From contig NZ_CP062698.1 in NCBI RefSeq assembly GCF_018389385.1, forward strand, positions 3,628,667 to 3,692,666: a DNA stretch of 64,000 nt, written 5' to 3'. Both the position numbers and the translations under genes were made by a program. Under the pieces are notes generated by a model. It was given only the letters and a program-made list of their open reading frames with translations, did no database searches and was not told where the DNA came from. Positions 1 through 64,000 of this stretch are shown here, piece after piece. The first letter of the stretch is position 1, and every line of letters starts with the position of its first letter. Source of the stretch: Anthocerotibacter panamensis C109 (GTDB lineage: Bacteria > Cyanobacteriota > Cyanobacteriia > Gloeobacterales > Anthocerotibacteraceae).

Positions 1-267
1 CGCCTGTAGATAGCGAAAACTGGCATCACCGCTAGCGGGCTGATGCTGACCCGAGACAAAAGAGACCGTAGGCAGGTCAAGGATCAGCAGTTGTGCGGGA
101 TCTGCCAAGGGCGTCTGTTCTTTTAAGTGCTCGTAGGTGTCCTGGAGGACCTGACGGTTGCCGATAATCCAACAGCGCCGGGACCAATCCCCGTGCGCCA
201 AAGCCTTAAGCACCACCTCCGGGCCGATACCTGCTGGGTCGCCCAGGGTGAGGGCCAAGGGACGCAC
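1..267 (-). CDS. pdxA: 4-hydroxythreonine-4-phosphate dehydrogenase PdxA, N-terminal part (runs off the window)
   Basis: This partial gene encodes about 89 N-terminal residues of PdxA, the NAD-dependent enzyme that oxidises 4-phosphohydroxythreonine in the DXP-dependent pyridoxal phosphate pathway. The translation opens with RPLALTLGDPAGIGPEVV, the family hallmark, and continues through WIIGNRQVL and LLILDLPTVSF. The chosen start is a GTG at 267; no ATG is available in frame, and it lies 4 bases beyond the stop of the PHP gene, so the two are surely cotranscribed. Many cyanobacteria make PLP with PdxS/PdxT, so a PdxA homologue here may act in a side pathway (inference). The C-terminus lies outside the window. 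Confidence 0.93.
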   Translation of the reverse strand, partial: MRPLALTLGDPAGIGPEVVLKALAHGDWSRRCWIIGNRQVLQDTYEHLKEQTPLADPAQLLILDLPTVSFVSGQHQPASGDASFRYLQA

Positions 268-271
268 CGGC

Positions 272-1060
272 TCAGTCCTCTGCAAGGGTGATGAAGCGGT
301 CGTCTGCGAGTCTGAGGGGCAGGGGCAGGCGAGCAGGCTCGCTCCACCCATGGAAATCATGACCGCCGGTTACGCCTTTGTCGAGGCGCACTGCCGTATC
401 GCGCCAGAAGCGGGCGACATGGGGCGGGTGAGAAGGGTGGTAGACCTCAATAGCATCGACACTATGGAGCAGTTCTTCGCTCATCGCCTGAGGGTAGCGC
501 TGGGGGTGGGCGACGGAGACGATGGCCCCAGCTCGGTGCAGCATGGCAATGGCTTCCAGATATTCAAGAAAAGGCGGGGCCATGTCTAGATTGCGTAGGA
601 TGCTTTGGGTGCGGCACCATTCGGCGACAATGCTCTGGGCGGGGATTCCCTTTTGGACTAGGGCTTCTATCGTCCGGGGCCGCTCGTGGGGTGCCGTGGG
701 GGCATCCGGTGCACCCAGATGATGCAGCGTCTCCTGCCAAGCCTGTGCGTAAAAGTCAGCAAACTGCTGAGAATAGGTCAACAACTCTGGGGTGAGCTTC
801 AGGCCATAACCCAGCAGGTGGACTTCGGTGTTCGTGCGCTGACAGACTCCAGAAACTTCAATTCCCCCGAGCACCGTTGGGGGTAGATCCAAGTCCATCC
901 AGCCGTGGACTGTGTTGTGGTCCGTGATAGCGAGGGTCTCGTAGCCCTGCTTGAGGGCTTGGTCTATCAGCACTTGGGGCGTAAAGTAGCCATCGCTAGC
1001 TGTGGTGTGGTTGTGCAAACCAACGAGCCGGACACCGTTCATGGACGCTTGGAATCTCAT
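272..1060 (-). CDS. PHP-domain metal-dependent phosphoesterase
   Basis: A 262-residue PHP-superfamily phosphoesterase, probably cytoplasmic. The N-terminal metal motif LHNHTTASDG (about residues 15-24) is followed by AITDHNTVHG (about 44-53). Further metal-ligand candidates are GGIEVSG near residue 65, VSVAHPQRYP near 180 and TGGHDFHG near 232. Family members include 3',5'-nucleoside bisphosphate phosphatases (RNase AM/YciV type), so hydrolysis of a small phosphate ester or a short RNA is likely; the substrate cannot be read from sequence. Its ATG overlaps the nadD stop as ATGA and pdxA follows 4 bases later, giving a nadD-PHP-pdxA cofactor operon. Confidence 0.88.
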   Translation of the reverse strand: MRFQASMNGVRLVGLHNHTTASDGYFTPQVLIDQALKQGYETLAITDHNTVHGWMDLDLPPTVLGGIEVSGVCQRTNTEVHLLGYGLKLTPELLTYSQQFADFYAQAWQETLHHLGAPDAPTAPHERPRTIEALVQKGIPAQSIVAEWCRTQSILRNLDMAPPFLEYLEAIAMLHRAGAIVSVAHPQRYPQAMSEELLHSVDAIEVYHPSHPPHVARFWRDTAVRLDKGVTGGHDFHGWSEPARLPLPLRLADDRFITLAED

Positions 1061-1680
1061 TGTGCCTCTAAGCTAGCAGGTTGACCTGGCATTTGCAGCC
1101 GCTCCTCTGCTCCCTGGTCAGTATAGAGTCCCTGGCTACGGATGTAGGTGTAGACTTCTGGCAGAAGTGCTTCAGGCCCCTCTGTGCGGGCCAATTGAGC
1201 GCGGAGGGTATGGCTTGCGTAGGGGGGGATGTCTGCCTCTAGAGAGCGAACGGGCAGCCCCAATAGCCGGGTCAAGCCCGTACTCTTGCCGGCTCGGGTC
1301 ACCTCGACAAACCCGTGGCTACGGGCAATAAGTAGCTCGACAGCCAACCACTCAGGGACCTGTTGAAGCGCATCACTGCCAAGAGCGACCCACAGGCGGT
1401 ACTGCGGGCAGAGGAAATGAATGATGGCGACACTCTCTGCGGTCCAGGGGCTGGTAAATTCCGGGCGGTGGTGGAGATTGTCCAGTCCTAGGTGGGACAC
1501 TGTCAAGGCCACCATCTGCTGACGGGCCATAAGAGGAGCCATACCCTGGCGCTTGAGTGGATTGTCAACAGCCCAGACCCAGACTTGCGAGAAGTGTTGG
1601 GCGAGGAGGGCCATAACCTGAGCGTGTCCCCGATGGGGCGGGTCAGCACTGAGGCCATAGAGCGCAATGTCAGGAGCCAT
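1057..1680 (-). CDS. nadD: nicotinate-nucleotide adenylyltransferase-like protein NadD
   Basis: A 207-residue nucleotidyltransferase of the NadD family, which adenylates nicotinate mononucleotide in NAD synthesis. The HxGH-type signature appears as GLSADPPHRGHAQVM (about residues 9-23), followed by VWAVDNPLKRQ and LWVALGSDALQQVPEW, the region that normally carries the GSD motif. The ISSTxIR motif near the C-terminus is relaxed to ASHTLRAQL, ahead of the typical ending VYTYIRSQGLY. This makes it slightly divergent, so a related adenylyltransferase activity is possible. The stop overlaps the next ATG. No strong ribosome-binding site is visible before the ATG. Confidence 0.85.
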   Translation of the reverse strand: MAPDIALYGLSADPPHRGHAQVMALLAQHFSQVWVWAVDNPLKRQGMAPLMARQQMVALTVSHLGLDNLHHRPEFTSPWTAESVAIIHFLCPQYRLWVALGSDALQQVPEWLAVELLIARSHGFVEVTRAGKSTGLTRLLGLPVRSLEADIPPYASHTLRAQLARTEGPEALLPEVYTYIRSQGLYTDQGAEERLQMPGQPASLEAQ

Positions 1681-1815
1681 GGCGCACCAGAAACAGATTT
1701 TTTAAAGTGTAGCGGAAGACTCAAAGAAGACTCAGATGATGTTTAGCTGAAGCGGCGTAACGCTGCGCCCACTGCCCCGCCCCAAAACTGACCGGATCAT
1801 AGATGCCAAGTTCCC

Positions 1816-2508
1816 CTAGCGTAGGACCTGTGCAACGTCGGGGTAATCTGTGATGACCCCAGCAATGCCCTCTTGGTGAAGATATTTTGAGAGGAGCCGC
1901 TCACTGTTGACCGTCCAGACAAAGACCGGAAGCTTGCTCCGCTTTGCCACGCGCAGGATGCCCCACCGCAGCAGACTATAGTGCGGGGCCAGGAAATCGA
2001 GGTGCGGGCGTTGGTAGCGTTTGAGGGGGAGCAGTTGGCCTAGATGGGTTGCCAGAAAACTACGCGGGGTGTCCCGACCCAGCAGAAGGCCGACCTTGAC
2101 CCCAGGATGGCGGGCTTTGATCCGACGCAGGCAAATGTCGTGAAAAGAAGTGATAACGAATTCCTCCTCCCGAAAATAGGTCAGCAAGAGTTGCATCACT
2201 TCAGCTTCATAGCCCTGTGCCTTGAGCTCGACATCGAGGCGGATTTTGCCTTGGGTCAGCTTGAGCACTTCTTCGACCGTCGCAACCTGCCGTCCGCAGC
2301 GGGCATTGACCTCTTGATAGGTCAAGCGGCGGACCAAGCGGCGTTGAATCGTCTTGTCATGAAAGACGATCAGCACCCGGTCTCGGGTACGGCGGACGTC
2401 AAATTCGATGAAGTCTGCTCCCAGCTCGATAGCCTTTTGAAAGGATTCTAAGGTGTTGCCGGGAGCATGGGCAGAGGCTCCGCGATGGGCGATTACATAC
2501 GTGCTCAT
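1816..2508 (-). CDS. glycerophosphodiester phosphodiesterase
   Basis: A 230-residue soluble GDPD-family enzyme that cleaves glycerophosphodiesters to glycerol-3-phosphate and an alcohol. The start AHRGASAHAPGNTLESF (residues 7-23) carries the catalytic His and Arg, EFDVRR gives the metal-binding Glu/Asp pair, and VIVFHD-like LIVFHDKTIQR gives the second catalytic His. The strand LDVELKAQG and the end VFVWTVNSERLL...GVITDYPDV are typical. It has no signal peptide, so it is cytoplasmic. It starts 18 bases after metK on the same strand and is probably cotranscribed with it, and so may also fall under the metK riboswitch. Confidence 0.93.
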   Translation of the reverse strand: MSTYVIAHRGASAHAPGNTLESFQKAIELGADFIEFDVRRTRDRVLIVFHDKTIQRRLVRRLTYQEVNARCGRQVATVEEVLKLTQGKIRLDVELKAQGYEAEVMQLLLTYFREEEFVITSFHDICLRRIKARHPGVKVGLLLGRDTPRSFLATHLGQLLPLKRYQRPHLDFLAPHYSLLRWGILRVAKRSKLPVFVWTVNSERLLSKYLHQEGIAGVITDYPDVAQVLR

Positions 2509-2526
2509 GCCCCCTATTTTGCCTTA

Positions 2527-3786
2527 TCAGACCAAGGCAGACGTAAGGCACGCTTCGCGTAGCAAGAGCGCTTTGTCGGTCTTTTCCCAGGGCAACTCTA
2601 GGTCTAGACGCCCGAGATGCCCGTAGGCTGCGGTCTTTTGGTAGAAACTCCCGCCATAGAGCCCCGGTAGCGCTCGCAGATCAAAGTCGCGCAGGATGGC
2701 AGCAGGGCGTAGGTCGAAATGGGTCTCAGCCAAGTATTGCAGGCGCTCCTCCGGGACGGTCGCAGTGCCAAAGGTCTCCACCATGATGCTCACAGGCCGT
2801 GCCTTACCGATAGCATAAGCCACCTGCACTTCACAGCGGCGGGCGAGTCCGGCAGCTACAATGTTTTTCGCCACATAGCGAGCGGCGTAGGCGGCGGAGC
2901 GGTCTACTTTGGTCGGATCTTTGCCAGAGAAAGCTCCACCGCCGTGACGCGCATAGCCCCCGTAGGTATCGACGATGATCTTGCGCCCGGTCAGACCCGC
3001 ATCGCCCTGGGGACCGCCGATGACAAACTTGCCCGTCGGATTGACCAGAAAACGAGGTTTGGAGGCAATCAGGGCAGTAGGTAAATCTGCCAGCGCAGGC
3101 TGGACCACTGCTTCCCATAAGTCGGAGCGAATTCTTGCCTGGACGGCTTCCTCAATAACGATACTGCCGATGGTCGGGGTATGTTGGGTGGAGATGAGCA
3201 GCGTATCGAGCGCCACGGGTCGCTGGTCCTCGTAGACCACCGTGACCTGGGTTTTGCCGTCAGGACGCAGGTAGTCCAGGGTGCCATCTTTACGGACTTT
3301 AGCCAGTTGGCGAGCAAGGCGGTGGGCGATGGAGATGGGCATGGGCATCAGTTCGGGGGTCTCGTCGCAGGCAAACCCAAACATCAAGCCCTGATCCCCG
3401 GCTCCTACTGCGTCTAGGTCCCCGTCCACATCCATTTCAGAGCGCACTTCCAGCGCTTGGTCCACCCCCTGGGCAATATCGGGGGACTGTCTACCCAAGG
3501 CAATCAGTACCGCGCAACTGTCAGCAGAGAAGCCATTCTCGGCGTGGATATAGCCAATGTCCCGGATCTTGTCGCGCACCAGTTGGGTGTAGTCCACCTG
3601 CGCACGCGTCGTAATCTCTCCGGTCAAAAGCACCAGACCTGTACTCACTGCTGTCTCAGCGGCAACCCGAGACGCCGGATCAGCCGTGAGCAAGGCATCT
3701 AGCACAGCATCCGAAATTTGGTCACAGACTTTATCCGGATGTCCTTCTGTGACAGACTCCGAAGTAAATAGATATTGGCGGGACAA
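2527..3786 (-). CDS. metK: S-adenosylmethionine synthase MetK
   Basis: A 419-residue methionine adenosyltransferase making SAM from methionine and ATP. Visible signatures are [17 protein letters not shown] near the N-terminus, [12 protein letters not shown] (about 127-138), the [16 protein letters not shown] loop (about 281-296) and [14 protein letters not shown]. The size fits cyanobacterial MetK. The start is read as TTG at 3786, placed 8 bases after a strong GGAGG at 3795-3799; the family normally begins [19 protein letters not shown], which agrees exactly. A SAM-I-type riboswitch occupies the leader and ends 23 bases before the start codon, so end-product feedback on translation or transcription is likely. 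Confidence 0.97.
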
Positions 3787-3808
3787 TGGTGTTTCCTCCA
3801 GTAATTGA

Positions 3809-3939
3809 GACTCATCTCTTTGGCTGTTAGCTCAAAGAAGGGCACCGGAACTTCACTTGAAGTAGGTTGCCGGACGATTTATCTTTTCACAGGAGGAGTT
3901 TATGGGCCTCTGTGAACTATCGCCAACTCTTAATGAATC
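3809..3939 (-). promoter_or_regulatory. SAM-I-type riboswitch in the metK leader
   Basis: Read on the minus strand, this leader folds like the SAM-I aptamer. P1 pairs GATTCAT (3939-3933) with ATGAGTC (3815-3809), seven pairs with one G-U. The conserved AAGAG follows P1. P2 pairs GGCGAT (3924-3919) with ATCGTC (3878-3873) and is extended by TTCACAG/CTGTGAA (3916-3910, 3892-3886) across an A-rich internal loop that could form a kink-turn. The conserved CCGGCAACC and GGTGCC flank P3, capped by ACTTC/GAAGT. P4 is CTTTG/CAAAG (3837-3833, 3822-3818). It lies directly upstream of metK. CCTCC at 3896-3892 could alternatively pair the GGAGG ribosome site. This is manual folding, not a covariance-model hit. 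Confidence 0.85.
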
Positions 3940-4082
3940 TACAGACTGCCTCAAACGTTAACAGACTCTCCTAGAGACTGTCAAGAAGTGGAATAAAGCC
4001 TGTAAGAGAACGACCCTAAGGCTGCTTGGGAGAAGGCGGGCAATGGGGTACAATGACCTTCGCTGTCCGCTTCGAGAAGACC

Positions 4083-5303
4083 ATGCGCGAAGTTAGTATG
4101 CCTGCCTTGAGTTCTACCATGACCGAGGGAAAGGTGGTTACCTGGAAGAAACAAGTGGGTGACCGGGTAGAAAAAGGCGACACACTGCTTGTCGTCGAGT
4201 CGGATAAGGCGGACATGGACGTGGAATCTTTCGAGAGTGGGTACTTAGCTCAGATCCTCGTCGATGCGGGCGCGACCTCAGCCGTGGGTGCAGCGATTGG
4301 TCTTATCGCCAAAGACGAAGCAGAATTGTCCATAGCCCAAAAAAATCCAGTCAAACTTGCTCCTGTAGCCCAGGTTGCGGTCACAGCCGCAGACCCCGTC
4401 AGTGCCGCGCCACCTAAGATAACCACCCCTGCACCTGCTAGTTCAGGGCGGATCGTTGCCTCGCCACGGGCGCGGGCGGTGGCTAAAGAATTGGGCATCG
4501 ATCTGAGTGTAATTGCTACTGTTAGTGGCCGAGGACGGATCGAGGAAGCCGATGTGCGCGCAGCAGCTACCGCCCCTGTGATTCCCGCTGCCACAACAAA
4601 ACCCGCCGTAGTGCCGCCAATAGTGTCTGGAGAAATTGCCGCGCTCAGCACCCTCCAGCAAGCACTTGTGCGCAACATGGAGGCGAGCTTGCAGGTCCCT
4701 AGCTTCCGAGTCGGCTACACCATTACCACCGACAACCTAGACCGGCTCTACCAAAAGATCAAGGCCAAAGGGGTGACGATGACGACCCTCTTGGTTAAGG
4801 CAGTAGCTAACACGCTCAAGCGCCATCCCTTGGTCAACAACGCCTACACGCCCCAAGGTATTCATCAGAATCAACAGATAAATGTCGCGGTAGCTGTAGC
4901 GATGGACGATGGGGGTTTGATCACCCCGGTTCTGCGGCAGGCGGACCAAAAAGATGTCTACCAGCTTTCGCGAGAATGGAAAGACTTGGTGGCGCGGGCA
5001 CGCACCCGCAGCCTCAAGCCCGAGGAATACAACACGGGGACCTTCACCATCTCGAATCTGGGTATGTTCGGCGTGGACCGCTTTGATGCCATTGTACCTG
5101 CGGGCACTGGGGGTATCCTGGCTGTCGGGGCGGCCCTAGCCCAAGTCGTAGTACTGGAAGACGGGGTCAGTTTTGGGATTCGCAAGCAGATGCAGGTCAA
5201 CCTCACCGGGGACCACCGGGTCTTTTACGGAGCCCACGCCGCGCAGTTCCTCAAAGACTTGGCGCTCTTGGTAGAAAAAGACCCGCAGCAGTTGACCCTT
5301 TAA
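4083..5303 (+). CDS. pdhC: dihydrolipoamide acetyltransferase, E2 of pyruvate dehydrogenase
   Basis: A 406-residue E2 component of pyruvate dehydrogenase, transferring acetyl groups to CoA. The order is one lipoyl domain (MREVSMPALSSTMTEG onward, lipoylated Lys in VESDKADMDVES), an Ala/Pro-rich linker, a peripheral subunit-binding domain (SPRARAVAKELGIDL, near residue 130), a second linker and the catalytic domain. The active site reads GDHRVFYGAHAAQFL; the Tyr where other E2 proteins have Asp is usual for cyanobacteria. I start at the ATG at 4083 because the family begins exactly there; an upstream in-frame ATG at 4026 would add a non-conserved leader of 19 residues. Confidence 0.94.
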   Translation: MREVSMPALSSTMTEGKVVTWKKQVGDRVEKGDTLLVVESDKADMDVESFESGYLAQILVDAGATSAVGAAIGLIAKDEAELSIAQKNPVKLAPVAQVAVTAADPVSAAPPKITTPAPASSGRIVASPRARAVAKELGIDLSVIATVSGRGRIEEADVRAAATAPVIPAATTKPAVVPPIVSGEIAALSTLQQALVRNMEASLQVPSFRVGYTITTDNLDRLYQKIKAKGVTMTTLLVKAVANTLKRHPLVNNAYTPQGIHQNQQINVAVAVAMDDGGLITPVLRQADQKDVYQLSREWKDLVARARTRSLKPEEYNTGTFTISNLGMFGVDRFDAIVPAGTGGILAVGAALAQVVVLEDGVSFGIRKQMQVNLTGDHRVFYGAHAAQFLKDLALLVEKDPQQLTL

Positions 5304-5358
5304 ATTTTTGCGGTTGACTTTGCTACAGTTTGATCGTGTTCTTTGGCGTAGATGACTC

Positions 5359-6279
5359 ATGGCTATTGATGTAGTGGGTAAGCGGAAACTCTGGTTGGGC
5401 CTGTCAGCGGCCTTGGTTGCAGTGGGCATCATTGCCATGTTGGTCTCGATAGTGACTCTGGGTAGCCCGGTTCGTTTGGGGATTGATTTTACCGGGGGGA
5501 CGCTCCTCCAGTTGCGTTTTGACAAAAAGGAGCAGGTCTCGAACACGGGGGAAGTACGCGCGGTCCTCGAGAAGAAAAACCTGGGCACCAGCGTGATTCA
5601 GCCTTTGGGCGAAAGGGACCTCCAAATCCGTACCAGCCCCCTGAGCCAACAGGACCGTCTGGCGCTGCAAGACCTGCTCAAGCAAAACCTCAAACCTTTC
5701 ACGATTCAGGGTATCCAGGAAGTTGGCCCCACCTTGGGCAAGGAGTTGTTTGTCAACGGTCTACTGTCGCTGTTGGTGACATTTGGCGCGATTGCAGTCT
5801 ATGTGGCTTGGCGGTTTGAACCGGACTTTGCGGTCTTTGCTTTTCTGGCGATGGCGCACGATGTCCTGATCGCCATCGGCTTTTTTGCCGTGTTGGGTCT
5901 GGTTGCAGGGGTTGAAGTAGATACGCTCTTCGTCGTGGCTTTGCTCACCATCATCGGGTTTTCGATGACTGACACGGTGGTGGTCTACGACCGGATTCGC
6001 GAAAATGTAAAGTTTGTCTCGCGCAAGAAACCCTTCGCGCAAGTGGTCAACGACTCGATTAATCAGACTTTCGCCCGTTCGATCAACACTTCTCTGACGG
6101 CGCTTCTCACCCTTTTTGCCCTATTCTTTTTTGGCGGTACGACCCTCAAGGACTTTTCTTTGGCGCTTATTATCGGGTTCGCCTCGGGCACCTATTCGAG
6201 CATCTTCAACGCCTCGATCCTGCTGGTGGTCTGGCGTGAATATAAGGCGCGTCAGAAGCTCAACGCTAAGGCTTCTTAG
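5359..6279 (+). CDS. secF: protein translocase subunit SecF
   Basis: A 306-residue SecF, the RND-type membrane partner of SecD that uses the proton gradient to help SecYEG finish export. It has an N-terminal membrane segment, the periplasmic LGIDFTGGTLLQLRF motif (about 43-57), a periplasmic domain, then five predicted membrane segments with the family motifs GFSMTDTVVVYDRIREN (about 199-215) and NQTFARSINTSLTAL (about 235-249). secD is usually the gene directly upstream, but here the upstream gene is pdhC and no secD is present in the window. thiO follows after 16 bases, so secF-thiO may be cotranscribed. Confidence 0.96.
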   Translation: MAIDVVGKRKLWLGLSAALVAVGIIAMLVSIVTLGSPVRLGIDFTGGTLLQLRFDKKEQVSNTGEVRAVLEKKNLGTSVIQPLGERDLQIRTSPLSQQDRLALQDLLKQNLKPFTIQGIQEVGPTLGKELFVNGLLSLLVTFGAIAVYVAWRFEPDFAVFAFLAMAHDVLIAIGFFAVLGLVAGVEVDTLFVVALLTIIGFSMTDTVVVYDRIRENVKFVSRKKPFAQVVNDSINQTFARSINTSLTALLTLFALFFFGGTTLKDFSLALIIGFASGTYSSIFNASILLVVWREYKARQKLNAKAS

Positions 6280-6295
6280 CGAGCAGGGGGTGCTG

Positions 6296-7387
6296 ATGAA
6301 GGATGTATTGATTCTGGGGGGCGGGGTCATTGGTCTCTCTGTGGCGGTGGAACTTGCCTGCCGGGGGCTGAGCGTACAGGTCTTAGATGCCCGTCGTCCG
6401 GGTGCGGCTTCGACCGCCGCCGCCGGGATGCTCGCCCCCGATGCCGAAGGGCTGTCCTCCGGTCCTTTGGGAGCTTTGGGCCGAACCAGTCGCGCCCTCT
6501 GGTCGCAGTGGCAGACGCACCTGGAATCCCTGACCGGGTCCGGGGTCGGCTACTGGCCTTCGGGTATCCTCTGTCCTACCGTTGAGGTTCCCTCTTTAAA
6601 GGAGCAGTGGTGGGACCGGGCGCGGGTTGAGCCATGGGTGCCGGGATTGGGAGAAGCATTTGTCGGGGCCTTTTGGCACCCAGAGGATGGGCAGGTGGAC
6701 CCGCGCCGCCTTGTCAAAGTCCTTGAAGCGGCCTGCATCCGCCTCAAGGTGACCATCACGGCTGCGGTGGTGGACCGTTTAGAGGTGGGGGCTAAGGCTG
6801 TCCAGGCGGTGCACACAGACCAGGGTAGCTTTGATGCGGGTGAGTATGTCCTGTGCAGCGGGAGTTGGTCGGCGCAGTTGCTCGCGCTCCCAGTTTTCCC
6901 GGTCAAAGGCCAGATGTTGGCGCTCCAGATGCCGGAACCTGGCTTGAAATGTGTGGTCTTTGGTCCGGGGGCCTATCTGGTCCCGCGCCGCGATGGGCGC
7001 TTGGTGGTCGGGGCGACGCAGGAGCAGGTGGGTTTTCTGCCTGGAACGACAGATGCGGGTCTTGCCCAACTGTTGGTTGGCGTGAAAGCACTTCTGCCCG
7101 AAGCCGCTACTTGGCCTATTTTGGAAACGTGGTATGGTTATCGACCGGCGACCCCTGACGCCATGCCCATCCTCGGGGCGGGTCCTCACCGGAATTTGTG
7201 GCTGGCGACGGGCCATCACCGCAACGGGATTCTCCTGAGCCCTGTGACGGCTACTCTGCTCGCAGACGCCATCACGGGTCGTCCAGTGCCGCAGCTAGAG
7301 CCTTTTAGCTATACGCGCTTCTGTGACGCGCATGCTCCGCTTGTGGCTTATTGCAGCCTTGCTCATCCAAGTTCGGTCGGGTCATAA
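6296..7387 (+). CDS. thiO: glycine oxidase ThiO
   Basis: A 363-residue FAD-dependent amine oxidase of the ThiO type, which oxidises glycine to the imine used in thiazole synthesis for thiamine. The N-terminus holds the dinucleotide-binding motif LILGGGVIGLSVAVELA and the FAD motif AASTAAAGMLAP. The C-terminus contains YLVPRRDGRLVVGATQE, YGYRPATPDAMPILGAG and TGHHRNGILLSPVTA, all classic for ThiO. The ATG at 6296 follows GGGGG after the secF stop. A longer open frame exists upstream, but it only reads secF in another frame. No thiG is next to it, unlike in some cyanobacteria where the two are fused. Confidence 0.95.
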   Translation: MKDVLILGGGVIGLSVAVELACRGLSVQVLDARRPGAASTAAAGMLAPDAEGLSSGPLGALGRTSRALWSQWQTHLESLTGSGVGYWPSGILCPTVEVPSLKEQWWDRARVEPWVPGLGEAFVGAFWHPEDGQVDPRRLVKVLEAACIRLKVTITAAVVDRLEVGAKAVQAVHTDQGSFDAGEYVLCSGSWSAQLLALPVFPVKGQMLALQMPEPGLKCVVFGPGAYLVPRRDGRLVVGATQEQVGFLPGTTDAGLAQLLVGVKALLPEAATWPILETWYGYRPATPDAMPILGAGPHRNLWLATGHHRNGILLSPVTATLLADAITGRPVPQLEPFSYTRFCDAHAPLVAYCSLAHPSSVGS

Positions 7388-7545
7388 CTGACGCGGACCA
7401 TAACCCGCTTCACCTAATTTCTATGCCGCTTTCTAGCCCTAAAGCCACACTCTCGCAGCTATTGCCCAACAGCGCAACCTCGAGATCCGGTTGGTGCGCC
7501 ATTGGTGGGTCAATGCGTTAAATCGATAACAGGCAATACCTCTCA

Positions 7546-8568
7546 TTAGCTAGATGCCAACAGGAAGTCCGGTCCATAAACACCGCCACTCCCATCAGGG
7601 AGGGGCATCTTCATGAGCGCAACAGCGAGAGACTTCAGAGAAAACATAGTACCAATAGCGGCAGATAAATCATCTTCAGAACCCTTTGCCCAAGCACTTT
7701 CTAGGGAGCTTAACAAACTTGTATAGGTCTGATTAAAGCTGAGTAAAGCTGCCTGGACTGTTGGGGATGGATTGACATATCCACCCTTAGGAATAGGTGT
7801 CATGGGATAGACCTCAGGGAAAGCAACAGTATCACCTGTATATTTCCAGGAGCCATCACTTTGCTGCACAAGGGTTTTCCCGTAGAAGATCTCAGCAAAT
7901 TCGTAGTAATGGGCGAACTCCCCTCCAGAACCACCATCCCCAGGAGACTGTGAAGTGCCTTCTCCTTGCTCTTTGATCTCCGTGATTGCTTTTTTAACAT
8001 CGTCAAGACTGGCAATCGTGTATAAAGGATAGCCGTTGAGCGTTGCTCCATCGAGTTGATTGGTTAGGCTAAGAGGCGGATCTAAGGTCATAAAAGCAGC
8101 AAGTATGGCATCATAGAAGGCACCAATAGTTGGATAGTTTTCACTGCTTGCAACTAGGGAAGGGGGCGGTGCAATGGGTCCATCTTCAGGGAACTCGATT
8201 TGCATACATACACGATTCAGGTAGTCTTTAGTCAAGCCTGCTAAATATACTGTAAGCCAGGGTCTTACTCCTCCTGGTAATGGGCCGGGATAAGTTGGGA
8301 CATCGCTTTTGTTGTTAATCACGGGTGCAACTCCAAGCGCCGTAAGCATGTTACAGGCCAGTCCCATGTGTAGCATTTCTTCAAGAACGATATTTTTAAT
8401 CAAACTATAGGCAGTTCCCGAAGAAATTTTTATCGACCACAGCGCACAAAGATAGGGAGGGAGCGTAGATAATTCAAGTTCGATAGCTGCCTGTAAACTA
8501 TCTTTAAGCCAATTCAAATCATGCTGATCCGAGGAGACGTTCATCAATTCAACGATGGATCTTTTCAT
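7546..8568 (-). CDS. ferritin-like protein of the VioB/RebD (iminophenyl-pyruvate dimer synthase) type
   Basis: A 340-residue protein with the ferritin-like fold found in VioB and RebD, the enzymes that couple two indole imines in violacein and rebeccamycin synthesis. The helices AIELELSTLPPYLCALW (about 28-44) and IVLEEMLHMGLACNMLTALG (about 60-79) carry the Glu and ExxH iron-ligand residues. HYYEFAEI near residue 216 is a third-helix candidate. No other pathway genes (tryptophan oxidase, monooxygenases) are nearby, so its substrate is unknown and it need not make a bis-indole. AGGAGGT precedes the ATG. Base composition is AT-richer than its neighbours, which suggests later acquisition. Confidence 0.8.
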   Translation of the reverse strand: MKRSIVELMNVSSDQHDLNWLKDSLQAAIELELSTLPPYLCALWSIKISSGTAYSLIKNIVLEEMLHMGLACNMLTALGVAPVINNKSDVPTYPGPLPGGVRPWLTVYLAGLTKDYLNRVCMQIEFPEDGPIAPPPSLVASSENYPTIGAFYDAILAAFMTLDPPLSLTNQLDGATLNGYPLYTIASLDDVKKAITEIKEQGEGTSQSPGDGGSGGEFAHYYEFAEIFYGKTLVQQSDGSWKYTGDTVAFPEVYPMTPIPKGGYVNPSPTVQAALLSFNQTYTSLLSSLESAWAKGSEDDLSAAIGTMFSLKSLAVALMKMPLPDGSGGVYGPDFLLASS

Positions 8569-8745
8569 CTTTACCTCCTTGTGAAGACTGCCCGTTCACC
8601 ATGTACTGATACATCGCCTTTATACGCGTGGTCTGTTGGGTTTATGCATGCACGCAAAACCTGAGCGCACAGCCTCAGCATAGAGCAGCTTGACCGTGAA
8701 TTTGGCCGGAGCCCTTTACACTGAAGAAGGGTTTGGAGCGCACCA

Positions 8746-9816
8746 TTGGACGGCACCGCTATTGTCATCTGCAACGGAAATTATCACAGCGGGATGAGCA
8801 AGACCGCCCATGGACTGGTGCGGGGCACAGAGCGCTATAAAATTCTGGCAGTTATTGACGGACCCACCGCAGGGCGGGACGCGGGAGAAGTGCTAGATGG
8901 CTTGGCGCGGGGTATTCCTATCTACGCCACTATCTCCGACCTACTCCAAGCCAGCCCGGTCAAGCCCGACTATTGCATCGTCGGTATCGCCACCCATGGC
9001 GGAAAACTGGAACCCGGACTGCGCGTGCTACTGCTCGAAGCGATTCGGGCGGGGATATCTGTCGTCAATGGCCTCCACGAGTACGCTGGGGATGACCCAA
9101 ATCTAGTTCAGGCTGCGCAAGAAACAGGCGTCTGCATCACCGATATCCGCCGCCCCAAGCCCAAAGACCAACTCCACTTCTGGACCGGGGAGATCCGTAC
9201 CCTGAGTACCCCACGCATCGCGGTCCTCGGCACCGACTGCTCCCTCGGCAAACGTACCACCACCCGCCTGCTTGCGCAGACCTGTCAGGAAAACGGCATT
9301 CAGGCACAGTGGATCTATACCGGGCAGACGGGCTGGCTGCAAGGGGCTCCTGTGGGCTTCGTACTCGACTCGGTGACCAATGATTTTGTAAGCGGCGAAG
9401 TAGAACATGCCCTCTTGACCTGCGCGCGCCGCTTTGACCCGGAAGTGATTTTTATTGAGGGACAGTCCTCCCTGCGCAATCCCTCGGGACCGTGCGGCTC
9501 AGAATTTATAATTTCCGGTGGAGCAAAAGGAGTCATCCTCCAACATGCTCCGGGGCGTATTTATTTCAGTGGCTATGAGCAAGAAGGCTACCGCATCCCT
9601 CCTCTCGCGGAGGAAATAGCCTTGATTCGCCTTTTGGGAGCCCAAGTCCTCGCCGTCACCCTCAACAGCAAAGGGCTCGGCGCTGAAGCTTTGCAGCAAG
9701 CCCAGACCCGGCTCAGCCAGGAGTTAAACCTGCCTGTCGTCTGCCCCCTAGAAGAAGGGCTCAGCGCCCTACTGCCCGTCCTGCGCGACTTCATCACCCG
9801 CGAGTCTCAAGCATGA
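8746..9816 (+). CDS. DUF1611 protein, DgcN-like (putative D-amino-acid N-acyltransferase)
   Basis: A 356-residue DUF1611 protein. The N-terminal half looks Rossmann-like (ILAVIDGPTAGRDAGE, YCIVGIATHGGKL), and the C-terminal half is P-loop-like with VLGTDCSLGKRTTTRLL (about 163-179) and VIFIEGQSSLRNPSG. A characterised member, DgcN, N-acetylates D-glutamate, and its partner DgcA is an enolase-superfamily racemase. The next gene here is exactly such an enolase-superfamily protein and overlaps by 4 bases (ATGA), so the pair probably works on one substrate. A role with D-glutamate or cell-wall peptides is inference. The start is taken as TTG at 8746, the only plausible start before the conserved sequence. 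Confidence 0.85.
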   Translation: MDGTAIVICNGNYHSGMSKTAHGLVRGTERYKILAVIDGPTAGRDAGEVLDGLARGIPIYATISDLLQASPVKPDYCIVGIATHGGKLEPGLRVLLLEAIRAGISVVNGLHEYAGDDPNLVQAAQETGVCITDIRRPKPKDQLHFWTGEIRTLSTPRIAVLGTDCSLGKRTTTRLLAQTCQENGIQAQWIYTGQTGWLQGAPVGFVLDSVTNDFVSGEVEHALLTCARRFDPEVIFIEGQSSLRNPSGPCGSEFIISGGAKGVILQHAPGRIYFSGYEQEGYRIPPLAEEIALIRLLGAQVLAVTLNSKGLGAEALQQAQTRLSQELNLPVVCPLEEGLSALLPVLRDFITRESQA

Positions 9817-10880
9817 AAATCACCAAAGTCACCGCCTGGGTTGAAAACTTCGAACTCACGCGCCCCTACAGTATTTCCTCGCGCCGCATTACCGCTGTCG
9901 AGAACATCCTGGTTCAATTGGAGACTGCCAACGGTTTGGTGGGTCTAGGTTGTGCTTCTCCTGCTCCGTCTGTGACCAAAGAGAGCCCCCAAGCCTGTCG
10001 TGAGAACTTGCTCCATGGTGCCCTCGACTGGCTAGTGGGTCGGGAAACCTATGAATTAGTCGCCCTCTGCCGCGAACTCGAAACGCGCTACCCCGCAACC
10101 CCCGCCGCGCGCGCCGCCGTAGATATGGCGCTCCACGACCTGTTGGCCCGTCATTTGGATATCCCGTTGGTCACCCTGCTCGGTCAGGTCTTCCCCCGCC
10201 TCCCCACCTCGATCACCATCGGTATCAAATCCCTGGCTGAAACCCTGGCTGAGGCTGAGGAATATCTAGGTAGGGGGTTTCGTATCCTCAAAGTGAAGGT
10301 GGGTCAAAACCTCGAAGAGGACCTCGAACGCCTCCATCAGCTACGGGCCAAAGTGGGAGCCGCAGTCACGATCCGGGTGGACCCCAATCAGGGCTACAGT
10401 GCCGCAGACGTGACCCGGTTCGTAGCCCAGTCCGCCGCACTCGACCTGGAATTCCTCGAACAACCCCTACCTGTCCAAGCCCTTGCGACCCAGCGTACCC
10501 TTCCTGAGGCCCTAAAGGCCCGCATCGCCGCCGACGAAAATCTCCTCAGCGAACGGGATGCCCTCGATCTCATTGTGCCCCCGCGCGCCTGTGGCATTTT
10601 TAACATCAAACTTATGAAGTGCGGCGGGCTCACCCCAGCACGGCGGATCGCCGACCTGGCTCAGACCGCAGGCATCACCCTGATGTGGGGATGTATGGAT
10701 GAGAGTATTATCAGCATCACTGCCGCCCTGCATCAGGCTCTGGCGCACCCAGCTACGCGCTACTTGGACCTTGATGGCAGTCTGGATTTGGCGCGCGACG
10801 TGGTCCAGGGTGGTTTTATCCTGGAGGAGGGTTACCTCAGACCACGGGCAACGGCTGGCTTGGGGGTAGAGCGGATCTAA
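9813..10880 (+). CDS. enolase-superfamily dipeptide epimerase / N-acyl amino acid racemase (DgcA-like)
   Basis: A 355-residue enzyme of the muconate-lactonising subgroup of the enolase superfamily. The capping domain (KITKVTAWVENFELTRPY) is followed by the barrel with the Lys pair in ILKVKVGQ (about 157-164), metal ligands in RVDPNQGY (Asp about 190), LEFLEQPLP (Glu about 216) and ADENLL (Asp about 241), and the acid/base Lys in FNIKLMKCGG (about 264-273). These features fit L-Ala-D/L-Glu epimerases and N-acylamino-acid racemases. Coupling to the DUF1611 gene favours racemisation of an N-acetylated amino acid or a cell-wall dipeptide. The exact substrate is not decidable by eye. Confidence 0.88.
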   Translation: MKITKVTAWVENFELTRPYSISSRRITAVENILVQLETANGLVGLGCASPAPSVTKESPQACRENLLHGALDWLVGRETYELVALCRELETRYPATPAARAAVDMALHDLLARHLDIPLVTLLGQVFPRLPTSITIGIKSLAETLAEAEEYLGRGFRILKVKVGQNLEEDLERLHQLRAKVGAAVTIRVDPNQGYSAADVTRFVAQSAALDLEFLEQPLPVQALATQRTLPEALKARIAADENLLSERDALDLIVPPRACGIFNIKLMKCGGLTPARRIADLAQTAGITLMWGCMDESIISITAALHQALAHPATRYLDLDGSLDLARDVVQGGFILEEGYLRPRATAGLGVERI

Positions 10881-10915
10881 TGCTCAGTCAGCGTCCCCCT
10901 AGTTGCGAATAGCTT

Positions 10916-10942
10916 CCCTTAAGTTGCTCTATGGCTTAAGGG
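10916..10942. terminator. hairpin after the DUF1611/epimerase operon
   Basis: CCCTTAAG and CTTAAGGG form a perfect 8-bp stem around an 11-base loop, 36 bases after the epimerase stop. The sequence after the stem is only moderately T-rich, so it is a possible terminator or processing site and not a textbook one. Confidence 0.45.
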
Positions 10943-11055
10943 CTGTTTCCTCCGCTTCCTCCTACTGGGCTTGGAGTTAGTGGCAGGGGAATCGGGCTTT
11001 CGTTTTTGTCGGGTGGTGGGGTATGTTTGTCGGATTGGTTAACCTACCAACTTAG

Positions 11056-11181
11056 CTGCTATTGCGTCAGGAGTTCTATGTATTGGAGCCAGTCTTGGGT
11101 ATAGTTTTCTCTGATGCAAGCGTGGTTCGCCGCGCTCAGGGCTGCCTGCTCGGTCAACTCGCCGGGGATGCCCTGGGCTGA
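11056..11181 (+). pseudogene. N-terminal stump of an ADP-ribosylglycohydrolase gene
   Basis: A 41-codon open stretch ends in RRAQGCLLGQLAGDALG and then a stop. RxxGxLLGxxxGDALG is the start of ADP-ribosylglycohydrolase (DraG/YegU-type) proteins, which normally continue with a few hundred residues and further metal-binding Asp motifs. None of that follows in any frame here, so only the first helix survives. No convincing start codon or ribosome-binding site is present. The rest of the 10881-11341 gap shows only the hairpin listed separately and no other gene. Confidence 0.6.
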
Positions 11182-11341
11182 GGGCTGTGTCGGGGTGAAT
11201 ACCCCCCGCCCTAGAGCATTCTGGCCGGTGGATGCTTTGCTGGTAAGTGAGCGGCTTTTGGTTCTGGGCCAAGCGGTGGCGGCGCGGGGACACGAACAGT
11301 GAGCAACCGGCGATTGCAGGGAAGAAAACTTACAAGGTCCG

Positions 11342-14173
11342 CTAGCCCTTAGCCTCCAACTTCACCGCCTGCGCCGTGCCGTAGTAGAGACCGTTGAAGA
11401 GGAACTTGAAGGTGCCGTGGGGTTGGGCGCGGTTGACAATCTCCGGGCCAAACAGGAAGAGCTTGCCCTTGCCCACCTGTGCCTCGACTGCGGCGACCCC
11501 GTCCTGAAGATAGTTTTGGCCCCAAGCCCAACCACTGCGCAAAGGTCGGTCCGAAGCAAACCAAGCAACCGGGCGTACCCCTTGCAGTTCAGCATTGGGC
11601 AGCAATCGAAAAACCGGGCTGTTGTTGAAAAACAGGTCCACCCGCCCCGGAAGCCCGCTAGCTAAGGGATTGCTCGTGTCCACCCCCGCTTGAAGGATCG
11701 AGCCCGGAACGTAAAATTTTTCCTTGGGCAAAGGCTTCTCCGTGCCTTGTGAGGAACGCTCGACGAGGGCATTGGCGATAGGTAGCTTCAGATGATAGGC
11801 GAGGTTGGTGGAGGAGCCGATGGTGATAATCGTCCCGCCGCCTTCTACAAAGTTCCGCAGTTGGGGCACCGTTTTTGCCACAGTGACAGAGCCTAGTGAG
11901 CTTCGATATTCGGCGGGAATTTCTTCAGGTTGGGGGGTCCGCTCAAAGTCATCGTCGGCACGTTCAGCCCGGTCCCGACGCGGGATTGCCCCGTCCACAA
12001 AAACCAGCGCATCGTACTTGTGCTCAAGCCCCCCCGCATCCAACGCCTGCGGATAGACCACCTCAAAGGGGAACCCGTACTGCTCAAAGATCCAGCGCGT
12101 CCACCCCGAGGGGATCGACCCGCCATAGCGGTCCCACAGTCCAATACGCAAGGGGCGCAATTTCAAGGCTTCGCCGGTAGGGCGGCTTGCGGTAGCTTCA
12201 AAACTGAGTCCCAATTCCTGGGTCAGCTTTTGGAGTATAGGTTTGGTCGCCGCACGAGCGGGGATGAAAAAAGTTCCAGTGGGATAGGTTTTACCGTTGG
12301 TGCTCAGGGGTTCTTTAAGCCAGTAGACTTGTTGCTGGGCTGCGAGGAGCCGGTTGATGGCGACAAAACTGTCGTTCATCGCGTGGCTCAACAGATAGCC
12401 CGCCCCGCCCGCAGGGAGGGCAGCCACCCGCCCGACAGGAGGCGTGACCTCCCCCTCAAGTTTTACAAAAGGGCCATCAAAACCATTGAGGATGCGGTCA
12501 AAGGAGATCCCCATCTGGTAGGCGAGGGTCCATCCGGCGTTGTCGTAGGGCGCTTTGGGCGGACCGCCGGGATAAGGAATATCGTTGGGATGGTCCTGCG
12601 GCTCGAACATATCGAGGACATGGGGCCGAAATGCCTGAGCGGTCTTGACCACGAAAGAGCCCGCTGGATAGGATTTCCCGGCTACGGTGAACGTACTTTT
12701 AGCCTGCTCGACGGTCACCCCCGACTTGATCAAAGTGTTGATAAACTTGGTCGCTGTCAGAAAATCAGGCTGGTCAGCAGGCAGGATATAGCCCCTCGGG
12801 TCGCGTAGCCTGGGGTTGCGTAGCAGTTGGTAGTATTTGGTCGGATAGCCCCGGAAGTAGCGCTCCCGCTCGCTGATCTCGGGTTCCTCTCGGGCGATGA
12901 GGGCTTTGAGCGCATCAATACGACTCGGATAGTTCGTCCAATGGTCTTCGCTGCCGTGCTGAATCGCATTGCGGCCCATTTGGTAGATATTGTAGAGGAA
13001 GTCCTCGCGGTGCTTGGAGGCAATATCGAGGACAGCGCGGTTGGCGGTGATCGAGTAGTCGATGGACTGGCGGAAGTGCCAAGCCTGGGGCGCTATCGGA
13101 AAAGGAAGCGTGGAGTTCGCCAACTGCCGCTCGGGTAAAAAAGGAATCTCTATCGGGGTCGGGCTGCCTATCGTCTCGGTCAAAAGGCCCACGATATTGT
13201 GAAAGTAGGCCGTAGTCCGCAGCCCCCCGTTCCACCAAGTCGAGAAACTAGCCCCCTCGGTCATCGTGGTCCCCGGCTTGCCCTCAGCCGCCATTCTGCC
13301 ATGCATCGCCGCCCCGACCAGATCCAATTCCAGCGGAATCAGCGGGTCAAAAACATAATTAAAAGGGTCGCGGAAGGGCGGCGCAAACATGACCGTCCCC
13401 GCCGGTCCCGTCTGGTGATGGTTGTACATGATTTGCGGGAACCACTCGCGGTAGAGCACCCGGCTCATGTTGGCGGTCTCCGGTTGGGTGTTCATGTAGG
13501 AGTCGCGGTTGTTGTCGTGCCCGATGTACTTCTGATAGAGCCGCGGTAGATCGCTGTAGGAGCGCTTGGTTTTATCTTCTTTACGCATGTACCAATTGGA
13601 GACCAATTCCTGTCCGTCGGGATTGGCATGGACTAACAAGATGATCACATCGTCCAAAAAGCGCATCGTCTCCGGGTCGGTTCGACTCACCAACTGATAG
13701 GTCATCTCCATCAATTGGTGCGCTCCGAGGACTTCAGAGGCATGGAGTCCGCCATCGATCCAGACCACCGCTTTGCCCTCTTTCGCCAGAGCGTGGGCTT
13801 CTTCGTCGGTGAGCCCCTCGGATAGCGCCAGACGACGGGCAATTTCTTTATAGCGATCCAGCTTTTTGTGGTTCTCGGGGGAGGTGACAATAGCCATCAA
13901 CTGCGGTCTACCTTCGGCGGTTTTACCAATTTCCACAACCTTCATCCGGTCGGATTCCCGGTCAAGTTTGGCCCAGTACTGCATAAATTGGGTGTAGTTA
14001 GCGAGGAAGTAGTCATCGCCGATGTTGGCCCCGAATTGGGCCTTGGGAGGGGTGATGGCAGGCAAAACCTGTTGTGCGCCCCCGTCGGGTTGGCTATTTT
14101 CAGCCAGAGTGGGCGTCCCCTGGAGTCCCCATACCACAAGCGCCAACAAGGCTAGCGAAGCTTTCTTTCCCAT
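11342..14173 (-). CDS. large secreted M14-family zinc carboxypeptidase-like protein
   Basis: A 943-residue exported protein: the signal peptide reads MGKKASLALLALVVWGLQG with Ala-rich cleavage near TLAENS. The M14 domain follows, with zinc ligands in DGGLHASEVLGAHQ (HxxE, about residues 140-153), a Mg/metal-independent substrate region NPDGQEL, and a third-ligand region in YNHHQTGPAGTVMF. A glutamate in VGLLTETIGSP is a candidate general base. The C-terminal half contains a GATase-like region (FVEGGGTIITIGSSTNLAY). The ATG at 14173 follows GAAGGTGAT; the frame is open 18 codons further but that part is not a signal peptide. It probably digests peptides in the periplasm. Confidence 0.85.
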   Translation of the reverse strand: MGKKASLALLALVVWGLQGTPTLAENSQPDGGAQQVLPAITPPKAQFGANIGDDYFLANYTQFMQYWAKLDRESDRMKVVEIGKTAEGRPQLMAIVTSPENHKKLDRYKEIARRLALSEGLTDEEAHALAKEGKAVVWIDGGLHASEVLGAHQLMEMTYQLVSRTDPETMRFLDDVIILLVHANPDGQELVSNWYMRKEDKTKRSYSDLPRLYQKYIGHDNNRDSYMNTQPETANMSRVLYREWFPQIMYNHHQTGPAGTVMFAPPFRDPFNYVFDPLIPLELDLVGAAMHGRMAAEGKPGTTMTEGASFSTWWNGGLRTTAYFHNIVGLLTETIGSPTPIEIPFLPERQLANSTLPFPIAPQAWHFRQSIDYSITANRAVLDIASKHREDFLYNIYQMGRNAIQHGSEDHWTNYPSRIDALKALIAREEPEISERERYFRGYPTKYYQLLRNPRLRDPRGYILPADQPDFLTATKFINTLIKSGVTVEQAKSTFTVAGKSYPAGSFVVKTAQAFRPHVLDMFEPQDHPNDIPYPGGPPKAPYDNAGWTLAYQMGISFDRILNGFDGPFVKLEGEVTPPVGRVAALPAGGAGYLLSHAMNDSFVAINRLLAAQQQVYWLKEPLSTNGKTYPTGTFFIPARAATKPILQKLTQELGLSFEATASRPTGEALKLRPLRIGLWDRYGGSIPSGWTRWIFEQYGFPFEVVYPQALDAGGLEHKYDALVFVDGAIPRRDRAERADDDFERTPQPEEIPAEYRSSLGSVTVAKTVPQLRNFVEGGGTIITIGSSTNLAYHLKLPIANALVERSSQGTEKPLPKEKFYVPGSILQAGVDTSNPLASGLPGRVDLFFNNSPVFRLLPNAELQGVRPVAWFASDRPLRSGWAWGQNYLQDGVAAVEAQVGKGKLFLFGPEIVNRAQPHGTFKFLFNGLYYGTAQAVKLEAKG

Positions 14174-14320
14174 AACCCCATCACCTTCTATTCGTTCCCG
14201 ATGCTTGCTGTATGGTCCCACAGCCATCCAGCAGTGGCAAGGGGCCGCTGGTCAGAGGTTGCCCGTCTAGCCAAGGAATGGTTTTGGCTTAATGCACGCT
14301 CATGGCGCGCCTTGTCGGTA

Positions 14321-14941
14321 CTACTGCCCTTGGAGCATATACTGGCTAACCAATTGAGCTAAGACCGGAATCGACTGTTGGTTGGTGAGACCAAAGGCTT
14401 GATACTGACCGTTGTAGGAGTAGTTACGAGCCTGAGCGCCAATGGGCTGCGGCGAAAAACTTCCGTTGGTCAGATAGGGGCTGACCAGACGGGCAATGCC
14501 GGGAATAGCCGCTGCTGCCGGACCGCTACAGGAGAGGGGCTGGCCTGCGTTTTGCCCTGCATAGGGCTGGGTCGCGTAAGCGTTGAACACCCGTCTGCCC
14601 TGCTGCTGCATCGACAGATATTGGGCGACAAATTGAGCGGTGGTATCCAACGAGAACGGGCTGGGAGTAGCATAGGCCCGAGCAGCGTAAGCGTCATTCT
14701 GTACGGACGCTCTATAGGGCTCCGGTGCACCGGGATCATAGGCGTCGGGGTAGGTCGCAAGCGGCGGGTTGGCGGAAGGGCTGGGGATAGCTCGCCCTTG
14801 CTGCCGGATGAGTTGGCCCATAAGTTGGGTCAGGATCGGGAGCGCCTGTTGCCCGAAGTCCTGAGCTATGACCGGTGCTGGGAGGACCGTTGTGCCGATG
14901 AAAAGAAACGCAAAGAGGGGTTTGGGAAGACGCATGATCAT
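14321..14941 (-). CDS. secreted Gln/Ala-rich protein of unknown function
   Basis: A 206-residue protein with a clear signal peptide (KPLFAFLFIGTTVLPAPVIA) and no recognised family. The mature part has two related helical segments: QALPILTQLMGQLIRQQ at the start and QSIPVLAQLVSQYMLQG at the end, with a third weaker copy FVAQYLSMQQQGRR in the middle. This suggests a short internal repeat that could mediate self-association. It lies downstream, on the same strand orientation, of nothing obvious; the M14 peptidase follows 148 bases later. An inner ATG two codons in is an equally likely start. Confidence 0.7.
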   Translation of the reverse strand: MIMRLPKPLFAFLFIGTTVLPAPVIAQDFGQQALPILTQLMGQLIRQQGRAIPSPSANPPLATYPDAYDPGAPEPYRASVQNDAYAARAYATPSPFSLDTTAQFVAQYLSMQQQGRRVFNAYATQPYAGQNAGQPLSCSGPAAAAIPGIARLVSPYLTNGSFSPQPIGAQARNYSYNGQYQAFGLTNQQSIPVLAQLVSQYMLQGQ

Positions 14942-15159
14942 TCACAGGGCATTTATTTCATTATTAAAAAGAGCCTTGAGCATAGCTTGCGGGGAACCCG
15001 TAATTAAGCTGCGTTTTCGCGCAACCGGCATTTTGACCCATGAGCCCTGCTACGCGCTAAAACGCCCCCCATCGACGCTAAAAATGCAGTTTGGTCGAGC
15101 GACAGCATTTGCTCTGTTACCCTTAACTTAGGAAACTCATCGGACGATAGTTAAAGCGC

Positions 15160-17784
15160 GTGGCCCTTCAGTCCAACTCCGTCGATCCTGCTTATTTATT
15201 TCCTTTTCCTCTGGATGCCTTTCAGTTAGAGGCTATCGGTCATCTGGATGAAGGCCGTTCTGTGGTGGTCTGTGCTCCGACAGGTTCCGGGAAAACCGTT
15301 ATCGCTGAATACGCGGTCCATCGAGCGGTCGCTCAGGGTAAGCGGGTTTTTTATACCACCCCGCTCAAGGCCCTCTCCAATCAAAAATTCCGTGACTTCT
15401 GTGACATTTTTAGCCCCGATCTCGTGGGTTTGTTGACAGGAGATATCTCCATCAACCGACAGGCGGCAGTGGTGGTCATGACCACCGAGATTTTCCGCAA
15501 TATGCTCTACAACATGCCGATGGGCGAGATGGGTACCAGTCTGGAGGGGCTGCAAGTAGTCATCCTGGACGAATGCCACTATATGAACGATTCCCAGCGG
15601 GGGACAGTCTGGGAAGAGTCGATCATCTACTGTCCCAATGACATCCAAATGGTCGCCCTGTCGGCCACGATTGCCAATGCCGGACAATTGACCGACTGGA
15701 TCGACCGGGTCCACGGTCCCACCCGCTTGGTCTATTCCGACTTTCGCCCTGTGCCACTGCGTCACCACTTCTGCGAGCGCAAGGGCTTGACCCCGCTGTT
15801 GAACGAACAAAAAAGCGGGCTACACCCCACACTCCGCCCCTATAAAAAGGCCGGAGCACACATCGAGACCACCGATCCTCAAGTGGTGGTCAGCCACTTG
15901 GCGAGCCGCGATATGCTGCCTGCCATCTACTTCATCTTCAGTCGCCGGGGCTGCGACGAAGCTCTGACCAAGGTCAAGGGGCTCAAGCTCGTCAACACCC
16001 GCGAGCAAGCACAACTGCGCGAGCATATCGACGAATTCCTGCGCGTCTCTCCCGATGGTGTCCGGGGTCACCAGCTAGAAGCGCTGTATAACGGCATGGC
16101 AGTCCACCATGCCGGAGTCTTGCCCCTGTGGAAGGGGTTGGTGGAACAGCTCTTCCAACAGGGTCTTATTAAAGTCGTCTTTGCCACCGAAACTCTGGCG
16201 GCAGGCATCAATATGCCCGCCCGGACGACGGTAATCGGAATGCTCTCCAAGCGCACCGACACCGGTCACCGCACGCTCCACGCCTCGGAATTCCTCCAGA
16301 TGGCAGGGCGAGCAGGCCGTCGCGGAATGGACCCGGTGGGCCATGTGGTCGTTCTGCCCAGCCCTTTCGAGTCCGCCCATGAAGCTGCCCGACTGGTCCT
16401 CTCAGAGAGTGACCCCCTGGTTAGCCAGTTCACCCCTAGCTACGGAATGGTCCTCAACCTCCTGGAGCGTCACACTTTAGAGAGTGCCCGGACCCTGATT
16501 GAGCGAAGTTTCGGGCAATACCTCGCCACTTTACACCTGGAGCCGCTCTACGAAGAGCGCCGAATCTTGATGGCTGAACAAGAGGAGTTACACCGTCAGG
16601 TCACTCCAATCACCGAAGAGGACCTTACCAGCTACGAGAAGTTGCGCGGCAAACTCAAAGCCACCCGCCGCATTGCCAAGACTCTGGAGCATCAGGCCCA
16701 AGAAGGGGCCAGTCTGCACAGCGGAGCACTCCTTCTGGTCCGCCATCCCCAAAAAAAACAGCATACCCTCGCAGTCCTAGTCGAAAACATTCCCTTCGAC
16801 CCGCCGCTCTACGCCTGCTTGAGCCAGGACAACCAGTGGCTGATGCTAGATGACAAGTACCTCATCACCTACTACCCCCAGACTATTTCGCTACCTGCGG
16901 GCCTCGTTACACCCAGTCGCCTACCGATGCAGGCCGGGACCACCCTAGTCGGGGGTGAGCCGACCAAGGCGATAGCCCGTCTCATCCCGCCTCATCCCCT
17001 TGCACCCGCGTCCGCCCCCAGTCCTGGAAAGGCCCAGGTCGCCCCCCCCGAGGTCGCAGACTATCAGCGCATGATCCAAGACCTGGAAGCTCAAATCGAA
17101 GCTCACCCTGCCCACAACCTCCACCGCAAAACCTGGGAGAAGCATTTCGAGCGCGTCCAGAAACTTGAACACCGCCTTGACCAACTCACCCGCGAATTTG
17201 CCGACCAAGGCGAATACTACTGGCTGGAATTCCTTAAACTCGTCCGCCTGCTCGATCAGTTTGGTTTTTTGGAGCAGGGTGTCCCCAGCGAAAAAGGCAG
17301 AGTCGCGGCCAGTCTGCGGGGCGACAACGAACTGTGGCTCGGCCTTGCACTCCTCTCGGGGGAGTTAGACCATCTCACCCCGGCCCAACTCGCTGCGGTC
17401 TGTTGCGCGCTAGTCAGTGAACCGCCCCGCCCCCACAGTTGGGTCACGGTCATGCCCTGCGCCAAGGTCGAGGATGCGACCGAAGGGCTGCGTCAGGTGC
17501 GCCGGGACCTGCTCAAGCGCCAACGTCGTCAGGAGGTCTATACCCCAGCTTGGTTGGAGACCAAACTGACAGGATTGGTCGAGCAATGGGCCTCAGGTTT
17601 GGATTGGAGCAAACTGGTACGCCTTACGAATCTCGATGAAGGAGACTTGGTGCGCCTCTTGCGACGCACCCTTGATCTTTTAAGGCAGATCCCGTACACT
17701 CCAGGCCTATCCCGTACACTTACTCAGGCGGCTTCCCAGGCACAACAACTGATGGACCGGCCTCCCGTAAGTGAAGTACTCTAG
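15160..17784 (+). CDS. Ski2-like DExH-box RNA helicase
   Basis: An 874-residue superfamily 2 helicase of the Ski2/Mtr4 type common in cyanobacteria. Motif I is CAPTGSGKTVIAEYA (about 38-52), motif II is DECHYMND (about 136-143), motif III is ALSATIAN, and motifs V-VI are ATETLAAGINMP and GRAGRRGMDPVGH (about 382-394). The C-terminal part, rich in charged helices, probably contains a DSHCT-like region. Such proteins remodel RNA for decay or processing in the cytoplasm. The start is read as GTG at 15160; no good ribosome-binding site is visible there. The gap before it (14942-15159) contains nothing I can identify. Confidence 0.92.
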   Translation: MALQSNSVDPAYLFPFPLDAFQLEAIGHLDEGRSVVVCAPTGSGKTVIAEYAVHRAVAQGKRVFYTTPLKALSNQKFRDFCDIFSPDLVGLLTGDISINRQAAVVVMTTEIFRNMLYNMPMGEMGTSLEGLQVVILDECHYMNDSQRGTVWEESIIYCPNDIQMVALSATIANAGQLTDWIDRVHGPTRLVYSDFRPVPLRHHFCERKGLTPLLNEQKSGLHPTLRPYKKAGAHIETTDPQVVVSHLASRDMLPAIYFIFSRRGCDEALTKVKGLKLVNTREQAQLREHIDEFLRVSPDGVRGHQLEALYNGMAVHHAGVLPLWKGLVEQLFQQGLIKVVFATETLAAGINMPARTTVIGMLSKRTDTGHRTLHASEFLQMAGRAGRRGMDPVGHVVVLPSPFESAHEAARLVLSESDPLVSQFTPSYGMVLNLLERHTLESARTLIERSFGQYLATLHLEPLYEERRILMAEQEELHRQVTPITEEDLTSYEKLRGKLKATRRIAKTLEHQAQEGASLHSGALLLVRHPQKKQHTLAVLVENIPFDPPLYACLSQDNQWLMLDDKYLITYYPQTISLPAGLVTPSRLPMQAGTTLVGGEPTKAIARLIPPHPLAPASAPSPGKAQVAPPEVADYQRMIQDLEAQIEAHPAHNLHRKTWEKHFERVQKLEHRLDQLTREFADQGEYYWLEFLKLVRLLDQFGFLEQGVPSEKGRVAASLRGDNELWLGLALLSGELDHLTPAQLAAVCCALVSEPPRPHSWVTVMPCAKVEDATEGLRQVRRDLLKRQRRQEVYTPAWLETKLTGLVEQWASGLDWSKLVRLTNLDEGDLVRLLRRTLDLLRQIPYTPGLSRTLTQAASQAQQLMDRPPVSEVL

Positions 17785-17824
17785 GTAACCAGGGCCAGCG
17801 TGGTGTGAGCGAGGTCATCTACAA

Positions 17825-20185
17825 GTGAATTATGTCAAAAGCGCCTTAGGACTGTTGGCCGCCCTTATTGTGGGGTGGTCCTTTACTGCCGCAGGGTGGG
17901 CAGCTTCTGAGATCCGGTTTGGGGTAGTCCGCGAGGCCCCCACCGAGAATGACCCACAGTGGCTCCAGGTTAAAGGAGCACTCCGTGGGGTGAGCTATAA
18001 AGTCGTCCCTCTCTCTGAGGTGGGGGGGTCCCTTCTGCAAGGCGTGTCAGTCCTTTTCCTACCCAACGTCAGCGTCATTAGCCCCGAGGAGGCGACAGCT
18101 TTGGGCGACTGGGTTGAGCACGGCGGCAAACTGGTCGTCAGTGGTCAACTGGCCCAAGGTTCTAGCCCCCAAGTCCAACAGCAGCTCCAACAGCTCACCG
18201 GCGGGGTCTGGCTCACCAGTCTGGAGGGGGAGAACCTCCTCACGCTCAACAGCAAATCCGCTCCCTGGCAGCGCTCGGACCGGACGAGCGGGGTCCAGGG
18301 GGCGGGCACCCTCAGCAGCAATAGCCTAGATATCGTCGCTCAGTGGGACCAACCCGACAAACCCGCCGCTGTCTTGAGCGGAGAACGGGTCACCTACTTG
18401 GGCTGGCAGTGGGGACGGGCCAACAGCACCACCTTTGACCGCAGTTGGCTGACAGCCGCTTTAGAGAAATACCTCCCCGGTACGGCGGCTCCGGTCATCA
18501 AAATTGAACCGGTGGAGACCCTGGCAATGCGCCAGGAACTGACGAATCTGTTGGGCCGAGTTGAGAACATCGCCGCCACCAGCCAGGATGCCCGCCAGCT
18601 ACCCTCTGGTTATCCACAGGCGGTAGAGCAGGCCCGTCAGGCGCTCATCTCCTTGCCCAAACTGATTTCCCAAGGGGAGGACACGCAAGCGCGGGTGTTG
18701 TGGCAAGGGGCTATCGAAGAGTTGTGGCGCAATTATCCCAACGTACAGACAGCCTCCCCGCCTGAAGTCCGGGCGATTTGGCTGGACCGAGGAACGATTG
18801 TCCAAGCGGGCTCTCCCGACGGTCTGCGTCAGATCTTTGACCGCCTCGCTGATGCTGGGATCAACACCGTTTTTTTTGAGACCCTCAATGCAGGCTATCC
18901 CATTTACCCCAGTCGGGTCGCCGTTGAGCAAAACCCGCTCACTGTGGGTTGGGACCCCCTCGCCGCCGCAGTCAGTCTTGCCCACGAGCGCAAGATGGAG
19001 CTGCATGCTTGGTGCTGGACCTTTGCTGTGGGCAACTCGCGCCACAACCGCCTCCTCAATTTACCCGATACCTATCCCGGCCCAGTCTTAAGCCGCCATC
19101 CTGAGTGGGGGATGTCCGATAATCAGGGCAGTTTTCGGCCCCGCGGTCAAAATGAATATTGGATCGACCCTGCCAATCCCGAAGCCCGCGCCTACTTGAT
19201 GCGTATCTACGACGAGATTCTGAAATCCTATAACGTCGATGGCTTGCAGTTAGACTACATCCGCTATCCATTCCAGGGTAGCTATAGTTTTGGGTTTAGC
19301 CAGATATCCCGCTCTGGCTTTCGGGCCATCAATGGGGTCGATCCGCTAGTCTTGAGTCCCAGCCGCGACCTTTCCCTCAATAAGCTGTGGAACCAGTACA
19401 AAGCCCGCCAGGTAAGTGAATTTGTGGCTCAGACCGCTATGCTGGTCCGCGACATTCGTCCCCGCGTCTTACTCTCGGCGGCAGTCTATCCCTTTGTCAA
19501 CCGCGAGCGTATTACGAAGATCCAGCAGGACTGGGAATCCTGGGCTCGCCAGGGACAAGTGGACCTGCTGGTGCCGATGACCTACAAGCTCAACGCCCGC
19601 GCCCTCCAGCAAGAAGTGGAGCCCATCCTCAACCCGGTCGAGGAACTCCCCGCGCTCTTCCTGCCCAGCGTCAATCTCCAGGAGTTGCTGCAGGTCCAAT
19701 TGCGCGACCAGATCCAGGCGGTGCGCGACCTGCCCTCTGGTGGCTATTCGCTCTTTGCTGCAGCACACCTCACCAATGAGCTGGATCAAGTTTTGCATCA
19801 GGCGGCTTCAGTTTCTTCGGCTATTCCCTACCGTGAGCCGCTCAGGACCGTGCGTGAGCGCTTTGATATTCTGGTTGAAGAGTGGAACTACCTCATCGAC
19901 CACAACAGTGTCGCTGGTTCCACCGAATCCCTCAAAGCTTGGCGCGTTCGCACCACGAAGTTGCAGCAGTTCATCAAAGACGTCGCCGAGAAACCCACCG
20001 TCACCAAGGTCCGTCAAGCCCGTACTGAGATCACAGCCTTTCGTGCCGCCCTCCAAGATTATTTGCGCCTCGACCGCTCAGAACATAGCTACCGCAACCA
20101 AACTTGGGATAATCGCCTCGCCGGGATGGATTCGCTCTTGCGCTACGCAGAGTTGGTCTTCTCGCGGGTGATCGCCAAGCGCTGA
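17825..20185 (+). CDS. secreted GHL10-type glycoside hydrolase-like protein
   Basis: A 786-residue exported protein with signal peptide SALGLLAALIVGWSFTAAGWA. The N-terminal 200 residues form an amidotransferase-like domain (LFLPNVSVISPEEATAL, VEHGGKLVVSG). The GHL10 domain starts near residue 317 with AIWLDRGTIV and contains INTVFFETLNAGYPIYPS, LHAWCWTFAVG, WIDPANPEARAYL and DGLQLDYIRYPF, with candidate acids in ETLN and LDYIRYP. The family is related to GH10/GH13-like barrels and often acts on cell-wall or storage glycans; the substrate is unknown. The C-terminus has a coiled helical segment. It starts 40 bases after the helicase stop. Confidence 0.87.
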   Translation: MNYVKSALGLLAALIVGWSFTAAGWAASEIRFGVVREAPTENDPQWLQVKGALRGVSYKVVPLSEVGGSLLQGVSVLFLPNVSVISPEEATALGDWVEHGGKLVVSGQLAQGSSPQVQQQLQQLTGGVWLTSLEGENLLTLNSKSAPWQRSDRTSGVQGAGTLSSNSLDIVAQWDQPDKPAAVLSGERVTYLGWQWGRANSTTFDRSWLTAALEKYLPGTAAPVIKIEPVETLAMRQELTNLLGRVENIAATSQDARQLPSGYPQAVEQARQALISLPKLISQGEDTQARVLWQGAIEELWRNYPNVQTASPPEVRAIWLDRGTIVQAGSPDGLRQIFDRLADAGINTVFFETLNAGYPIYPSRVAVEQNPLTVGWDPLAAAVSLAHERKMELHAWCWTFAVGNSRHNRLLNLPDTYPGPVLSRHPEWGMSDNQGSFRPRGQNEYWIDPANPEARAYLMRIYDEILKSYNVDGLQLDYIRYPFQGSYSFGFSQISRSGFRAINGVDPLVLSPSRDLSLNKLWNQYKARQVSEFVAQTAMLVRDIRPRVLLSAAVYPFVNRERITKIQQDWESWARQGQVDLLVPMTYKLNARALQQEVEPILNPVEELPALFLPSVNLQELLQVQLRDQIQAVRDLPSGGYSLFAAAHLTNELDQVLHQAASVSSAIPYREPLRTVRERFDILVEEWNYLIDHNSVAGSTESLKAWRVRTTKLQQFIKDVAEKPTVTKVRQARTEITAFRAALQDYLRLDRSEHSYRNQTWDNRLAGMDSLLRYAELVFSRVIAKR

Positions 20186-20250
20186 ACAGCGAACGCAGGA
20201 CCGTCTGAACGGCTTGCTCCGTAAACAGGGCTTCCTCGACGTGCGAGGTT

Positions 20251-21048
20251 TCAGGAGGGCGGCGTGTCCCAGAGGGTCCAGAAGCCAGTCGGTTCCTCGC
20301 TATCGACCCCCGCCTGAATGGCTAGGAAATGAAACCCTTGACTTGGGATTTTACGCTCCTCAAAGAGGCTCGCCTCCTGTTGGATGGCACGGTCGCGGGG
20401 GCGCACTACCACCCAACGTTCCCCAGCGCCTGCCTCCAAGATCAAGCGCTCCTTGTCGCAGAACTGTACCGCAACGGGCTCCACCCCCTGCATCCAGGCA
20501 GCCATAGCAGTAGCTCGAGGCGAGAAGAAGACTAGTCCGGGAACTACTGTCTCAGGAGCCAGATCGAGCGGGAAAACCTCCCCGAAGAGCCGGTCGGTAC
20601 TGATTCCCATCAAATCCGCTGCACACAGGCTCACAAAAGCCCAGCGCTGTGCAACCAGCGGGTCCGGGAGCGGTTGGGGTGGAATACTGCTAAGGGGCTG
20701 AGGGCAATAGCCTTCGTAGGTGGGGTAGACGTTCTGTTCGCGGTCGTACAGCCAGCGGCGCACCCAAAAGACCCGACGGCTCATGCGGCTAGGAATTTCC
20801 AGTTGGATACAGGCTTGTTCCAACATCCCCGAGGGGCTTAGGAAGCGGATCTGCCCCGGTTTCTGACCAGATTCGACCATGGCTTTACCTAAGTTATCGA
20901 GGATCCAAGCGCGGGTCACCTCTTTTTGGGAGCATTGGGCGAAGTAGCGATAATTCCCGCTCCGCGAGCACACCAGGAGTTCCCAAACCTTCTTGCCTTG
21001 GGCATCCACCCAAGGCCGCGCCGCAAAATCAATTTCCCATGTCTCCAT
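20251..21048 (-). CDS. Tab2/Atab2-family RNA-binding protein
   Basis: A 265-residue protein of the Tab2/Atab2 (DUF1092) family, nearly confined to cyanobacteria and chloroplasts. The plant and algal members bind RNA and promote translation of photosystem I psaB mRNA. The N-terminus METWEIDFAARPW and KKVWELLVCSR match the family start, so I start at 21048; an upstream in-frame ATG at 21099 would add 17 unmatched residues. Other conserved features are VRRWLYDREQNVYPTYEGY and the C-terminal GFHFLAIQ. A similar role in photosystem expression in this organism is inferred from the family. Confidence 0.9.
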   Translation of the reverse strand: METWEIDFAARPWVDAQGKKVWELLVCSRSGNYRYFAQCSQKEVTRAWILDNLGKAMVESGQKPGQIRFLSPSGMLEQACIQLEIPSRMSRRVFWVRRWLYDREQNVYPTYEGYCPQPLSSIPPQPLPDPLVAQRWAFVSLCAADLMGISTDRLFGEVFPLDLAPETVVPGLVFFSPRATAMAAWMQGVEPVAVQFCDKERLILEAGAGERWVVVRPRDRAIQQEASLFEERKIPSQGFHFLAIQAGVDSEEPTGFWTLWDTPPS

Positions 21049-21229
21049 CCAGATGCCTAAGAGAGACCACCTAAATCTATTGTGCCAGGGGCTAGTCATT
21101 CATCCATAGAAGGAGTACTATCTACTTAGCGGTAGCTTGGGCTACCGATGTTGCTTTCACCAGGGGTTTTTTCCTTGAGCAGTGGCAGTAGACGCGGCAG
21201 ACTCAGCAGCTAGGTAGGGCCTTCCTTCA

Positions 21230-21250
21230 CCTGGCAAGAAGTCTGCCAGG
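21230..21250. promoter_or_regulatory. hairpin just before the mgtE ribosome-binding site
   Basis: CCTGGCA and TGCCAGG form a perfect 7-bp stem around AGAAGTC, followed 6 bases later by GAGGAGG and the mgtE ATG. A second hairpin, GGTAGC/GCTACC at 21131-21146, lies earlier in the same leader. The leader does not show the conserved sequences of the M-box magnesium riboswitch. A role in mgtE control is only a guess. Confidence 0.35.
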
Positions 21251-21269
21251 GAATGAGGAGGAAAAAATA

Positions 21270-22619
21270 ATGCTGACCGAGGACCGCCGTATTGTGCTGT
21301 CGTCCCTAGGTAACTTGGGCGAACTCAAGACACAATTAAATGCATTAAACCCTGTTGATGCCAGTGATTACCTGTCCACGCTCCCAGCAGACCGGCAAGC
21401 CATTGGGTTTCGCCTGCTGGACAAAGAGCAGGCCAATGAGGCTTTTGGTTATCTCCCTTTAGAAGTCCAAGAGGAATTGATCGCCAACCTGCACCGTCAG
21501 GAGGTCCGCACCATTGTTGAGGCGATGACGCCTGACGACCGGGCAGAATTTTTTGACGAGTTGCCTGCGCGCGTGGTGAAACGCCTGCTCCTCCAATTGA
21601 GCCCCTCCGAGCGCGAGGCGACCGCCATTTTGCTGGGGTATCCAGAGCATACCGCAGGGCGGGTGATGACCACGGAGTATGTGCGGTTGCGCACAGACCT
21701 GACGGTGGGTCAGGCCATTCAGAAAATCCGCCGCCTAGACGCAGACAAAGAAACCATCTACTACTGCTACCTCACCGATCCCGACCGGGTGTTGCGCGGG
21801 GTTGTTTCGCTGCGTCAGCTTATTTTTGCGGACACGGACACGCCAATTCTGGAACTAGCCCAGCGTCGTCTCATTTCTGTCCCGACGGGTGCCACCCAAG
21901 AAGAAGTCGCTCAGGTGATGAAGCGCTATGATCTGTTGGCCCTCCCGGTGGTGGACCGAGACCGTCGTCTGGTCGGCATCGTCACGGTTGACGACGTGGT
22001 TGACATCATCGAAGAATCAGCAACCGAAGACATCCAAAAACTATCGGGTATCCAGAGTGGGGACGAAGCAGCCCTCTCCCATCCGTTGGTCTCAGTCCAG
22101 AAGCGTCTGCCCTGGCTGGTAGGCAATGTGGCCCTCTACGCTGGGGTGGCAAGCGTCATTGCGCCCTTTCAAGCGGTAATTGCCGTGGTGCCGGTCCTGG
22201 CGGTGATTATGCCGATCATCTCCAATACGAGCGGCAATGTAGCGATTCAGACCCTGGCTGTGACCGTGCGGGGGCTGGGGGTTGGGGAGGTAACACCCTT
22301 AGATGTCCTTAAGATCCTGCGCAAGGAGATCCTGGCGGGGATGCTCAATGCCCTGGTGATTGCTTGTATCCTGGGCACGCTGTCTCTTCTGTGGGCTGGG
22401 GGGCAGTACCAATGGGTGGCGACAGTGGCTGCAGTCGTGATGGCGGCTAATGTCCTGGTAGCGGCTTCAATGGGGACAGTCCTGCCCATGGTCCTCAAGC
22501 GCATGGGTCAAGACCCGGCACTCATCAGCGGTCCCCTCCTGACTACCCTGCTGGATGCGGCGGGTTTCTTCAGTTTCCTCGGGGTCACGTCGTTTATGCT
22601 GGGCCACAGACACCTATGA
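21270..22619 (+). CDS. mgtE: magnesium transporter MgtE
   Basis: A 449-residue Mg2+ channel with the full MgtE plan: an N-terminal helical domain (about 1-130, with EVQEELIANL and FFDELPARVVKRLLL), two CBS domains (about 133-255, TAGRVMTTEYV and LVGIVTVDDVVDI), and five membrane helices at the C-terminus. The pore motif region PIISNTSGNVAIQTLAVTVR (about 311-330) carries the conserved Gly-Asn residues. Cytosolic Mg2+ binding between the N and CBS domains closes the channel in studied homologues. GAGGAGG precedes the ATG. It is convergent with tilS, only 11 bases apart. Confidence 0.96.
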   Translation: MLTEDRRIVLSSLGNLGELKTQLNALNPVDASDYLSTLPADRQAIGFRLLDKEQANEAFGYLPLEVQEELIANLHRQEVRTIVEAMTPDDRAEFFDELPARVVKRLLLQLSPSEREATAILLGYPEHTAGRVMTTEYVRLRTDLTVGQAIQKIRRLDADKETIYYCYLTDPDRVLRGVVSLRQLIFADTDTPILELAQRRLISVPTGATQEEVAQVMKRYDLLALPVVDRDRRLVGIVTVDDVVDIIEESATEDIQKLSGIQSGDEAALSHPLVSVQKRLPWLVGNVALYAGVASVIAPFQAVIAVVPVLAVIMPIISNTSGNVAIQTLAVTVRGLGVGEVTPLDVLKILRKEILAGMLNALVIACILGTLSLLWAGGQYQWVATVAAVVMAANVLVAASMGTVLPMVLKRMGQDPALISGPLLTTLLDAAGFFSFLGVTSFMLGHRHL

Positions 22620-22630
22620 GGCAGTGGTCT

Positions 22631-23608
22631 TTATACCCACACGAGCCATTCCTTGTGTACGCTTACTCCTTGGCCCCCCGCTAGAGAAGAAGTCCGTTCA
22701 CCTGAAGGGCGCTCCAGAAGGGTACGCGCCTCTTCCACCTGTGCGAAGGTAGCTCGGGTACGCCCCTGCTCACTTATAAATCGGTGCAGAACCCGACGCT
22801 GGAGGGCGAGCGGCAAGGCCCGCAGGGGTTTCAAAGCCAAGGCCGGAGGAGCAGAGCAAAAGAGTTCGGTAAAGTGCTCGTCCGCCAACTGAGTCAGGTA
22901 TTCATCCTCCGCTATGCTCAGGTCGGCAGTTTGGGCGAGGTGCCGGGATGCTTGGGGATTGAAATGCTGTTCTAGATAGGGCAAAAGCTCTAGGCGAATA
23001 CGGTTGCGCGGGTGCGCCAGATCCTGATTGGTGCTGTCCACACAGACTGGCAGTCCCCGCTGCTGACAAAAGGCTCCCGTCTGCACGCGCGTCACCCCCA
23101 AAAGGGGCCGCACCAACTGCACCCCTTCACCGAGGGGGCGCTCCCAATCCAGGATTGCGCACCCACTCAAGCCTGCACCGCGCATCAGGTTAAAAAGGAG
23201 CGTCTCTGCCCGGTCGCTTGCGGTGTGGGCTGTGACCACCGACTTGGCCCCCAGGGTGCAGGCTAAAGCCGCGAGCCAAGCGTAGCGCCAATCTCGGGCT
23301 ACTGCCTCATTGGGGGGCGCAGTGTCAGCCACCTTCAGATAAAAAGGTAACCCCCACTGTTGGGCCAACGCTTCTACGACGCGGCTGTCTTGCTCTGAGT
23401 CCGTGCGCCAGCGGTGGTCCAGATGGGCAACGACCAAGTGCCATCCGCCCCGGTCCGTCAGATCCACCAGGATCTGTCCCATACAGAGCGAATCCTGACC
23501 CCCCGAAACAGCCATGACTACGGTCTGCGACTCAGTGAGGAGGAATTGCCGTTGGAGGTCGGCGAGTACCCGCGCGTGGAGGGCTGTAAATCGTATACTA
23601 TGTTTCAT
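22631..23608 (-). CDS. tilS: tRNA(Ile)-lysidine synthase TilS
   Basis: A 325-residue N-type PP-loop ATPase that converts C34 to lysidine in tRNA-Ile(CAU). The PP-loop is [15 protein letters not shown] (about 32-46), followed by [17 protein letters not shown] and the [18 protein letters not shown] and [10 protein letters not shown] motifs. The short C-terminal part is typical of the cyanobacterial form. The ATG at 23608 fits the usual N-terminal length; the open frame extends 21 codons upstream without conserved features. The divergent acpP gene begins about 100 bases away. Confidence 0.94.
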
Positions 23609-23710
23609 AGCCTGGACCTCGCAAGAGGACAGTTTATAGGGTATCCATGGGCAGGTGTCCTGAATACCCATTGTTCGCTAAAATTTCTAAGAATGTGTGC
23701 AAGAGGGACC

Positions 23711-23962
23711 ATGACGCTGACAGAAGAGGCCGTTTTTGAAAAAGTGAAAAAAGTCGTTGTTGACCAACTCTCTGTTGAAGAGACCCAGGTCAAGAATGAG
23801 GCCAGTTTTGCCACCGACCTGGGTGCCGATTCACTGGATCAGGTGGAGTTGGTCATGGCCCTGGAAGAGGTCTTTGAAGTTGATATCCCTGATGATGACG
23901 CAGACAAAATCACGACTGTGGGTGATGCCGTCAAATACATTGTCAGCAAAAAGGCTGCCTGA
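23711..23962 (+). CDS. acpP: acyl carrier protein
   Basis: An 83-residue acyl carrier protein for fatty-acid synthesis. The phosphopantetheine Ser lies in [17 protein letters not shown], and the acidic helices around [18 protein letters not shown] match AcpP. I start at ATG 23711, after AAGAGGG, because the family begins with a short helix such as [15 protein letters not shown]; the longer open frame upstream is antisense to tilS. The leader contains GGGTAT and ATACCC as an inverted pair about 19 bases apart, possibly an operator. Confidence 0.97.
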
Positions 23963-23964
23963 GC

Positions 23965-24444
23965 TTAACGGGGCTTCACTTCCAAGAAGCCCCGCTCCAA
24001 GATTCTCCCAGCGATACATCCCTGGCTTGAGCCCAGAACTTGATGGCCCTGCTCTCCTGCTAAAAACTGGAGACAGATGGCCTGTTTTGGTGTGAAGGGT
24101 AAGCGTTCGGCCCACTCCACGGCAAAGATGGCCCCAGCCCAATCTTCGTGCAGGTCCAGTCCCCAAACCTCTTCTGGGGTGAGTCGGTATAGGTCGGCAT
24201 GGACCAGAGCGTATGACTTAGTTGCAAAAACCTGCACCAAGGTAAACGTTGGACTGGTAACTGGCTCCGCGACCCCCAAGCCCCGCGCCAAACCCTGCAC
24301 AAAAGTAGTTTTGCCACTGCCCAGATCACCTTTGAGTAACAGGAAAACTCCCGGCTCAAAAGCTGTAGCCCAGGTTGTTGCCCATGCCTGGAGGTCTTCA
24401 GCCCTGGTAAAGTCCAGGGGTGCAGCGTACAGTTCCACAGGCAT
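23965..24444 (-). CDS. tsaE: tRNA threonylcarbamoyladenosine biosynthesis ATPase TsaE
   Basis: A 159-residue P-loop ATPase of the TsaBDE complex that makes t6A37 in tRNA. The Walker A motif is LKGDLGSGKTTFVQG (about 31-45), followed by PVTSPTFTLVQVF and VHADLYRLTPEEVWGL, and the Walker B-like FAVEWAERLP. The ATG at 24444 lies 7 bases beyond the nusG stop, so secE-nusG-tsaE form one transcript. The frame is open further upstream only because it overlaps nusG. The last codons fall in a strong hairpin that faces acpP. Confidence 0.93.
   Translation of the reverse strand: MPVELYAAPLDFTRAEDLQAWATTWATAFEPGVFLLLKGDLGSGKTTFVQGLARGLGVAEPVTSPTFTLVQVFATKSYALVHADLYRLTPEEVWGLDLHEDWAGAIFAVEWAERLPFTPKQAICLQFLAGEQGHQVLGSSQGCIAGRILERGFLEVKPR
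23969..23994. terminator. hairpin between convergent acpP and tsaE
   Basis: CGGGGCTTC and GAAGCCCCG make a perfect 9-bp stem with an 8-base loop, 6 bases after the acpP stop. It lies inside the final codons of tsaE. No T-run follows on the plus side, so termination of acpP transcripts may be partial or may need another factor. Confidence 0.5.
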
Positions 24445-24451
24445 GGCGGGG

Positions 24452-25060
24452 CTATTCGATGCGGCGGATCTGGTTGAATTCCAGTTCGACCGGGGTGTCG
24501 CGCCCAAAAATCGAGAGGTGGGCTGTGAGGCGACCACGCTCTGGGCTGACCTCGACCACTTCGCCGTTGAAGTCCTGGAAGGGTCCTGCAATCACCTCGA
24601 CTTTGTCCCCGACGGCCAGATTGATACGTACTACGGGCTCCTCTTGGGCCACGGTCATGAAGGTCCGCCGGATCTCCGACTGGCTCAAAGGACGCGGTGT
24701 GACATGCCCGCGCCCGCGCCCGGTGCCGCGCCGTTCCTCGGTGCCGACAAAGTTAATGACGTTGGGCGTTCCCTTGACCACGCCCCAGGCTTCGTCGTCC
24801 ATCAGCATGTGGACTAGGACGTATCCGGGCAGGATTTTTTCTTCCGTCGAAGCTTTGGAGCCATCTTTTTTGACTTTGATGGCTGCTCGTTCCGGGATAG
24901 CGACCTGGAGAATACGGTCGGCTACTTGGAGCGTCTGGGCGCGTTGGAGCAGATTGGTCTTGACCTTTTTTTCGCAGCCAGAAGATACCTGAACTGCATA
25001 CCAAGCGGATTTACCCGCTTCTTTAGCAGCATTTTGATCTAGATCTTGAAGAGTGTTCAT
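24452..25060 (-). CDS. nusG: transcription termination/antitermination protein NusG
   Basis: A 202-residue NusG that binds the RNA polymerase clamp and suppresses pausing. The NGN domain starts with SAWYAVQVSSGCEKKVKTNL and includes EEKILPGYVLVHMLMDDEAW; the C-terminal KOW domain has VGDKVEVIAGPFQDFNGEVVEV and VELEFNQIRRIE. An 18-residue tail before the NGN domain is typical of cyanobacterial NusG. Its ATG overlaps the secE stop by 4 bases. The usual rplK/rplA genes that follow in most bacteria are absent; tsaE follows instead. Confidence 0.97.
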   Translation of the reverse strand: MNTLQDLDQNAAKEAGKSAWYAVQVSSGCEKKVKTNLLQRAQTLQVADRILQVAIPERAAIKVKKDGSKASTEEKILPGYVLVHMLMDDEAWGVVKGTPNVINFVGTEERRGTGRGRGHVTPRPLSQSEIRRTFMTVAQEEPVVRINLAVGDKVEVIAGPFQDFNGEVVEVSPERGRLTAHLSIFGRDTPVELEFNQIRRIE

Positions 25061-25296
25061 GTGAAAAGAAGCCCAGCGAGGAAATGGAACAGCGAATCGA
25101 CCAGATAGATAAAGAGCGCGGAGACTAGGACCATCAGGAAAACAGCCGCAGATTCGCTGATGACCTGTTGGCGGTTAGGCCATTGCACTTTATCTAACTC
25201 GGCGCGGACTTCTTTGAAGTACGTGACCAAATTAAATTTTTCCGCAGGAGACTCGCTTGCGGGAATCACGGGTTTACTAGCTTTGTCTACGGCCAC
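25057..25296 (-). CDS. secE: preprotein translocase subunit SecE
   Basis: A 79-residue SecE of the single-membrane-segment type, stabilising SecY. The amphipathic helix FNLVTYFKEVRAELDKVQWP carries the conserved W-P, followed by NRQQVISESAAV and the membrane helix that ends HFLAGLLF. The start is GTG at 25296 after AAGGAGG. TATAAT on the minus strand at 25336-25341 is a likely -10 box for the secE-nusG-tsaE transcript. Confidence 0.95.
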   Translation of the reverse strand: MAVDKASKPVIPASESPAEKFNLVTYFKEVRAELDKVQWPNRQQVISESAAVFLMVLVSALFIYLVDSLFHFLAGLLFT

Positions 25297-25335
25297 CTGT
25301 GTGCCTCCTTGCGCCTGCTCAATGCTCTGACCCTT

Positions 25336-25341
25336 ATTATA
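25336..25341 (-). promoter_or_regulatory. candidate -10 box for secE-nusG-tsaE
   Basis: A perfect TATAAT on the minus strand, 40 bases before the secE start. The -35 region 17 bases upstream (GATGAA) is weak, so this is a suggestion only. Confidence 0.4.
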
Positions 25342-25437
25342 GACGCTTCTCTTGCCACTTCATCCTATCCCTGTGGTCATGACCGGGCGTGTGTGCAGAG
25401 CAGAATGGTTATGATGAGTCCAGCATAGGATACATCC

Positions 25438-26604
25438 ATGACAGAACCGGCCCTTTCTCCCATCCCGCCCCTGGACCTTACGGACGCGGAGGAAACCCAG
25501 AAATCCTATATCGACTTTTACTACGATGAGCCGGGGAGTATGCCGGGGACCCTGGCTATCCCTGAACATGCCCACCCCTCGGTCCTGCGCCTCATCGACT
25601 ACCGGGTCGATAGTGTGCAAGAGACTCGCCTCAACGCCCCGGAAGCGTGCACCCAATTCCTGGATACGGAGTCTGTCACCTGGGTGGACGTGCAGGGTTT
25701 GGGCAGTGAGGAGATCCTCCAACGCTTGGGGCAGGTTTTTGGGTTGCATCCTTTAGTTCTGGAGGATGTCGTCAATGTCCCGCAACGGCCTAAAGTCGAG
25801 GAGTATGACGAACATCTGCTCATCATCGCCCGCATGGTCTTTCCTGGTACGCAAGGGGCGGGTTTTACTAGCGAACAGGTCAGCTTTATTTTGGGCAAAC
25901 GCTACTTGCTGACTGTGCAGGAGGAGCCGGAACTCGACTGCTTCGAGCATGTCCGCAAGCGAATCAGGGCGAGCAAGGGTTGCATTCGCCGGGAGCAGGC
26001 GGACTATCTGATGTATTCTTTGCTCGATGCCATTATTGATGGATTCTTCCCGGTCCTAGAGGACTATGGCGAGCGCCTGGAGGCGCTGGAAGATGAAGTA
26101 GTCGAGCGTCCTACGCGTCAGACCCTGGAGAAAATTCATGCCATCCGCCGCGAACTCCTAGCCCTGCGGCGGGCGGTTTGGCCGCAGCGCGATGCGCTCA
26201 ATGCCCTTATCCGCGACGCCAATCATCTCGTCAGCCGGGAGGTCCGCGTTTACCTGCGTGACTGCTATGACCATGCGGTACAGGTGCTGGATATGGTGGA
26301 GACCTATCGGGAGCTGGCCTCTAGCCTGATGGAAGTCTACTTGTCCTCGGTGAGCAACCGCATGAATGAGGTGATGAAGTTCCTCACGGTCGTCTCGTCG
26401 ATTTTTATCCCACTGACTTTTATCGCCGGGGTCTATGGGATGAACTTCAACCCGGACAAATCGCCCTGGAACATGCCAGAACTGGACTGGTATTGGGGTT
26501 ATCCCTTGGCGCTCTTGTTGATGGCGGTTGTCGCTGCGGGACTGACGACGTACTTCTGGCGCAAGGGTTGGTTTGAGCATTCTTCAAGCCCAGACAAGCC
26601 TTAG
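25438..26604 (+). CDS. corA: CorA-family divalent cation (Mg2+/Co2+) transporter
   Basis: A 388-residue CorA channel. The long N-terminal cytoplasmic domain (VTWVDVQGLGSEEILQRLG onward) leads to a coiled helix and two C-terminal membrane segments, the first ending with the selectivity motif YGMNF (about 342-346) after SIFIPLTFIAG. A conserved acidic loop follows (NPDKSPWNMPELDW). With mgtE 3 kb away, the window holds two magnesium uptake systems. Its stop overlaps that of the convergent DUF2254 gene by 3 bases. Confidence 0.94.
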   Translation: MTEPALSPIPPLDLTDAEETQKSYIDFYYDEPGSMPGTLAIPEHAHPSVLRLIDYRVDSVQETRLNAPEACTQFLDTESVTWVDVQGLGSEEILQRLGQVFGLHPLVLEDVVNVPQRPKVEEYDEHLLIIARMVFPGTQGAGFTSEQVSFILGKRYLLTVQEEPELDCFEHVRKRIRASKGCIRREQADYLMYSLLDAIIDGFFPVLEDYGERLEALEDEVVERPTRQTLEKIHAIRRELLALRRAVWPQRDALNALIRDANHLVSREVRVYLRDCYDHAVQVLDMVETYRELASSLMEVYLSSVSNRMNEVMKFLTVVSSIFIPLTFIAGVYGMNFNPDKSPWNMPELDWYWGYPLALLLMAVVAAGLTTYFWRKGWFEHSSSPDKP

Positions 26605-27923
26605 CGCATCAGATCCTCAGCTTGCCATGTGCTGCGCGAATGCTCTAGCTGCGCGACTAGATAGCGGACATAGGCTCTGAGATCGGCGCCATCCTGGTAC
26701 GCAGGAACCGTTTCTTCAGCCATTTCCCCGACGTGACGCACTTGCTCCAAGAGTCCCTGCCGCCTTTGGGGACTGCGGGTGCGGCTGGCAATGGTAGCTA
26801 GCGCCTCAAGCATGTGCCGGATGATGGGAGCGTTGCCTTGGGCTTGTTGCCGGAGCTGACCAAAGACCTGACGCAGCAGGTCCGCAAAGGATGGCCCCTT
26901 ACCAATGATCCACAGGACCCCGTGGGCGAAGCCGTGGGGCGGCTCAATGCGACGCGACACCAAGTCCACAAACAACGCAGTCAGGGTGTCTATGCCCATC
27001 ACAGCAGTGGAGCGGTCGTCCGTCTCCAGGGCTTTGAGGCTAATATCGACAGTTTGCTGGACCCCAAAAGTCGGGTCTTGTCGGATCGTGCGGCGGGGGC
27101 CGATGGTGTAGAGCTTGTTCAGGGCGCGCGTGGTTGGCTGGTCGGGGTGGCTCCCGCGCAACAGGGAGACCAAGGGGGTTCCTTGAATGACAAATTCGCC
27201 TACCGCACGCTCCATACGTGCCGGGGTGCGATGGGTGCGGGCAAAGTGGAGTAGGGCTTCCTGATTTATCTGTTGAATGTAGCCTGTTTTCAGCGCTAAA
27301 ATTGTCTGCCCCAATCCTTCTGGAAGCATGGGTCCAGGCCGGTTGTCGTCTCCTTCACCCCACAGATCGGGGAAGTTTCGGGCGACCGCGTTTTGGGTTT
27401 GCGCCAAAATCCGGGCGAGGACTGTCGTCACCTGGAGCGAACGCGCAAAGTGTTCCATAAAATAGATCAGCAAGCCCAGGGCAGCTAGGGTGAGTAGGAC
27501 ACTCCCCCACACCGCCAGCACCGGAATACCTATGCTCCCGCCTATCCCTAAAATTGCTCCTAGGACTACCAGACAATAGGCCGCAATACCCAAAAATCCC
27601 CCAAGGACCATTTGGTCCGCCCGCTCCCGCTCAAAGTCATACAGAATATCAGATGAATATTGGTTAGCGGTTTGGGCGAGCGCAATGAGCTTAAGTCCGA
27701 GGAGCACCCCGGCGACCGTGATTAGCGAACCGGCAAAGACCGCTAGTATCCCGGCAACGCCTGCGCTGGACAGCCCTAAGATCCAGAGGAGCACCTGGTC
27801 TTCCACCAACATGTCCCAGGCAAGGAGCATGAGCGCCAGTAGGATTCCAGCCGCCACCAACATCGCAGGCACCAACCAAAAGCTGGCCCGCAGGTCACTC
27901 CAGAACTGTCGTAAGTTAGCCAT
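26601..27923 (-). CDS. DUF2254 membrane protein
   Basis: A 440-residue inner-membrane protein of the DUF2254 family, function unknown. Four hydrophobic segments occupy roughly residues 15-160 (SFWLVPAMLVAAGILLALML, WILGLSSAGVAGILAVFAG, GGFLGIAAYCLVVLGAI, VLAVWGSVLLTLAALGLLI), followed by a cytoplasmic domain with GTPLVSLLRG and a region with TMGIDTLTAL-like AVMGIDTLTALFVDLVSRR. The family residues around the second and third segments (SSDILYDFERERADQMVLG) are relaxed relative to the usual SQFSPR form. It is convergent with corA. Confidence 0.85.
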   Translation of the reverse strand: MANLRQFWSDLRASFWLVPAMLVAAGILLALMLLAWDMLVEDQVLLWILGLSSAGVAGILAVFAGSLITVAGVLLGLKLIALAQTANQYSSDILYDFERERADQMVLGGFLGIAAYCLVVLGAILGIGGSIGIPVLAVWGSVLLTLAALGLLIYFMEHFARSLQVTTVLARILAQTQNAVARNFPDLWGEGDDNRPGPMLPEGLGQTILALKTGYIQQINQEALLHFARTHRTPARMERAVGEFVIQGTPLVSLLRGSHPDQPTTRALNKLYTIGPRRTIRQDPTFGVQQTVDISLKALETDDRSTAVMGIDTLTALFVDLVSRRIEPPHGFAHGVLWIIGKGPSFADLLRQVFGQLRQQAQGNAPIIRHMLEALATIASRTRSPQRRQGLLEQVRHVGEMAEETVPAYQDGADLRAYVRYLVAQLEHSRSTWQAEDLMR

Positions 27924-28005
27924 GGTCTAAAACAGGTGCGTGACTTCCAGTTTAAAGAATGGCTCTTTTGCGTAACCTCAGCCTTCTTGCAGACCTTTTC
28001 GCCTT

Positions 28006-29028
28006 TCAGATCGGACAGGAAGGCCCCTGGCAGCGCTCCATCAGATAGCACAGGCAATCCTGACGGATCACCTGGGTATCGAGGGTCAGCATGGAGGGCA
28101 TGACGGGCATCAGGGTCTGGAGTTCGCCGTCGCGGATCTGGAAGTAGCGCTCACCCACGTCCCGACCGGCTTGATTCCAGGCTGCAAGGCGGCCCCCGCT
28201 TCCGGGGCGCACGTAGCCCAAACGTGTTCCAGGGCGCAGTTCTCGAAAATTGAGGTGGTCGAGGTCCGGGTCGAGGCACACATCTTTAGTCCGGTCCCCA
28301 AAACCGAAGCTGAACTGCTGGGGAACTTTGATCACGACTACGGTCTGGAAGAGGTCAACGTCTTGAGGTGGGAGCGGGCGGCTTGGAATCTGGGCGAGAT
28401 GCAGGCAAGCTTCCAGGAATTCCAGGGCGTGGTCGCACCCCCGTTGCTGGCCCGTCTTGCCGCACTCCAGGACCACTGCCGGACAGAACTGGGCAAAAGC
28501 TAGCGACTGGACACTAGCAGGATGGGTGAAGTAGACTACCGTGCGCCCAAAGAGGGTCGCCAAGTGCAAAAACTCTGGTTCGAGGCGGTTGACACAGGCG
28601 TAGTGGGGGTTGAGGCCGGTGTTGTTATGGATATCCACACTGGCAAAAACGCCCCGCTGCTCCATCTCAGCAATGACCTGGCGGGTCATGGCGTGCTCTG
28701 GGGTTGTCCCCTCGTCCCAGATACGGTTATAGTCCGGCTGCCACGCCAGATGTCGCTCCCCAGACTGGGCGGCAGCCACATTCCCAATAAAAAATGAGAG
28801 TGCTCGCGGCAGCGTCTGGTCTTCATATTTCTGGAGTAAGGCCCGCAGTGCTCGCCAACTGGTGTCCTCATTGCCATGCAGCAAAACCGAGATGAAAAGG
28901 GCTGGACTCCGTCGTCCGGGGAGGTGGATCAAGGTCGGCCCTGCCAGGACGCGATGGAGTTCGGTGAGAGAACAATCTAGGAGGCCATCCGGCAGGTGAT
29001 CGAGGATGGTGAGGGTTACAGATTCCAT
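28006..29028 (-). CDS. M14-like succinylglutamate desuccinylase/aspartoacylase-family protein
   Basis: A 340-residue zinc hydrolase of the AstE/AspA branch of the M14 fold. The first zinc motif is ISVLLHGNEDTSWRALRALL (H-G-N-E, near residue 60), followed by RHLAWQPDYNRIWDE, and the third ligand VDIHNNTGLNPHYACV. A candidate catalytic Glu is in PAVVLECGKTGQ. Such enzymes remove acyl groups from amino acids. The ATG at 29028 overlaps the upstream GCS2 gene by 13 bases, so the two are coupled. A longer open frame exists but overlaps that gene further without family similarity. Confidence 0.85.
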   Translation of the reverse strand: MESVTLTILDHLPDGLLDCSLTELHRVLAGPTLIHLPGRRSPALFISVLLHGNEDTSWRALRALLQKYEDQTLPRALSFFIGNVAAAQSGERHLAWQPDYNRIWDEGTTPEHAMTRQVIAEMEQRGVFASVDIHNNTGLNPHYACVNRLEPEFLHLATLFGRTVVYFTHPASVQSLAFAQFCPAVVLECGKTGQQRGCDHALEFLEACLHLAQIPSRPLPPQDVDLFQTVVVIKVPQQFSFGFGDRTKDVCLDPDLDHLNFRELRPGTRLGYVRPGSGGRLAAWNQAGRDVGERYFQIRDGELQTLMPVMPSMLTLDTQVIRQDCLCYLMERCQGPSCPI

Positions 29029-30437
29029 TCGTGGACGGGCTCCCCGCAATGCTGATGCGCGACATAGGCAGCGGTCAGTTCGGTCATCGTTGCTCCATGG
29101 TGGGCAACATAGGCCCGCTGCCAAGCCGCTCCATTTTGGCCCGTCTGGACCCGCCCCGCAATAATCCCCAAAAACAGGGCAATGTCCCCTTGCACAAGGC
29201 CCAATTCCTCCAGCCCCCGGTGCGCCAAAGGGAGCAGGTGTTCCAGAAACAACGCCCGTATCGACACTTGCTGACCCTCCACCCAGGTGATCTGTGCCCT
29301 GAGGCCGTGCTGGGCTGCTTGATAAAAATTGTCCTGGGCTGTCTCAAAAGGCAGACGGGCCTCGGGGGGCTCGGCTTGGGTGGCGAGAGATTGGACCAAT
29401 CCATAATAGAGCGCAGCGTTAGCTAGACTATCGACTAGGGTAGGTCCGGCGGGGATGACCCGATGCTCGATGCGCACATGGGGCTCGCCCTCCAGCCCAA
29501 AGCCGATGAGTGGACGATTCCAACGCCAGATCGTACCGTTGTGCAGGCGCACATGGCGCAGATGTTCTGCCGCTCCCTCCATTGCCATAGGGAGCAAGAC
29601 CGGATAGACCGTCAGATTTTCCTGAAAACATTCCATCAGAGAACCTCGGGCGTAGCCGGTGCCAAAGGAAACCCGGCGCAGCGCCAAGTCCGGGTCACCT
29701 CCTGCCACAGCCTGTTCAAACAACGGGATCCGTGTCTCATCCCACAGGTCCTTCCCAAAAAGATAGGGCGAATTGGCCGCCACGGCTACGATGGGAGCCG
29801 AGAGGATCTGGGAGGCATTGTAGTAGCGCACAGCCTCGGCAGGGCTGACCTGCAAGTGGGTCTGAAAAGAGGTAGCCGCCGCTTCGATCATGATGTCGGG
29901 GTGCTGGATATCCAGCAGCTCTTGGCCGTGGATCTTCAGGTGCAAGGGCCGATCCTGACGCAGACGAAAGACCTGTTCATTGAGGGCTCGAAAGCGGGCC
30001 AGTGCTGAAACGTTAGCTAGGGTCAGGTCTTCCTGGCGGACGGTGGGGAGCATGCCGACCATGACCAATTCAGCGTTTAGATTATGGGCAGTTTGGGCGC
30101 ACAGGCTCCAGGTTTCGGCCAACTCAGCACCCATCTCGCTGAGGACGTGCCCGGTCAGAGGAAGCGGGGTACCGTTGAGTTCGACGTTGAAGCGGGCAAG
30201 CTCGGGGACGACCAAGGGGCTTGCGAGTCGCTCGAGAAACTCAGCATTGATCGGAGCGGGGCGGAAGTCCCGGTCGATGAGCCATGCCTCTAGCTCAAAA
30301 CCCGCCATTTTTTGATGCGCACAAAATCTCCCCGCCTGGAACCACTCCTCCAAAAGAGCGGTCTCCAACCGCAGGCGCTCCGTGAAGGCGTCAAAATCTG
30401 CGGTGGTGAAATGGCTGGTTGCAATTTCCTGCCCCAT
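29016..30437 (-). CDS. glutamate-cysteine ligase-like (GCS2) ATP-dependent amide ligase
   Basis: A 473-residue member of the GCS2 family, carboxylate-amine ligases that join an amino acid to glutamate-type substrates using ATP. The N-terminal motif FELEAWLIDRDFRPAPIN contains the substrate/Mg Glu residues; FNVELNGTPLPLTG, EAAATSFQTHLQV and VRIEHRVIPAGPTLVD carry further conserved metal and substrate residues. It is coupled with an M14-like deacylase, which suggests formation and hydrolysis of the same kind of amide or acyl amino acid (inference). The true product is unknown; it is not the usual cyanobacterial GshA in context. Confidence 0.82.
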   Translation of the reverse strand: MGQEIATSHFTTADFDAFTERLRLETALLEEWFQAGRFCAHQKMAGFELEAWLIDRDFRPAPINAEFLERLASPLVVPELARFNVELNGTPLPLTGHVLSEMGAELAETWSLCAQTAHNLNAELVMVGMLPTVRQEDLTLANVSALARFRALNEQVFRLRQDRPLHLKIHGQELLDIQHPDIMIEAAATSFQTHLQVSPAEAVRYYNASQILSAPIVAVAANSPYLFGKDLWDETRIPLFEQAVAGGDPDLALRRVSFGTGYARGSLMECFQENLTVYPVLLPMAMEGAAEHLRHVRLHNGTIWRWNRPLIGFGLEGEPHVRIEHRVIPAGPTLVDSLANAALYYGLVQSLATQAEPPEARLPFETAQDNFYQAAQHGLRAQITWVEGQQVSIRALFLEHLLPLAHRGLEELGLVQGDIALFLGIIAGRVQTGQNGAAWQRAYVAHHGATMTELTAAYVAHQHCGEPVHEWNL

Positions 30438-30542
30438 GCTCAGCTCCTAAGCCTGCTAACACCAGTTTCGCATGTGCTCTGTAGCGTACTCTGGAATCCT
30501 ATGGGCATTTCTTGTAAATCTAACCATCCTCTAGAGCAGCTT

Positions 30543-30995
30543 ATGTCTGTTGATCCCCAGCCTTCTGTGCATGTGCTTCGGTTTGGCGGTCCGGTGGTCC
30601 AAGGCACGCAAGGGGTCAGTGGACTGACCCTCGCTGTTTGGCTCTTCCTGTTGTTAAGTGGGTCTTGGCTGGCAGTAAAGCTCTGGCCGCTTCCGGTCTT
30701 AGCGGGTTGGGCTTGGCTGGTCTTGGGGAGTTTTCGGTTGGAGGTGACGCCCCTGACGGTGACCCGCCGCCTGGGACCGTTTGTGCTGTCTTTGGCATGG
30801 AGTGAACTGCGACGAGCGCAGATCCAACCCCTCCCCGGCTTGGGTCCGGTGCGCTTGGTCTTGGTGGGGGCACAGGGATCTTGGATTAGCTTCCCATTAT
30901 TTTTGTTGCGTCGGGAGACCCAGAGCCAGCTAGCGCAACTGCTCTTGCTCTACCTACCTGAGGAACTGCAAATAGCGTGGAAACGTAGTTCTTGA
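30543..30995 (+). CDS. small membrane protein with a PH-like cytoplasmic tail
   Basis: About 150 residues, with a hydrophobic hairpin (TLAVWLFLLLSGSWLAV, PVLAGWAWLVLGSF) followed by a beta-rich tail (LEVTPLTVTRRLGPFVLSLA). Membrane hairpin plus LxVTxxxVxRRxGPF resembles bacterial PH-domain membrane proteins, and cyanobacteria often carry such proteins of unknown role. The start is uncertain: ATG 30543 has a weak ribosome site, and ATG 30501 is possible in the same frame. Confidence 0.65.
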   Translation: MSVDPQPSVHVLRFGGPVVQGTQGVSGLTLAVWLFLLLSGSWLAVKLWPLPVLAGWAWLVLGSFRLEVTPLTVTRRLGPFVLSLAWSELRRAQIQPLPGLGPVRLVLVGAQGSWISFPLFLLRRETQSQLAQLLLLYLPEELQIAWKRSS

Positions 30996-31086
30996 AGCTT
31001 GTCTCCAGGGAGAGATCGCGTTACATTCAAAGGCAAGCTGGAGCCAACTGCTCTTGCGTACATTCCACCACCTGTGGGTTACCGCT

Positions 31087-32400
31087 ATGTTTCTTGCTAA
31101 AGCACTCCGGGTCGTATCGCGTGGGCTTTTCGTTCTCAGTCTGCTGGCAGTCTTTGCCCTATCGTCTACAACCGCGCAGGAACAACGGGCGCAGCGCAAA
31201 TCGGAAGTTTCAGACCTCCTCAACACGCCCGCGCCGACTGAGGAGGAACCGGCACCCATCCAAGACATCGGCGCGTTGCAGCAACAGCTCAAAAGCACCT
31301 TTGCGCAGGTGCGGTCTTGGGTCGGGTCGTTGGAATTGGTCGGATCGGGGGCTGTGATCGACCCGACAGGCTTGATCGCAACCAACGACCACGTGCTGCA
31401 ATGTAACAGCGCGTTGCAGGTGACCCTAGCCAATGGTCAGACCTATCCTGCTAGTGTCGTGCACACCGACCCCCTCAATGATCTAGCGCTCCTGCAAATC
31501 CGTACCAAGACCCCGCTACCGAGTCTCCCCCTCGCCCAGAGCCCGCTTCAGTCCTCCGAACCCGTCTATGGACTAGGTCAGTCCACTGGCTTTCTCAAAG
31601 GCACGGTCTTAGGCATAGGCGAACGGACTGTCAGGGTTGATACGCGGGCCACTTTTGGCGACTCCAGGGGACCTTTTGTTAACCGGGCGGGTGCGTTGGT
31701 GGCGGTCCTTTCTACGGGGGCGTCGGGGCAGGTGAATTTTACCGAAGGACGGCTCCTCAAGTATCTAGAGCAGGGGTTGGAGCGCGTCCGTAGAGGAGCG
31801 CGCACCGACCCTAGTGAACTGTGCTCGGTGCAACGGCGGGCTTATGAGCCTTTTAGTGAAGCGACCCAAGCGATTAGCTCCGGGAATAGGACCCAAGCGC
31901 TAGCCCTTCTTGCCGAGGCGATCCGGCGTAACCCCGACTTCTACACCGCCTATGAGAATCGGGCACAGCTCTATATGCTGACCGGGAACTATACCCAGGC
32001 GCTAGCCGATTTTGCCCAGGCTTTGCGCTACAACCGCAACGACCTCACCTACTACCAGCGTGGAGTGGTCTATTCCTTCCAGAAGAACTATCCCGAGGCG
32101 ATCCGCGACTACACCGAGGCGCTACGCTTCAATCCCAATCACCTGGAAGCCCTGCACAACCGGGCGGTCTGCTATCTAAGCCTCCGCGACTCCACGCACG
32201 CCCTAGCAGACCTCAATCGGGAGATCGCCTTGCGCCCCAACGAACCGGAAGTCTATTTAGCGCGAGGAGCAGCCCGCGCCAATACCCAAGACCGCGACGG
32301 AGCGCGCACCGATTGGCAACGAGCGGCACAACTCTTTAAAGAACGGGGCGACACAGCCAACTCCCAGAAAGCCCTAAACTACCTGCAATCGCTCCGTTAA
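31087..32400 (+). CDS. secreted trypsin-like serine protease with C-terminal TPR repeats
   Basis: A 437-residue exported protein. The signal peptide is RVVSRGLFVLSLLAVFALSS. A trypsin-fold domain follows with catalytic His in GLIATNDHVLQ, Asp in DPLNDLALLQI and Ser in TFGDSRGPFVNRAG, then about three TPR repeats (RRNPDFYTAYENRAQLYMLT, ALRYNRNDLTYYQRGVVYS, LRFNPNHLEALHNRAVCYLS). The oxyanion glycine of the usual GDSGGP is Arg, so activity may be reduced or altered. The ATG 31087 is chosen because it begins the signal peptide; an upstream TTG adds 11 residues. Confidence 0.85.
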   Translation: MFLAKALRVVSRGLFVLSLLAVFALSSTTAQEQRAQRKSEVSDLLNTPAPTEEEPAPIQDIGALQQQLKSTFAQVRSWVGSLELVGSGAVIDPTGLIATNDHVLQCNSALQVTLANGQTYPASVVHTDPLNDLALLQIRTKTPLPSLPLAQSPLQSSEPVYGLGQSTGFLKGTVLGIGERTVRVDTRATFGDSRGPFVNRAGALVAVLSTGASGQVNFTEGRLLKYLEQGLERVRRGARTDPSELCSVQRRAYEPFSEATQAISSGNRTQALALLAEAIRRNPDFYTAYENRAQLYMLTGNYTQALADFAQALRYNRNDLTYYQRGVVYSFQKNYPEAIRDYTEALRFNPNHLEALHNRAVCYLSLRDSTHALADLNREIALRPNEPEVYLARGAARANTQDRDGARTDWQRAAQLFKERGDTANSQKALNYLQSLR

Positions 32401-32450
32401 GACAGGCAAGCGCATAAGATAAACAGTGACGTTAGGAGCAAAAGCCGTAC

Positions 32451-32735
32451 ATGAGCACAACAACCACAGGGGCGGATGCCATTGATATAGCCATCGCCCA
32501 AGGCATCGATTTTGACGGAAGCCCCATCCCTCAAGCCAAATTGGACCTCTATCATAAGGTGATGGGGCTGGAGGCAGGCCGACAAAGAAGCGGCGTCTCC
32601 AACACCATGCGCTCGCGCATTGTCCGTATCGGAGCGAAGCACCTCCCCCTCGAAGAACTCAACCAGAGCCTTGTTGCAGCCAACTTCGCTGCGCTCAAAG
32701 AAAAAGAAGTTGCTTTTTACTACGGCTCGAAGTAA
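32451..32735 (+). CDS. small conserved cyanobacterial-type protein, unknown function
   Basis: A 94-residue soluble protein with a helical middle: DFDGSPIPQAKLDLYHKVM, then GRQRSGVSNTMRSRIVRIG and LPLEELNQSLVAANF, ending EKEVAFYYGSK. It has the look of a well-conserved small protein; I recall similar cyanobacterial sequences but cannot name a function. AGGAG precedes the ATG with good spacing. The next stretch (32736-32921) contains no gene. Confidence 0.7.
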   Translation: MSTTTTGADAIDIAIAQGIDFDGSPIPQAKLDLYHKVMGLEAGRQRSGVSNTMRSRIVRIGAKHLPLEELNQSLVAANFAALKEKEVAFYYGSK

Positions 32736-32921
32736 CTCGCTGCCATAGAACGTCCGGGTTGTTCCGCCGAGGTAAGCTCCCCACCCTAAAGGGCACAAGC
32801 AATTTTGGAGGAGCGGTTGAGGGCGTTTTACGAAACAGTTAGGCTTGCTATATCTACGAAAAGGCGCGTTTCACTGCTTGGACCCATAAAATGAGAGCTT
32901 ACGGGCGACTCGGAGGAATCT

Positions 32922-34151
32922 ATGCTCACCCGCCTCAAACTCGAAAACTTCAAAAACTTCGAGAATGCTGAACTCGCACTGGGTCCACTGGCTATTTTAG
33001 TCGGGGCTAACGCTGCTGGGAAGAGCAATATAAAAGACGCTTTGCAGTTCCTCCACGGAGTCGCGTTAGGCTACAGCATCTCTGATGTTTTTGGCGAAAA
33101 ATATGTTGGTGGCACGCTCCAATGGAAAGGTATTCGCGGCGGACCCCACGAAGTTGGTTTTCGAGGGGCGACAGTGTTCGCTCTTGAAGTTGGCTCCATC
33201 CAATCCTATGAGGGGATTGAATTTCAAGTGGACTATAAGATTGAAGTCGAGGCAAGTGTGGGCCTCGCGAGAATTTTATCAGAATGTCTTTTGATTAATG
33301 GTGAGATTAGGCAAAGACTTCGCGGCACTTATACTACTGCGAACTTTTTCGATGAATACACTTTTAAAAGATACATTAACCCGTTGACCGGAGAGGTATT
33401 TAAAGATTCTAGGTCGGCGACTTGGGAAATATTTAAAGGGATGATCTTCGACCTTCAATCTATGCGTTTTCTTGACTTTGATCCTACAGTGATGCGCAAC
33501 CCTACGATTCCCGGTCAAATTGTATTAGGAGACCGAGGGGAGAATCTTTCCTCTGTGCTTCAGGCAATCTGCGAAGATCTCGAATTAAAAAGATCCGTGA
33601 TTAGTTGGATTCAAGCCTTGACGCCGATGGATGCTCAAGATCTAGAGTTTCCTACAGATTTTACGGGTAAAGTTTTGCTGAGATTGGTCGAGGGAAATGG
33701 ACAGAAAACCACAGCGTTTAATGCTTCGGATGGCACGCTGAGATTTTTGGGAATGATTGCCACTTTGTTTGGTCCTGAACCTTTAAAAATCCTATTTATC
33801 GAAGAGCTAGAAAATGGGATTCATCCTAGTCGCCTGTATCTGCTTCTACAGCTAATCGAGAAAAGTATTGCAAAGTTTGGAACCCAAATTATTGCAACAA
33901 CCCACTCCCCACAACTTCTGCTCTTCCTGAGCAAAAAGGCGCTTGAGCATACATCGCTTGTTTACCGGCTTGAGCATAGACCCGATGCTCAAATTACACG
34001 CATCATGGACCTACCGCACGCAAGAGAGGTGCTTGAGCAACAGGATATTGCTCGTCTATTTGGTTCCTCATGGTTTGAGGATGTAGTCACCTTTGCGCAA
34101 AGCGAGGAAGAAATTGAGCCTTTTATTCTTGAAAATGGAGATGAGGTGTGA
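32922..34151 (+). CDS. OLD/AAA15-like ATPase
   Basis: A 409-residue ABC-type ATPase. It starts LTRLKLENFKNFENAELALG with Walker A LVGANAAGKSNIKDALQFL (about 26-44), and the C-terminal half holds a signature-like region ASDGTLRFLGMIATLFG, Walker B LKILFIEELENGIHPSRLYLL (about 288-308) and a His-switch region QIIATTHSPQLL. The large insert between is typical of OLD-like and SMC-like proteins in defence systems. Its stop overlaps the start of a TOPRIM-like gene, as in OLD/PARIS-type two-gene systems. The codons are AT-richer than neighbouring core genes, consistent with acquisition. Confidence 0.85.
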   Translation: MLTRLKLENFKNFENAELALGPLAILVGANAAGKSNIKDALQFLHGVALGYSISDVFGEKYVGGTLQWKGIRGGPHEVGFRGATVFALEVGSIQSYEGIEFQVDYKIEVEASVGLARILSECLLINGEIRQRLRGTYTTANFFDEYTFKRYINPLTGEVFKDSRSATWEIFKGMIFDLQSMRFLDFDPTVMRNPTIPGQIVLGDRGENLSSVLQAICEDLELKRSVISWIQALTPMDAQDLEFPTDFTGKVLLRLVEGNGQKTTAFNASDGTLRFLGMIATLFGPEPLKILFIEELENGIHPSRLYLLLQLIEKSIAKFGTQIIATTHSPQLLLFLSKKALEHTSLVYRLEHRPDAQITRIMDLPHAREVLEQQDIARLFGSSWFEDVVTFAQSEEEIEPFILENGDEV

Positions 34152-34492
34152 ATATTTTAGTTATCCCTATCTGTAAAGACCCCCTGCTGGGCGGTGTGAC
34201 CGAAGCGCTGAAATGGATAAATCTCAAAGAAATCTTTGAACGCTATAGTGGCGTTGATCTTTATTTGCTGTGTGTTGACCGAGATGGTAAAACGGGACGT
34301 AGAAGCAAACTTGATCAATTAGAACAACAGGCACAGGCTGTTTTAAGTAACAATAAACTATTTCTGGCAGAGAATGCTTGGCAAGAGCTAGGAGCTGCAA
34401 GGCGTTACAAGCGCATTCGCAACCTTTGCGTAGAAGATATTCAGAACCTTGAAACCCGTATTCAACAAAGGCTAGTCGGTACTGTTCCTTGA
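34148..34492 (+). CDS. small TOPRIM/DUF4276-like partner of the ATPase, probably internally deleted
   Basis: A 114-residue protein starting with GTG inside the ATPase stop. The stretch VDLYLLCVDRDGKTGRR resembles the acidic DxD strand of TOPRIM-like (DUF4276-type) nuclease partners, and LFLAENAWQELGAARRYKRI follows. From memory, family members are about twice as long, with an early Glu strand and extra residues between ENAWQE and RRYKRI; both seem missing here (MNILVIPICKDP jumps directly to a later strand). If so the effector is defective and the pair is a relic. Homology search is needed to confirm. Confidence 0.6.
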   Translation: MNILVIPICKDPLLGGVTEALKWINLKEIFERYSGVDLYLLCVDRDGKTGRRSKLDQLEQQAQAVLSNNKLFLAENAWQELGAARRYKRIRNLCVEDIQNLETRIQQRLVGTVP

Positions 34493-34783
34493 GAGCAGTA
34501 AACTATCCCCTGCGCTGCTGTACCTGCAACCCTAGAAGCTTGACCTCAAACCCCCTTTGAGCCTCATGGGTCGGGCTTGGACCCGCAGAGATGGAGCTTT
34601 TGGGCTGGAAGTTTCCTGTTTCAAGCCGAGGGTGTCGCTGTTGGGGGGCGGAAGGTCCACTGCGAAGTCCTACGTTTTGGGAAGAATCACGGACACCAGA
34701 ACCCCAGTGGTAGCTAGAGGGGCCAGAGGGGATAGTGCTAAGATTGCAAGATATATCCCTTATCTTTCCGGGCATTCAGTCGC

Positions 34784-37651
34784 ATGTTCAACCTCCTTGG
34801 GAAAATTTTCGGAGATCCGCAAGAGCGCAAAGTCAGGCAGTATCAGCCTAAGGTTGCTGACATCAATGCCCTGGAAGAGGATATGCAGAAGCTCTCCGAC
34901 AGCGAACTGCGGGCGCTCACGGCAGAGTTTCAGCAGCGCATTGCCAATGGAGCCAGCCTCGACAGCATTTTGGCCGAAGCTTTCGCCGTCGTGCGCGAAG
35001 CCGCCCGTCGCGTCTTGGGCCTCAAACACTACGATGTACAGCTCATTGGGGGCATGGTCCTCCACAGCGGTCAGATTGCCGAGATGAAGACGGGTGAAGG
35101 TAAAACCCTGGTCTCCACCCTGCCTGCTTACCTCAACGCCCTCTCAGGCAAGGGGGTCCACGTCGTCACCGTCAACGATTACCTGGCCCGCCGCGACTCG
35201 GAGTGGATGGGGCAAGTCCACCGCTTCTTGGGCCTCAGTGTGGGTCTGATCCAGAACAATATGGACCCCGGCGAACGCCGCCGCAACTACGCTTGCGATA
35301 TCACCTACGCCACAAACAGCGAACTGGGCTTTGACTATTTGCGCGACAATATGGCGTCCTCCATGGAAGAAGTCGTCCAACGGCCCTTCAATTACGCCGT
35401 CATCGATGAAGTGGACTCGATCCTCATCGACGAAGCGCGGACGCCTTTGATTATTTCCGGGATGGTCGCTAAGCCCGCCGAGAAATATAATCGGGCCACC
35501 GCTGTCGCGGCCCAACTCAAGAAAGGCGAACACTACGAAGTCGCGGAAAAAGAGCGTAACGTCCTGCTCACCGATGAAGGTTTTGAGGCTGCCGAACAGC
35601 TTCTAGATGTGCGCGACCTGTTTGACCCGGCGGACCCTTGGGCGCACTTTGTCTTTAATGCAGTCAAGGCCAAAGAACTCTTCCTCAAAGACGTCAGCTA
35701 TATCGTGCGCAGCGGCGAAGTGGTCATCGTCGATGAATTCACCGGACGGATCATGCCGGGACGACGCTGGTCCGACGGGTTGCATCAGGCGATTGAGTCC
35801 AAAGAAGGGGTCAAAATCGAGAACGAAACCCAGACGCTGGCGACGATTACCTATCAAAATTTCTTCCTGCTCTACCCCAAACTCTCTGGGATGACCGGGA
35901 CGGCGCTCACGGAAGAGGCGGAGTTTGGCAAGATCTACAACCTGGAAGTCACGCCGATCCCGACCAACCGTAAGGTGATCCGCTCGGACTGGCCCGATCA
36001 AGTCTATAAGAGCGAGAAAGCCAAGTGGGTCGCCGTCGCTAAAGAGATTCAAGAACTCTACGGTAAAGGCCGCCCGGTCCTAGTCGGTACGACTTCAGTA
36101 GAGAAGTCCGAGGTGCTTTCTGGCATCCTGCGCGAGTATGCTGTTCCCCACAATTTGCTCAACGCCAAGCCCGAGAATGTGGAACGTGAATCGGAGATCG
36201 TCGCTCAGGCAGGCCGTCGGGCGACCGTGACCATCTCCACCAACATGGCTGGACGCGGAACCGACATCCTGCTCGGGGGGAACGCCGAATATATGGCCCG
36301 CCTCGCGCTCAAGGCCGAACTCGTCCCTCCCCTCCAGGAGGAACCAGAGACGCAAGCCGAGAGCCCCCTCGCCCTCTTGCAAGGAGCCGGACGCAGGCGT
36401 CCCCAAGCCCGTGGCTTTGCAACTGCTAAGAAGCCCAGCCCGGTAACCAGCAGCCTCTTCCCCTGTGAACTCTCGTCCACCACCCTCCAGACGATCCAGG
36501 ACGCGGTGGATCTGGCGGTGCAAACCTACGGCCCGCACAGTCTACCCCCGCTACAAATTGAGGACATGCTCGCGATTGCCTCAGAGCGAGCTCCGGTCGA
36601 AGACCCCGTGGTCCTGAAGTTGCGGTCAGCCTTTAAGCAGATCTACGACGAGTTCCGTGCCTATACTGACCGGGAGCACGATGAAGTCGTGGCTCTGGGC
36701 GGGCTCCATGTCATCGGCACCGAACGCCACGAGTCCCGACGCATCGACAACCAGTTGCGGGGTCGAGCAGGCCGTCAAGGGGACCCTGGTTCCACGCGCT
36801 TTTTTCTATCCCTAGAGGACAATCTGCTCAGGATCTTTGGCGGGGACCGCGTGGCTGGGTTGATGGATGCCTTCCGGGTGGAAGAGGATATGCCCATCGA
36901 ATCCGGTATGTTGACCAAGGCGCTAGAGAATGCCCAGCGCAAAGTGGAAGTTTTCTACTACGACCAGCGCAAGCAGGTCTTCGAGTACGACGAAGTTTTA
37001 AATATTCAGCGCAAGGCCATCTACACCCAGCGCCGTAAAGTCTTGGAGGGCGAGGGTCTCACCGAACTGGTCCAAGAATACATTGACCAGACTGTTGGTG
37101 AGCTGGTCCTCTCGCAGATCAACCCCGATGTTCCGCCTGAAGAATGGGACCTGACCGGGCTGATCGGCCTCTTGCAGCAATTGATCCCACTCCTGTCGGA
37201 CCTCACCCCGGCACAGTTGCAAGACTTCTCGCTGTCTGAGTTGCAGACTGAACTCAAGACCCAGGCACGCCTTGCCTTCGAGAGTAAGAGCGAATTTATC
37301 AACACCATCCAACCGGACTTGATGGAGCAGGCAGAGCGCTTTTTCTTCCTCCAAAACATGGATAACCTCTGGCGGGAACACCTCCAACAAATGGAAGCCC
37401 TACGTGAGGCCATCGGGCTTCGGGGCTACGGTCAAAAAGACCCCCTCGTCGAGTATAAGAATGAGGGCTATCAAATGTTCCTGGAGATGCTCGACCAGAT
37501 TCGCCGCAACGTGGTCACCGCCCTCTACAATTTCCAACCGACCTACAACCCGCCACCCACCAGTATGGATGTGCTGGAAGCGGAGTTTGGAGACTTCAGT
37601 ATTGATGAGGACGACGAGGACGACGATGAAGATGGGGGCATCCTGGTCTAG
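34784..37651 (+). CDS. secA: preprotein translocase ATPase SecA
   Basis: A 955-residue SecA, the ATPase that drives export through SecYEG. The DEAD motor carries [19 protein letters not shown] (Walker A, about 99-117), [21 protein letters not shown], and the [19 protein letters not shown] strand (about 208-226), with [15 protein letters not shown] and [18 protein letters not shown] in NBD2. A variable insert of about 80 residues rich in Pro/Ala lies between NBD2 parts ([17 protein letters not shown]), as in cyanobacterial SecA. The C-terminus ends in [10 protein letters not shown] without the Cys-rich zinc site, so SecB binding is unlikely. The 291-base gap before it holds only weak hairpins, CTCAAA/TTTGAG at 34545-34561 among them. 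Confidence 0.97.
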
Positions 37652-37672
37652 GACTTCGGCTGAAGAACAATG

Positions 37673-37889
37673 TTACTGTGGGCGGACAATACGCACCAGT
37701 ACATTGAGATTGGAGATGGTCAGGTAGGCGCTCCGCTGTACTGATAGCGATGTCTTGGGTGTCAGCAACCGGCTGTCCTGTAAGGTCACAGGTAAAAGTA
37801 TCCATGGTCGCTGGAATAACCACGACCGCATCCACTCCCACCGTGGCAACCGCCCGTGCTAGATGCTCCGCTGCCCGGTCTAGGTCTGT
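37673..37889 (-). pseudogene. frameshifted 3' remnant of an unidentified gene
   Basis: On the minus strand, a frame reading LARAVATVGVDAVVVIPATM and then TCDLTGQPVADTQDIAIS runs into unlikely sequence, while the neighbouring frame continues VQRSAYLTISNLNVLVRIV and stops in RPQ. One missing or extra base near 37735 would join them. Upstream the frame is closed by TGA just before 37889, so the 5' part is gone. I do not recognise the family. The remainder of the 37652-38171 gap holds the sigA terminator and nothing else I can name. Confidence 0.5.
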
Positions 37890-38120
37890 TCAGGGTTTCG
37901 CTGGACAATATAGTGAACTCACATCAGTTGTGAAAGCCCCCCTGCTCCAATGCTGGGGAGCGAAACTCCAAAGCTCTTGTCTTACTACCTTTTCCCCAGA
38001 AGTGGGGGTTGAGGGCGGTTTTACAAATCACTTGGGTTGACTATATCTGTAGGATGAATCTCCTAAGTGCACAGCATTAATAAAAAGGGGCACCAAACTG
38101 GCGCGGTCTCAAATTTCTCT

Positions 38121-38149
38121 AAAAAAAACCCGTATCGTCTAGATACGGG
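38121..38149 (-). terminator. intrinsic terminator of sigA
   Basis: On the minus strand, CCCGTATC and GATACGGG form a perfect 8-bp stem around TAGAC, followed by eight T. It begins 23 bases after the sigA stop, a textbook rho-independent terminator. Confidence 0.92.
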
Positions 38150-38171
38150 GGGCTTTCTGCATTGAACCGAT

Positions 38172-39287
38172 TTAGCGAATGTACTCTTTGAGGACCGAGT
38201 TGCGGTTGGGGTGGCGCAGTTTGCGCAGGGCCTTAGCCTCGATCTGGCGGATGCGCTCACGGGTGACGTTAAAAATTTGGCCGATCTCTTCCAGGGTCTT
38301 CATCCGGCCATCGTCCAGACCATAGCGCAGGCGCAACACATCCCGTTCGCGGGGGTTGAGCGTGTTGAGCACAGATTCGAGGTCTTCGCGCAACAGGTTC
38401 TTGGCGACCCGGTCTTCGGGCATCTCGCCCTCGGCTTCGATAAAGTCGCCCAGCCGAGAATCTTCTTCTTTCCCGATGGGTGTCTCTAGGCTGATGGGCA
38501 ACTGAGCCGACTTGGCGATGAAACGCAGTTTCTCAATCGTCATCTCCATACGGTCCGCGATCTCTTCTTCGGTCGGTTTACGGCCTAGCTCTTGGGAGAG
38601 GAGTTTGGTTGTCTTCTTAATCCGGGAGATCGTTTCGTAGAGATGCACCGGCAGGCGGATCGTCCGCGATTGGTCGGCAATGGCGCGGGTGATGGCCTGA
38701 CGGATCCACCACGTTGCATAGGTTGAGAATTTGTAACCCTTTTCGTGGTCAAATTTCTCGGCGGCGCGAATGAGCCCTAAGGAGCCCTCCTGGATCAAGT
38801 CCTGGAAGGAAAGCCCTCGGTTCATATACTTCTTGGCGATAGAGACTACCAGACGCAGGTTGGAGTGGACCATCTTGTCCTTGGCGCGGCGGCCTTTGGC
38901 TAGACGGATCTCAAAGCGTTGGAGTTTGTCCCCAGCGGCAATGGCCCATTCATAGTCGGTGGGGACGTGGTTGAGCCGGAGTTGGAGTCCTTCGCGCAGG
39001 CGCTCCAAAGCCAAGAGGTCGGCAATTTGGCGGGCGAGTTCAATTTCTTCATCCGCCCGCAGGAGGCGGATACGGCCAATTTCCTGGAGGTAGACCCGGA
39101 TTGAGTCCTCGGTGTAGTGCGCACGCTGGGCACGCACCCGTTTGCGTTGGGGACGTACAAGACTGCTGGCATCTCCTTCGCTCACTTCGCCAGGGTCATC
39201 GGCGGGTAAGAAATCCAGGTCGGCAGCTTCCGCATCGTACACAACATCAGCTTTAATGACTTCGAGCACAGTCTCCACCTTCGTCAT
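38172..39287 (-). CDS. sigA: primary (group 1) sigma factor
   Basis: A 371-residue sigma-70 factor. It shows region 1.2 ([21 protein letters not shown]), region 2 ([20 protein letters not shown] and [18 protein letters not shown]), region 3 ([18 protein letters not shown]) and region 4 ([20 protein letters not shown]) in order. An acidic N-terminus (about residues 1-45) replaces the large region 1.1 of E. coli, as is usual for cyanobacterial SigA. A strong intrinsic terminator follows. The leader upstream is about 240 bases or more; TATACT near 39530 on the minus strand is a possible -10 site. Confidence 0.96.
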
Positions 39288-39640
39288 AAGGCACTCCTCA
39301 CGGGGTCATCGGGCCATGAACGCCATCTTATGCCCTGACCTTAATCAATGCACAGGTCAGGCTCACCAAAATTTCATTCCCCATTTCAGACCAGTCCTCC
39401 GCTCGGAGGGTGGGTTGGGCCGTAGAGGCAGGGGTTGAGGGACTGGGGTAACGGCAGACAGACGGCATAGACCTTTTGATTGTAGCCGGTGTTTTTGATG
39501 GCACAGGGAAAGGACCCAAGGTCCCGCTTTAGTATAGGAGATTACGTTCTAACTGTGGGGTGGAATTCAAAAAAATAATGCAAAACACCTAAACAAGCGA
39601 CAGCCTACACTATTAGATAGCCCTTCGAGCCTCGGTCCCG
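39288..39640. other. non-coding gap between sigA and the next gene
   Basis: This 353-base stretch is the divergent leader of sigA and the glycine-zipper membrane protein. On the minus strand there is a stop-free stretch of about 48 codons with three Cys (about 39390-39540), but it has no start codon and no homology I can see. A TATACT-like -10 candidate for sigA is near 39530. No RNA gene was recognised. Confidence 0.6.
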
Positions 39641-40195
39641 ATGCAACAGACCAACCCGCGCGAACGCTACCTTCTTGTCTGTGTCCTACCCGATGAGCCC
39701 CAGGTGCTCCGGGCTTACCGCTACCTCCAGCAAGGCGGCCTCTCGCCTGAAAGTATTGCCATCGTTGGGCGCGGCTACCGCGACTGTGACGCTGTCGGCT
39801 TTGCTCAGCCCATTGTCGTCAGCCGCAATCGAGCTTTCCAGACGGCAGCTTTTACCGCCGTAGTGGGGGCGGGGATGGGCGTAGCCTTTTTGGTAGCGAC
39901 CGGCATCCAAGTTTTTCCGGGCAATCTGGTAGCTAATGTCCTCTTAGCGGTCACCACCGCCGGACTCTCTGGAGCCTTAGGAGGATTCCTGGTCGGCGGC
40001 GGCGTGGGCTTGGTCTCCGAGAGCGGGGAGTCGATAGCTTATCGCAACAAAGTAGAGCGCGGGAAGTATTTGCTGTTGGTCGAGGGTGGGGAAGCTCTAG
40101 TGGAACAAGCTACCCGCCTGCTGCGAGACGCCCCTTGCGAATCCACCCAACGCTACTATTTTAGGCCCCCTCAAGGGCGCGATACGATAAGCTAG
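39641..40195 (+). CDS. membrane protein with a general-stress (Gsp17M-like) domain
   Basis: A 184-residue protein. The N-terminus (RYLLVCVLPDEPQVLRAYRYL) resembles the small stress domain that opens Gsp17M-like proteins, and the C-terminal part repeats that fold (KYLLLVEGGEALVEQATRLL). Between them lies a glycine-rich membrane hairpin (AAFTAVVGAGMGVAFLVATG, GLSGALGGFLVGGGVGLV). Function is unknown; similar proteins are common in cyanobacteria. The ATG 41 bases upstream of the next transcription unit suggests its own expression. Confidence 0.7.
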   Translation: MQQTNPRERYLLVCVLPDEPQVLRAYRYLQQGGLSPESIAIVGRGYRDCDAVGFAQPIVVSRNRAFQTAAFTAVVGAGMGVAFLVATGIQVFPGNLVANVLLAVTTAGLSGALGGFLVGGGVGLVSESGESIAYRNKVERGKYLLLVEGGEALVEQATRLLRDAPCESTQRYYFRPPQGRDTIS

Positions 40196-40236
40196 AACAG
40201 GGCCAAAAGGCCCTGGCAACGCACACGAGTCCGTCT

Positions 40237-40542
40237 ATGTCTCAATTTGCTACGCTTGTTGGCCCTATGGTCTTGGTCTCCCTCGATGCCATCGACCCCA
40301 ACCGCCGGAAAAAAGGCGGCCCTTTCCAGCTCAAAGTCTGGAATCAGCGTACCGGAACGGTCCTGGAAACCTTTGGTCGCTATACGCCTCCCAAAAAAGA
40401 TGCCAAAGAGGGCGAAGCACTTCTGGGCACCTGGGACGACCGGGAAAAAGTCTTGGAGCGCCTCAACAGTGCCTTGGGCCGCTATGAATCGGTCGGGCTC
40501 TCTACGTCCGTCAAACAACTGCTCCCTGAGGCGAAGGGTTAG
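40237..40542 (+). CDS. small conserved protein upstream of hfq, unknown function
   Basis: A 101-residue basic protein reading SLDAIDPNRRKKGGPFQLKV, then GTVLETFGRYTPPKKDAKEG and DREKVLERLNSALGRYESVG. I do not recognise the family with certainty. It ends 2 bases before the hfq start, so it is probably translated from the same mRNA. The frame in the +1 register is open too, but its composition is implausible. Confidence 0.65.
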   Translation: MSQFATLVGPMVLVSLDAIDPNRRKKGGPFQLKVWNQRTGTVLETFGRYTPPKKDAKEGEALLGTWDDREKVLERLNSALGRYESVGLSTSVKQLLPEAKG

Positions 40543-40544
40543 CC

Positions 40545-40757
40545 GTGTCCCTAGATACGACGATCCCCAGTACCCGAGCGTTCCAACGGTTGATTGCCGA
40601 GGCGCAAGCAGTGCAGATAAAACTAGTCACAGGGGATGTTTTTGCAGGCAAAATTCTCTGGCAAGACCCGGAATGCATCTGTCTCCATGCTGAGACTGGG
40701 GAGAAAGTCTTCCTGTGGCGTAGCGCGGTCGCCTTTATCCGACCGCACGACTCCTGA
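40545..40757 (+). CDS. hfq: cyanobacterial-type RNA chaperone Hfq
   Basis: A 70-residue Hfq of the short divergent cyanobacterial type. The Sm1 fold is visible as AVQIKLVTGDVFAGKILWQD and the Sm2 region as EKVFLWRSAVAFIRPHD, where the usual KHA is replaced by the cyanobacterial form. In studied cyanobacteria, Hfq binds the pilus ATPase PilB and influences motility instead of pairing small RNAs. The start is GTG 40545. It sits between two coupled genes, followed by the SIMPL protein after 9 bases. Confidence 0.88.
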   Translation: MSLDTTIPSTRAFQRLIAEAQAVQIKLVTGDVFAGKILWQDPECICLHAETGEKVFLWRSAVAFIRPHDS

Positions 40758-40766
40758 GGTTTAGCT

Positions 40767-41453
40767 ATGTCGCGCCGTTGGCCTGCGCTGGTACTCTTGG
40801 CTGGTCTGCTGCTTCCCGCAGTCTGGGCTGATGGGGAACGCAGCCGTACCTTGACCGTCACCGGCCAGGGTGAAGTAGCGGTCCCGGTCACCGAAGCACT
40901 CCTCAGCCTCGGGGTCCGTGAAGAAGGTGCTACCGCCCAGGCGGCGCAGGGACAGTTGACCCAAAAAGTTAACCGGCTCGTCAAAACGCTTACCCAGGCT
41001 AAGGTTCAAGACCTCCAGACCACTCGGGTCGATCTGTCTCCCTCCTACGACAAGGAAGGCCGTACCGTCGTAGGTTTTATCGCAAGCAATCAAGTCCGGT
41101 TCAAGGTGCCCGTGGCGCAAGCGGGGACTTTGCTGGATCAGAGTGTGGCGACAGGAGCCAACGCCGTGGATCAGGTTTCCTTCGATATCTCGGATCAAGC
41201 TCGGGAGGCAGCCCGCGCAGAAGCCTTAAAGCAGGCGGTAGCCGATGCTCGCCGTCAGGCTCAAGTCGTCCTTTCCACGCTAGACTTGACGCTCAAGGAA
41301 ATTCGCTCTATCCAAATTAATAGTGCCATTGACCGCCCTCCGGTCCCCCAATACCGGGCTTTTGGCAAGGAAGCGCTCGCCAATACCCCCATCGATCTTC
41401 AGGGCGGCAAAACAATGGTGCAGGCACAGGTGACCCTAGAAGTAGGCTACTGA
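40767..41453 (+). CDS. periplasmic SIMPL-domain (DUF541) protein
   Basis: A 228-residue exported protein with signal peptide PALVLLAGLLLPAVWA and the SIMPL fold: RTLTVTGQGEVAVPVTEALL at the start, then TTRVDLSPSYDKEGRTVVGF and DQVSFDISDQAREAARAEAL, ending AQVTLEV. The family forms ring-like or channel-like oligomers in the periplasm, with unclear roles in stress. It ends the hfq cluster and is only 9 bases after it. The small gap after it contains no terminator I can see. Confidence 0.88.
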   Translation: MSRRWPALVLLAGLLLPAVWADGERSRTLTVTGQGEVAVPVTEALLSLGVREEGATAQAAQGQLTQKVNRLVKTLTQAKVQDLQTTRVDLSPSYDKEGRTVVGFIASNQVRFKVPVAQAGTLLDQSVATGANAVDQVSFDISDQAREAARAEALKQAVADARRQAQVVLSTLDLTLKEIRSIQINSAIDRPPVPQYRAFGKEALANTPIDLQGGKTMVQAQVTLEVGY

Positions 41454-41518
41454 AGCAGCGTTCACTAGCGCGTGCTTGCTCCCCGCATGGTTTTTACGTT
41501 GGGGCAACAGGCGCTACG

Positions 41519-41809
41519 CTATTCCTCAGGGACGCCGGTACAACGGTCCTCCTGCAAGGCCCGGAGCACCCGCGCTAGATAGTCCGCCCGCCACCGTTCG
41601 CGCTCCTGCTCGACCTGAGCTGTGGGCACGTAGGACTCCATCTCTTCGCGCAGAATCATCTCCTTAGCTTCAGCCAACCGTTCTAGGGTATCTAAACGGT
41701 TGCGCAATACAGAGACCTCCCCCATTAAAGCCAGCACAATAGTCAGCAATTGATCCATCTGCTTAGAATCTAGATAAATCGGTCTGTTACTATCTGTAGA
41801 TCGTGACAT
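41519..41809 (-). CDS. small coiled-coil protein downstream of a methyltransferase
   Basis: A 96-residue protein with a predicted coiled coil (MGEVSVLRNRLDTLERLAEA) followed by charged helix KEMILREEMESYVPTAQVEQ and a C-terminal RWRADYLARVLRALQED. No known domain. It starts 14 bases after the methyltransferase stop on the same strand, so it is likely cotranscribed and may be an accessory protein. Confidence 0.65.
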   Translation of the reverse strand: MSRSTDSNRPIYLDSKQMDQLLTIVLALMGEVSVLRNRLDTLERLAEAKEMILREEMESYVPTAQVEQERERWRADYLARVLRALQEDRCTGVPEE

Positions 41810-41823
41810 CTAATCGCTCCAAC

Positions 41824-42978
41824 TTACGAATGAGCAGCCAGGACAAACCAAGTATGGCGTGCCTCAAAGCCTTGCCCACGAGACTGCAAGGATGGGTGAG
41901 CAGACTGAAGTTCAGCAGGAATAAAAGTCTCCATAATCTGCTCGCTTGGGAATCCAGCAGCAGCAGCAATCTCTTTTAGATCCAAGTCCCGCATCGCGCT
42001 CCAAAAGGGTTCATTATTATTAGCAGTCTCCCAGTCGTACAAGAAGGCACGGAAGGGGTCCATATGCCGAAAAAGATGCGCCTCCAGATGTACCATGCAG
42101 CCACCGGGAGTCAAAAGTCGCTTACACTCCTGCATGACCTTCCGAATAGCAAAAAGAGGCAGCTCATGGAGGAAAATATGAGAAACAATCAGGTCAAAAT
42201 AGCCCTCTTCAAAATTAGTCCGCTCGGCATTCTGCTGGGAAAAATGAACGCGCTTGCCCAGGGTTTCCGCTCGGGCATGCGCATAGCGCAACATAGCTGC
42301 CCCAATATCAATAGCATAGACTTCTGCCTCTGGATAGGCATCCACATAAGGTAGGGTACTGTGTCCCACCGAGCAGCCAAGATCTAAAATACGTCTGGGT
42401 TTCCAGGTAGGATAGGTCGGCTTTAGGTAGTTGTCAATCAGGGCCTTTCCTAATCCATCATTGAGGGGACCCATCTGTCCCTGAAAATAGAGGTAAACCC
42501 CCCGGTCATAAATCGCCCCCGCTGTTACATCATCTACCGCAAGATCACTGTGATATCCACCGGGCATACAGTGGATATCTACCGCAGTCTGATAGGCAGG
42601 GACCACAAAATTAGGACGAAGCGTCAAAGAACCTAGCCTTTGATCTACTTTTTTTGCTTGTGCTGCTAGCGCTGTCAATTGACGCTTTACACTCCCCTTA
42701 ACGGTTTCCCACATGGCTTCTTGTGTAGTTCGGCGCAGAGCACTCCACCAGCGATAATAACGATTGCTTTGCATCCAGGCTCGGACTTCATAGCGGTCTT
42801 TAGGGGGCCGTTGATATTCCTGCTCGAAGCTAGGTCGGATCTGTTGCTCATAAACCTGTCTCAAACCGGGAGCAATTTGATGCCCAATATAGGCTTCTAG
42901 ACTCATGATAAAGTTTTGGCGTGCCTCTTCATCATGGGTTGTCTTGGGTAGCATCCCATGTTTAAACTGCTGGTCCAT
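41824..42978 (-). CDS. class I SAM-dependent methyltransferase
   Basis: A 384-residue methyltransferase. The first 190 residues form a helical domain without a recognised family (QNFIMSLEAYIGHQIAPG). The Rossmann domain starts at RRILDLGCSVGHSTLPYVDA (motif I), with YAIDIGAAMLRYAHARAE, the FDLIVSHIFLHELP motif and LTPGGCMVHLE (post I-IV). Substrate unknown; the extended N-terminal domain resembles those on small-molecule or peptide methyltransferases of natural-product loci. An upstream palindrome lies 19 bases before the start. AT-richer than core genes. Confidence 0.85.
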   Translation of the reverse strand: MDQQFKHGMLPKTTHDEEARQNFIMSLEAYIGHQIAPGLRQVYEQQIRPSFEQEYQRPPKDRYEVRAWMQSNRYYRWWSALRRTTQEAMWETVKGSVKRQLTALAAQAKKVDQRLGSLTLRPNFVVPAYQTAVDIHCMPGGYHSDLAVDDVTAGAIYDRGVYLYFQGQMGPLNDGLGKALIDNYLKPTYPTWKPRRILDLGCSVGHSTLPYVDAYPEAEVYAIDIGAAMLRYAHARAETLGKRVHFSQQNAERTNFEEGYFDLIVSHIFLHELPLFAIRKVMQECKRLLTPGGCMVHLEAHLFRHMDPFRAFLYDWETANNNEPFWSAMRDLDLKEIAAAAGFPSEQIMETFIPAELQSAHPSLQSRGQGFEARHTWFVLAAHS

Positions 42979-42996
42979 AGATTTGCACGTTTGCTT

Positions 42997-43021
42997 TGTC
43001 CCACCTGTTTGGAGTGGGACA
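42997..43021. promoter_or_regulatory. palindrome upstream of the methyltransferase gene
   Basis: TGTCCCAC and GTGGGACA form a perfect 8-bp inverted repeat around 9 bases, 18 bases before the start codon at 42978. It could be an operator or an RNA hairpin masking the ribosome site. Confidence 0.4.
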
Positions 43022-43163
43022 GGACACCTTTATCTTAGCCATCGTGCCTACAAATGTACTAAGCCCCACGGTATAGTTAAAGCAGTGGCAGTCTTTGGGA
43101 TTACCTAGATAAGCTGCCTAAACATTAAGAGCACTGCGGGATAAATTTTGGTATATAAGTTGC

Positions 43164-43169
43164 TATAAT
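43164..43169 (+). promoter_or_regulatory. candidate -10 box of the following gene
   Basis: TATAAT in an AT-rich stretch, 23 bases before the start codon at 43193. The -35 element 16 bases upstream (TAAATT) is weak. Confidence 0.35.
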
Positions 43170-43192
43170 AACTCATGTAGCGGAGCAGTAAA

Positions 43193-43810
43193 ATGTCCTT
43201 TGAATACACAGTCTACACCCTACAAGTAGTCGGGAATCCTAATCGCGGTTATCAGATTCAATCCGACCATAAAACCGATCAAAAACTTGTAACTTCTAAA
43301 ATAACTTGCGGGGATCAAGATATTCTGGATTTGGTCTGGAGCTTTATTGCAGAACCAGGGATAAAAGACCTTCTGCCGCGCGGTATACAAGCTGTTAGCG
43401 CCCTACGCAAGCACCTAGTCGTGGAGCGCGATCCAGATTTCGGTGAGTTTTTATATATCAAAGACGGGCGGACGACGATGCCTGTGCTGAAGCTTGAAGA
43501 GCATATACAAACAGGACCCAAGGTCATTGCGCTCAATCTACCTACACTGACCCAAGGGGCAAAAAAAGTTGTTGCCGAAGCGACTATCCCTGAAATAGTA
43601 CCTGCTTCGGATGAAGAAATTGCGCGTAACCGAAGACTGCTTGAACTGATTGCAGCACTCCTTCAAAAGACCTCCCATTGGGCAGAGCACCCGCAAGTAG
43701 AGCAGTATAAAGTCGCTTCAGCTATGCTATCCTCTGCGCTCAAAGATGAGCATTTTGCAGAGACTTTAGCCGAAATCAATAGGTCCGGCACAGCAGAAGC
43801 TTCCTTGTGA
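43193..43810 (+). CDS. hypothetical protein, AT-rich, unknown function
   Basis: A 205-residue soluble protein with no family I recognise. It has a beta-rich first half (SFEYTVYTLQVVGNPNRGYQ and LYIKDGRTTMPVLKLEEHIQ) and a helical second half (RRLLELIAALLQKTSHWAEH). It is AT-richer than the flanking core genes and has its own candidate promoter, so it may be horizontally acquired. Start at ATG 43193; the ribosome site is GGAG-like. Confidence 0.6.
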   Translation: MSFEYTVYTLQVVGNPNRGYQIQSDHKTDQKLVTSKITCGDQDILDLVWSFIAEPGIKDLLPRGIQAVSALRKHLVVERDPDFGEFLYIKDGRTTMPVLKLEEHIQTGPKVIALNLPTLTQGAKKVVAEATIPEIVPASDEEIARNRRLLELIAALLQKTSHWAEHPQVEQYKVASAMLSSALKDEHFAETLAEINRSGTAEASL

Positions 43811-43838
43811 CTTTTAACCGGAGGCGAGTCGGCTAAAG

Positions 43839-44168
43839 CTACCCCCTTTTGACGCGATACCCCAGCTTATTTAAGAACAGGGCGAGGCGCTCCCGATGCT
43901 CCCCCTGCACTTCAATCGTCTGCTCCTGAGCCGTTCCCCCGGCTCCACAGTGGGCTTTGAGCTGTTGGGCCAGCCGTTGGAGTTGCGAGGCGGTATGGAC
44001 AAACCCGGTGAGGATGGTCACCGTCTTGCCGCCCCGACCTTTGCGCTCTACGGTGAGCCGAATGGTCTGCTCTGTCGGCGGGAGGGCTATAGTCCGTACG
44101 CAAACGCAGTCTGCCTGCCCACAGTCCGGGCAGCGGGGGCCAAATTCCTGATAGATCAAGCTAGGCAC
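43839..44168 (-). CDS. SUI1/YciH-like translation initiation factor
   Basis: A 109-residue protein with the SUI1 fold: QTIRLTVERKGRGGKTVTIL (about 32-51), LQRLAQQLKAHCGAGGTAQE and the end LALFLNKLGYRVKRG. It also carries a CxxCxxxxCxC segment (RCPDCGQADCVCV), a likely zinc site near the N-terminus. Bacterial YciH resembles eIF1 and affects translation start fidelity or stress-specific translation. The DUF3179 gene lies upstream on the same strand. Confidence 0.85.
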   Translation of the reverse strand: MPSLIYQEFGPRCPDCGQADCVCVRTIALPPTEQTIRLTVERKGRGGKTVTILTGFVHTASQLQRLAQQLKAHCGAGGTAQEQTIEVQGEHRERLALFLNKLGYRVKRG

Positions 44169-44201
44169 CTGCAGTCCTTCCCGCCCGACCCCGACAGTAT
44201 A

Positions 44202-45671
44202 TCAAGGTTGGTAGACTTGGGTTTTGGGGAAGAAGGCATACCACCCGAACCAATAAGCCTGGAAGCCATTGAGGCGCGGGGCACGCTTGCCGTTTGGTCC
44301 CAAGAGGGCTTCTTCGGTGACATGCCAGGGCTGTCCTTTAGGGTCAAGGACAGTCCCGGCGTCCGGTCCCGCGCGAAAGACCATCCCGTCTCGGCGATAG
44401 GCACGGACTTCACCCCCAGAAGCGTAGGAGACCGGGCCATCGCGCAGGCTTTTGCCACGCACCGTCACCACATCACGCGGAGCCACCAAGACCACGGGTG
44501 TTTTACCCACGGTATCGTTGACTACCTTGCGGGCGGTCAGGGTCTTGACGGGATAAGCCTTTTGCACCTCGTCGAAGTTGAGCCCGTAGATGCGCTCTTT
44601 GCCCGGTAGCCGCTGACTGCGCTGCCAGACGGGAAACATCAAGTCCTGCGAGGCGAAGTAGGAGCCGTAGGCAGCACCCAATTCGTAGCTGCGGTTAAAC
44701 CCTGTGTTCAGGTCGAGGACGCGCGTATCAGGATGCTGGGTCTGCCAATCTTTCCAAGCGGTGAGCACGATGGGCAGCAAACTTAGCTTGATTGGTTTGG
44801 CGGCAAGGTTGCCGAGGACTGGTTCGCCGGTAAATTGGTTCCAGAGCGTGCGCGTCTGGCGGTCGTACATGAGCTTGTTGCTGCGAAAGAGAAAGCCGGA
44901 GGAGCCGAAGGTATAGGTCGTGCCCCCAAGCCGCCCGTCGTAGGCGATCCCGGCCCCACAGAGGGTGCAGTAGGCGAGCGAAACCGGCACCCCGCCGACG
45001 ACATCGTTCGCCATCTCATGCCAGTCCAGGATGCGCAGCGGGTAGGCGCGGGCGTCGCCATTGATAGCGAGGCCAAAGACCGGCTCGCCGGGGTTGAGGT
45101 AGGTGGCTTTGGCAGCGGGGATCATCCGAGCATTATCCAGCGCGGGAATCCCATCTACCAACACCCCACCCCACTGGATCTCTTCGACGCGCAGGCGTAC
45201 AGGGAACTTGTCTTGCAAAAATTCGCCGAGGGCTGGGTCGAGACGTGTGAGCAACTTCCCTTTCCAGGTGGTGAAGCCAGGGGGAGGTACAAGTTTTGTC
45301 GTGCCGTACCACTCGATCCAAGCAAAGTAGCCACTGAAATCGGTCGGGAAGTTTTTCCCGGACAGCGTCTGTAGCGCAGCCATCTGAGCCTTAAATCCCC
45401 TGCGGCTGAGAATACCGATTTGGTTGGCACGCATCAACTCGATAAAAACGGCAACAAAACGGCTATCCCGTGCGGACAGAATTTCCTTGATGGCTGCCTG
45501 CGTCTCAGCTTCCCCGCCATCGGAGAGCTGGTACATCAAGGCGATGGCCTGTTTTTCTGACAAAGCGGCACGCGACGCTACCGCCACCGGTGCCGCCCGC
45601 AGGTGCAGCGGCGACCCAGACACCAGGACAAGGGCTACCAGGACAGAACGCACGGTTCTGGTCGTTTTCAT
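44202..45671 (-). CDS. secreted DUF3179 protein
   Basis: A 489-residue exported protein with signal peptide SVLVALVLVSGSPLHLRA and a DUF3179 domain (IPALDNARMIPAAKATYLNP; ALAYCTLCGAGIAYD-like SLAYCTLCGAGIAYDGR with the conserved Cys pair; NKLMYDRQTRTLWNQFTGEP). Function is unknown; the conserved CxxC suggests a metal or redox site outside the cytoplasm. The ATG 45671 follows GGAGAAC and begins the signal peptide; the frame is open upstream without a signal. Confidence 0.8.
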   Translation of the reverse strand: MKTTRTVRSVLVALVLVSGSPLHLRAAPVAVASRAALSEKQAIALMYQLSDGGEAETQAAIKEILSARDSRFVAVFIELMRANQIGILSRRGFKAQMAALQTLSGKNFPTDFSGYFAWIEWYGTTKLVPPPGFTTWKGKLLTRLDPALGEFLQDKFPVRLRVEEIQWGGVLVDGIPALDNARMIPAAKATYLNPGEPVFGLAINGDARAYPLRILDWHEMANDVVGGVPVSLAYCTLCGAGIAYDGRLGGTTYTFGSSGFLFRSNKLMYDRQTRTLWNQFTGEPVLGNLAAKPIKLSLLPIVLTAWKDWQTQHPDTRVLDLNTGFNRSYELGAAYGSYFASQDLMFPVWQRSQRLPGKERIYGLNFDEVQKAYPVKTLTARKVVNDTVGKTPVVLVAPRDVVTVRGKSLRDGPVSYASGGEVRAYRRDGMVFRAGPDAGTVLDPKGQPWHVTEEALLGPNGKRAPRLNGFQAYWFGWYAFFPKTQVYQP

Positions 45672-45831
45672 AGAGTCGTTGTTCTCCACGCGATGAGGTC
45701 GGTCGTAGCAGAAACGGTCTTCTGCGTTACGAAGGTGACTGGGGTGGCAGATGTAGAAAGCCTCAGGCAGCAACACCCTAGGAACTCGCAAAGAACGCAC
45801 CCAAGCAGGGCGTAACTTGCAGACCCCCAGG

Positions 45832-46395
45832 TTATTTGACCGTAAAGGAAGTAAAAAAGCTACGGTACTCTTCCTCTTTGAGCAATTCTGGTCGCTTGGC
45901 GGACAAGGTGACCTGAAAAAGCCGGTCCTTAGCTACGATGTAGTCCACCCGGCTGTAGACCGCTTCGCCTTTTTGTTTAGCCTGAACGGTCAGGGATTTC
46001 CCCACGTATCCGGCTTGAGGTAAGGGATCTTCGCTCAAGATAGTGGCCCGCTTCTTGAGTTGCTGGATCACAAGGTCGAGCAGTTGGGTTGAAGTGTAGC
46101 GCCGTTGTAGGTCTGGGCTTAGTTGAGAGACAAGGATCGAGGCGTAGCCCACGGTCGGAGCAAGGCGTCCCGCATCATAGACTGTCGTGGGCAGGGCTTC
46201 TTTGCCCATAAAAACCGTCGAATTGACAGGAGGGACGGGGCGAAAGGCTCCCGGATAGGTCACCTGGAACTCGCGGCCCATGAAGACCACAGGTTGGGGG
46301 GGGGCGGGTTTGATGAGCACCCCACAGCCTGAAAGGAGCAACGCAGCAGTGAGGGTAGGCAATAGGCCAGCCAGTCTGGTTGGATGAGAGGGCAT
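45832..46395 (-). CDS. lipoprotein of unknown function
   Basis: A 187-residue lipoprotein: the signal ends in LTAALLLSGCG with a good lipobox Cys. The mature part reads MGREFQVTYPGAFRPV, TVYDAGRLAPTVGYASILVS and SYVGKSLTVQAK-like GYVGKSLTVQAKQKG, a PsbP/MOG1-like alpha-beta pattern. It probably lines the periplasm or inner face of the outer membrane. No operon partner is obvious. Confidence 0.7.
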   Translation of the reverse strand: MPSHPTRLAGLLPTLTAALLLSGCGVLIKPAPPQPVVFMGREFQVTYPGAFRPVPPVNSTVFMGKEALPTTVYDAGRLAPTVGYASILVSQLSPDLQRRYTSTQLLDLVIQQLKKRATILSEDPLPQAGYVGKSLTVQAKQKGEAVYSRVDYIVAKDRLFQVTLSAKRPELLKEEEYRSFFTSFTVK

Positions 46396-46476
46396 CGGGG
46401 TCCAGGCGCTTATGCCCTTGATGCTATCATGACGCTCTCGCAGAGCCAGAGTAAGCTAGTAAGGAACCCGCTCAAT

Positions 46477-46698
46477 ATGAATCCCATGGATGAACTCAGT
46501 CCTATCTTCCGCGCACTGTCCGACCATCCGTTGCCCTTCCTTGGGGGGTTTTTCTCAGGGTTGTTTCGCCTGAGTACCAATGAGGACCCGGTGAGAAACT
46601 GGCTGGTCGAGCACATGGCGAAGCCCTCCGGCAATTTAGAGCGGAAAACTACCAGTGAGAACAATGGACAGGGACCGCAGCGCATCGACATCGAGTAG
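46477..46698 (+). CDS. small protein, unknown function
   Basis: A 73-residue protein: DELSPIFRALSDHPLPFLGG, then SGLFRLSTNEDPVRNWLVEH, ending in a charged tail. The helical start ELSPxFxALxDHPxxFxGGF looks conserved-like and resembles small cyanobacterial proteins. The ATG 46477 follows AAGGA; the frame is open to 46384. Its end overlaps the next gene by 35 bases. Confidence 0.55.
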   Translation: MNPMDELSPIFRALSDHPLPFLGGFFSGLFRLSTNEDPVRNWLVEHMAKPSGNLERKTTSENNGQGPQRIDIE

Positions 46699-47743
46699 GC
46701 GGCAGGTCCTCCTCGCCCTGGGAGCCCTATGCCTCGCGCCCTCGGTCGAGGCGCAGACCCCGGATTGGCTCACCAACTACCAGCGAGCGCTCCAGGCTTT
46801 GGAGACCCCCGATACCCTCCAGTTCACCCAACACAGCCAAGTCACCGGCTGGCAGACCGGAGACCTCAATGTACGCTTCCAGACCCAGGGCGGGCAGTGG
46901 CGGGCGGATATCACCGAAGATGACCGCAAACGGACCCTGACCAGCACCCAAATCGATCCGGTCTCCCACCGAGGCCGTCTAGCCATCTATGCCGCCTACG
47001 TCTCCCGACCCGAACGCCTCGCCCCTGAGGCCACCTTCCCGCTTTTGCCGGAAAATACCCCGGTCAGAACCAGCGGTCCCACCACCTGGGACGGCAAGCC
47101 AGTCTATTACGCCGCCTTCGACAATGGCGTGCCCATTCGGGAATTGTGGCTCGACCCGGTACACTTTTTGCCTGTCCGCGTGCATTGGGTGGATGGGGGT
47201 TCCTATGGCTCCTCCGAAATTTTTATGGACTTCCAGCCGGTGGGGGAGCGCTACTGGCTTCCAACCCATTCGCTGGTAAAAATTAACCTCAACTTCTGGG
47301 TGCCCATCGGCTTTAGCCGCCGCGTCTTCGAAGGCCCCCTGGAGATTGCCACCACCTATCAGGATTACCGGCTAGACCCAGCGGGTGAATTGCCTGCGGA
47401 CGCGCCCCCACCACCCGCCCAGCCCACCACTAAAGCAGCCCTCACGACTGACCCACCACGGCTCCAGGATGCCACGCTCAAGCCCACCAAGAGCCCTTTC
47501 GACCTCAGTGTGAGCAACAGCCAGAGCACTTCTGTACTCGCTGACCGGATCGCAGCTTTTAACCTAAGCAAACCCGAAGCTGTGAGCCCCTACACCCACA
47601 TCAATATCTTGCTCACCTTCACCTGGGGCCAAAGGCGCTGGCCGACCTACTTGTTCCGCTTCGATACCAAGCAGCCCCTCCTCCCTTTGGAATCCGTCAC
47701 CAGCGGGGAGCAGAAGAGTTTTCCGCTCTTTGGTGGACCATAA
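46664..47743 (+). CDS. exported LolA-like/DUF protein with a twin-arginine-like signal
   Basis: A 359-residue exported protein. The N-terminus SSRRQVLLALGALCLAPSVE holds a twin-arginine pair, so Tat export is possible. The mature part has a beta-rich LolA-like sandwich (DLNVRFQTQGGQWRADITED, DGKPVYYAAFDNGVPIRELW, FLPVRVHWVDGGSYGSSEIF) and a Pro-rich linker before the C-terminal domain. Possibly binds lipid or anchors in the outer layers; the role is inferred from fold only. Start at ATG 46664; a GTG three codons earlier is possible. Confidence 0.65.
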   Translation: MDRDRSASTSSRRQVLLALGALCLAPSVEAQTPDWLTNYQRALQALETPDTLQFTQHSQVTGWQTGDLNVRFQTQGGQWRADITEDDRKRTLTSTQIDPVSHRGRLAIYAAYVSRPERLAPEATFPLLPENTPVRTSGPTTWDGKPVYYAAFDNGVPIRELWLDPVHFLPVRVHWVDGGSYGSSEIFMDFQPVGERYWLPTHSLVKINLNFWVPIGFSRRVFEGPLEIATTYQDYRLDPAGELPADAPPPPAQPTTKAALTTDPPRLQDATLKPTKSPFDLSVSNSQSTSVLADRIAAFNLSKPEAVSPYTHINILLTFTWGQRRWPTYLFRFDTKQPLLPLESVTSGEQKSFPLFGGP

Positions 47744-47812
47744 CTGGCAGCGAGCTCCTGCGCAGCAAAGATCAGCTATGATCCGGTTAAGATCCCAGCG
47801 GAGATTTATCGC

Positions 47813-48622
47813 ATGAATGGTAAGCGGTGGCTTGTGCCCGTTTTGATAGGTTGGTTGGCCCTGAGCGGGCGCTACCCCGCCCAGGCTTATCGCGCCCTGC
47901 AAAACGCACCTAGCCCCGCCAACAGTGGTCCTGTCCGACTTGTAGACCAATCGAGTAGCCTACAGGACACCCCGCAACTGCTCAACGGCAGTTGGGATAC
48001 CACCTTGACGCTGCGCCGGGAGTCAACCCAGGACACCCGCCCCATCCAGTCGTTGGATCTGGAAATAGAACTTTTAGGAAGCCAGGGTGAAACGCTGGAG
48101 AACGTCACCACCCGCCTGCTCGTCAGCGGTTCCTGGCAGCCGCGAGAGCGCCGCGAAATCCGCTTCACACGCCCCTACCTGGGCTGGCCTGCCACCGCGC
48201 TCAGAGTCCAGGTGATCCGAGTCAACTACGCCGCAGGCGAGCCCTGGGAATTGGCTTCCACCAATCCACCTAGCCCTCTGGCAGTCACCACGGGAGAGGG
48301 GAGTGAGGAAGCGGCAAGCCTCAGTACAGACTCGCCCTACATCCCCCCTGCGGTACTCTCGACTGGAGGCAGTACCGGAGGAAACATAAGTCGCCCCGTC
48401 CGCCCCACCCGCCCGCGCCCTGTCCGTCCGCGCCCGATAGCCCCGCCTCCGCCTCAAGCCACCTCCCAACCCACTGCCCCCAACAACACCGGTACCTCTT
48501 CGGGTAGCTTTGGCACCATCCGCCCGCTCTTTGGCTCCCCCAACACCCGATCCCCCCAACCCAGTCAACAGACCCCTCAACCCACGCCAGCCCCCAGCGC
48601 CGATTCTGACCGCGAAGAATAA
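47813..48622 (+). CDS. exported proline-rich protein of unknown function
   Basis: A 269-residue secreted protein with signal peptide WLVPVLIGWLALSGRYPAQA. A beta-rich middle (SSLQDTPQLLNGSWDTTLTL, SLDLEIELLGSQGETLENVT, PRERREIRFTRPYLGWPATA) is followed by a long Pro/Arg-rich, then Ser/Gln-rich tail. No family recognised. The tail could span the cell wall. It precedes the M14 peptidase by 39 bases and may share its transcript. Confidence 0.65.
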   Translation: MNGKRWLVPVLIGWLALSGRYPAQAYRALQNAPSPANSGPVRLVDQSSSLQDTPQLLNGSWDTTLTLRRESTQDTRPIQSLDLEIELLGSQGETLENVTTRLLVSGSWQPRERREIRFTRPYLGWPATALRVQVIRVNYAAGEPWELASTNPPSPLAVTTGEGSEEAASLSTDSPYIPPAVLSTGGSTGGNISRPVRPTRPRPVRPRPIAPPPPQATSQPTAPNNTGTSSGSFGTIRPLFGSPNTRSPQPSQQTPQPTPAPSADSDREE

Positions 48623-48661
48623 GAGCAGTGCTAGGATGGGCCTCTGTTGCGGAGTGAGTGG

Positions 48662-50449
48662 ATGGGGATAAGAAGCGTTTGGCTCGGTGTGCTCAGTGCT
48701 GGGATAATACTGGTCAATATGCCCGTGGAGAGTGCCCCGGTGACCAATTGGCAGACCCAGGCCGAAGCGACTAACTACCAACAGACTGCCCGCTATCCCG
48801 AGACCGTGGCCTATGCTCGCAGACTTGCGGAAGCTTCAGCCTTCGTCAACTTCCAAACTATGGGCAAAAGCCCAGAGGGGCGCGATATTGTCCTACTCGT
48901 AGTCTCCAAGGACCAAGCTTTTACCCCCGAGGCCGCCCGCGCCACCGGCAAAGAGATCATCCTGGTCCAGGCAGGGATTCACTCTGGGGAAATCGAGGGC
49001 AAGGATGCAGGATTTGCCCTGATCCGGGAGATGGTCGTCACCGGTCAGAAAAAGCACCTCCTCGACCATGCGATCTTGCTGTTTATCCCTATCTTTAGTG
49101 TCGATGCCCACGAGCGGTTTGGTCCCTATAACCGCATCAATCAAAATGGCCCGGTCGAAATGGGCTGGCGCACCACCGCCCAAAACTACAACCTCAACCG
49201 TGACTTCCTCAAGGCTGACAGCCCGGAGATGCAGGCATGGCTCGGGCTTTTTCAGCGCTGGCTACCGGATCTGGTGGTGGATTCGCACACCACCGATGGA
49301 GCAGACTACCAGTACGACCTGACCTATGGTCTGGAGATGCACGCCAATCTACATCCCAGTCTTGTTGCTTGGCAAAAAACAGCCTTTGACCGCAATATTT
49401 TTCCGGCACTCACCCATATGGGCCACAAAGTCGCGCCCTATATCGTCTTGCGCGATGAGAAAGACCTCGTCAAGGGCTTTGAGGATTCCGCTTCCTCCCC
49501 ACGCTTCTCCACCGGCTACGCCGCCATCCAAAACCGTCCGGGGCTCCTGCTGGAGACCCACATGCTCAAGGACTATAAAAACCGGGTCATCGCCACCTAC
49601 GACACCCTGGAGCAATTGCTGGTCTATATCAATCAGACTCCCGGCACCCTCCGCCGTGCCGTGACCGAAGCGGACCAGCAGACCATCGCGCGCAGCCAGC
49701 GCTACGACCCCAACCGGCGCTATCCTCTCAGCCTCAAGCTCACCGACCGGAGCATCCCCTTCGATTTCTTGGGCGTGGAGTACACCCGCGAACTGAGTCC
49801 CATCTCGGGTTCGCTGTGGGTGAAGTACGACCCGACCCGGCCCAAAACCTTCACGATCCCCTACTACAACAACTTTGAGGTCGAGCGGGCTGTCGCCCCG
49901 CCCTTAGGCTATATCGTACCCGTCTGGCTGACGGTGGTCCTCGACCGGCTCAAAGCCCACGGCATCGCCTACCAGACCTTGACCCAACCTTTAACCCGGA
50001 TGGTCCAGACCTATGAATTCAGTAAAGTGAGCTGGCAGCCCACTCCCTTTGAGAACCACCACCTCATCCAGGACTTGACCCTGACACCTATCGAACGCGA
50101 GGTCACCTACCCGGCAGGCTCCGCAGTGGTCATGCTCGACCAACGGGCCGCCAATGTGGTCATGCACCTGCTAGAACCAGACGCCCCCGACTCCCTACTG
50201 CGGTGGGGCTACCTCGACGCCATCTTTGAGCCCAAGGAATACGCCGAAGACTACGTAGCCGAAAAACTGGCCCGCGACATGCTCGCCCGCGACCCCAAGC
50301 TCCAGACAGCATTTGAACAAAAACTTACAAGCGACCCTAAATTCGCAGGCAGCCCCACCGCCCGCTTAAACTTCTTCTATGAGCGCAGTCCTTACTATGA
50401 CCAGAAGCTCAACGTCTATCCCATTGGGCGTATCCTTAGTCCACGCTAG
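48662..50449 (+). CDS. exported M14-family metallopeptidase
   Basis: A 595-residue secreted zinc carboxypeptidase of the M14 type. The signal is GIRSVWLGVLSAGIILVNMP; zinc ligands are in VQAGIHSGEIEGKDAGFALI (HxxE, about 103-122) and VVDSHTTDGADYQYD. The catalytic Glu is a good candidate in LLLETHMLKDYKNRV. A related, larger M14 protein is at 11342-14173. The ATG 48662 is chosen over an upstream TTG. The stop codon lies in a 16-base tandem duplication. Confidence 0.87.
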   Translation: MGIRSVWLGVLSAGIILVNMPVESAPVTNWQTQAEATNYQQTARYPETVAYARRLAEASAFVNFQTMGKSPEGRDIVLLVVSKDQAFTPEAARATGKEIILVQAGIHSGEIEGKDAGFALIREMVVTGQKKHLLDHAILLFIPIFSVDAHERFGPYNRINQNGPVEMGWRTTAQNYNLNRDFLKADSPEMQAWLGLFQRWLPDLVVDSHTTDGADYQYDLTYGLEMHANLHPSLVAWQKTAFDRNIFPALTHMGHKVAPYIVLRDEKDLVKGFEDSASSPRFSTGYAAIQNRPGLLLETHMLKDYKNRVIATYDTLEQLLVYINQTPGTLRRAVTEADQQTIARSQRYDPNRRYPLSLKLTDRSIPFDFLGVEYTRELSPISGSLWVKYDPTRPKTFTIPYYNNFEVERAVAPPLGYIVPVWLTVVLDRLKAHGIAYQTLTQPLTRMVQTYEFSKVSWQPTPFENHHLIQDLTLTPIEREVTYPAGSAVVMLDQRAANVVMHLLEPDAPDSLLRWGYLDAIFEPKEYAEDYVAEKLARDMLARDPKLQTAFEQKLTSDPKFAGSPTARLNFFYERSPYYDQKLNVYPIGRILSPR

Positions 50450-50468
50450 AGCTAGTCCACGCTAGAGC
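50437..50468 (+). repeat. 16-base tandem duplication across the M14 stop codon
   Basis: TAGTCCACGCTAGAGC occurs twice in direct succession (50437-50452 and 50453-50468). The first copy contains the last codons and stop of the M14 gene. Confidence 0.9.
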
Positions 50469-50510
50469 CCCGTGCCCAAGCAGGTTGGGGAGGACGGCCT
50501 CCCACAGCAG

Positions 50511-51212
50511 TTAAGCTTCGCGCGAGCCGTTGCGCACACACAGCATCTGGTTCCCGCCGCGCTGAAATTCATAGGGGACCTGACGGATTTCCACGGTGTA
50601 GCCCTGTCCTTGCAAGTGCTGGACCACGGGAGGGACCAGGGTTGAAGGCTCCCCGGTTACATCTATGAGCGGGAAGACCCGCACCTCATGAGCCACCCGG
50701 CACATTTCCTGGACTGAGGCCAGATGAAAGGGCAAAGAGAGCTGTTCGGAATAGGTAAACAGCAGATGGGAGCATAGCGCTAGGTCAAAAGCGCCATCCG
50801 CAAAAGGCAGTTCTGGTAGGGCCTCGGCCACATAGCGCCCCTGACCCTGACCGACTTTAAAGTCAGAGAGAAAGCGTCCCATCGTAGATAGGCGTAGCTG
50901 ATCCAGGTATTCGGGAGAGGGGATTTCCTCCCAGACAAAATGTTCTTGATGGGCAAACACCGCCCGCATGATCAGTGGGTGGGTTGCCTGGATCTGCGCG
51001 GCAATTTCCGCGGGCGTGTACTGATAGAGGGGGTCGCAGGAGACGATGGGACGCCCGATGGCACTCATCTCCGCGTTAAAGCTCGCCGGTCCCCCCCCGC
51101 AGTCCAGAAACTGTAGCCCCAGGTCCTCATGGGTCAGGTCAAACATCCGGGTGTACTCCGCCAGGGAGCGGCCCCAAGGAATTACCGATTCTAACTTGAT
51201 GTCGATAGCCAT
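50511..51212 (-). CDS. SAM-dependent methyltransferase-like protein
   Basis: A 233-residue protein with a class I methyltransferase core: LGLQFLDCGGGPASFNAEMS (motif I), then VSCDPLYQYTPAEIAAQIQA, LPFADGAFDLALCSHLLFTY and VAHEVRVFPLIDVTG. Similar proteins are frequent in cyanobacteria with unknown substrate. Start is the ATG 51212; the open frame continues 15 codons upstream into a RidA-type remnant, which overlaps the start by a few bases. Confidence 0.8.
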   Translation of the reverse strand: MAIDIKLESVIPWGRSLAEYTRMFDLTHEDLGLQFLDCGGGPASFNAEMSAIGRPIVSCDPLYQYTPAEIAAQIQATHPLIMRAVFAHQEHFVWEEIPSPEYLDQLRLSTMGRFLSDFKVGQGQGRYVAEALPELPFADGAFDLALCSHLLFTYSEQLSLPFHLASVQEMCRVAHEVRVFPLIDVTGEPSTLVPPVVQHLQGQGYTVEIRQVPYEFQRGGNQMLCVRNGSREA

Positions 51213-51222
51213 GGCTGGTTCC

Positions 51223-51348
51223 TCATGTGGTCTGAGGTGTGTCGAAGTCGTGCTCATCCAGGATTAGAGCATCGCACTCGATCTCGACTAGCATCGCGGG
51301 GTCGATTAAACGGCGCACTTCGACCCTACTTTGGGCAGGACAGACGCC
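51223..51348 (-). pseudogene. C-terminal fragment of a RidA/YjgF-family gene
   Basis: A stop-free stretch reads CPAQSRVEVRRLIDPAMLVE and then IECDALILDEH before a stop. RxEVxxLxxPxxLVEIExxA is the C-terminal strand and helix of RidA enamine deaminases, which are about 130 residues long. The 5' two-thirds are missing: the frame is closed by TGA at about 51349, and no continuation was found. It ends 10 bases past the start of the methyltransferase gene. Confidence 0.65.
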
Positions 51349-51422
51349 TCAAACTACTCCCTATGAGCCTTGCCAATGATTTCACTGTCCATGGGGCTCT
51401 TGTCCCGCCGGTGGGGGCAGTG

Positions 51423-51812
51423 CTATTTGCGCGTGACTTCTAAGATATAGTCCGTCTGCCATTCACTCCAGACCTGGATCGTCAGCTCCGTCTTGCCGGG
51501 GACATTGCCCTGCCAGGAACGGGTACGGGGGCGGGCAGCCTGTTCAGGGGTCGCCGCCTCAAGGACAAATACGTAGGCTTGCTTGAGCGGCGAAATAACG
51601 TTGATATAGAGTTTTTGGTCGGGAGCGACGATGACTTTGTACTGGTAGATCCGTCCCGGACGAACTTCATCTTGGACAGAACTAAAGACTTGGTTCCATA
51701 ACATCGGAAAAGTCCGGTCGATAATAGTTTCTTCGGTAGCGGCTCGGGCCATGGCTACATTCCCCAAGGCGATGCTCAACATTCCTGCTCGTAAAACTTG
51801 TCGTCGGTTCAT
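51423..51812 (-). CDS. exported protein with twin-arginine-like signal, unknown function
   Basis: A 129-residue secreted protein. MNRRQVLRAGMLSIALGNVA contains two arginines before the hydrophobic segment, so Tat export is possible. The mature part is beta-rich (RPGRIYQYKVIVAPDQKLYI, LKQAYVFVLEAATPEQAARP, ELTIQVWSEWQTDYILEV). No family recognised. The start is the ATG 51812; it overlaps nothing. Confidence 0.65.
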   Translation of the reverse strand: MNRRQVLRAGMLSIALGNVAMARAATEETIIDRTFPMLWNQVFSSVQDEVRPGRIYQYKVIVAPDQKLYINVISPLKQAYVFVLEAATPEQAARPRTRSWQGNVPGKTELTIQVWSEWQTDYILEVTRK

Positions 51813-51853
51813 CCTGCGCTCCGCTATCCTCCCTACAGCATATCCCCCCAGGA

Positions 51854-52930
51854 TTATCGCTTGCCCTTGAGCATCACTTCCTGGACCCATTGCGCCATAT
51901 CCTGCGCTGCTTGTAGGCGGACCAACCCCCGTGCTATCTGACCCATGCGCTGACGGGTAGCGGTTTGCTCCATGAGGGTGAGGACGGTACGCGTGAGGAT
52001 GGGTGCGGTGAGGGTCTGCTCCTGAAACATCAGGGCTGCCCCCCGGTCTACCAAGGCACGAGCATTAAATGCTTGATGGTCATCGGCGGCGTAGGGGTAG
52101 GGAATGAGAATACTCGGGCGGCTCGTGGCGCACAACTCCGCAAGGCTGACCGCCCCAGAGCGAGAGATTACCAGATCCGCTCGGTACAAGAGCGCACCCA
52201 TTTGACGCCAAAAAGCGATGGGCCAATAGTGAGGATGGCTGAGGGCTTCCTGACAGCGGGTAAACTCCCCCGCTCCAGTGAGGTGCACGATCCACAAATC
52301 CCGCTCCAGCCATGCCGGGGCACATTCCCGGACCAGGCGATTGATCCCCTGTGCCCCCTGTGAGCCGCCCATCACCAGCAAAACCAGGGCTTGCGGGGGG
52401 ATCTCCAAACCCTGGAGTGCGCTTGGCTCCAGACAATCAGCGCGGACAGGCGTGCCAATCCAACGGGTCGGGACATCCGGCAGATACTGCACCGCCTCGA
52501 CCAAACCTAGTCCGACTCCTTGCGTGAAGCGGGAAAAAAAACGGGTGACCTTCCCAGGGAAAGCATTGGACTCATGGAGTAACACAGGTAAACCCAGAGA
52601 ACGAGCCGCGAGAATAGCAGGTGCGGCAATATAGCCCCCCGTCGTAAAAACCCCCGCATAACCCTGTTGCAGCAGTTGGCGGACCTCCCCCAGAACCCGG
52701 ACTAACTTTACGCCCAAGCGTAGCCAGGTAAGCGGTGATTTCGTCTGGAGCCCTTCCATCGGGACTGTCACCAAAGGATAGTGCCCCGGAATCAACCGTT
52801 CCTCCAGGCGTCCCGGCACCCCCAGCCAAGTAATATCCCAATCTTTAAGTTCCTGAGCTACCGCCAAAGCCGGAAAGATATGACCGCCTGTACCGCTTGC
52901 CGCCACGAGCAGTTTGCCTAGGCTTGCCAG
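51854..52930 (-). CDS. murG: UDP-GlcNAc: lipid I GlcNAc transferase MurG, apparent CTG start
   Basis: A 358-residue GT28-type glycosyltransferase that adds GlcNAc to lipid I at the membrane. The Gly-rich motif is VAASGTGGHIFPALAVA, followed by FTTGGYIAAPAILAARSLGL and, in the donor domain, VLLVMGGSQGAQGINRLV and ISRSGAVSLAELCATSRPSI. The usual first strand (xKLLxAASGTGGH) is encoded by codons upstream of the first GTG (52906): the only sensible start is CTG at 52930, next to the nrdR stop, with GGAG 9 bases before. A GTG start would remove the core strand. Confidence 0.93.
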   Translation of the reverse strand: MASLGKLLVAASGTGGHIFPALAVAQELKDWDITWLGVPGRLEERLIPGHYPLVTVPMEGLQTKSPLTWLRLGVKLVRVLGEVRQLLQQGYAGVFTTGGYIAAPAILAARSLGLPVLLHESNAFPGKVTRFFSRFTQGVGLGLVEAVQYLPDVPTRWIGTPVRADCLEPSALQGLEIPPQALVLLVMGGSQGAQGINRLVRECAPAWLERDLWIVHLTGAGEFTRCQEALSHPHYWPIAFWRQMGALLYRADLVISRSGAVSLAELCATSRPSILIPYPYAADDHQAFNARALVDRGAALMFQEQTLTAPILTRTVLTLMEQTATRQRMGQIARGLVRLQAAQDMAQWVQEVMLKGKR

Positions 52931-53431
52931 TTACTGCGTCTCCAAGTGGAGGATGTCTTCGAGTTTGGCGCGGGTCATGTGATCGGCAGGCAGGCGGCCC
53001 AATTCTTCTACAAAGTCGGAGATACCCTGGAACTGGCGATAGACCGAAGCGAAGCGCACATAGGCGACTTCGTTGAGTTCGCGCAAGCTCTTGAGGACCC
53101 GCTCGCCAATGAGCTGCGTCGTCACTTCCCGTAAGGCCCGCTGCTGTAACTCCGTCTCAATGGTGTCCACTAAGTCTTCGATCTGAGAGCGGGTCACCCC
53201 CGTCTTCTCACAGGCGATGGTCACACCCTTGAGGATCTTGAAGCGGTCAAAAGACTCACGCTTGCCGCTGCGCTTGATGACCACTAAAGGCACAAACTCA
53301 ACGCGCTCGTAGGTAGTGAAGCGCTTGCGGCACTCCAAGCACTCGCGGCGACGACGAATGCTGCTGCTTTCGTCCGCCGAGCGAGACTCGAGGACTCTAC
53401 TGTTAGGATGGCTGCAAAAGGGACACAACAT
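52931..53431 (-). CDS. nrdR: transcriptional repressor NrdR
   Basis: A 166-residue NrdR, the ATP/dATP-sensing repressor of ribonucleotide reductase genes. The zinc ribbon is [17 protein letters not shown] with [16 protein letters not shown], followed by the ATP-cone ([20 protein letters not shown] and [19 protein letters not shown]). It shares a divergent region of about 120 bases with murA. The stop codon abuts murG, so nrdR and murG are cotranscribed. Confidence 0.96.
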
Positions 53432-53553
53432 AGCCCTATCATGACCGACTTAATCTCTGCTGACAAGAGTCGCCTCAAAATATTTTAAAAACCTATGACA
53501 ACCGGTCAAGCCGGACAAAAATCGGTAGAATCAGGTGAGTTTTAGGGTGTACT

Positions 53554-54861
53554 TTGGTGGTCCATACCAATATTATCGCAGCGACAAAGAGTGATCCCGG
53601 ACGCTTGCTGATCCAGGGAGGAGTGAACTTGAGCGGTCATCTGCCCGTGAGCGGGGCCAAAAACTCGGCGCTCGCGCTGATGGCTGGGACCTTACTGGCC
53701 TGCGGGCCGAGCCTTATTCACAATGTCCCTCCTCTAGCTGACATCACGATCCTTAGTAAATTGCTCCAATCTATGGGCGTGCGCGTAGAGCGCACCGGAA
53801 ACAGCCTCACCATCGACCCGACGTATATCACCACCCACCGGGCACCCTACGAAATGGTGAGCCAGTTGCGGGCTAGTTTCTTTATCTTGGGACCTCTTTT
53901 AGCGCGTTTGGGCATGGCTCGCGTCCCCCTTCCGGGCGGATGCGCCATCGGAGCGCGGCCCGTAGACCTGCATGTGCGTGGTCTCAGCGCGCTGGGGGCC
54001 GAAGTCAGTATCGAACATGGCATTGTCGAGGCACGGGCCACCCAACTGCGCGGGACCCACATCTATCTGGACTACCCAAGCGTAGGCGCGACCGAGACGA
54101 TCATGATGGCAGCGACCCTGGCGGAGGGAGAGACCATCCTCGAAAACGCTGCTCGCGAACCTGAAGTGAGCGACTTGGCTAATTTTTGTATTGCCCTAGG
54201 AGCACAGATCCAGGGTGCTGGGACGCCCCAAATTGTGATCAAAGGCCGCCCACACCTGCACGCAGCCGAGTACACCGTCATCCCTGACCGGGTCGAGACG
54301 GTGACGCTACTGATTGCCGGGGCGATCACTAATTCCACAGTGACTATCGGTCCGGTCGTAGTTGAGCATCTATCGGCCCCGCTGACCAAACTACGCGATA
54401 TCGGCTATCGGGTTGAATTGGTCGGAGCCGATACCCTCCAGATCGCCCCAGGAGCCGCCCGCATCGGCGTGGATCTTGAGACGCTCCCTTTTCCCGGCTT
54501 CCCCACGGATATGCAAGCGCTGTTCACGGCGCTATTGGCGGTCGCGGAGGGGACCAGTATCATCACCGAGCGCGTGTACGAGAATCGCTTGGGCCACGTC
54601 GCAGAGCTGCGGCGCATGGGGGCGGATATCCGTACCCATGACCGGATCGCCATCGTTCAGGGCGTCTCCCATCTGTCGGGAGCCCCCGTCCAGGCTACAG
54701 ACCTCCGGGCGGCGGCGGCGCTGATCATCGCGGGGCTAGCAGCACACGGTCAGACCGAAATCCGGGGCTTGCACCACCTAGACCGGGGGTATCAAGACCT
54801 AGAGGGGAAACTCCGGGCTGTCGGAGCCCGGATTGAGCGTGTTATTTCCCCGGAAGTCTGA
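53554..54861 (+). CDS. murA: UDP-N-acetylglucosamine 1-carboxyvinyltransferase MurA
   Basis: A 435-residue EPSP-synthase-type enzyme, first step of peptidoglycan synthesis. The N-terminal motif LPVSGAKNSALALMAGTLLA (about 30-49), the loop PGGCAIGARPVDLHVRGL with the catalytic Cys (fosfomycin target), EPEVSDLANFCIALGAQI and FPTDMQALFTALLAVAEG are all present. Start is read as GTG 53554. Its stop overlaps the next ATG as TGATG. Divergent from nrdR and near murG, so this is a small wall-synthesis cluster. Confidence 0.96.
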   Translation: MVVHTNIIAATKSDPGRLLIQGGVNLSGHLPVSGAKNSALALMAGTLLACGPSLIHNVPPLADITILSKLLQSMGVRVERTGNSLTIDPTYITTHRAPYEMVSQLRASFFILGPLLARLGMARVPLPGGCAIGARPVDLHVRGLSALGAEVSIEHGIVEARATQLRGTHIYLDYPSVGATETIMMAATLAEGETILENAAREPEVSDLANFCIALGAQIQGAGTPQIVIKGRPHLHAAEYTVIPDRVETVTLLIAGAITNSTVTIGPVVVEHLSAPLTKLRDIGYRVELVGADTLQIAPGAARIGVDLETLPFPGFPTDMQALFTALLAVAEGTSIITERVYENRLGHVAELRRMGADIRTHDRIAIVQGVSHLSGAPVQATDLRAAAALIIAGLAAHGQTEIRGLHHLDRGYQDLEGKLRAVGARIERVISPEV

Positions 54862-55688
54862 TGCGTCGGCTCCTTGCACTGCTCCTGATGTTTGCCTGTC
54901 TGGGAACGGGTCTGGTTCCTGCGGTAGCTGCCCGCCCGGAGGCCACGAGCCCCAAAAAGAGTAAGAAAAAAGCCGCCAAAGCCGAGACAACCCGCAAAAG
55001 CAAAGCGGACTCTGCTCAAAACCGCAAGAAGCGCGCCAAAATCTTCAAGGGCCGCCGGAACCAAGCCAAGCCCGAGCCGGTAAAAATTGTCCTAGAGGGT
55101 GCAAACGTCCGGCTGTTAAACTACACGGCCTTTACCCTCTATGCGCCCAAGGGTAGCGCGCAGGCAGCCCAACGCGCCCAACTGATCACCCAACGGTTGG
55201 ATGCGCTACTCAAAACCTACGCCGAAGGCAACGTTTCCATCCAGGCCGTATCCGGTCCCGGCACCAGTGCCCGCGTGCTCATCAACGGTGAAGACCTCAC
55301 TACAGTCACGCAGTACGAGATGCAGGCCAATGGCTTTGCTTCGGGTTATGCCCTCGCCCAACGCTGGAGTAACGGCCTACGCCAACTCATCACCAAGCCC
55401 AACGTCCAGGACATCTACTTCACCTATGCGGGACTCCCGCCCTCTTTGGCCTTGGATGGAGAGGTCTATAGGATGAGTCGCCAGATGGTCCCAGATTACG
55501 GCCTGTTTACCACGGACGGCACCCAGCAGAACAACCGGGTAATTTTTTGGCGGGAAGGGGAGCCCAAGCCGTTTAAAAATGTCTACGTCCTCAACCGTAA
55601 CCGCAAATTTGTGGTCTACGAGCGGGGAGATGAGCGCAGTCTGCCACCCCAAAGCCAGGGGGGAAATGGAACCCATGAGCGCAGGTGA
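54861..55688 (+). CDS. exported basic protein coupled to murA, unknown function
   Basis: A 275-residue exported protein with signal peptide RLLALLLMFACLGTGLVPAV. A low-complexity Lys/Ala region (SPKKSKKKAAKAETTRKSKA) is followed by a compact domain (VKIVLEGANVRLLNYTAFTL; RAQLITQRLDALLKTYAEGN; VSIQAVSGPGTSARVLINGE). The basic stretch could bind the acidic wall polymers. Translational coupling to murA (TGATG) suggests a cell-envelope role, inferred only from position. No family recognised. Confidence 0.7.
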   Translation: MRRLLALLLMFACLGTGLVPAVAARPEATSPKKSKKKAAKAETTRKSKADSAQNRKKRAKIFKGRRNQAKPEPVKIVLEGANVRLLNYTAFTLYAPKGSAQAAQRAQLITQRLDALLKTYAEGNVSIQAVSGPGTSARVLINGEDLTTVTQYEMQANGFASGYALAQRWSNGLRQLITKPNVQDIYFTYAGLPPSLALDGEVYRMSRQMVPDYGLFTTDGTQQNNRVIFWREGEPKPFKNVYVLNRNRKFVVYERGDERSLPPQSQGGNGTHERR

Positions 55689-55719
55689 GCAAGGACATGC
55701 GTCGAGGCAGAATGCGCTC

Positions 55720-56115
55720 TCAGGCCGTAGTAGAGGGAGAAGGCGCAGTACTTTTAATCCAAGTCTGCGTAGTGGAAAACTTCAGCAAGAGCAACGCAAC
55801 GATCATCGTGCTATCCACTTTGGTGAAACCACGCTCAGGAGGCATGAAGCTCTGAACTACCTCACCCTTGCCGCCCCGGCTGTAGACCAAACTCTTGCGG
55901 CCCTCCGGGGTGCCCTCGTCAAAATAGAGCGTGAATTGGCTATTATCTTTGGCGTCCCAACGAGCAGTGATGAAATTAGGGCCAACCTCAACCTGTAGGT
56001 CAGCGCACCCCGCCGCTCTCATCTCTTTTTCTAAGAGCGGGGCGAGATCACTTTTTAAAAATTCGGACAGATCGACAGGGGCGGCGGTTTTTTTGGGTGG
56101 GCGTTCGGCGGTCAT
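55720..56115 (-). CDS. DUF2996 cyanobacterial protein
   Basis: A 131-residue protein. The pattern LSEFLKSDLAPLLEKEMRAA, DLQVEVGPNFITARWDAKDN, QFTLYFDEGTPEGRKSLVYS and VVQSFMPPERGFTKVDSTMI matches DUF2996, found in cyanobacteria and plants; function unknown. The ATG 56115 gives the normal length. It is convergent with the murA operon. The 56116-56305 gap has no identifiable element. Confidence 0.8.
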   Translation of the reverse strand: MTAERPPKKTAAPVDLSEFLKSDLAPLLEKEMRAAGCADLQVEVGPNFITARWDAKDNSQFTLYFDEGTPEGRKSLVYSRGGKGEVVQSFMPPERGFTKVDSTMIVALLLLKFSTTQTWIKSTAPSPSTTA

Positions 56116-56305
56116 GGCACTCGCTCTCAAGCAACTCCTATAGTACCGCACTATACCTGGAAGCCGGGACTACCCTCAGAGGGGATTGCTCGCGGCGCTA
56201 TAGCTTGGAAGAGGAAAATCCAATCAACCTATCTGCTCTAATCCCTAAAAAGGTTTGACCGCGGACCATTTGTGTTAACATTCGTAAAGTAATTTAAAAA
56301 AACTC

Positions 56306-56980
56306 TTGCTCACCACCCTCACCTCGAAACGCAGGCATGTCAACCTCCACTCCTGGGGCTTCTGGGCGTCAGCCTTCCTGGTGAGTATCCCGGTCTTTTT
56401 TCAAGCCCCCCTAGTCCGCACCGCTCCTCAGTTGAGTCTGGGGTTGACCCTGTTTTGGTTGGGGTTGAGCTATATGCTGCGCTTGCGCTCAGGGACACGG
56501 CTGTGGGGGAGTTTGCTTTTTGGTTTCACCCTGAGTTGGTGGTGTGGTTCGCTCTACTGGGGCTGGCTTAGGTTTGACCCGGTCTGGCATCTTCCGATTG
56601 AGGCGCTGGGTTTTCCTTTAGCCCTATTGGCCCTCAGACATTTTCGGGCGGGTGCTTATTTCTACGCAGGCTCCTTCGTCGGGACAGCCCTAACTGACCT
56701 CTACATCTGGTCGGTTGATCTCACTCCCTGGTGGGTACGCATGATGCGTGATGAGAGCCCCCAAAACCTCTCGGTGGTAATGAACGGAGCCCTGACGCAG
56801 ATGCATTCCTTGCCCGGAGTCCTCTGGGCGGTAGCCATAAGTGGGGTCTTGCTGGTGAGCGGCATGATTGGTCTGCGCAAACGAAATATTTACGCCCTCA
56901 CTTTTGCCGGTGCGGTCTTGAGTACCCTTTTTGTCGATGCCCTTTTTTGGGCCGGTTCCATGTTTCTGGCTGGACAATAG
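56306..56980 (+). CDS. DUF3120 membrane protein
   Basis: A 224-residue integral membrane protein with about five hydrophobic segments (WASAFLVSIPVFFQAPLV, LSLGLTLFWLGLSYMLRL, GAYFYAGSFVGTALTDLYIW, VLWAVAISGVLLVSGMIG, GAVLSTLFVDALFWAGSM). The TALTDLYIWSVDLTPWWVRM part matches DUF3120, a cyanobacterial family without known function. The start is read as TTG 56306 and is uncertain. Confidence 0.8.
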   Translation: MLTTLTSKRRHVNLHSWGFWASAFLVSIPVFFQAPLVRTAPQLSLGLTLFWLGLSYMLRLRSGTRLWGSLLFGFTLSWWCGSLYWGWLRFDPVWHLPIEALGFPLALLALRHFRAGAYFYAGSFVGTALTDLYIWSVDLTPWWVRMMRDESPQNLSVVMNGALTQMHSLPGVLWAVAISGVLLVSGMIGLRKRNIYALTFAGAVLSTLFVDALFWAGSMFLAGQ

Positions 56981-57103
56981 GAGCCTTGCTCACGGGACTT
57001 GATTTACGTCCCAAGGGGGTGGGGTGGGTCAGTGAGAGCACAGAGATTGGAGGGAGATGGCGGGTTATCTGTTGTCTGCGGTTGTTCTGACTGAGGCTCC
57101 AGC

Positions 57104-58057
57104 ATGAATCGATGGACCATCAATCTCGTGCTGACCCTCGCGGGGATGGGAATGGTGTTTACTGCCTGCAAGCGCTGGTTCACCTACGATCTGAGGGGTC
57201 GCGTGGTCCTTGTCACGGGGGGGTCGCGGGGGTTGGGGCTTGCTCTAGCGCGAGCCTTAGCCCAAGAGGGAGCCCGCTTGGCGCTCTGTTCTCGCAACCC
57301 GGAAGCATTAGCCGAGGCGAAGCGGGTGCTAGGTGCGCTTGGGGCGGAGGTTTTCACCCAGGTCTGCGACGTGACCGATCCCGCCCAAGTACATGCTCTA
57401 GTCCAGTCCGTCCAGACCCAACTTGGCCCGATAGAGGTTCTCATCAATAATGCCGGGGTGATCAGCGTTGGCCCCGCGGTCGCAACGTGTCTGGAGGACT
57501 ACGAGCAGCTCATGCAGACCAATTTTTGGGGTCCCCTCTATACGACCCTAGCCGTCCTGCCTCAGATGCGTGCCCGCAAAGCTGGACGCATCGTCAATAT
57601 CGCTTCGATTGGAGGGAAGGTGAGCCTCCCGCATTTGGTACCCTACAGTTCCAGCAAATTTGCCCTAGTTGGGCTCTCGCAAGGGCTGCGCGAAGAATTG
57701 GCACAGGATGGGGTGGTCGTAACCACAGTATGTCCAGGGGTCATTCAGACCGGAACAACCGCCCAACAAATCTATCGCGGGCAGGCCGAAAAGGAAGAGG
57801 CTTGGTTCACATGGAGTTCTAACTCAATGCTCACAGGTATACCGCTGGAGGAGGCAGCCCGCCAGATCCTCCAGGCGCTCAAGAGCGGTCAGGCGGAGCT
57901 TGTATTCGCTCTCCCGGTTCAGGTTTTAGAGCGCTGTCACGCCCTCTTCCCGGAGCTGACTATCGGTCTACTGAGTTGGGTCAACCGCCTGCTTCCTAAG
58001 GCAGAGCCCAGTGAGGTGGTCGAGCGTACCCCAACCGGTGACAAGGCTACAGTTTGA
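57104..58057 (+). CDS. membrane-anchored short-chain dehydrogenase/reductase
   Basis: A 317-residue SDR with an N-terminal hydrophobic anchor (NLVLTLAGMGMVFTACKRW). The cofactor motif is VTGGSRGLGLALARALA, followed by LINNAGVISVGP, the Ser in IVNIASIGGKVS and the YSSSKFALVGLSQGLREELA catalytic pair. The final PGVIQTGT fits classical reductases such as DHRS7-like enzymes. Substrate unknown. The toxin-array fossil begins just beyond its stop, so it marks the edge of the accessory region. Confidence 0.88.
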   Translation: MNRWTINLVLTLAGMGMVFTACKRWFTYDLRGRVVLVTGGSRGLGLALARALAQEGARLALCSRNPEALAEAKRVLGALGAEVFTQVCDVTDPAQVHALVQSVQTQLGPIEVLINNAGVISVGPAVATCLEDYEQLMQTNFWGPLYTTLAVLPQMRARKAGRIVNIASIGGKVSLPHLVPYSSSKFALVGLSQGLREELAQDGVVVTTVCPGVIQTGTTAQQIYRGQAEKEEAWFTWSSNSMLTGIPLEEAARQILQALKSGQAELVFALPVQVLERCHALFPELTIGLLSWVNRLLPKAEPSEVVERTPTGDKATV

Positions 58058-58120
58058 GTTGGGTCGCAGGAAAATGCAGCACGAACAAGCCAAGTAGGTT
58101 GCGCAGCGCGGCTAGCTTCA

Positions 58121-58252
58121 AGGCACCATCGAGACAAGTGACAACCCCGCACCCAAGTAATCCCCTCTTGCCAAGCTAATCGCCGCACTGATCCCATCCG
58201 AAATTGGTGTTGGGTCTGCTATCCCTGCCAGATCTGCTGCTGCCTGCGCCAT
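58121..58252 (-). pseudogene. 44-codon fossil of the shared pre-toxin module
   Basis: The translation MAQAAADLAGIADPTPISDG continues ISAAISLARGDYLGAGLSLV to SMVP, nearly identical to the module in the toxin genes at 61453 and 63220. Both flanks diverge abruptly, so this is a broken piece: the upstream leader is missing and after SMVP the frame reads unrelated sequence. DNA identity to the 62.0-62.2 kb copy is high, which points to a recent duplication or recombination remnant. Confidence 0.85.
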
Positions 58253-58267
58253 GCTTAAGAGCATTGA

Positions 58268-58558
58268 CTAACTTTCTATAGCATTTTCATATTCTTTTAT
58301 ATATTCATCACGCAACTTTTCGAGAAATTCCTTTGCGTCGATAAAGCTTTCTACATTAAAATCAGAGTTGATGATATCAAACACTTCTATATTTCCTTTC
58401 ATTAGAGCGTCGATTCCGCTATCAATTGCTGTGAGCCATAGTTGATGATATGCTAAATTTTCTTCGGTGACTAGAACTAATTCTTGAACACCTTCTTTAA
58501 TAGATTGATAAGAGAAATATGAGCGCAAGATATCCCCTAAATCTTTCTGCCAGCCCAT
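58268..58558 (-). CDS. orphan candidate immunity protein
   Basis: A 96-residue acidic helical protein: QKDLGDILRSYFSYQSIKEG, HQLWLTAIDSGIDALMKGN, FIDAKEFLEKLRDEYIKEYE. Its size, acidity, AT-rich codons and position just after a toxin tail are as expected for an immunity protein, though I do not recognise the family. The toxin it once accompanied is now only a 25-residue tail (58625-58705). It may still protect against kin toxins. Confidence 0.65.
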   Translation of the reverse strand: MGWQKDLGDILRSYFSYQSIKEGVQELVLVTEENLAYHQLWLTAIDSGIDALMKGNIEVFDIINSDFNVESFIDAKEFLEKLRDEYIKEYENAIES

Positions 58559-58624
58559 TTTGGATGCCTCTATTATGGAATTGGAAATGCTGATTGAATC
58601 ATGTAGCCGCCTTTGCCATCTGCC

Positions 58625-58705
58625 TTAAGAATTATAGGGCACCTCGATAAATAGGTGAGGTTTCGGGAAATCAGCAATAGCAGGATTTTTTCTTTGGAAA
58701 TATCC
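58625..58705 (-). pseudogene. C-terminal tail of a toxin, cut by an insertion sequence
   Basis: The last 25 codons of a minus-strand reading frame read RKNPAIADFPKPHLFIEVPY and stop in NS. KPHxxxExP resembles the C-terminal strands of some small nuclease toxins with a PH[VL][HF]xE ending. The reading frame goes straight into the left inverted repeat of the IS4-type element, so the rest of the toxin was removed or displaced. The candidate immunity gene follows 66 bases downstream. Confidence 0.6.
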
Positions 58706-59868
58706 TGACGGGGTGACAAGGTCTGTGTAACCCTTGCTAGGAAAGGGGTCTAGACGATTTAGATAAAAAAAGATAGGCTGACCAGTGGCCCGCCTACCCA
58801 AAACAAAAAATGATGCCTCAATTCTACCAAACCTTTCTGCAATCGCAATTCTCTGCGCGCCAATTTTTGTTGTTGCACGCCCTGCTCCTGTTAGTGACCC
58901 AGTACCGGACTTTGCAAATTGAGAGATTAGCTCAACACCTGTGTCTGCCCGGACTAGCCGAAAGCCGTCGTCGCGCACTTCAGCGATTCTTATTACTTCC
59001 ACAATTGACGATGGATAAATTATGGTTTCCCTTAGTTCGTCAGCTTTTGGGTAACTTCTTTCCGACCAACCAAATCCTTTATCTGGCAATGGACAGGACA
59101 GATTGGCGTTTCAATAATCTTTTGGTCATTAGTTTAGTTTGGCAACAGCACGCCTTACCCCTGTACTTTATTTTTATGCCCACGCTGGGCAGTAGCTCTT
59201 TAGCACAGCAGCTAGAGGTTATCCAAGCGATTCAGCCTTTAATCAAAGGCTATCAGACTATACTTTTAGCTGACCGCGAGTTTTGCTCTGTCCAGCTAGG
59301 GAATTGGCTTAGGGAGCAGGGCTTAGGCTTCTGTTTGAGGCTGAGAAGTAACACCTATACCCAGAAAGATAAAGAGCAGGCCGTGGCCTTAAATAAATTA
59401 GGTATCAAACCTGGAACATCACTATTTTTGAACGGAGTTAAAGTAACCAAACAGAAAGGTTTTGGTGAGTTCAATATTGCTTGTAAATGGAAGAGGAAGT
59501 ATCGTAAAGAAGTTCCTGGAGAGGGTTGGTATATCTTGACGAGTCTTGATAACTTGAATTAAACAATTGAAGCTTATCAATGCCGTTGGGGTATCGAAGC
59601 CATGTTTAAAGACTGCAAAAGTGGAGGATACAATCTAGAAGATTGTCGAGCTTGCCAAACCCGACTCAGGAGTTTAATTATTTTAATAATGATTGCTTAC
59701 AGTAGTTGTGTGATTCAAGGGTTGGTTGTTAAAGATAGAGGATTACAAAAATATCTGTGTCGTCCAAAAGAGTTAGCTCAACAAGACCGTCGTAATAGTA
59801 CCTTCAAGGTAGGAATGCAACAACAGGTTTGGATAGGAAATCTACACCTTCTACTAGATATAGCAAAC

Positions 59869-60459
59869 TTACGTGAGTTGTAGCATTTTTCTGTATTCTC
59901 GTACTTTAGGAAAATCAAATATTTCATGCTTTAGCCCCCACTCAAATATAAACTTCACAGCCACAAATGATTTGCATAAGTGCCAACACTCTCGGATGAA
60001 CTTTTTGCCACATCTCCAAATATCTTCTGTTGGATTTTGCTCTGGGGCATAAGGAGCAAATTGTATACATTCTACTTTCCAATCCTTGCGCTCTAGACCT
60101 TTATTCTCCTCTGACAGAAAATTTCTAATATCCTCTGAATCGTGGTAGCTCGCTCCATCCCAAAACAATTTCAACTTAATGCCCGGATATTCTTTTTGTA
60201 AATACTTGATAAAGTGTATGGTTTCCTGTGAATCTCCCTTCTTAGAAGGGGTGATATGAAACCTACCACTCACACAATTTAAGGCTCCATAGTATGTCTG
60301 GCGCTCTCGGTCATTGACTATGGGAATTTGAGCCTTTTCACCAACTTTACCCCAAACATAACCCTTCATATCTCCCCAATTAAGATGACACTCATCCAAG
60401 GTAAGAACCACAGCCCGTCCAGCTTTCACCTCGGGTTCCCACGCTTTAAGCTTCTCCAT
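59869..60459 (-). CDS. IS630 transposase, C-terminal frame (DDE catalytic domain)
   Basis: A 196-residue DDE domain. The catalytic acids are in VVLTLDECHLNWGD (first Asp), KLFWDGASYHDSED (second Asp) and APYAPEQNPTEDIWRCGKK (Glu). The two frames overlap by 14 bases around AAAAAAAAG (60473-60465 on the minus strand), the type of slippery run used for -1 frameshifting in IS630 elements. It is probably functional if the shift occurs. Confidence 0.88.
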   Translation of the reverse strand: MEKLKAWEPEVKAGRAVVLTLDECHLNWGDMKGYVWGKVGEKAQIPIVNDRERQTYYGALNCVSGRFHITPSKKGDSQETIHFIKYLQKEYPGIKLKLFWDGASYHDSEDIRNFLSEENKGLERKDWKVECIQFAPYAPEQNPTEDIWRCGKKFIRECWHLCKSFVAVKFIFEWGLKHEIFDFPKVREYRKMLQLT

Positions 60460-60895
60460 AATTTCTTTTTTTTGAAGCCACTTGTTCTTCGTCTTTTTTA
60501 GGATTCACGCCTTGAGCCTTTTTCCAAGTAATACCCGCCTCATGCAATAAAGCAGAATAACTTTGCCGTGAGGAAAACTCAACTTGATAATGCTCATAGA
60601 TAAAGTCTGCTAACGCTTCGATATTCCAATGATTTCTTTGCTGCAACCAAGTAATTATTTCTTGCTTTTGTTCTGGGTTAAGACGACCAGGAAAACCGCG
60701 ATAGGCTAACTTTAATCCTTCCACCCCAGCAACTAGGAAACTAGATTTCCATTTACTGATAAATGCAGCACAAACATTGAGTAGGCTCATGATTTCTGCA
60801 TACGGATAGCCTTGAAGAGCCATTTTGACTGCCAAGGCTCTCTTGTACTCCCGTGGGTCGGGATTGCCATCTAAAAAAGCATTTAGTGCGTCCAT
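60446..60895 (-). CDS. IS630 transposase, N-terminal frame (helix-turn-helix)
   Basis: A 149-residue protein with a DNA-binding HTH: EYKRALAVKMALQGYPYAEI, CAAFISKWKSSFLVAGVEGL and the winged region NPEQKQEIITWLQQRNHWNI. It ends in KKRNYGEA just past a run of eight A, at which ribosomes could shift -1 into the catalytic frame. AGGGC precedes the ATG but no strong ribosome site. Confidence 0.88.
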   Translation of the reverse strand: MDALNAFLDGNPDPREYKRALAVKMALQGYPYAEIMSLLNVCAAFISKWKSSFLVAGVEGLKLAYRGFPGRLNPEQKQEIITWLQQRNHWNIEALADFIYEHYQVEFSSRQSYSALLHEAGITWKKAQGVNPKKDEEQVASKKRNYGEA

Positions 60896-61170
60896 TTTTG
60901 TCTCGCTTCTGCCCTTCCTCCTCTATTTTACATGTACTTTGAGCTTACTATATTGCTAGGGAAATGGTACGTTTGACCCCCCGAGGGAGTCAGTATCTAC
61001 AACAAGCTCTCAGGGCTATGGAACGCTTAGAGCAAGCATCCTAGACACCTTGTCACCCCATCAGGCGCGTTTGAGGATTCGAGGATCAGGATTGCTATTG
61101 ATGAGAGAGGTGAGGTCTTCCATGAGGGTGAGAGCAGAACTACTCCCACTTTACATCCCATAAAGACTTG

Positions 61171-61443
61171 CTATATAGCCTTGAGTTTATTGAATGCAAG
61201 GGTACATCTCAGCCTCAAGTCATCTTCACTCAGATCTTCCGTCTCGAGCAAATCCGGGTCACCACAGAAAGCATCTATATCACTAAAAAGATCATTAAGG
61301 ATTGAATATACCTCCACTGACCATTGGTTAGAATCTTCTTTGAAAAGATTTAGATAATTTTTCTCGAACTCATGGACATCAATTGCCCGATCAAGAAACA
61401 ACCCAATTAAATTAGAATATGTCTCCAAGGTCAGTGGACTCAT
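61171..61443 (-). CDS. colicin D-type immunity protein (candidate)
   Basis: A 90-residue acidic, helical protein: LETYSNLIGLFLDRAIDVHE, EFEKNYLNLFKEDSNQWSVE, IDAFCGDPDLLETEDLSEDD, LRLRCTLAFNKLKAI. The pattern of a first helix ending in xxFxxxxIxxxxFxxxY and a final DDxxLRxxxxxxLxKL resembles the colicin D immunity family. It lies 9 bases after the toxin stop and is translated from the same mRNA. It likely blocks the toxin tip directly. Confidence 0.75.
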   Translation of the reverse strand: MSPLTLETYSNLIGLFLDRAIDVHEFEKNYLNLFKEDSNQWSVEVYSILNDLFSDIDAFCGDPDLLETEDLSEDDLRLRCTLAFNKLKAI

Positions 61444-61452
61444 CGCTAACTC

Positions 61453-62517
61453 CTATAATGAGCCTTTTGTCAAAACGTAATTAAGCTGCTGAGAATTGAG
61501 CTTCCATCCACTCAAAAAGTTTCCAGAAAGATCTCGAATCACATTAAGTCCACTCTGGGGATTTACAAAATGCACAACATTCTGTCCTCGGTACATGCCA
61601 CTTATCATTTTAGTTGATGAATCCCTAATGTGCGTCTCAATAGCACTTCTCAGTAGTTGAGCATTTTCAGAATTAAAACTTCCTGTTATGCCAAAATCAA
61701 CAGCATGTTTAAACTTTTTTTGGAGTTGCTTGTCACCTATTGACAACTGCTCTGTTCGCCCGCGTCGATAGTGTTCCTGCCATGCTTCCCGCGTTGTAGC
61801 GCGCTCTCCAGGCTTGGGCGTGTAACCTCGTATGACTTGCCTGCCCTCAGTCCCCAATGCCTCCCCGACTTTAGCCGCCACCTCGGGCAGTGCGGTTCTC
61901 CGTGCGCCACCGGATAAGTGCTGAAGGCGTGTGGATACCTCTCGAATGCGCTCTACTAGCTTCCCAACCTGCTTGGCATTACGGGCAGCTTTGATAGATT
62001 TACCCACCGCATCGCCCAAATAAGGCACCATCGAGACAAGTGACAACCCCGCACCCAGGTAATTCCCTTTTGCCAAGCTAATCGCCGCACTGATCCCATC
62101 CGAGATAGGCGTAGGATCAGCAATCCCTGCCAGATCTGCTGCTGCCTGTGCCATCTCCAGCGCCATTTCCCGGTTGAGATGCAATAACTCTTTCTGAGCT
62201 AACTCCAGGGCTTCATCTGCCTTGGCTGCACCCTTGAGCGGGTTCAGTTGAACCAATTCCTGCCGTTGGACTTCCGCACTGACAGATGGAATGCGGATGG
62301 GGGATAGTCTACGCTGACCGGACGCGGGCTCACCGGGTACTTGCTGAAAAGGGTTATTGGTGAGGAAATCGTCAGGTAGCGGGGTGTACGTTGGCATGGG
62401 TGGTTCATCTTCCACGGGCTGCGCTTGAATCGGCGGCGGTTTAAACGTAGAAGGCTTGGGCGGCTGGAAGCTATGTTCAAAGGAGGATTTTGGCTTACGT
62501 GATTCGTAGATGGACAT
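61453..62517 (-). CDS. polymorphic toxin with colicin D-like tRNase tip
   Basis: A 354-residue toxin with three parts. Residues 1-80: proline-rich leader (ESRKPKSSFEHSFQPPKPST, FKPPPIQAQPVEDEPP). Residues about 95-190: pre-toxin module with DPTPISDGISAAISLAKGNY and GAGLSLVSMVPYLGDAVGK. Residues about 264-354: C-terminal tip, KKFKHAVDFGITGSFNSEN, IRDSSTKMISGMYRGQNVVH, SGLNVIRDLSGNFLSGWKL. This tip matches colicin D-type tRNA-Arg anticodon nucleases: the Lys-His of KFKHAVDFG (His 271) fits the catalytic position. No Sec signal is visible. AGGAGT precedes the ATG. Confidence 0.85.
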   Translation of the reverse strand: MSIYESRKPKSSFEHSFQPPKPSTFKPPPIQAQPVEDEPPMPTYTPLPDDFLTNNPFQQVPGEPASGQRRLSPIRIPSVSAEVQRQELVQLNPLKGAAKADEALELAQKELLHLNREMALEMAQAAADLAGIADPTPISDGISAAISLAKGNYLGAGLSLVSMVPYLGDAVGKSIKAARNAKQVGKLVERIREVSTRLQHLSGGARRTALPEVAAKVGEALGTEGRQVIRGYTPKPGERATTREAWQEHYRRGRTEQLSIGDKQLQKKFKHAVDFGITGSFNSENAQLLRSAIETHIRDSSTKMISGMYRGQNVVHFVNPQSGLNVIRDLSGNFLSGWKLNSQQLNYVLTKGSL

Positions 62518-62749
62518 AATTACTCCTAAAAGTTGGCGGCTTCAGGATGATAAGTAGACTTGGGATCACTATGGGGATGGGTACCGAGTTTAAAGATAGG
62601 AGTGCATAGCCCTGGAAGGCTATTGGAGATTGTACGCAGGAAACGGGTGGGGTGAAGCGGAAGTGGATTCCAGAGCAGATTTAAACAGTGCGGCTGTGGG
62701 ATTGGGAATCGGTGTGGATGCGTACTGTTATCAAGTTATTTCTCCAGAC

Positions 62750-63220
62750 TCATAGTAGATGGGCAAGCTTCTGTTCGAGAACGAGGAGCTTAGTATACTC
62801 ATCTTTATGAATTTTATCTTCAGGGAGAAGCTCTGACATTTTTTTGAAAAATGCTTTGCCCTCTTTAATCATCACACGAACAAACTCGCCAAAATTAATA
62901 ATAACTTTGTGATATTCTGATGACATGACTTCAAATTTAATCTGCTTCAAGTCGTTACTTGGCTGAAAACTTAGTTCAGTAACCTGTTCTGGTAAACAAG
63001 TGTTAAATTTCTTGCCCTCTGCAATTGTAAAAAGACCATTGATTAGATATCCCCATAACTGATCTATATAATCCCAATCTTTACAACTGAGCATAAGCTC
63101 TCCATCAAATTCAATTTCGATTGCTCCATCAATAAACTCAGGGTCTGGGAATTCTCCAAAGTATTTGGAAACAGGAATGAATGCATCATCAACCTTGAAG
63201 AAAGATCTTATTGTAAACAT
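62750..63220 (-). CDS. candidate immunity protein for the upstream toxin
   Basis: A 156-residue acidic protein: FTIRSFFKVDDAFIPVSKYF, DGELMLSCKDWDYIDQLWGY, NDLKQIKFEVMSSEYHKVII. Family not recognised. Its ATG overlaps the toxin stop by 1 base, which is the usual position and coupling for an immunity gene. The gap 62518-62749 before the next toxin start shows no other gene, only a 38-codon open stretch on the plus strand without a start. Confidence 0.65.
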   Translation of the reverse strand: MFTIRSFFKVDDAFIPVSKYFGEFPDPEFIDGAIEIEFDGELMLSCKDWDYIDQLWGYLINGLFTIAEGKKFNTCLPEQVTELSFQPSNDLKQIKFEVMSSEYHKVIINFGEFVRVMIKEGKAFFKKMSELLPEDKIHKDEYTKLLVLEQKLAHLL

Positions 63221-64000
63221 TACAGGCTCCTTCGATTCTGTGGAAAAAATTGCACCACTTTTCCACCTCTAATTCCTAGTTTGTACCTACAGCCGTTATA
63301 AAAACCGTCGATTTGCAAAAAATTGTTAACTCCATTTTGGATTAACTTTTCTCTATTCTGTTTGATAATATCTTCTATCGCCGCAAAGATCTCATCGATT
63401 GATATATCATCAACGAAAAACGTTTGCATATCTTTTGATGCAGTTCTGCGAAACTCTGGATGATGACGCTCCAAAATATGCTTTAATCTTTCTTTGGTAA
63501 GAACTAGCACATCAGAACCTACAGAGAAGGTATGACCTGAAATACTCTCTAAAGTATTGATAATTTTATGTTTTGGCATCATTTTTAAACTTTCACTTCC
63601 TATTTTCTGCAAAATCCCTTGTATAGTAGCTGACACGCGCTTTGCCTTCTCGATAGTATGTTCACTAGCGCTTGGATTAAACTGCTGAATCACTGTAGTT
63701 AGTTCCTCAATTCTCTGCTTTAAATGCTCAATCTTTTTCACATTGGATGCCGCTTTAAGAGGCTTGCCGAGCGCATCACCAATGAAAGGTACTATCGAAA
63801 CAAGTGACAATCCCGCTCCCAAATAATCCCCCTTAGCAAGACTAATCGCTGCACTAATGCTATCAGAGATGGGCGTTGGGTCCACTATACCAGCGAGATC
63901 CGCCGCCGCCTGTGCCATCTCCAGCGCCATTTCCCGGTTGAGATGGAATAACTCTTTCTGAGCTAACTCCAGCGCCTCATCTGCCTTGGCTGCGCCCTTG
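63220..64000 (-). CDS. polymorphic toxin with a different tip (5' part beyond the window)
   Basis: The frame is open from the window end (reading KGAAKADEALELAQKELFHL) and shares the pre-toxin module with the next toxin (DPTPISDSISAAISLAKGDY, GAGLSLVSIVPFIGDALGK). The tip is different: VLVLTKERLKHILERHHPEF, FFVDDISIDEIFAAIEDIIK, RYKLGIRGGKVVQFFPQNRR. ERH followed by an alpha-beta strand pattern and a K-V-Q-F-F-P end looks like a barnase/EndoU/RelE-type (BECR) RNase tip, low certainty. The ATG at 63930 is internal, so the true start lies outside. No colicin D motif is present. Confidence 0.8.
   Translation of the reverse strand, partial: KGAAKADEALELAQKELFHLNREMALEMAQAAADLAGIVDPTPISDSISAAISLAKGDYLGAGLSLVSIVPFIGDALGKPLKAASNVKKIEHLKQRIEELTTVIQQFNPSASEHTIEKAKRVSATIQGILQKIGSESLKMMPKHKIINTLESISGHTFSVGSDVLVLTKERLKHILERHHPEFRRTASKDMQTFFVDDISIDEIFAAIEDIIKQNREKLIQNGVNNFLQIDGFYNGCRYKLGIRGGKVVQFFPQNRRSL

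Follow-up and report, generated by a model that had tools for sequence, protein, structure and literature searches.

The window, i.e., the whole stretch of 64,000 nucleotides that was analysed, contained two adjacent genes at positions 61171-62517, both on the minus strand. The first (61453-62517 (-)) is an ORF of 354 aa that starts with ATG, has AGGAG upstream, and encodes a predicted cargo toxin with a colicin D tip, while the second (61171-61443 (-)) encodes a protein of 90 aa that was assigned to the colicin D-type immunity (ImmD) family based on Pfam and its position after the toxin. The original prediction had placed a colicin D-like tRNase and its immunity gene here in a cyanobacterium; both ORFs were present, and the three peptide motifs it quoted were all found exactly as given. 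A cyanobacterial host was also upheld, as some sequences in the genome set of the same phylum were exact matches to ones from named cyanobacteria. The toxin consists of a hydrophilic N-terminal leader (aa 1-90; 62248-62517 (-)), a linker or pretoxin segment (aa 91-255; 61753-62247 (-)), and the tRNase tip (aa 256-354; 61453-61752 (-)).

The tip had been predicted to be the catalytic domain of colicin D, and this was supported by profile, structure, and active-site analyses. Pfam Colicin_D (PF11429) matched aa 264-347 of the toxin (E=1.7e-21, 76.8 bits, cut-off 25), and a phmmer search with the toxin retrieved solved colicin D chains (1tfo/1v74, E ~6e-12; also 1tfk and 5znm). An AlphaFold2 model of the tip, based on an alignment with 27 relatives from public genomes, had a pLDDT of 91.8. 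In the Foldseek search with this model, colicin D chains (1tfo/1v74) ranked first (rmsd 1.7-1.8 Å, TM ~0.8), followed at a lower rank by CdiA tips (TM 0.54-0.58), so that the modelled fold, on which the original prediction had been staked, matched that of colicin D. The residues K607, K608, H611, D614, and S677 are essential in colicin D (PMC3482391), and all five have counterparts in the toxin (K267, K268, H271, D274, and S336, respectively). The equivalents of K268, K270, and H271 were invariant in the alignment of 28 tips, and the codon of H271, which corresponds to the catalytic His611 of colicin D, lies at 61705-61707 (-). His611 is described as the general base in colicin D (PMC9990079), whose cut in tRNA-Arg falls between nt 38 and 39. 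One CdiA tip of PF11429 cuts the tRNA acceptor stem instead (PMC9990079), and family membership thus leaves the cut site unfixed; for the tip in the window, a cut in the anticodon loop of tRNA-Arg is accordingly the most probable reading and not a result. Within the toxin ORF, only the tip matched colicin D by Pfam and phmmer, with no colicin receptor-binding or translocation domain found, and Pfam detected no Rhs or haemagglutinin repeats.

The second gene matched Pfam Colicin_immun (PF09204) with E=3e-15 and 57 bits (cut-off 22), such that both family matches lay well above the Pfam cut-offs. The top PDB match of a profile built on ImmD relatives was 1v74_B, the immunity protein of colicin D, and this match was weak but specific (E=0.005). 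An alternative identity as the bacilliredoxin AbxC was rejected because the NCBIfam score was far below its cut-off. The gap between the toxin stop codon and the immunity start codon was 9 nt, and the ribosome-binding-like sequence of the immunity gene overlapped the toxin stop codon, which suggests that the two genes are translationally coupled. Colicin_D and Colicin_immun each occurred only once in this genome of 4,187,797 bases. The family membership of the two proteins and their adjacency were upheld by the profile, structure, and active-site analyses, and we consider it almost certain that the tip is of the colicin D type and that the adjoining ORF encodes its ImmD-family immunity protein.

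The other 250 residues of the toxin, the delivery chassis, went unmentioned in the original prediction but are the more informative part of the protein. Residues 1-201 recurred at 33 places in the genome, and the first 50-90 residues (MSIYESRKPKSS...PPKxSTFKPPVVQ...) opened at least 20 ORFs. Among these were ORFs that combine the leader with eCIS_core (DUF4157), located at genome positions 723774-726074 (with a lipase domain), 3614420-3615460, and 1618384-1619622 (with Ntox16), and the second half of the leader was likewise combined with eCIS_core at 3189241-3191034. DUF4157 is a core domain of extracellular contractile injection systems (eCISs), with high specificity, and is often fused to toxins (PMC8213781). 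It was not found by Pfam in the colicin D toxin ORF itself, and leader ORFs without eCIS_core bore other tips, such as ADP-ribosyltransferase (ART) and RNase A. Since DUF4157 is not present in every eCIS-associated toxin (PMC11297309), eCIS_core serves as a marker but is not strictly required. The leader had a mean hydropathy of -1.00 over 35 aa, compared with -0.07 (sd 0.67) for 206 ORFs, and carried positive charge at its start and Tyr at position 4. Signal peptides of eCIS cargo are described as hydrophilic, with a positively charged start and an early aromatic residue (PMC11297309), and published loading signals are defined by such properties and not by a conserved sequence. A leader profile matched no other genome among the 386 of the phylum (with scoring of up to 13 candidates in each), and the chassis had no match elsewhere in the order; the role of the leader accordingly rests on one genome.

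Further leader proteins were observed. About six closely similar proteins (genome positions 297448, 1302752, 2210945, 1157520, 2875682, and 2469972) are ~335 aa long where complete, with a hydrophobic C-terminus in the complete copies and no Pfam match in the one that was scanned; these are possibly structural or adaptor cargo. Another ORF (genome 2811773-2813434) carried the leader, DUF6861, and a C-terminal region that appears PIN-like by eye (LVIDSNVVIALNKL), for which Pfam gave no match.

The gene is a mosaic. Compared in 60-nt steps, it was mostly 86-100% identical to the paralogue at genome position 1684528 up to nt 720 (71% in the first step), with ~90% DNA identity across the leader and linker up to that point, after which the identity fell to background. 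Other paralogues diverged near nt 240 or nt 540, giving three module borders among the paralogues. The G+C content was 54.5% in the leader and 57% in the linker, and 38% in both the tip and the immunity gene. From the collapse of identity at nt 720 and the drop in G+C, the tip and immunity gene look like a single imported, exchangeable cassette placed on a native chassis. Elsewhere in the genome, three tip types (one EndoU-like, one RNase A, and one unassigned) each appeared at two or more loci, with the immunity gene beside them being of a constant type for each. A tandem array at genome 2689293-2693308 contained intact and broken cargo tips with an immunity gene after each.

In the window, the pair forms part of a wider array that extends from ~58118 to beyond the window end. 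A second cargo toxin with the shared leader and linker lies in this array (63220-63999 (-)) and extends beyond the window (genome 3691886-3692950, 354 aa in full); its tip is labelled EndoU-like on the basis of a sub-threshold Pfam match only, and the fold model of this tip was poor (pLDDT 46). The adjoining ORF of 156 aa (62750-63220 (-)) is a candidate for its cognate immunity gene, and the same pairing was repeated at genome 3477583-3479117. The array also included an orphan immunity gene of 96 aa (58268-58558 (-)), homologous to the immunity genes behind RNase A-type tips at other genome loci, and a linker remnant with stop codons (58120-58252 (-); 92% DNA identity to 62022-62154), the trace of a broken third cargo gene. 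Two transposases were inserted into the array: one with two overlapping ORFs identified by domain search (HTH and DDE_3; 59869-60895 (-)), and one DDE_Tnp_1-like with a score slightly below the Pfam cut-off (58810-59562 (+)). An ORF of 154 aa without a family match (58625-59089 (-)) overlaps the opposite-strand transposase ORF and is either a gene or an antisense frame.

Genes for a contractile injection system (CIS) were present in the genome, including those for the sheath, tail tubes, CIS tube protein, spike, gp25 and J baseplate proteins, AAA ATPase, and Pvc16 terminator. These structural genes were dispersed over three places, the nearest of those found being ~1 Mb from the toxin locus, and other cargo-like genes adjoined the CIS ATPase and terminator genes. 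The family was represented by just one other sampled genome, which had an AAA ATPase gene with an eCIS_core gene next to it. An ORF of 1874 aa with a GHL10 domain (genome 997084-1002708) was located beside the CIS tube-protein gene. The sheath protein of type VI secretion systems (T6SSs), VipB, had no match in the genome, and T6SS delivery was rejected on this ground.

The original prediction described colicin D tips as best known from enterobacteria and CdiA proteins; they are, however, not confined to these, being carried by Rhs-type and other proteins in many phyla and occurring as solitary pairs in other cyanobacteria. A search of genome contigs with the whole toxin returned no match, while a search with the tip alignment returned 36 loci. 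Plasmid matches came exclusively from enterobacteria, most of them being colicin D of E. coli, with identities below 60%. Within the phylum, Colicin_D was found in 6 of 386 genomes, including that of the window. The other five comprised three with solitary ORFs (102-121 aa) followed directly by ImmD, one with a degraded copy and an intact ImmD, and one with a protein of 493 aa, whose genome matched a Sericytochromatia record. The window tip was closest to the tips of Rhs-type proteins (56-59% identity), compared with ~44% for the solitary cyanobacterial tips; the tip tree was poorly resolved and placed it nearest the Rhs-type tips without support. Solitary colicin D ORFs of ~102-121 aa with ImmD and no carrier domain were observed at L089, L090, L092, L093, L097, L103 (cyanobacteria), L104, L105, and L108 of the retrieved loci, and it is possible that they are toxin-antitoxin modules; L107 had a truncated colicin D copy with an intact ImmD. 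Haloferax elongans (L098:3619-6586) encoded a DUF4157-type protein followed by a short, related ORF that bore a colicin D tip, together with ImmD, which is an independent archaeal link between colicin D and a CIS.

Taken as a whole, the locus probably encodes an antibacterial CIS/eCIS effector and its immunity protein, and the narrower claim that the colicin D toxin is CIS cargo is very likely to be correct. The leader would load the toxin into or onto the CIS particle, which would then inject it into a susceptible bacterium. The linker would join the leader to the tip, and the tip, judging from its family, fold, and residues, would cleave tRNA via H271, most likely in the anticodon loop of tRNA-Arg, and thereby stop translation. 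ImmD, as its family and position suggest, would bind the tip and protect the producer and its kin. Many cargo genes in the genome carry other tips, with the tip-immunity cassette apparently exchangeable, and the recurrence of the leader, in part on eCIS_core proteins, points to an interchangeable set of antibacterial warheads, several of which have their antidote encoded next to them. This explanation is supported by the family matches, fold, and essential residues of the pair, the CIS genes in the genome and the missing VipB match, the leader shared with eCIS_core proteins and its signal-like properties, the mosaic DNA, the constancy of tip-immunity types, the Haloferax elongans case, and the haloarchaeal toxins of PMC11566945; against it stand the lack of eCIS_core in the toxin, the ~1 Mb distance from the CIS genes, the absence of the leader from the other sampled genomes, the definition of loading signals by properties only, and cleavage at different tRNA positions by some PF11429 toxins. 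A more ambitious version is a modular antibacterial CIS arsenal resembling the CdiA and Rhs toxins: loading would need no more than a short leader lacking DUF4157, and the many dispersed copies of one chassis would receive tip-immunity cassettes by swapping. This version seems to us evenly balanced between true and false.

The same tRNase-immunity pair could instead be delivered by another route, such as a T6SS, two-partner CDI, Rhs proteins, or Sec, with the leader being a generic N-terminus of polymorphic toxins. Colicin D tips are carried elsewhere by Rhs-type and other proteins, and the toxin has no eCIS_core; nevertheless, the same leader is borne by eCIS_core proteins, the hydrophilic start of the toxin is unlike a Sec signal, the ORF has no match to Rhs or haemagglutinin repeats, and the genome has none to VipB, so we judge this unlikely. 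An effector aimed at eukaryotes, either grazers or a plant partner, would be in keeping with the several characterised eCISs that act on animals (PMC8213781) and with the ART and lipase tips also present in the genome, but a dedicated colicin D immunity gene and the paired immunity genes of the sibling tips fit antibacterial use, which leaves a eukaryotic target similarly improbable.

The remaining readings concern whether the pair is exported or even functional. A pair acting within its producer, as an internal toxin-antitoxin or phage-defence system, is what the solitary cyanobacterial ORFs of 102-121 aa directly followed by ImmD may represent; the tip in the window, however, is fused to a 250 aa chassis common to eCIS_core proteins and is nearer to Rhs-type tips than to the solitary ones, and a PADLOC search for anti-phage defence gave no match, making this the least likely of the alternatives. 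The broken linker copy, the orphan immunity gene, and the two transposase insertions nearby would fit a store of decaying cassettes that now has little function, yet neither the colicin D toxin gene nor the ImmD gene is broken, ribosome-binding sequences are present, and every essential residue is conserved, so that we find such decay very unlikely here. An antibacterial CIS effector with its immunity protein thus remains the preferred explanation.

Colicin D and ImmD of E. coli plasmids (PF11429 and PF09204) resemble the pair in the window in their catalytic fold, active site, immunity family, and toxin-then-immunity order. The window toxin differs from colicin D in being ~39-45% identical to it in the tip, in its chromosomal location, in a leader common to injection-system cargo, and in having no match to receptor-binding or translocation domains. 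Polymorphic toxins of the Tox-Colicin D type with ImmD and PVC (eCIS) delivery were catalogued in 2012 by Zhang et al., with cyanobacteria not listed (PMC3482391); these share the colicin D tip and ImmD with the window, whereas the leader here is used without a PVC-metallopeptidase (eCIS_core) in the same protein. The eCIS-associated DUF4157 toxins (PMC8213781 and PMC11297309) are comparable in the presence of CIS genes and DUF4157 proteins in the genome, the hydrophilic leader with an early aromatic residue, and the C-terminal toxin domains; the window toxin has an immunity gene, whereas PMC8213781 could identify none for the majority of the antibacterial eCIS toxins that it tested. The release of DUF4157 toxins depends on the CIS in a haloarchaeon, where the toxins have immunity partners encoded downstream and some of these effectors are encoded far from the CIS cluster (PMC11566945); that case is archaeal. 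Colicin is absent from the main texts of PMC8213781, PMC11297309, and PMC11566945. The thylakoid-anchored CIS of Anabaena is a cyanobacterial CIS with DUF4157 effectors, as here, but its structural genes form one cluster accompanied by two effector genes (PMC8894136), whereas those in the present genome are dispersed over three places. The combination of a colicin D tip, ImmD, and PVC/eCIS delivery is thus already known from other phyla; what is new is the cyanobacterial case, the leader used with and without DUF4157, and the multi-copy chassis with swapped tip-immunity cassettes.

A well-understood tRNase and an equally well-understood immunity protein are combined here with a putative CIS cargo chassis, which opens loading, delivery, target range, and self-protection to established assays. 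The nature of the loading signal could be examined through the many copies of the leader, some of which are accompanied by DUF4157 and some not. If the host lacks thylakoids, as is probable, one may also ask where a CIS would be anchored in such a cyanobacterium. Should the loading of the toxin through its leader prove true, the wider arsenal of this genome would be worth study.
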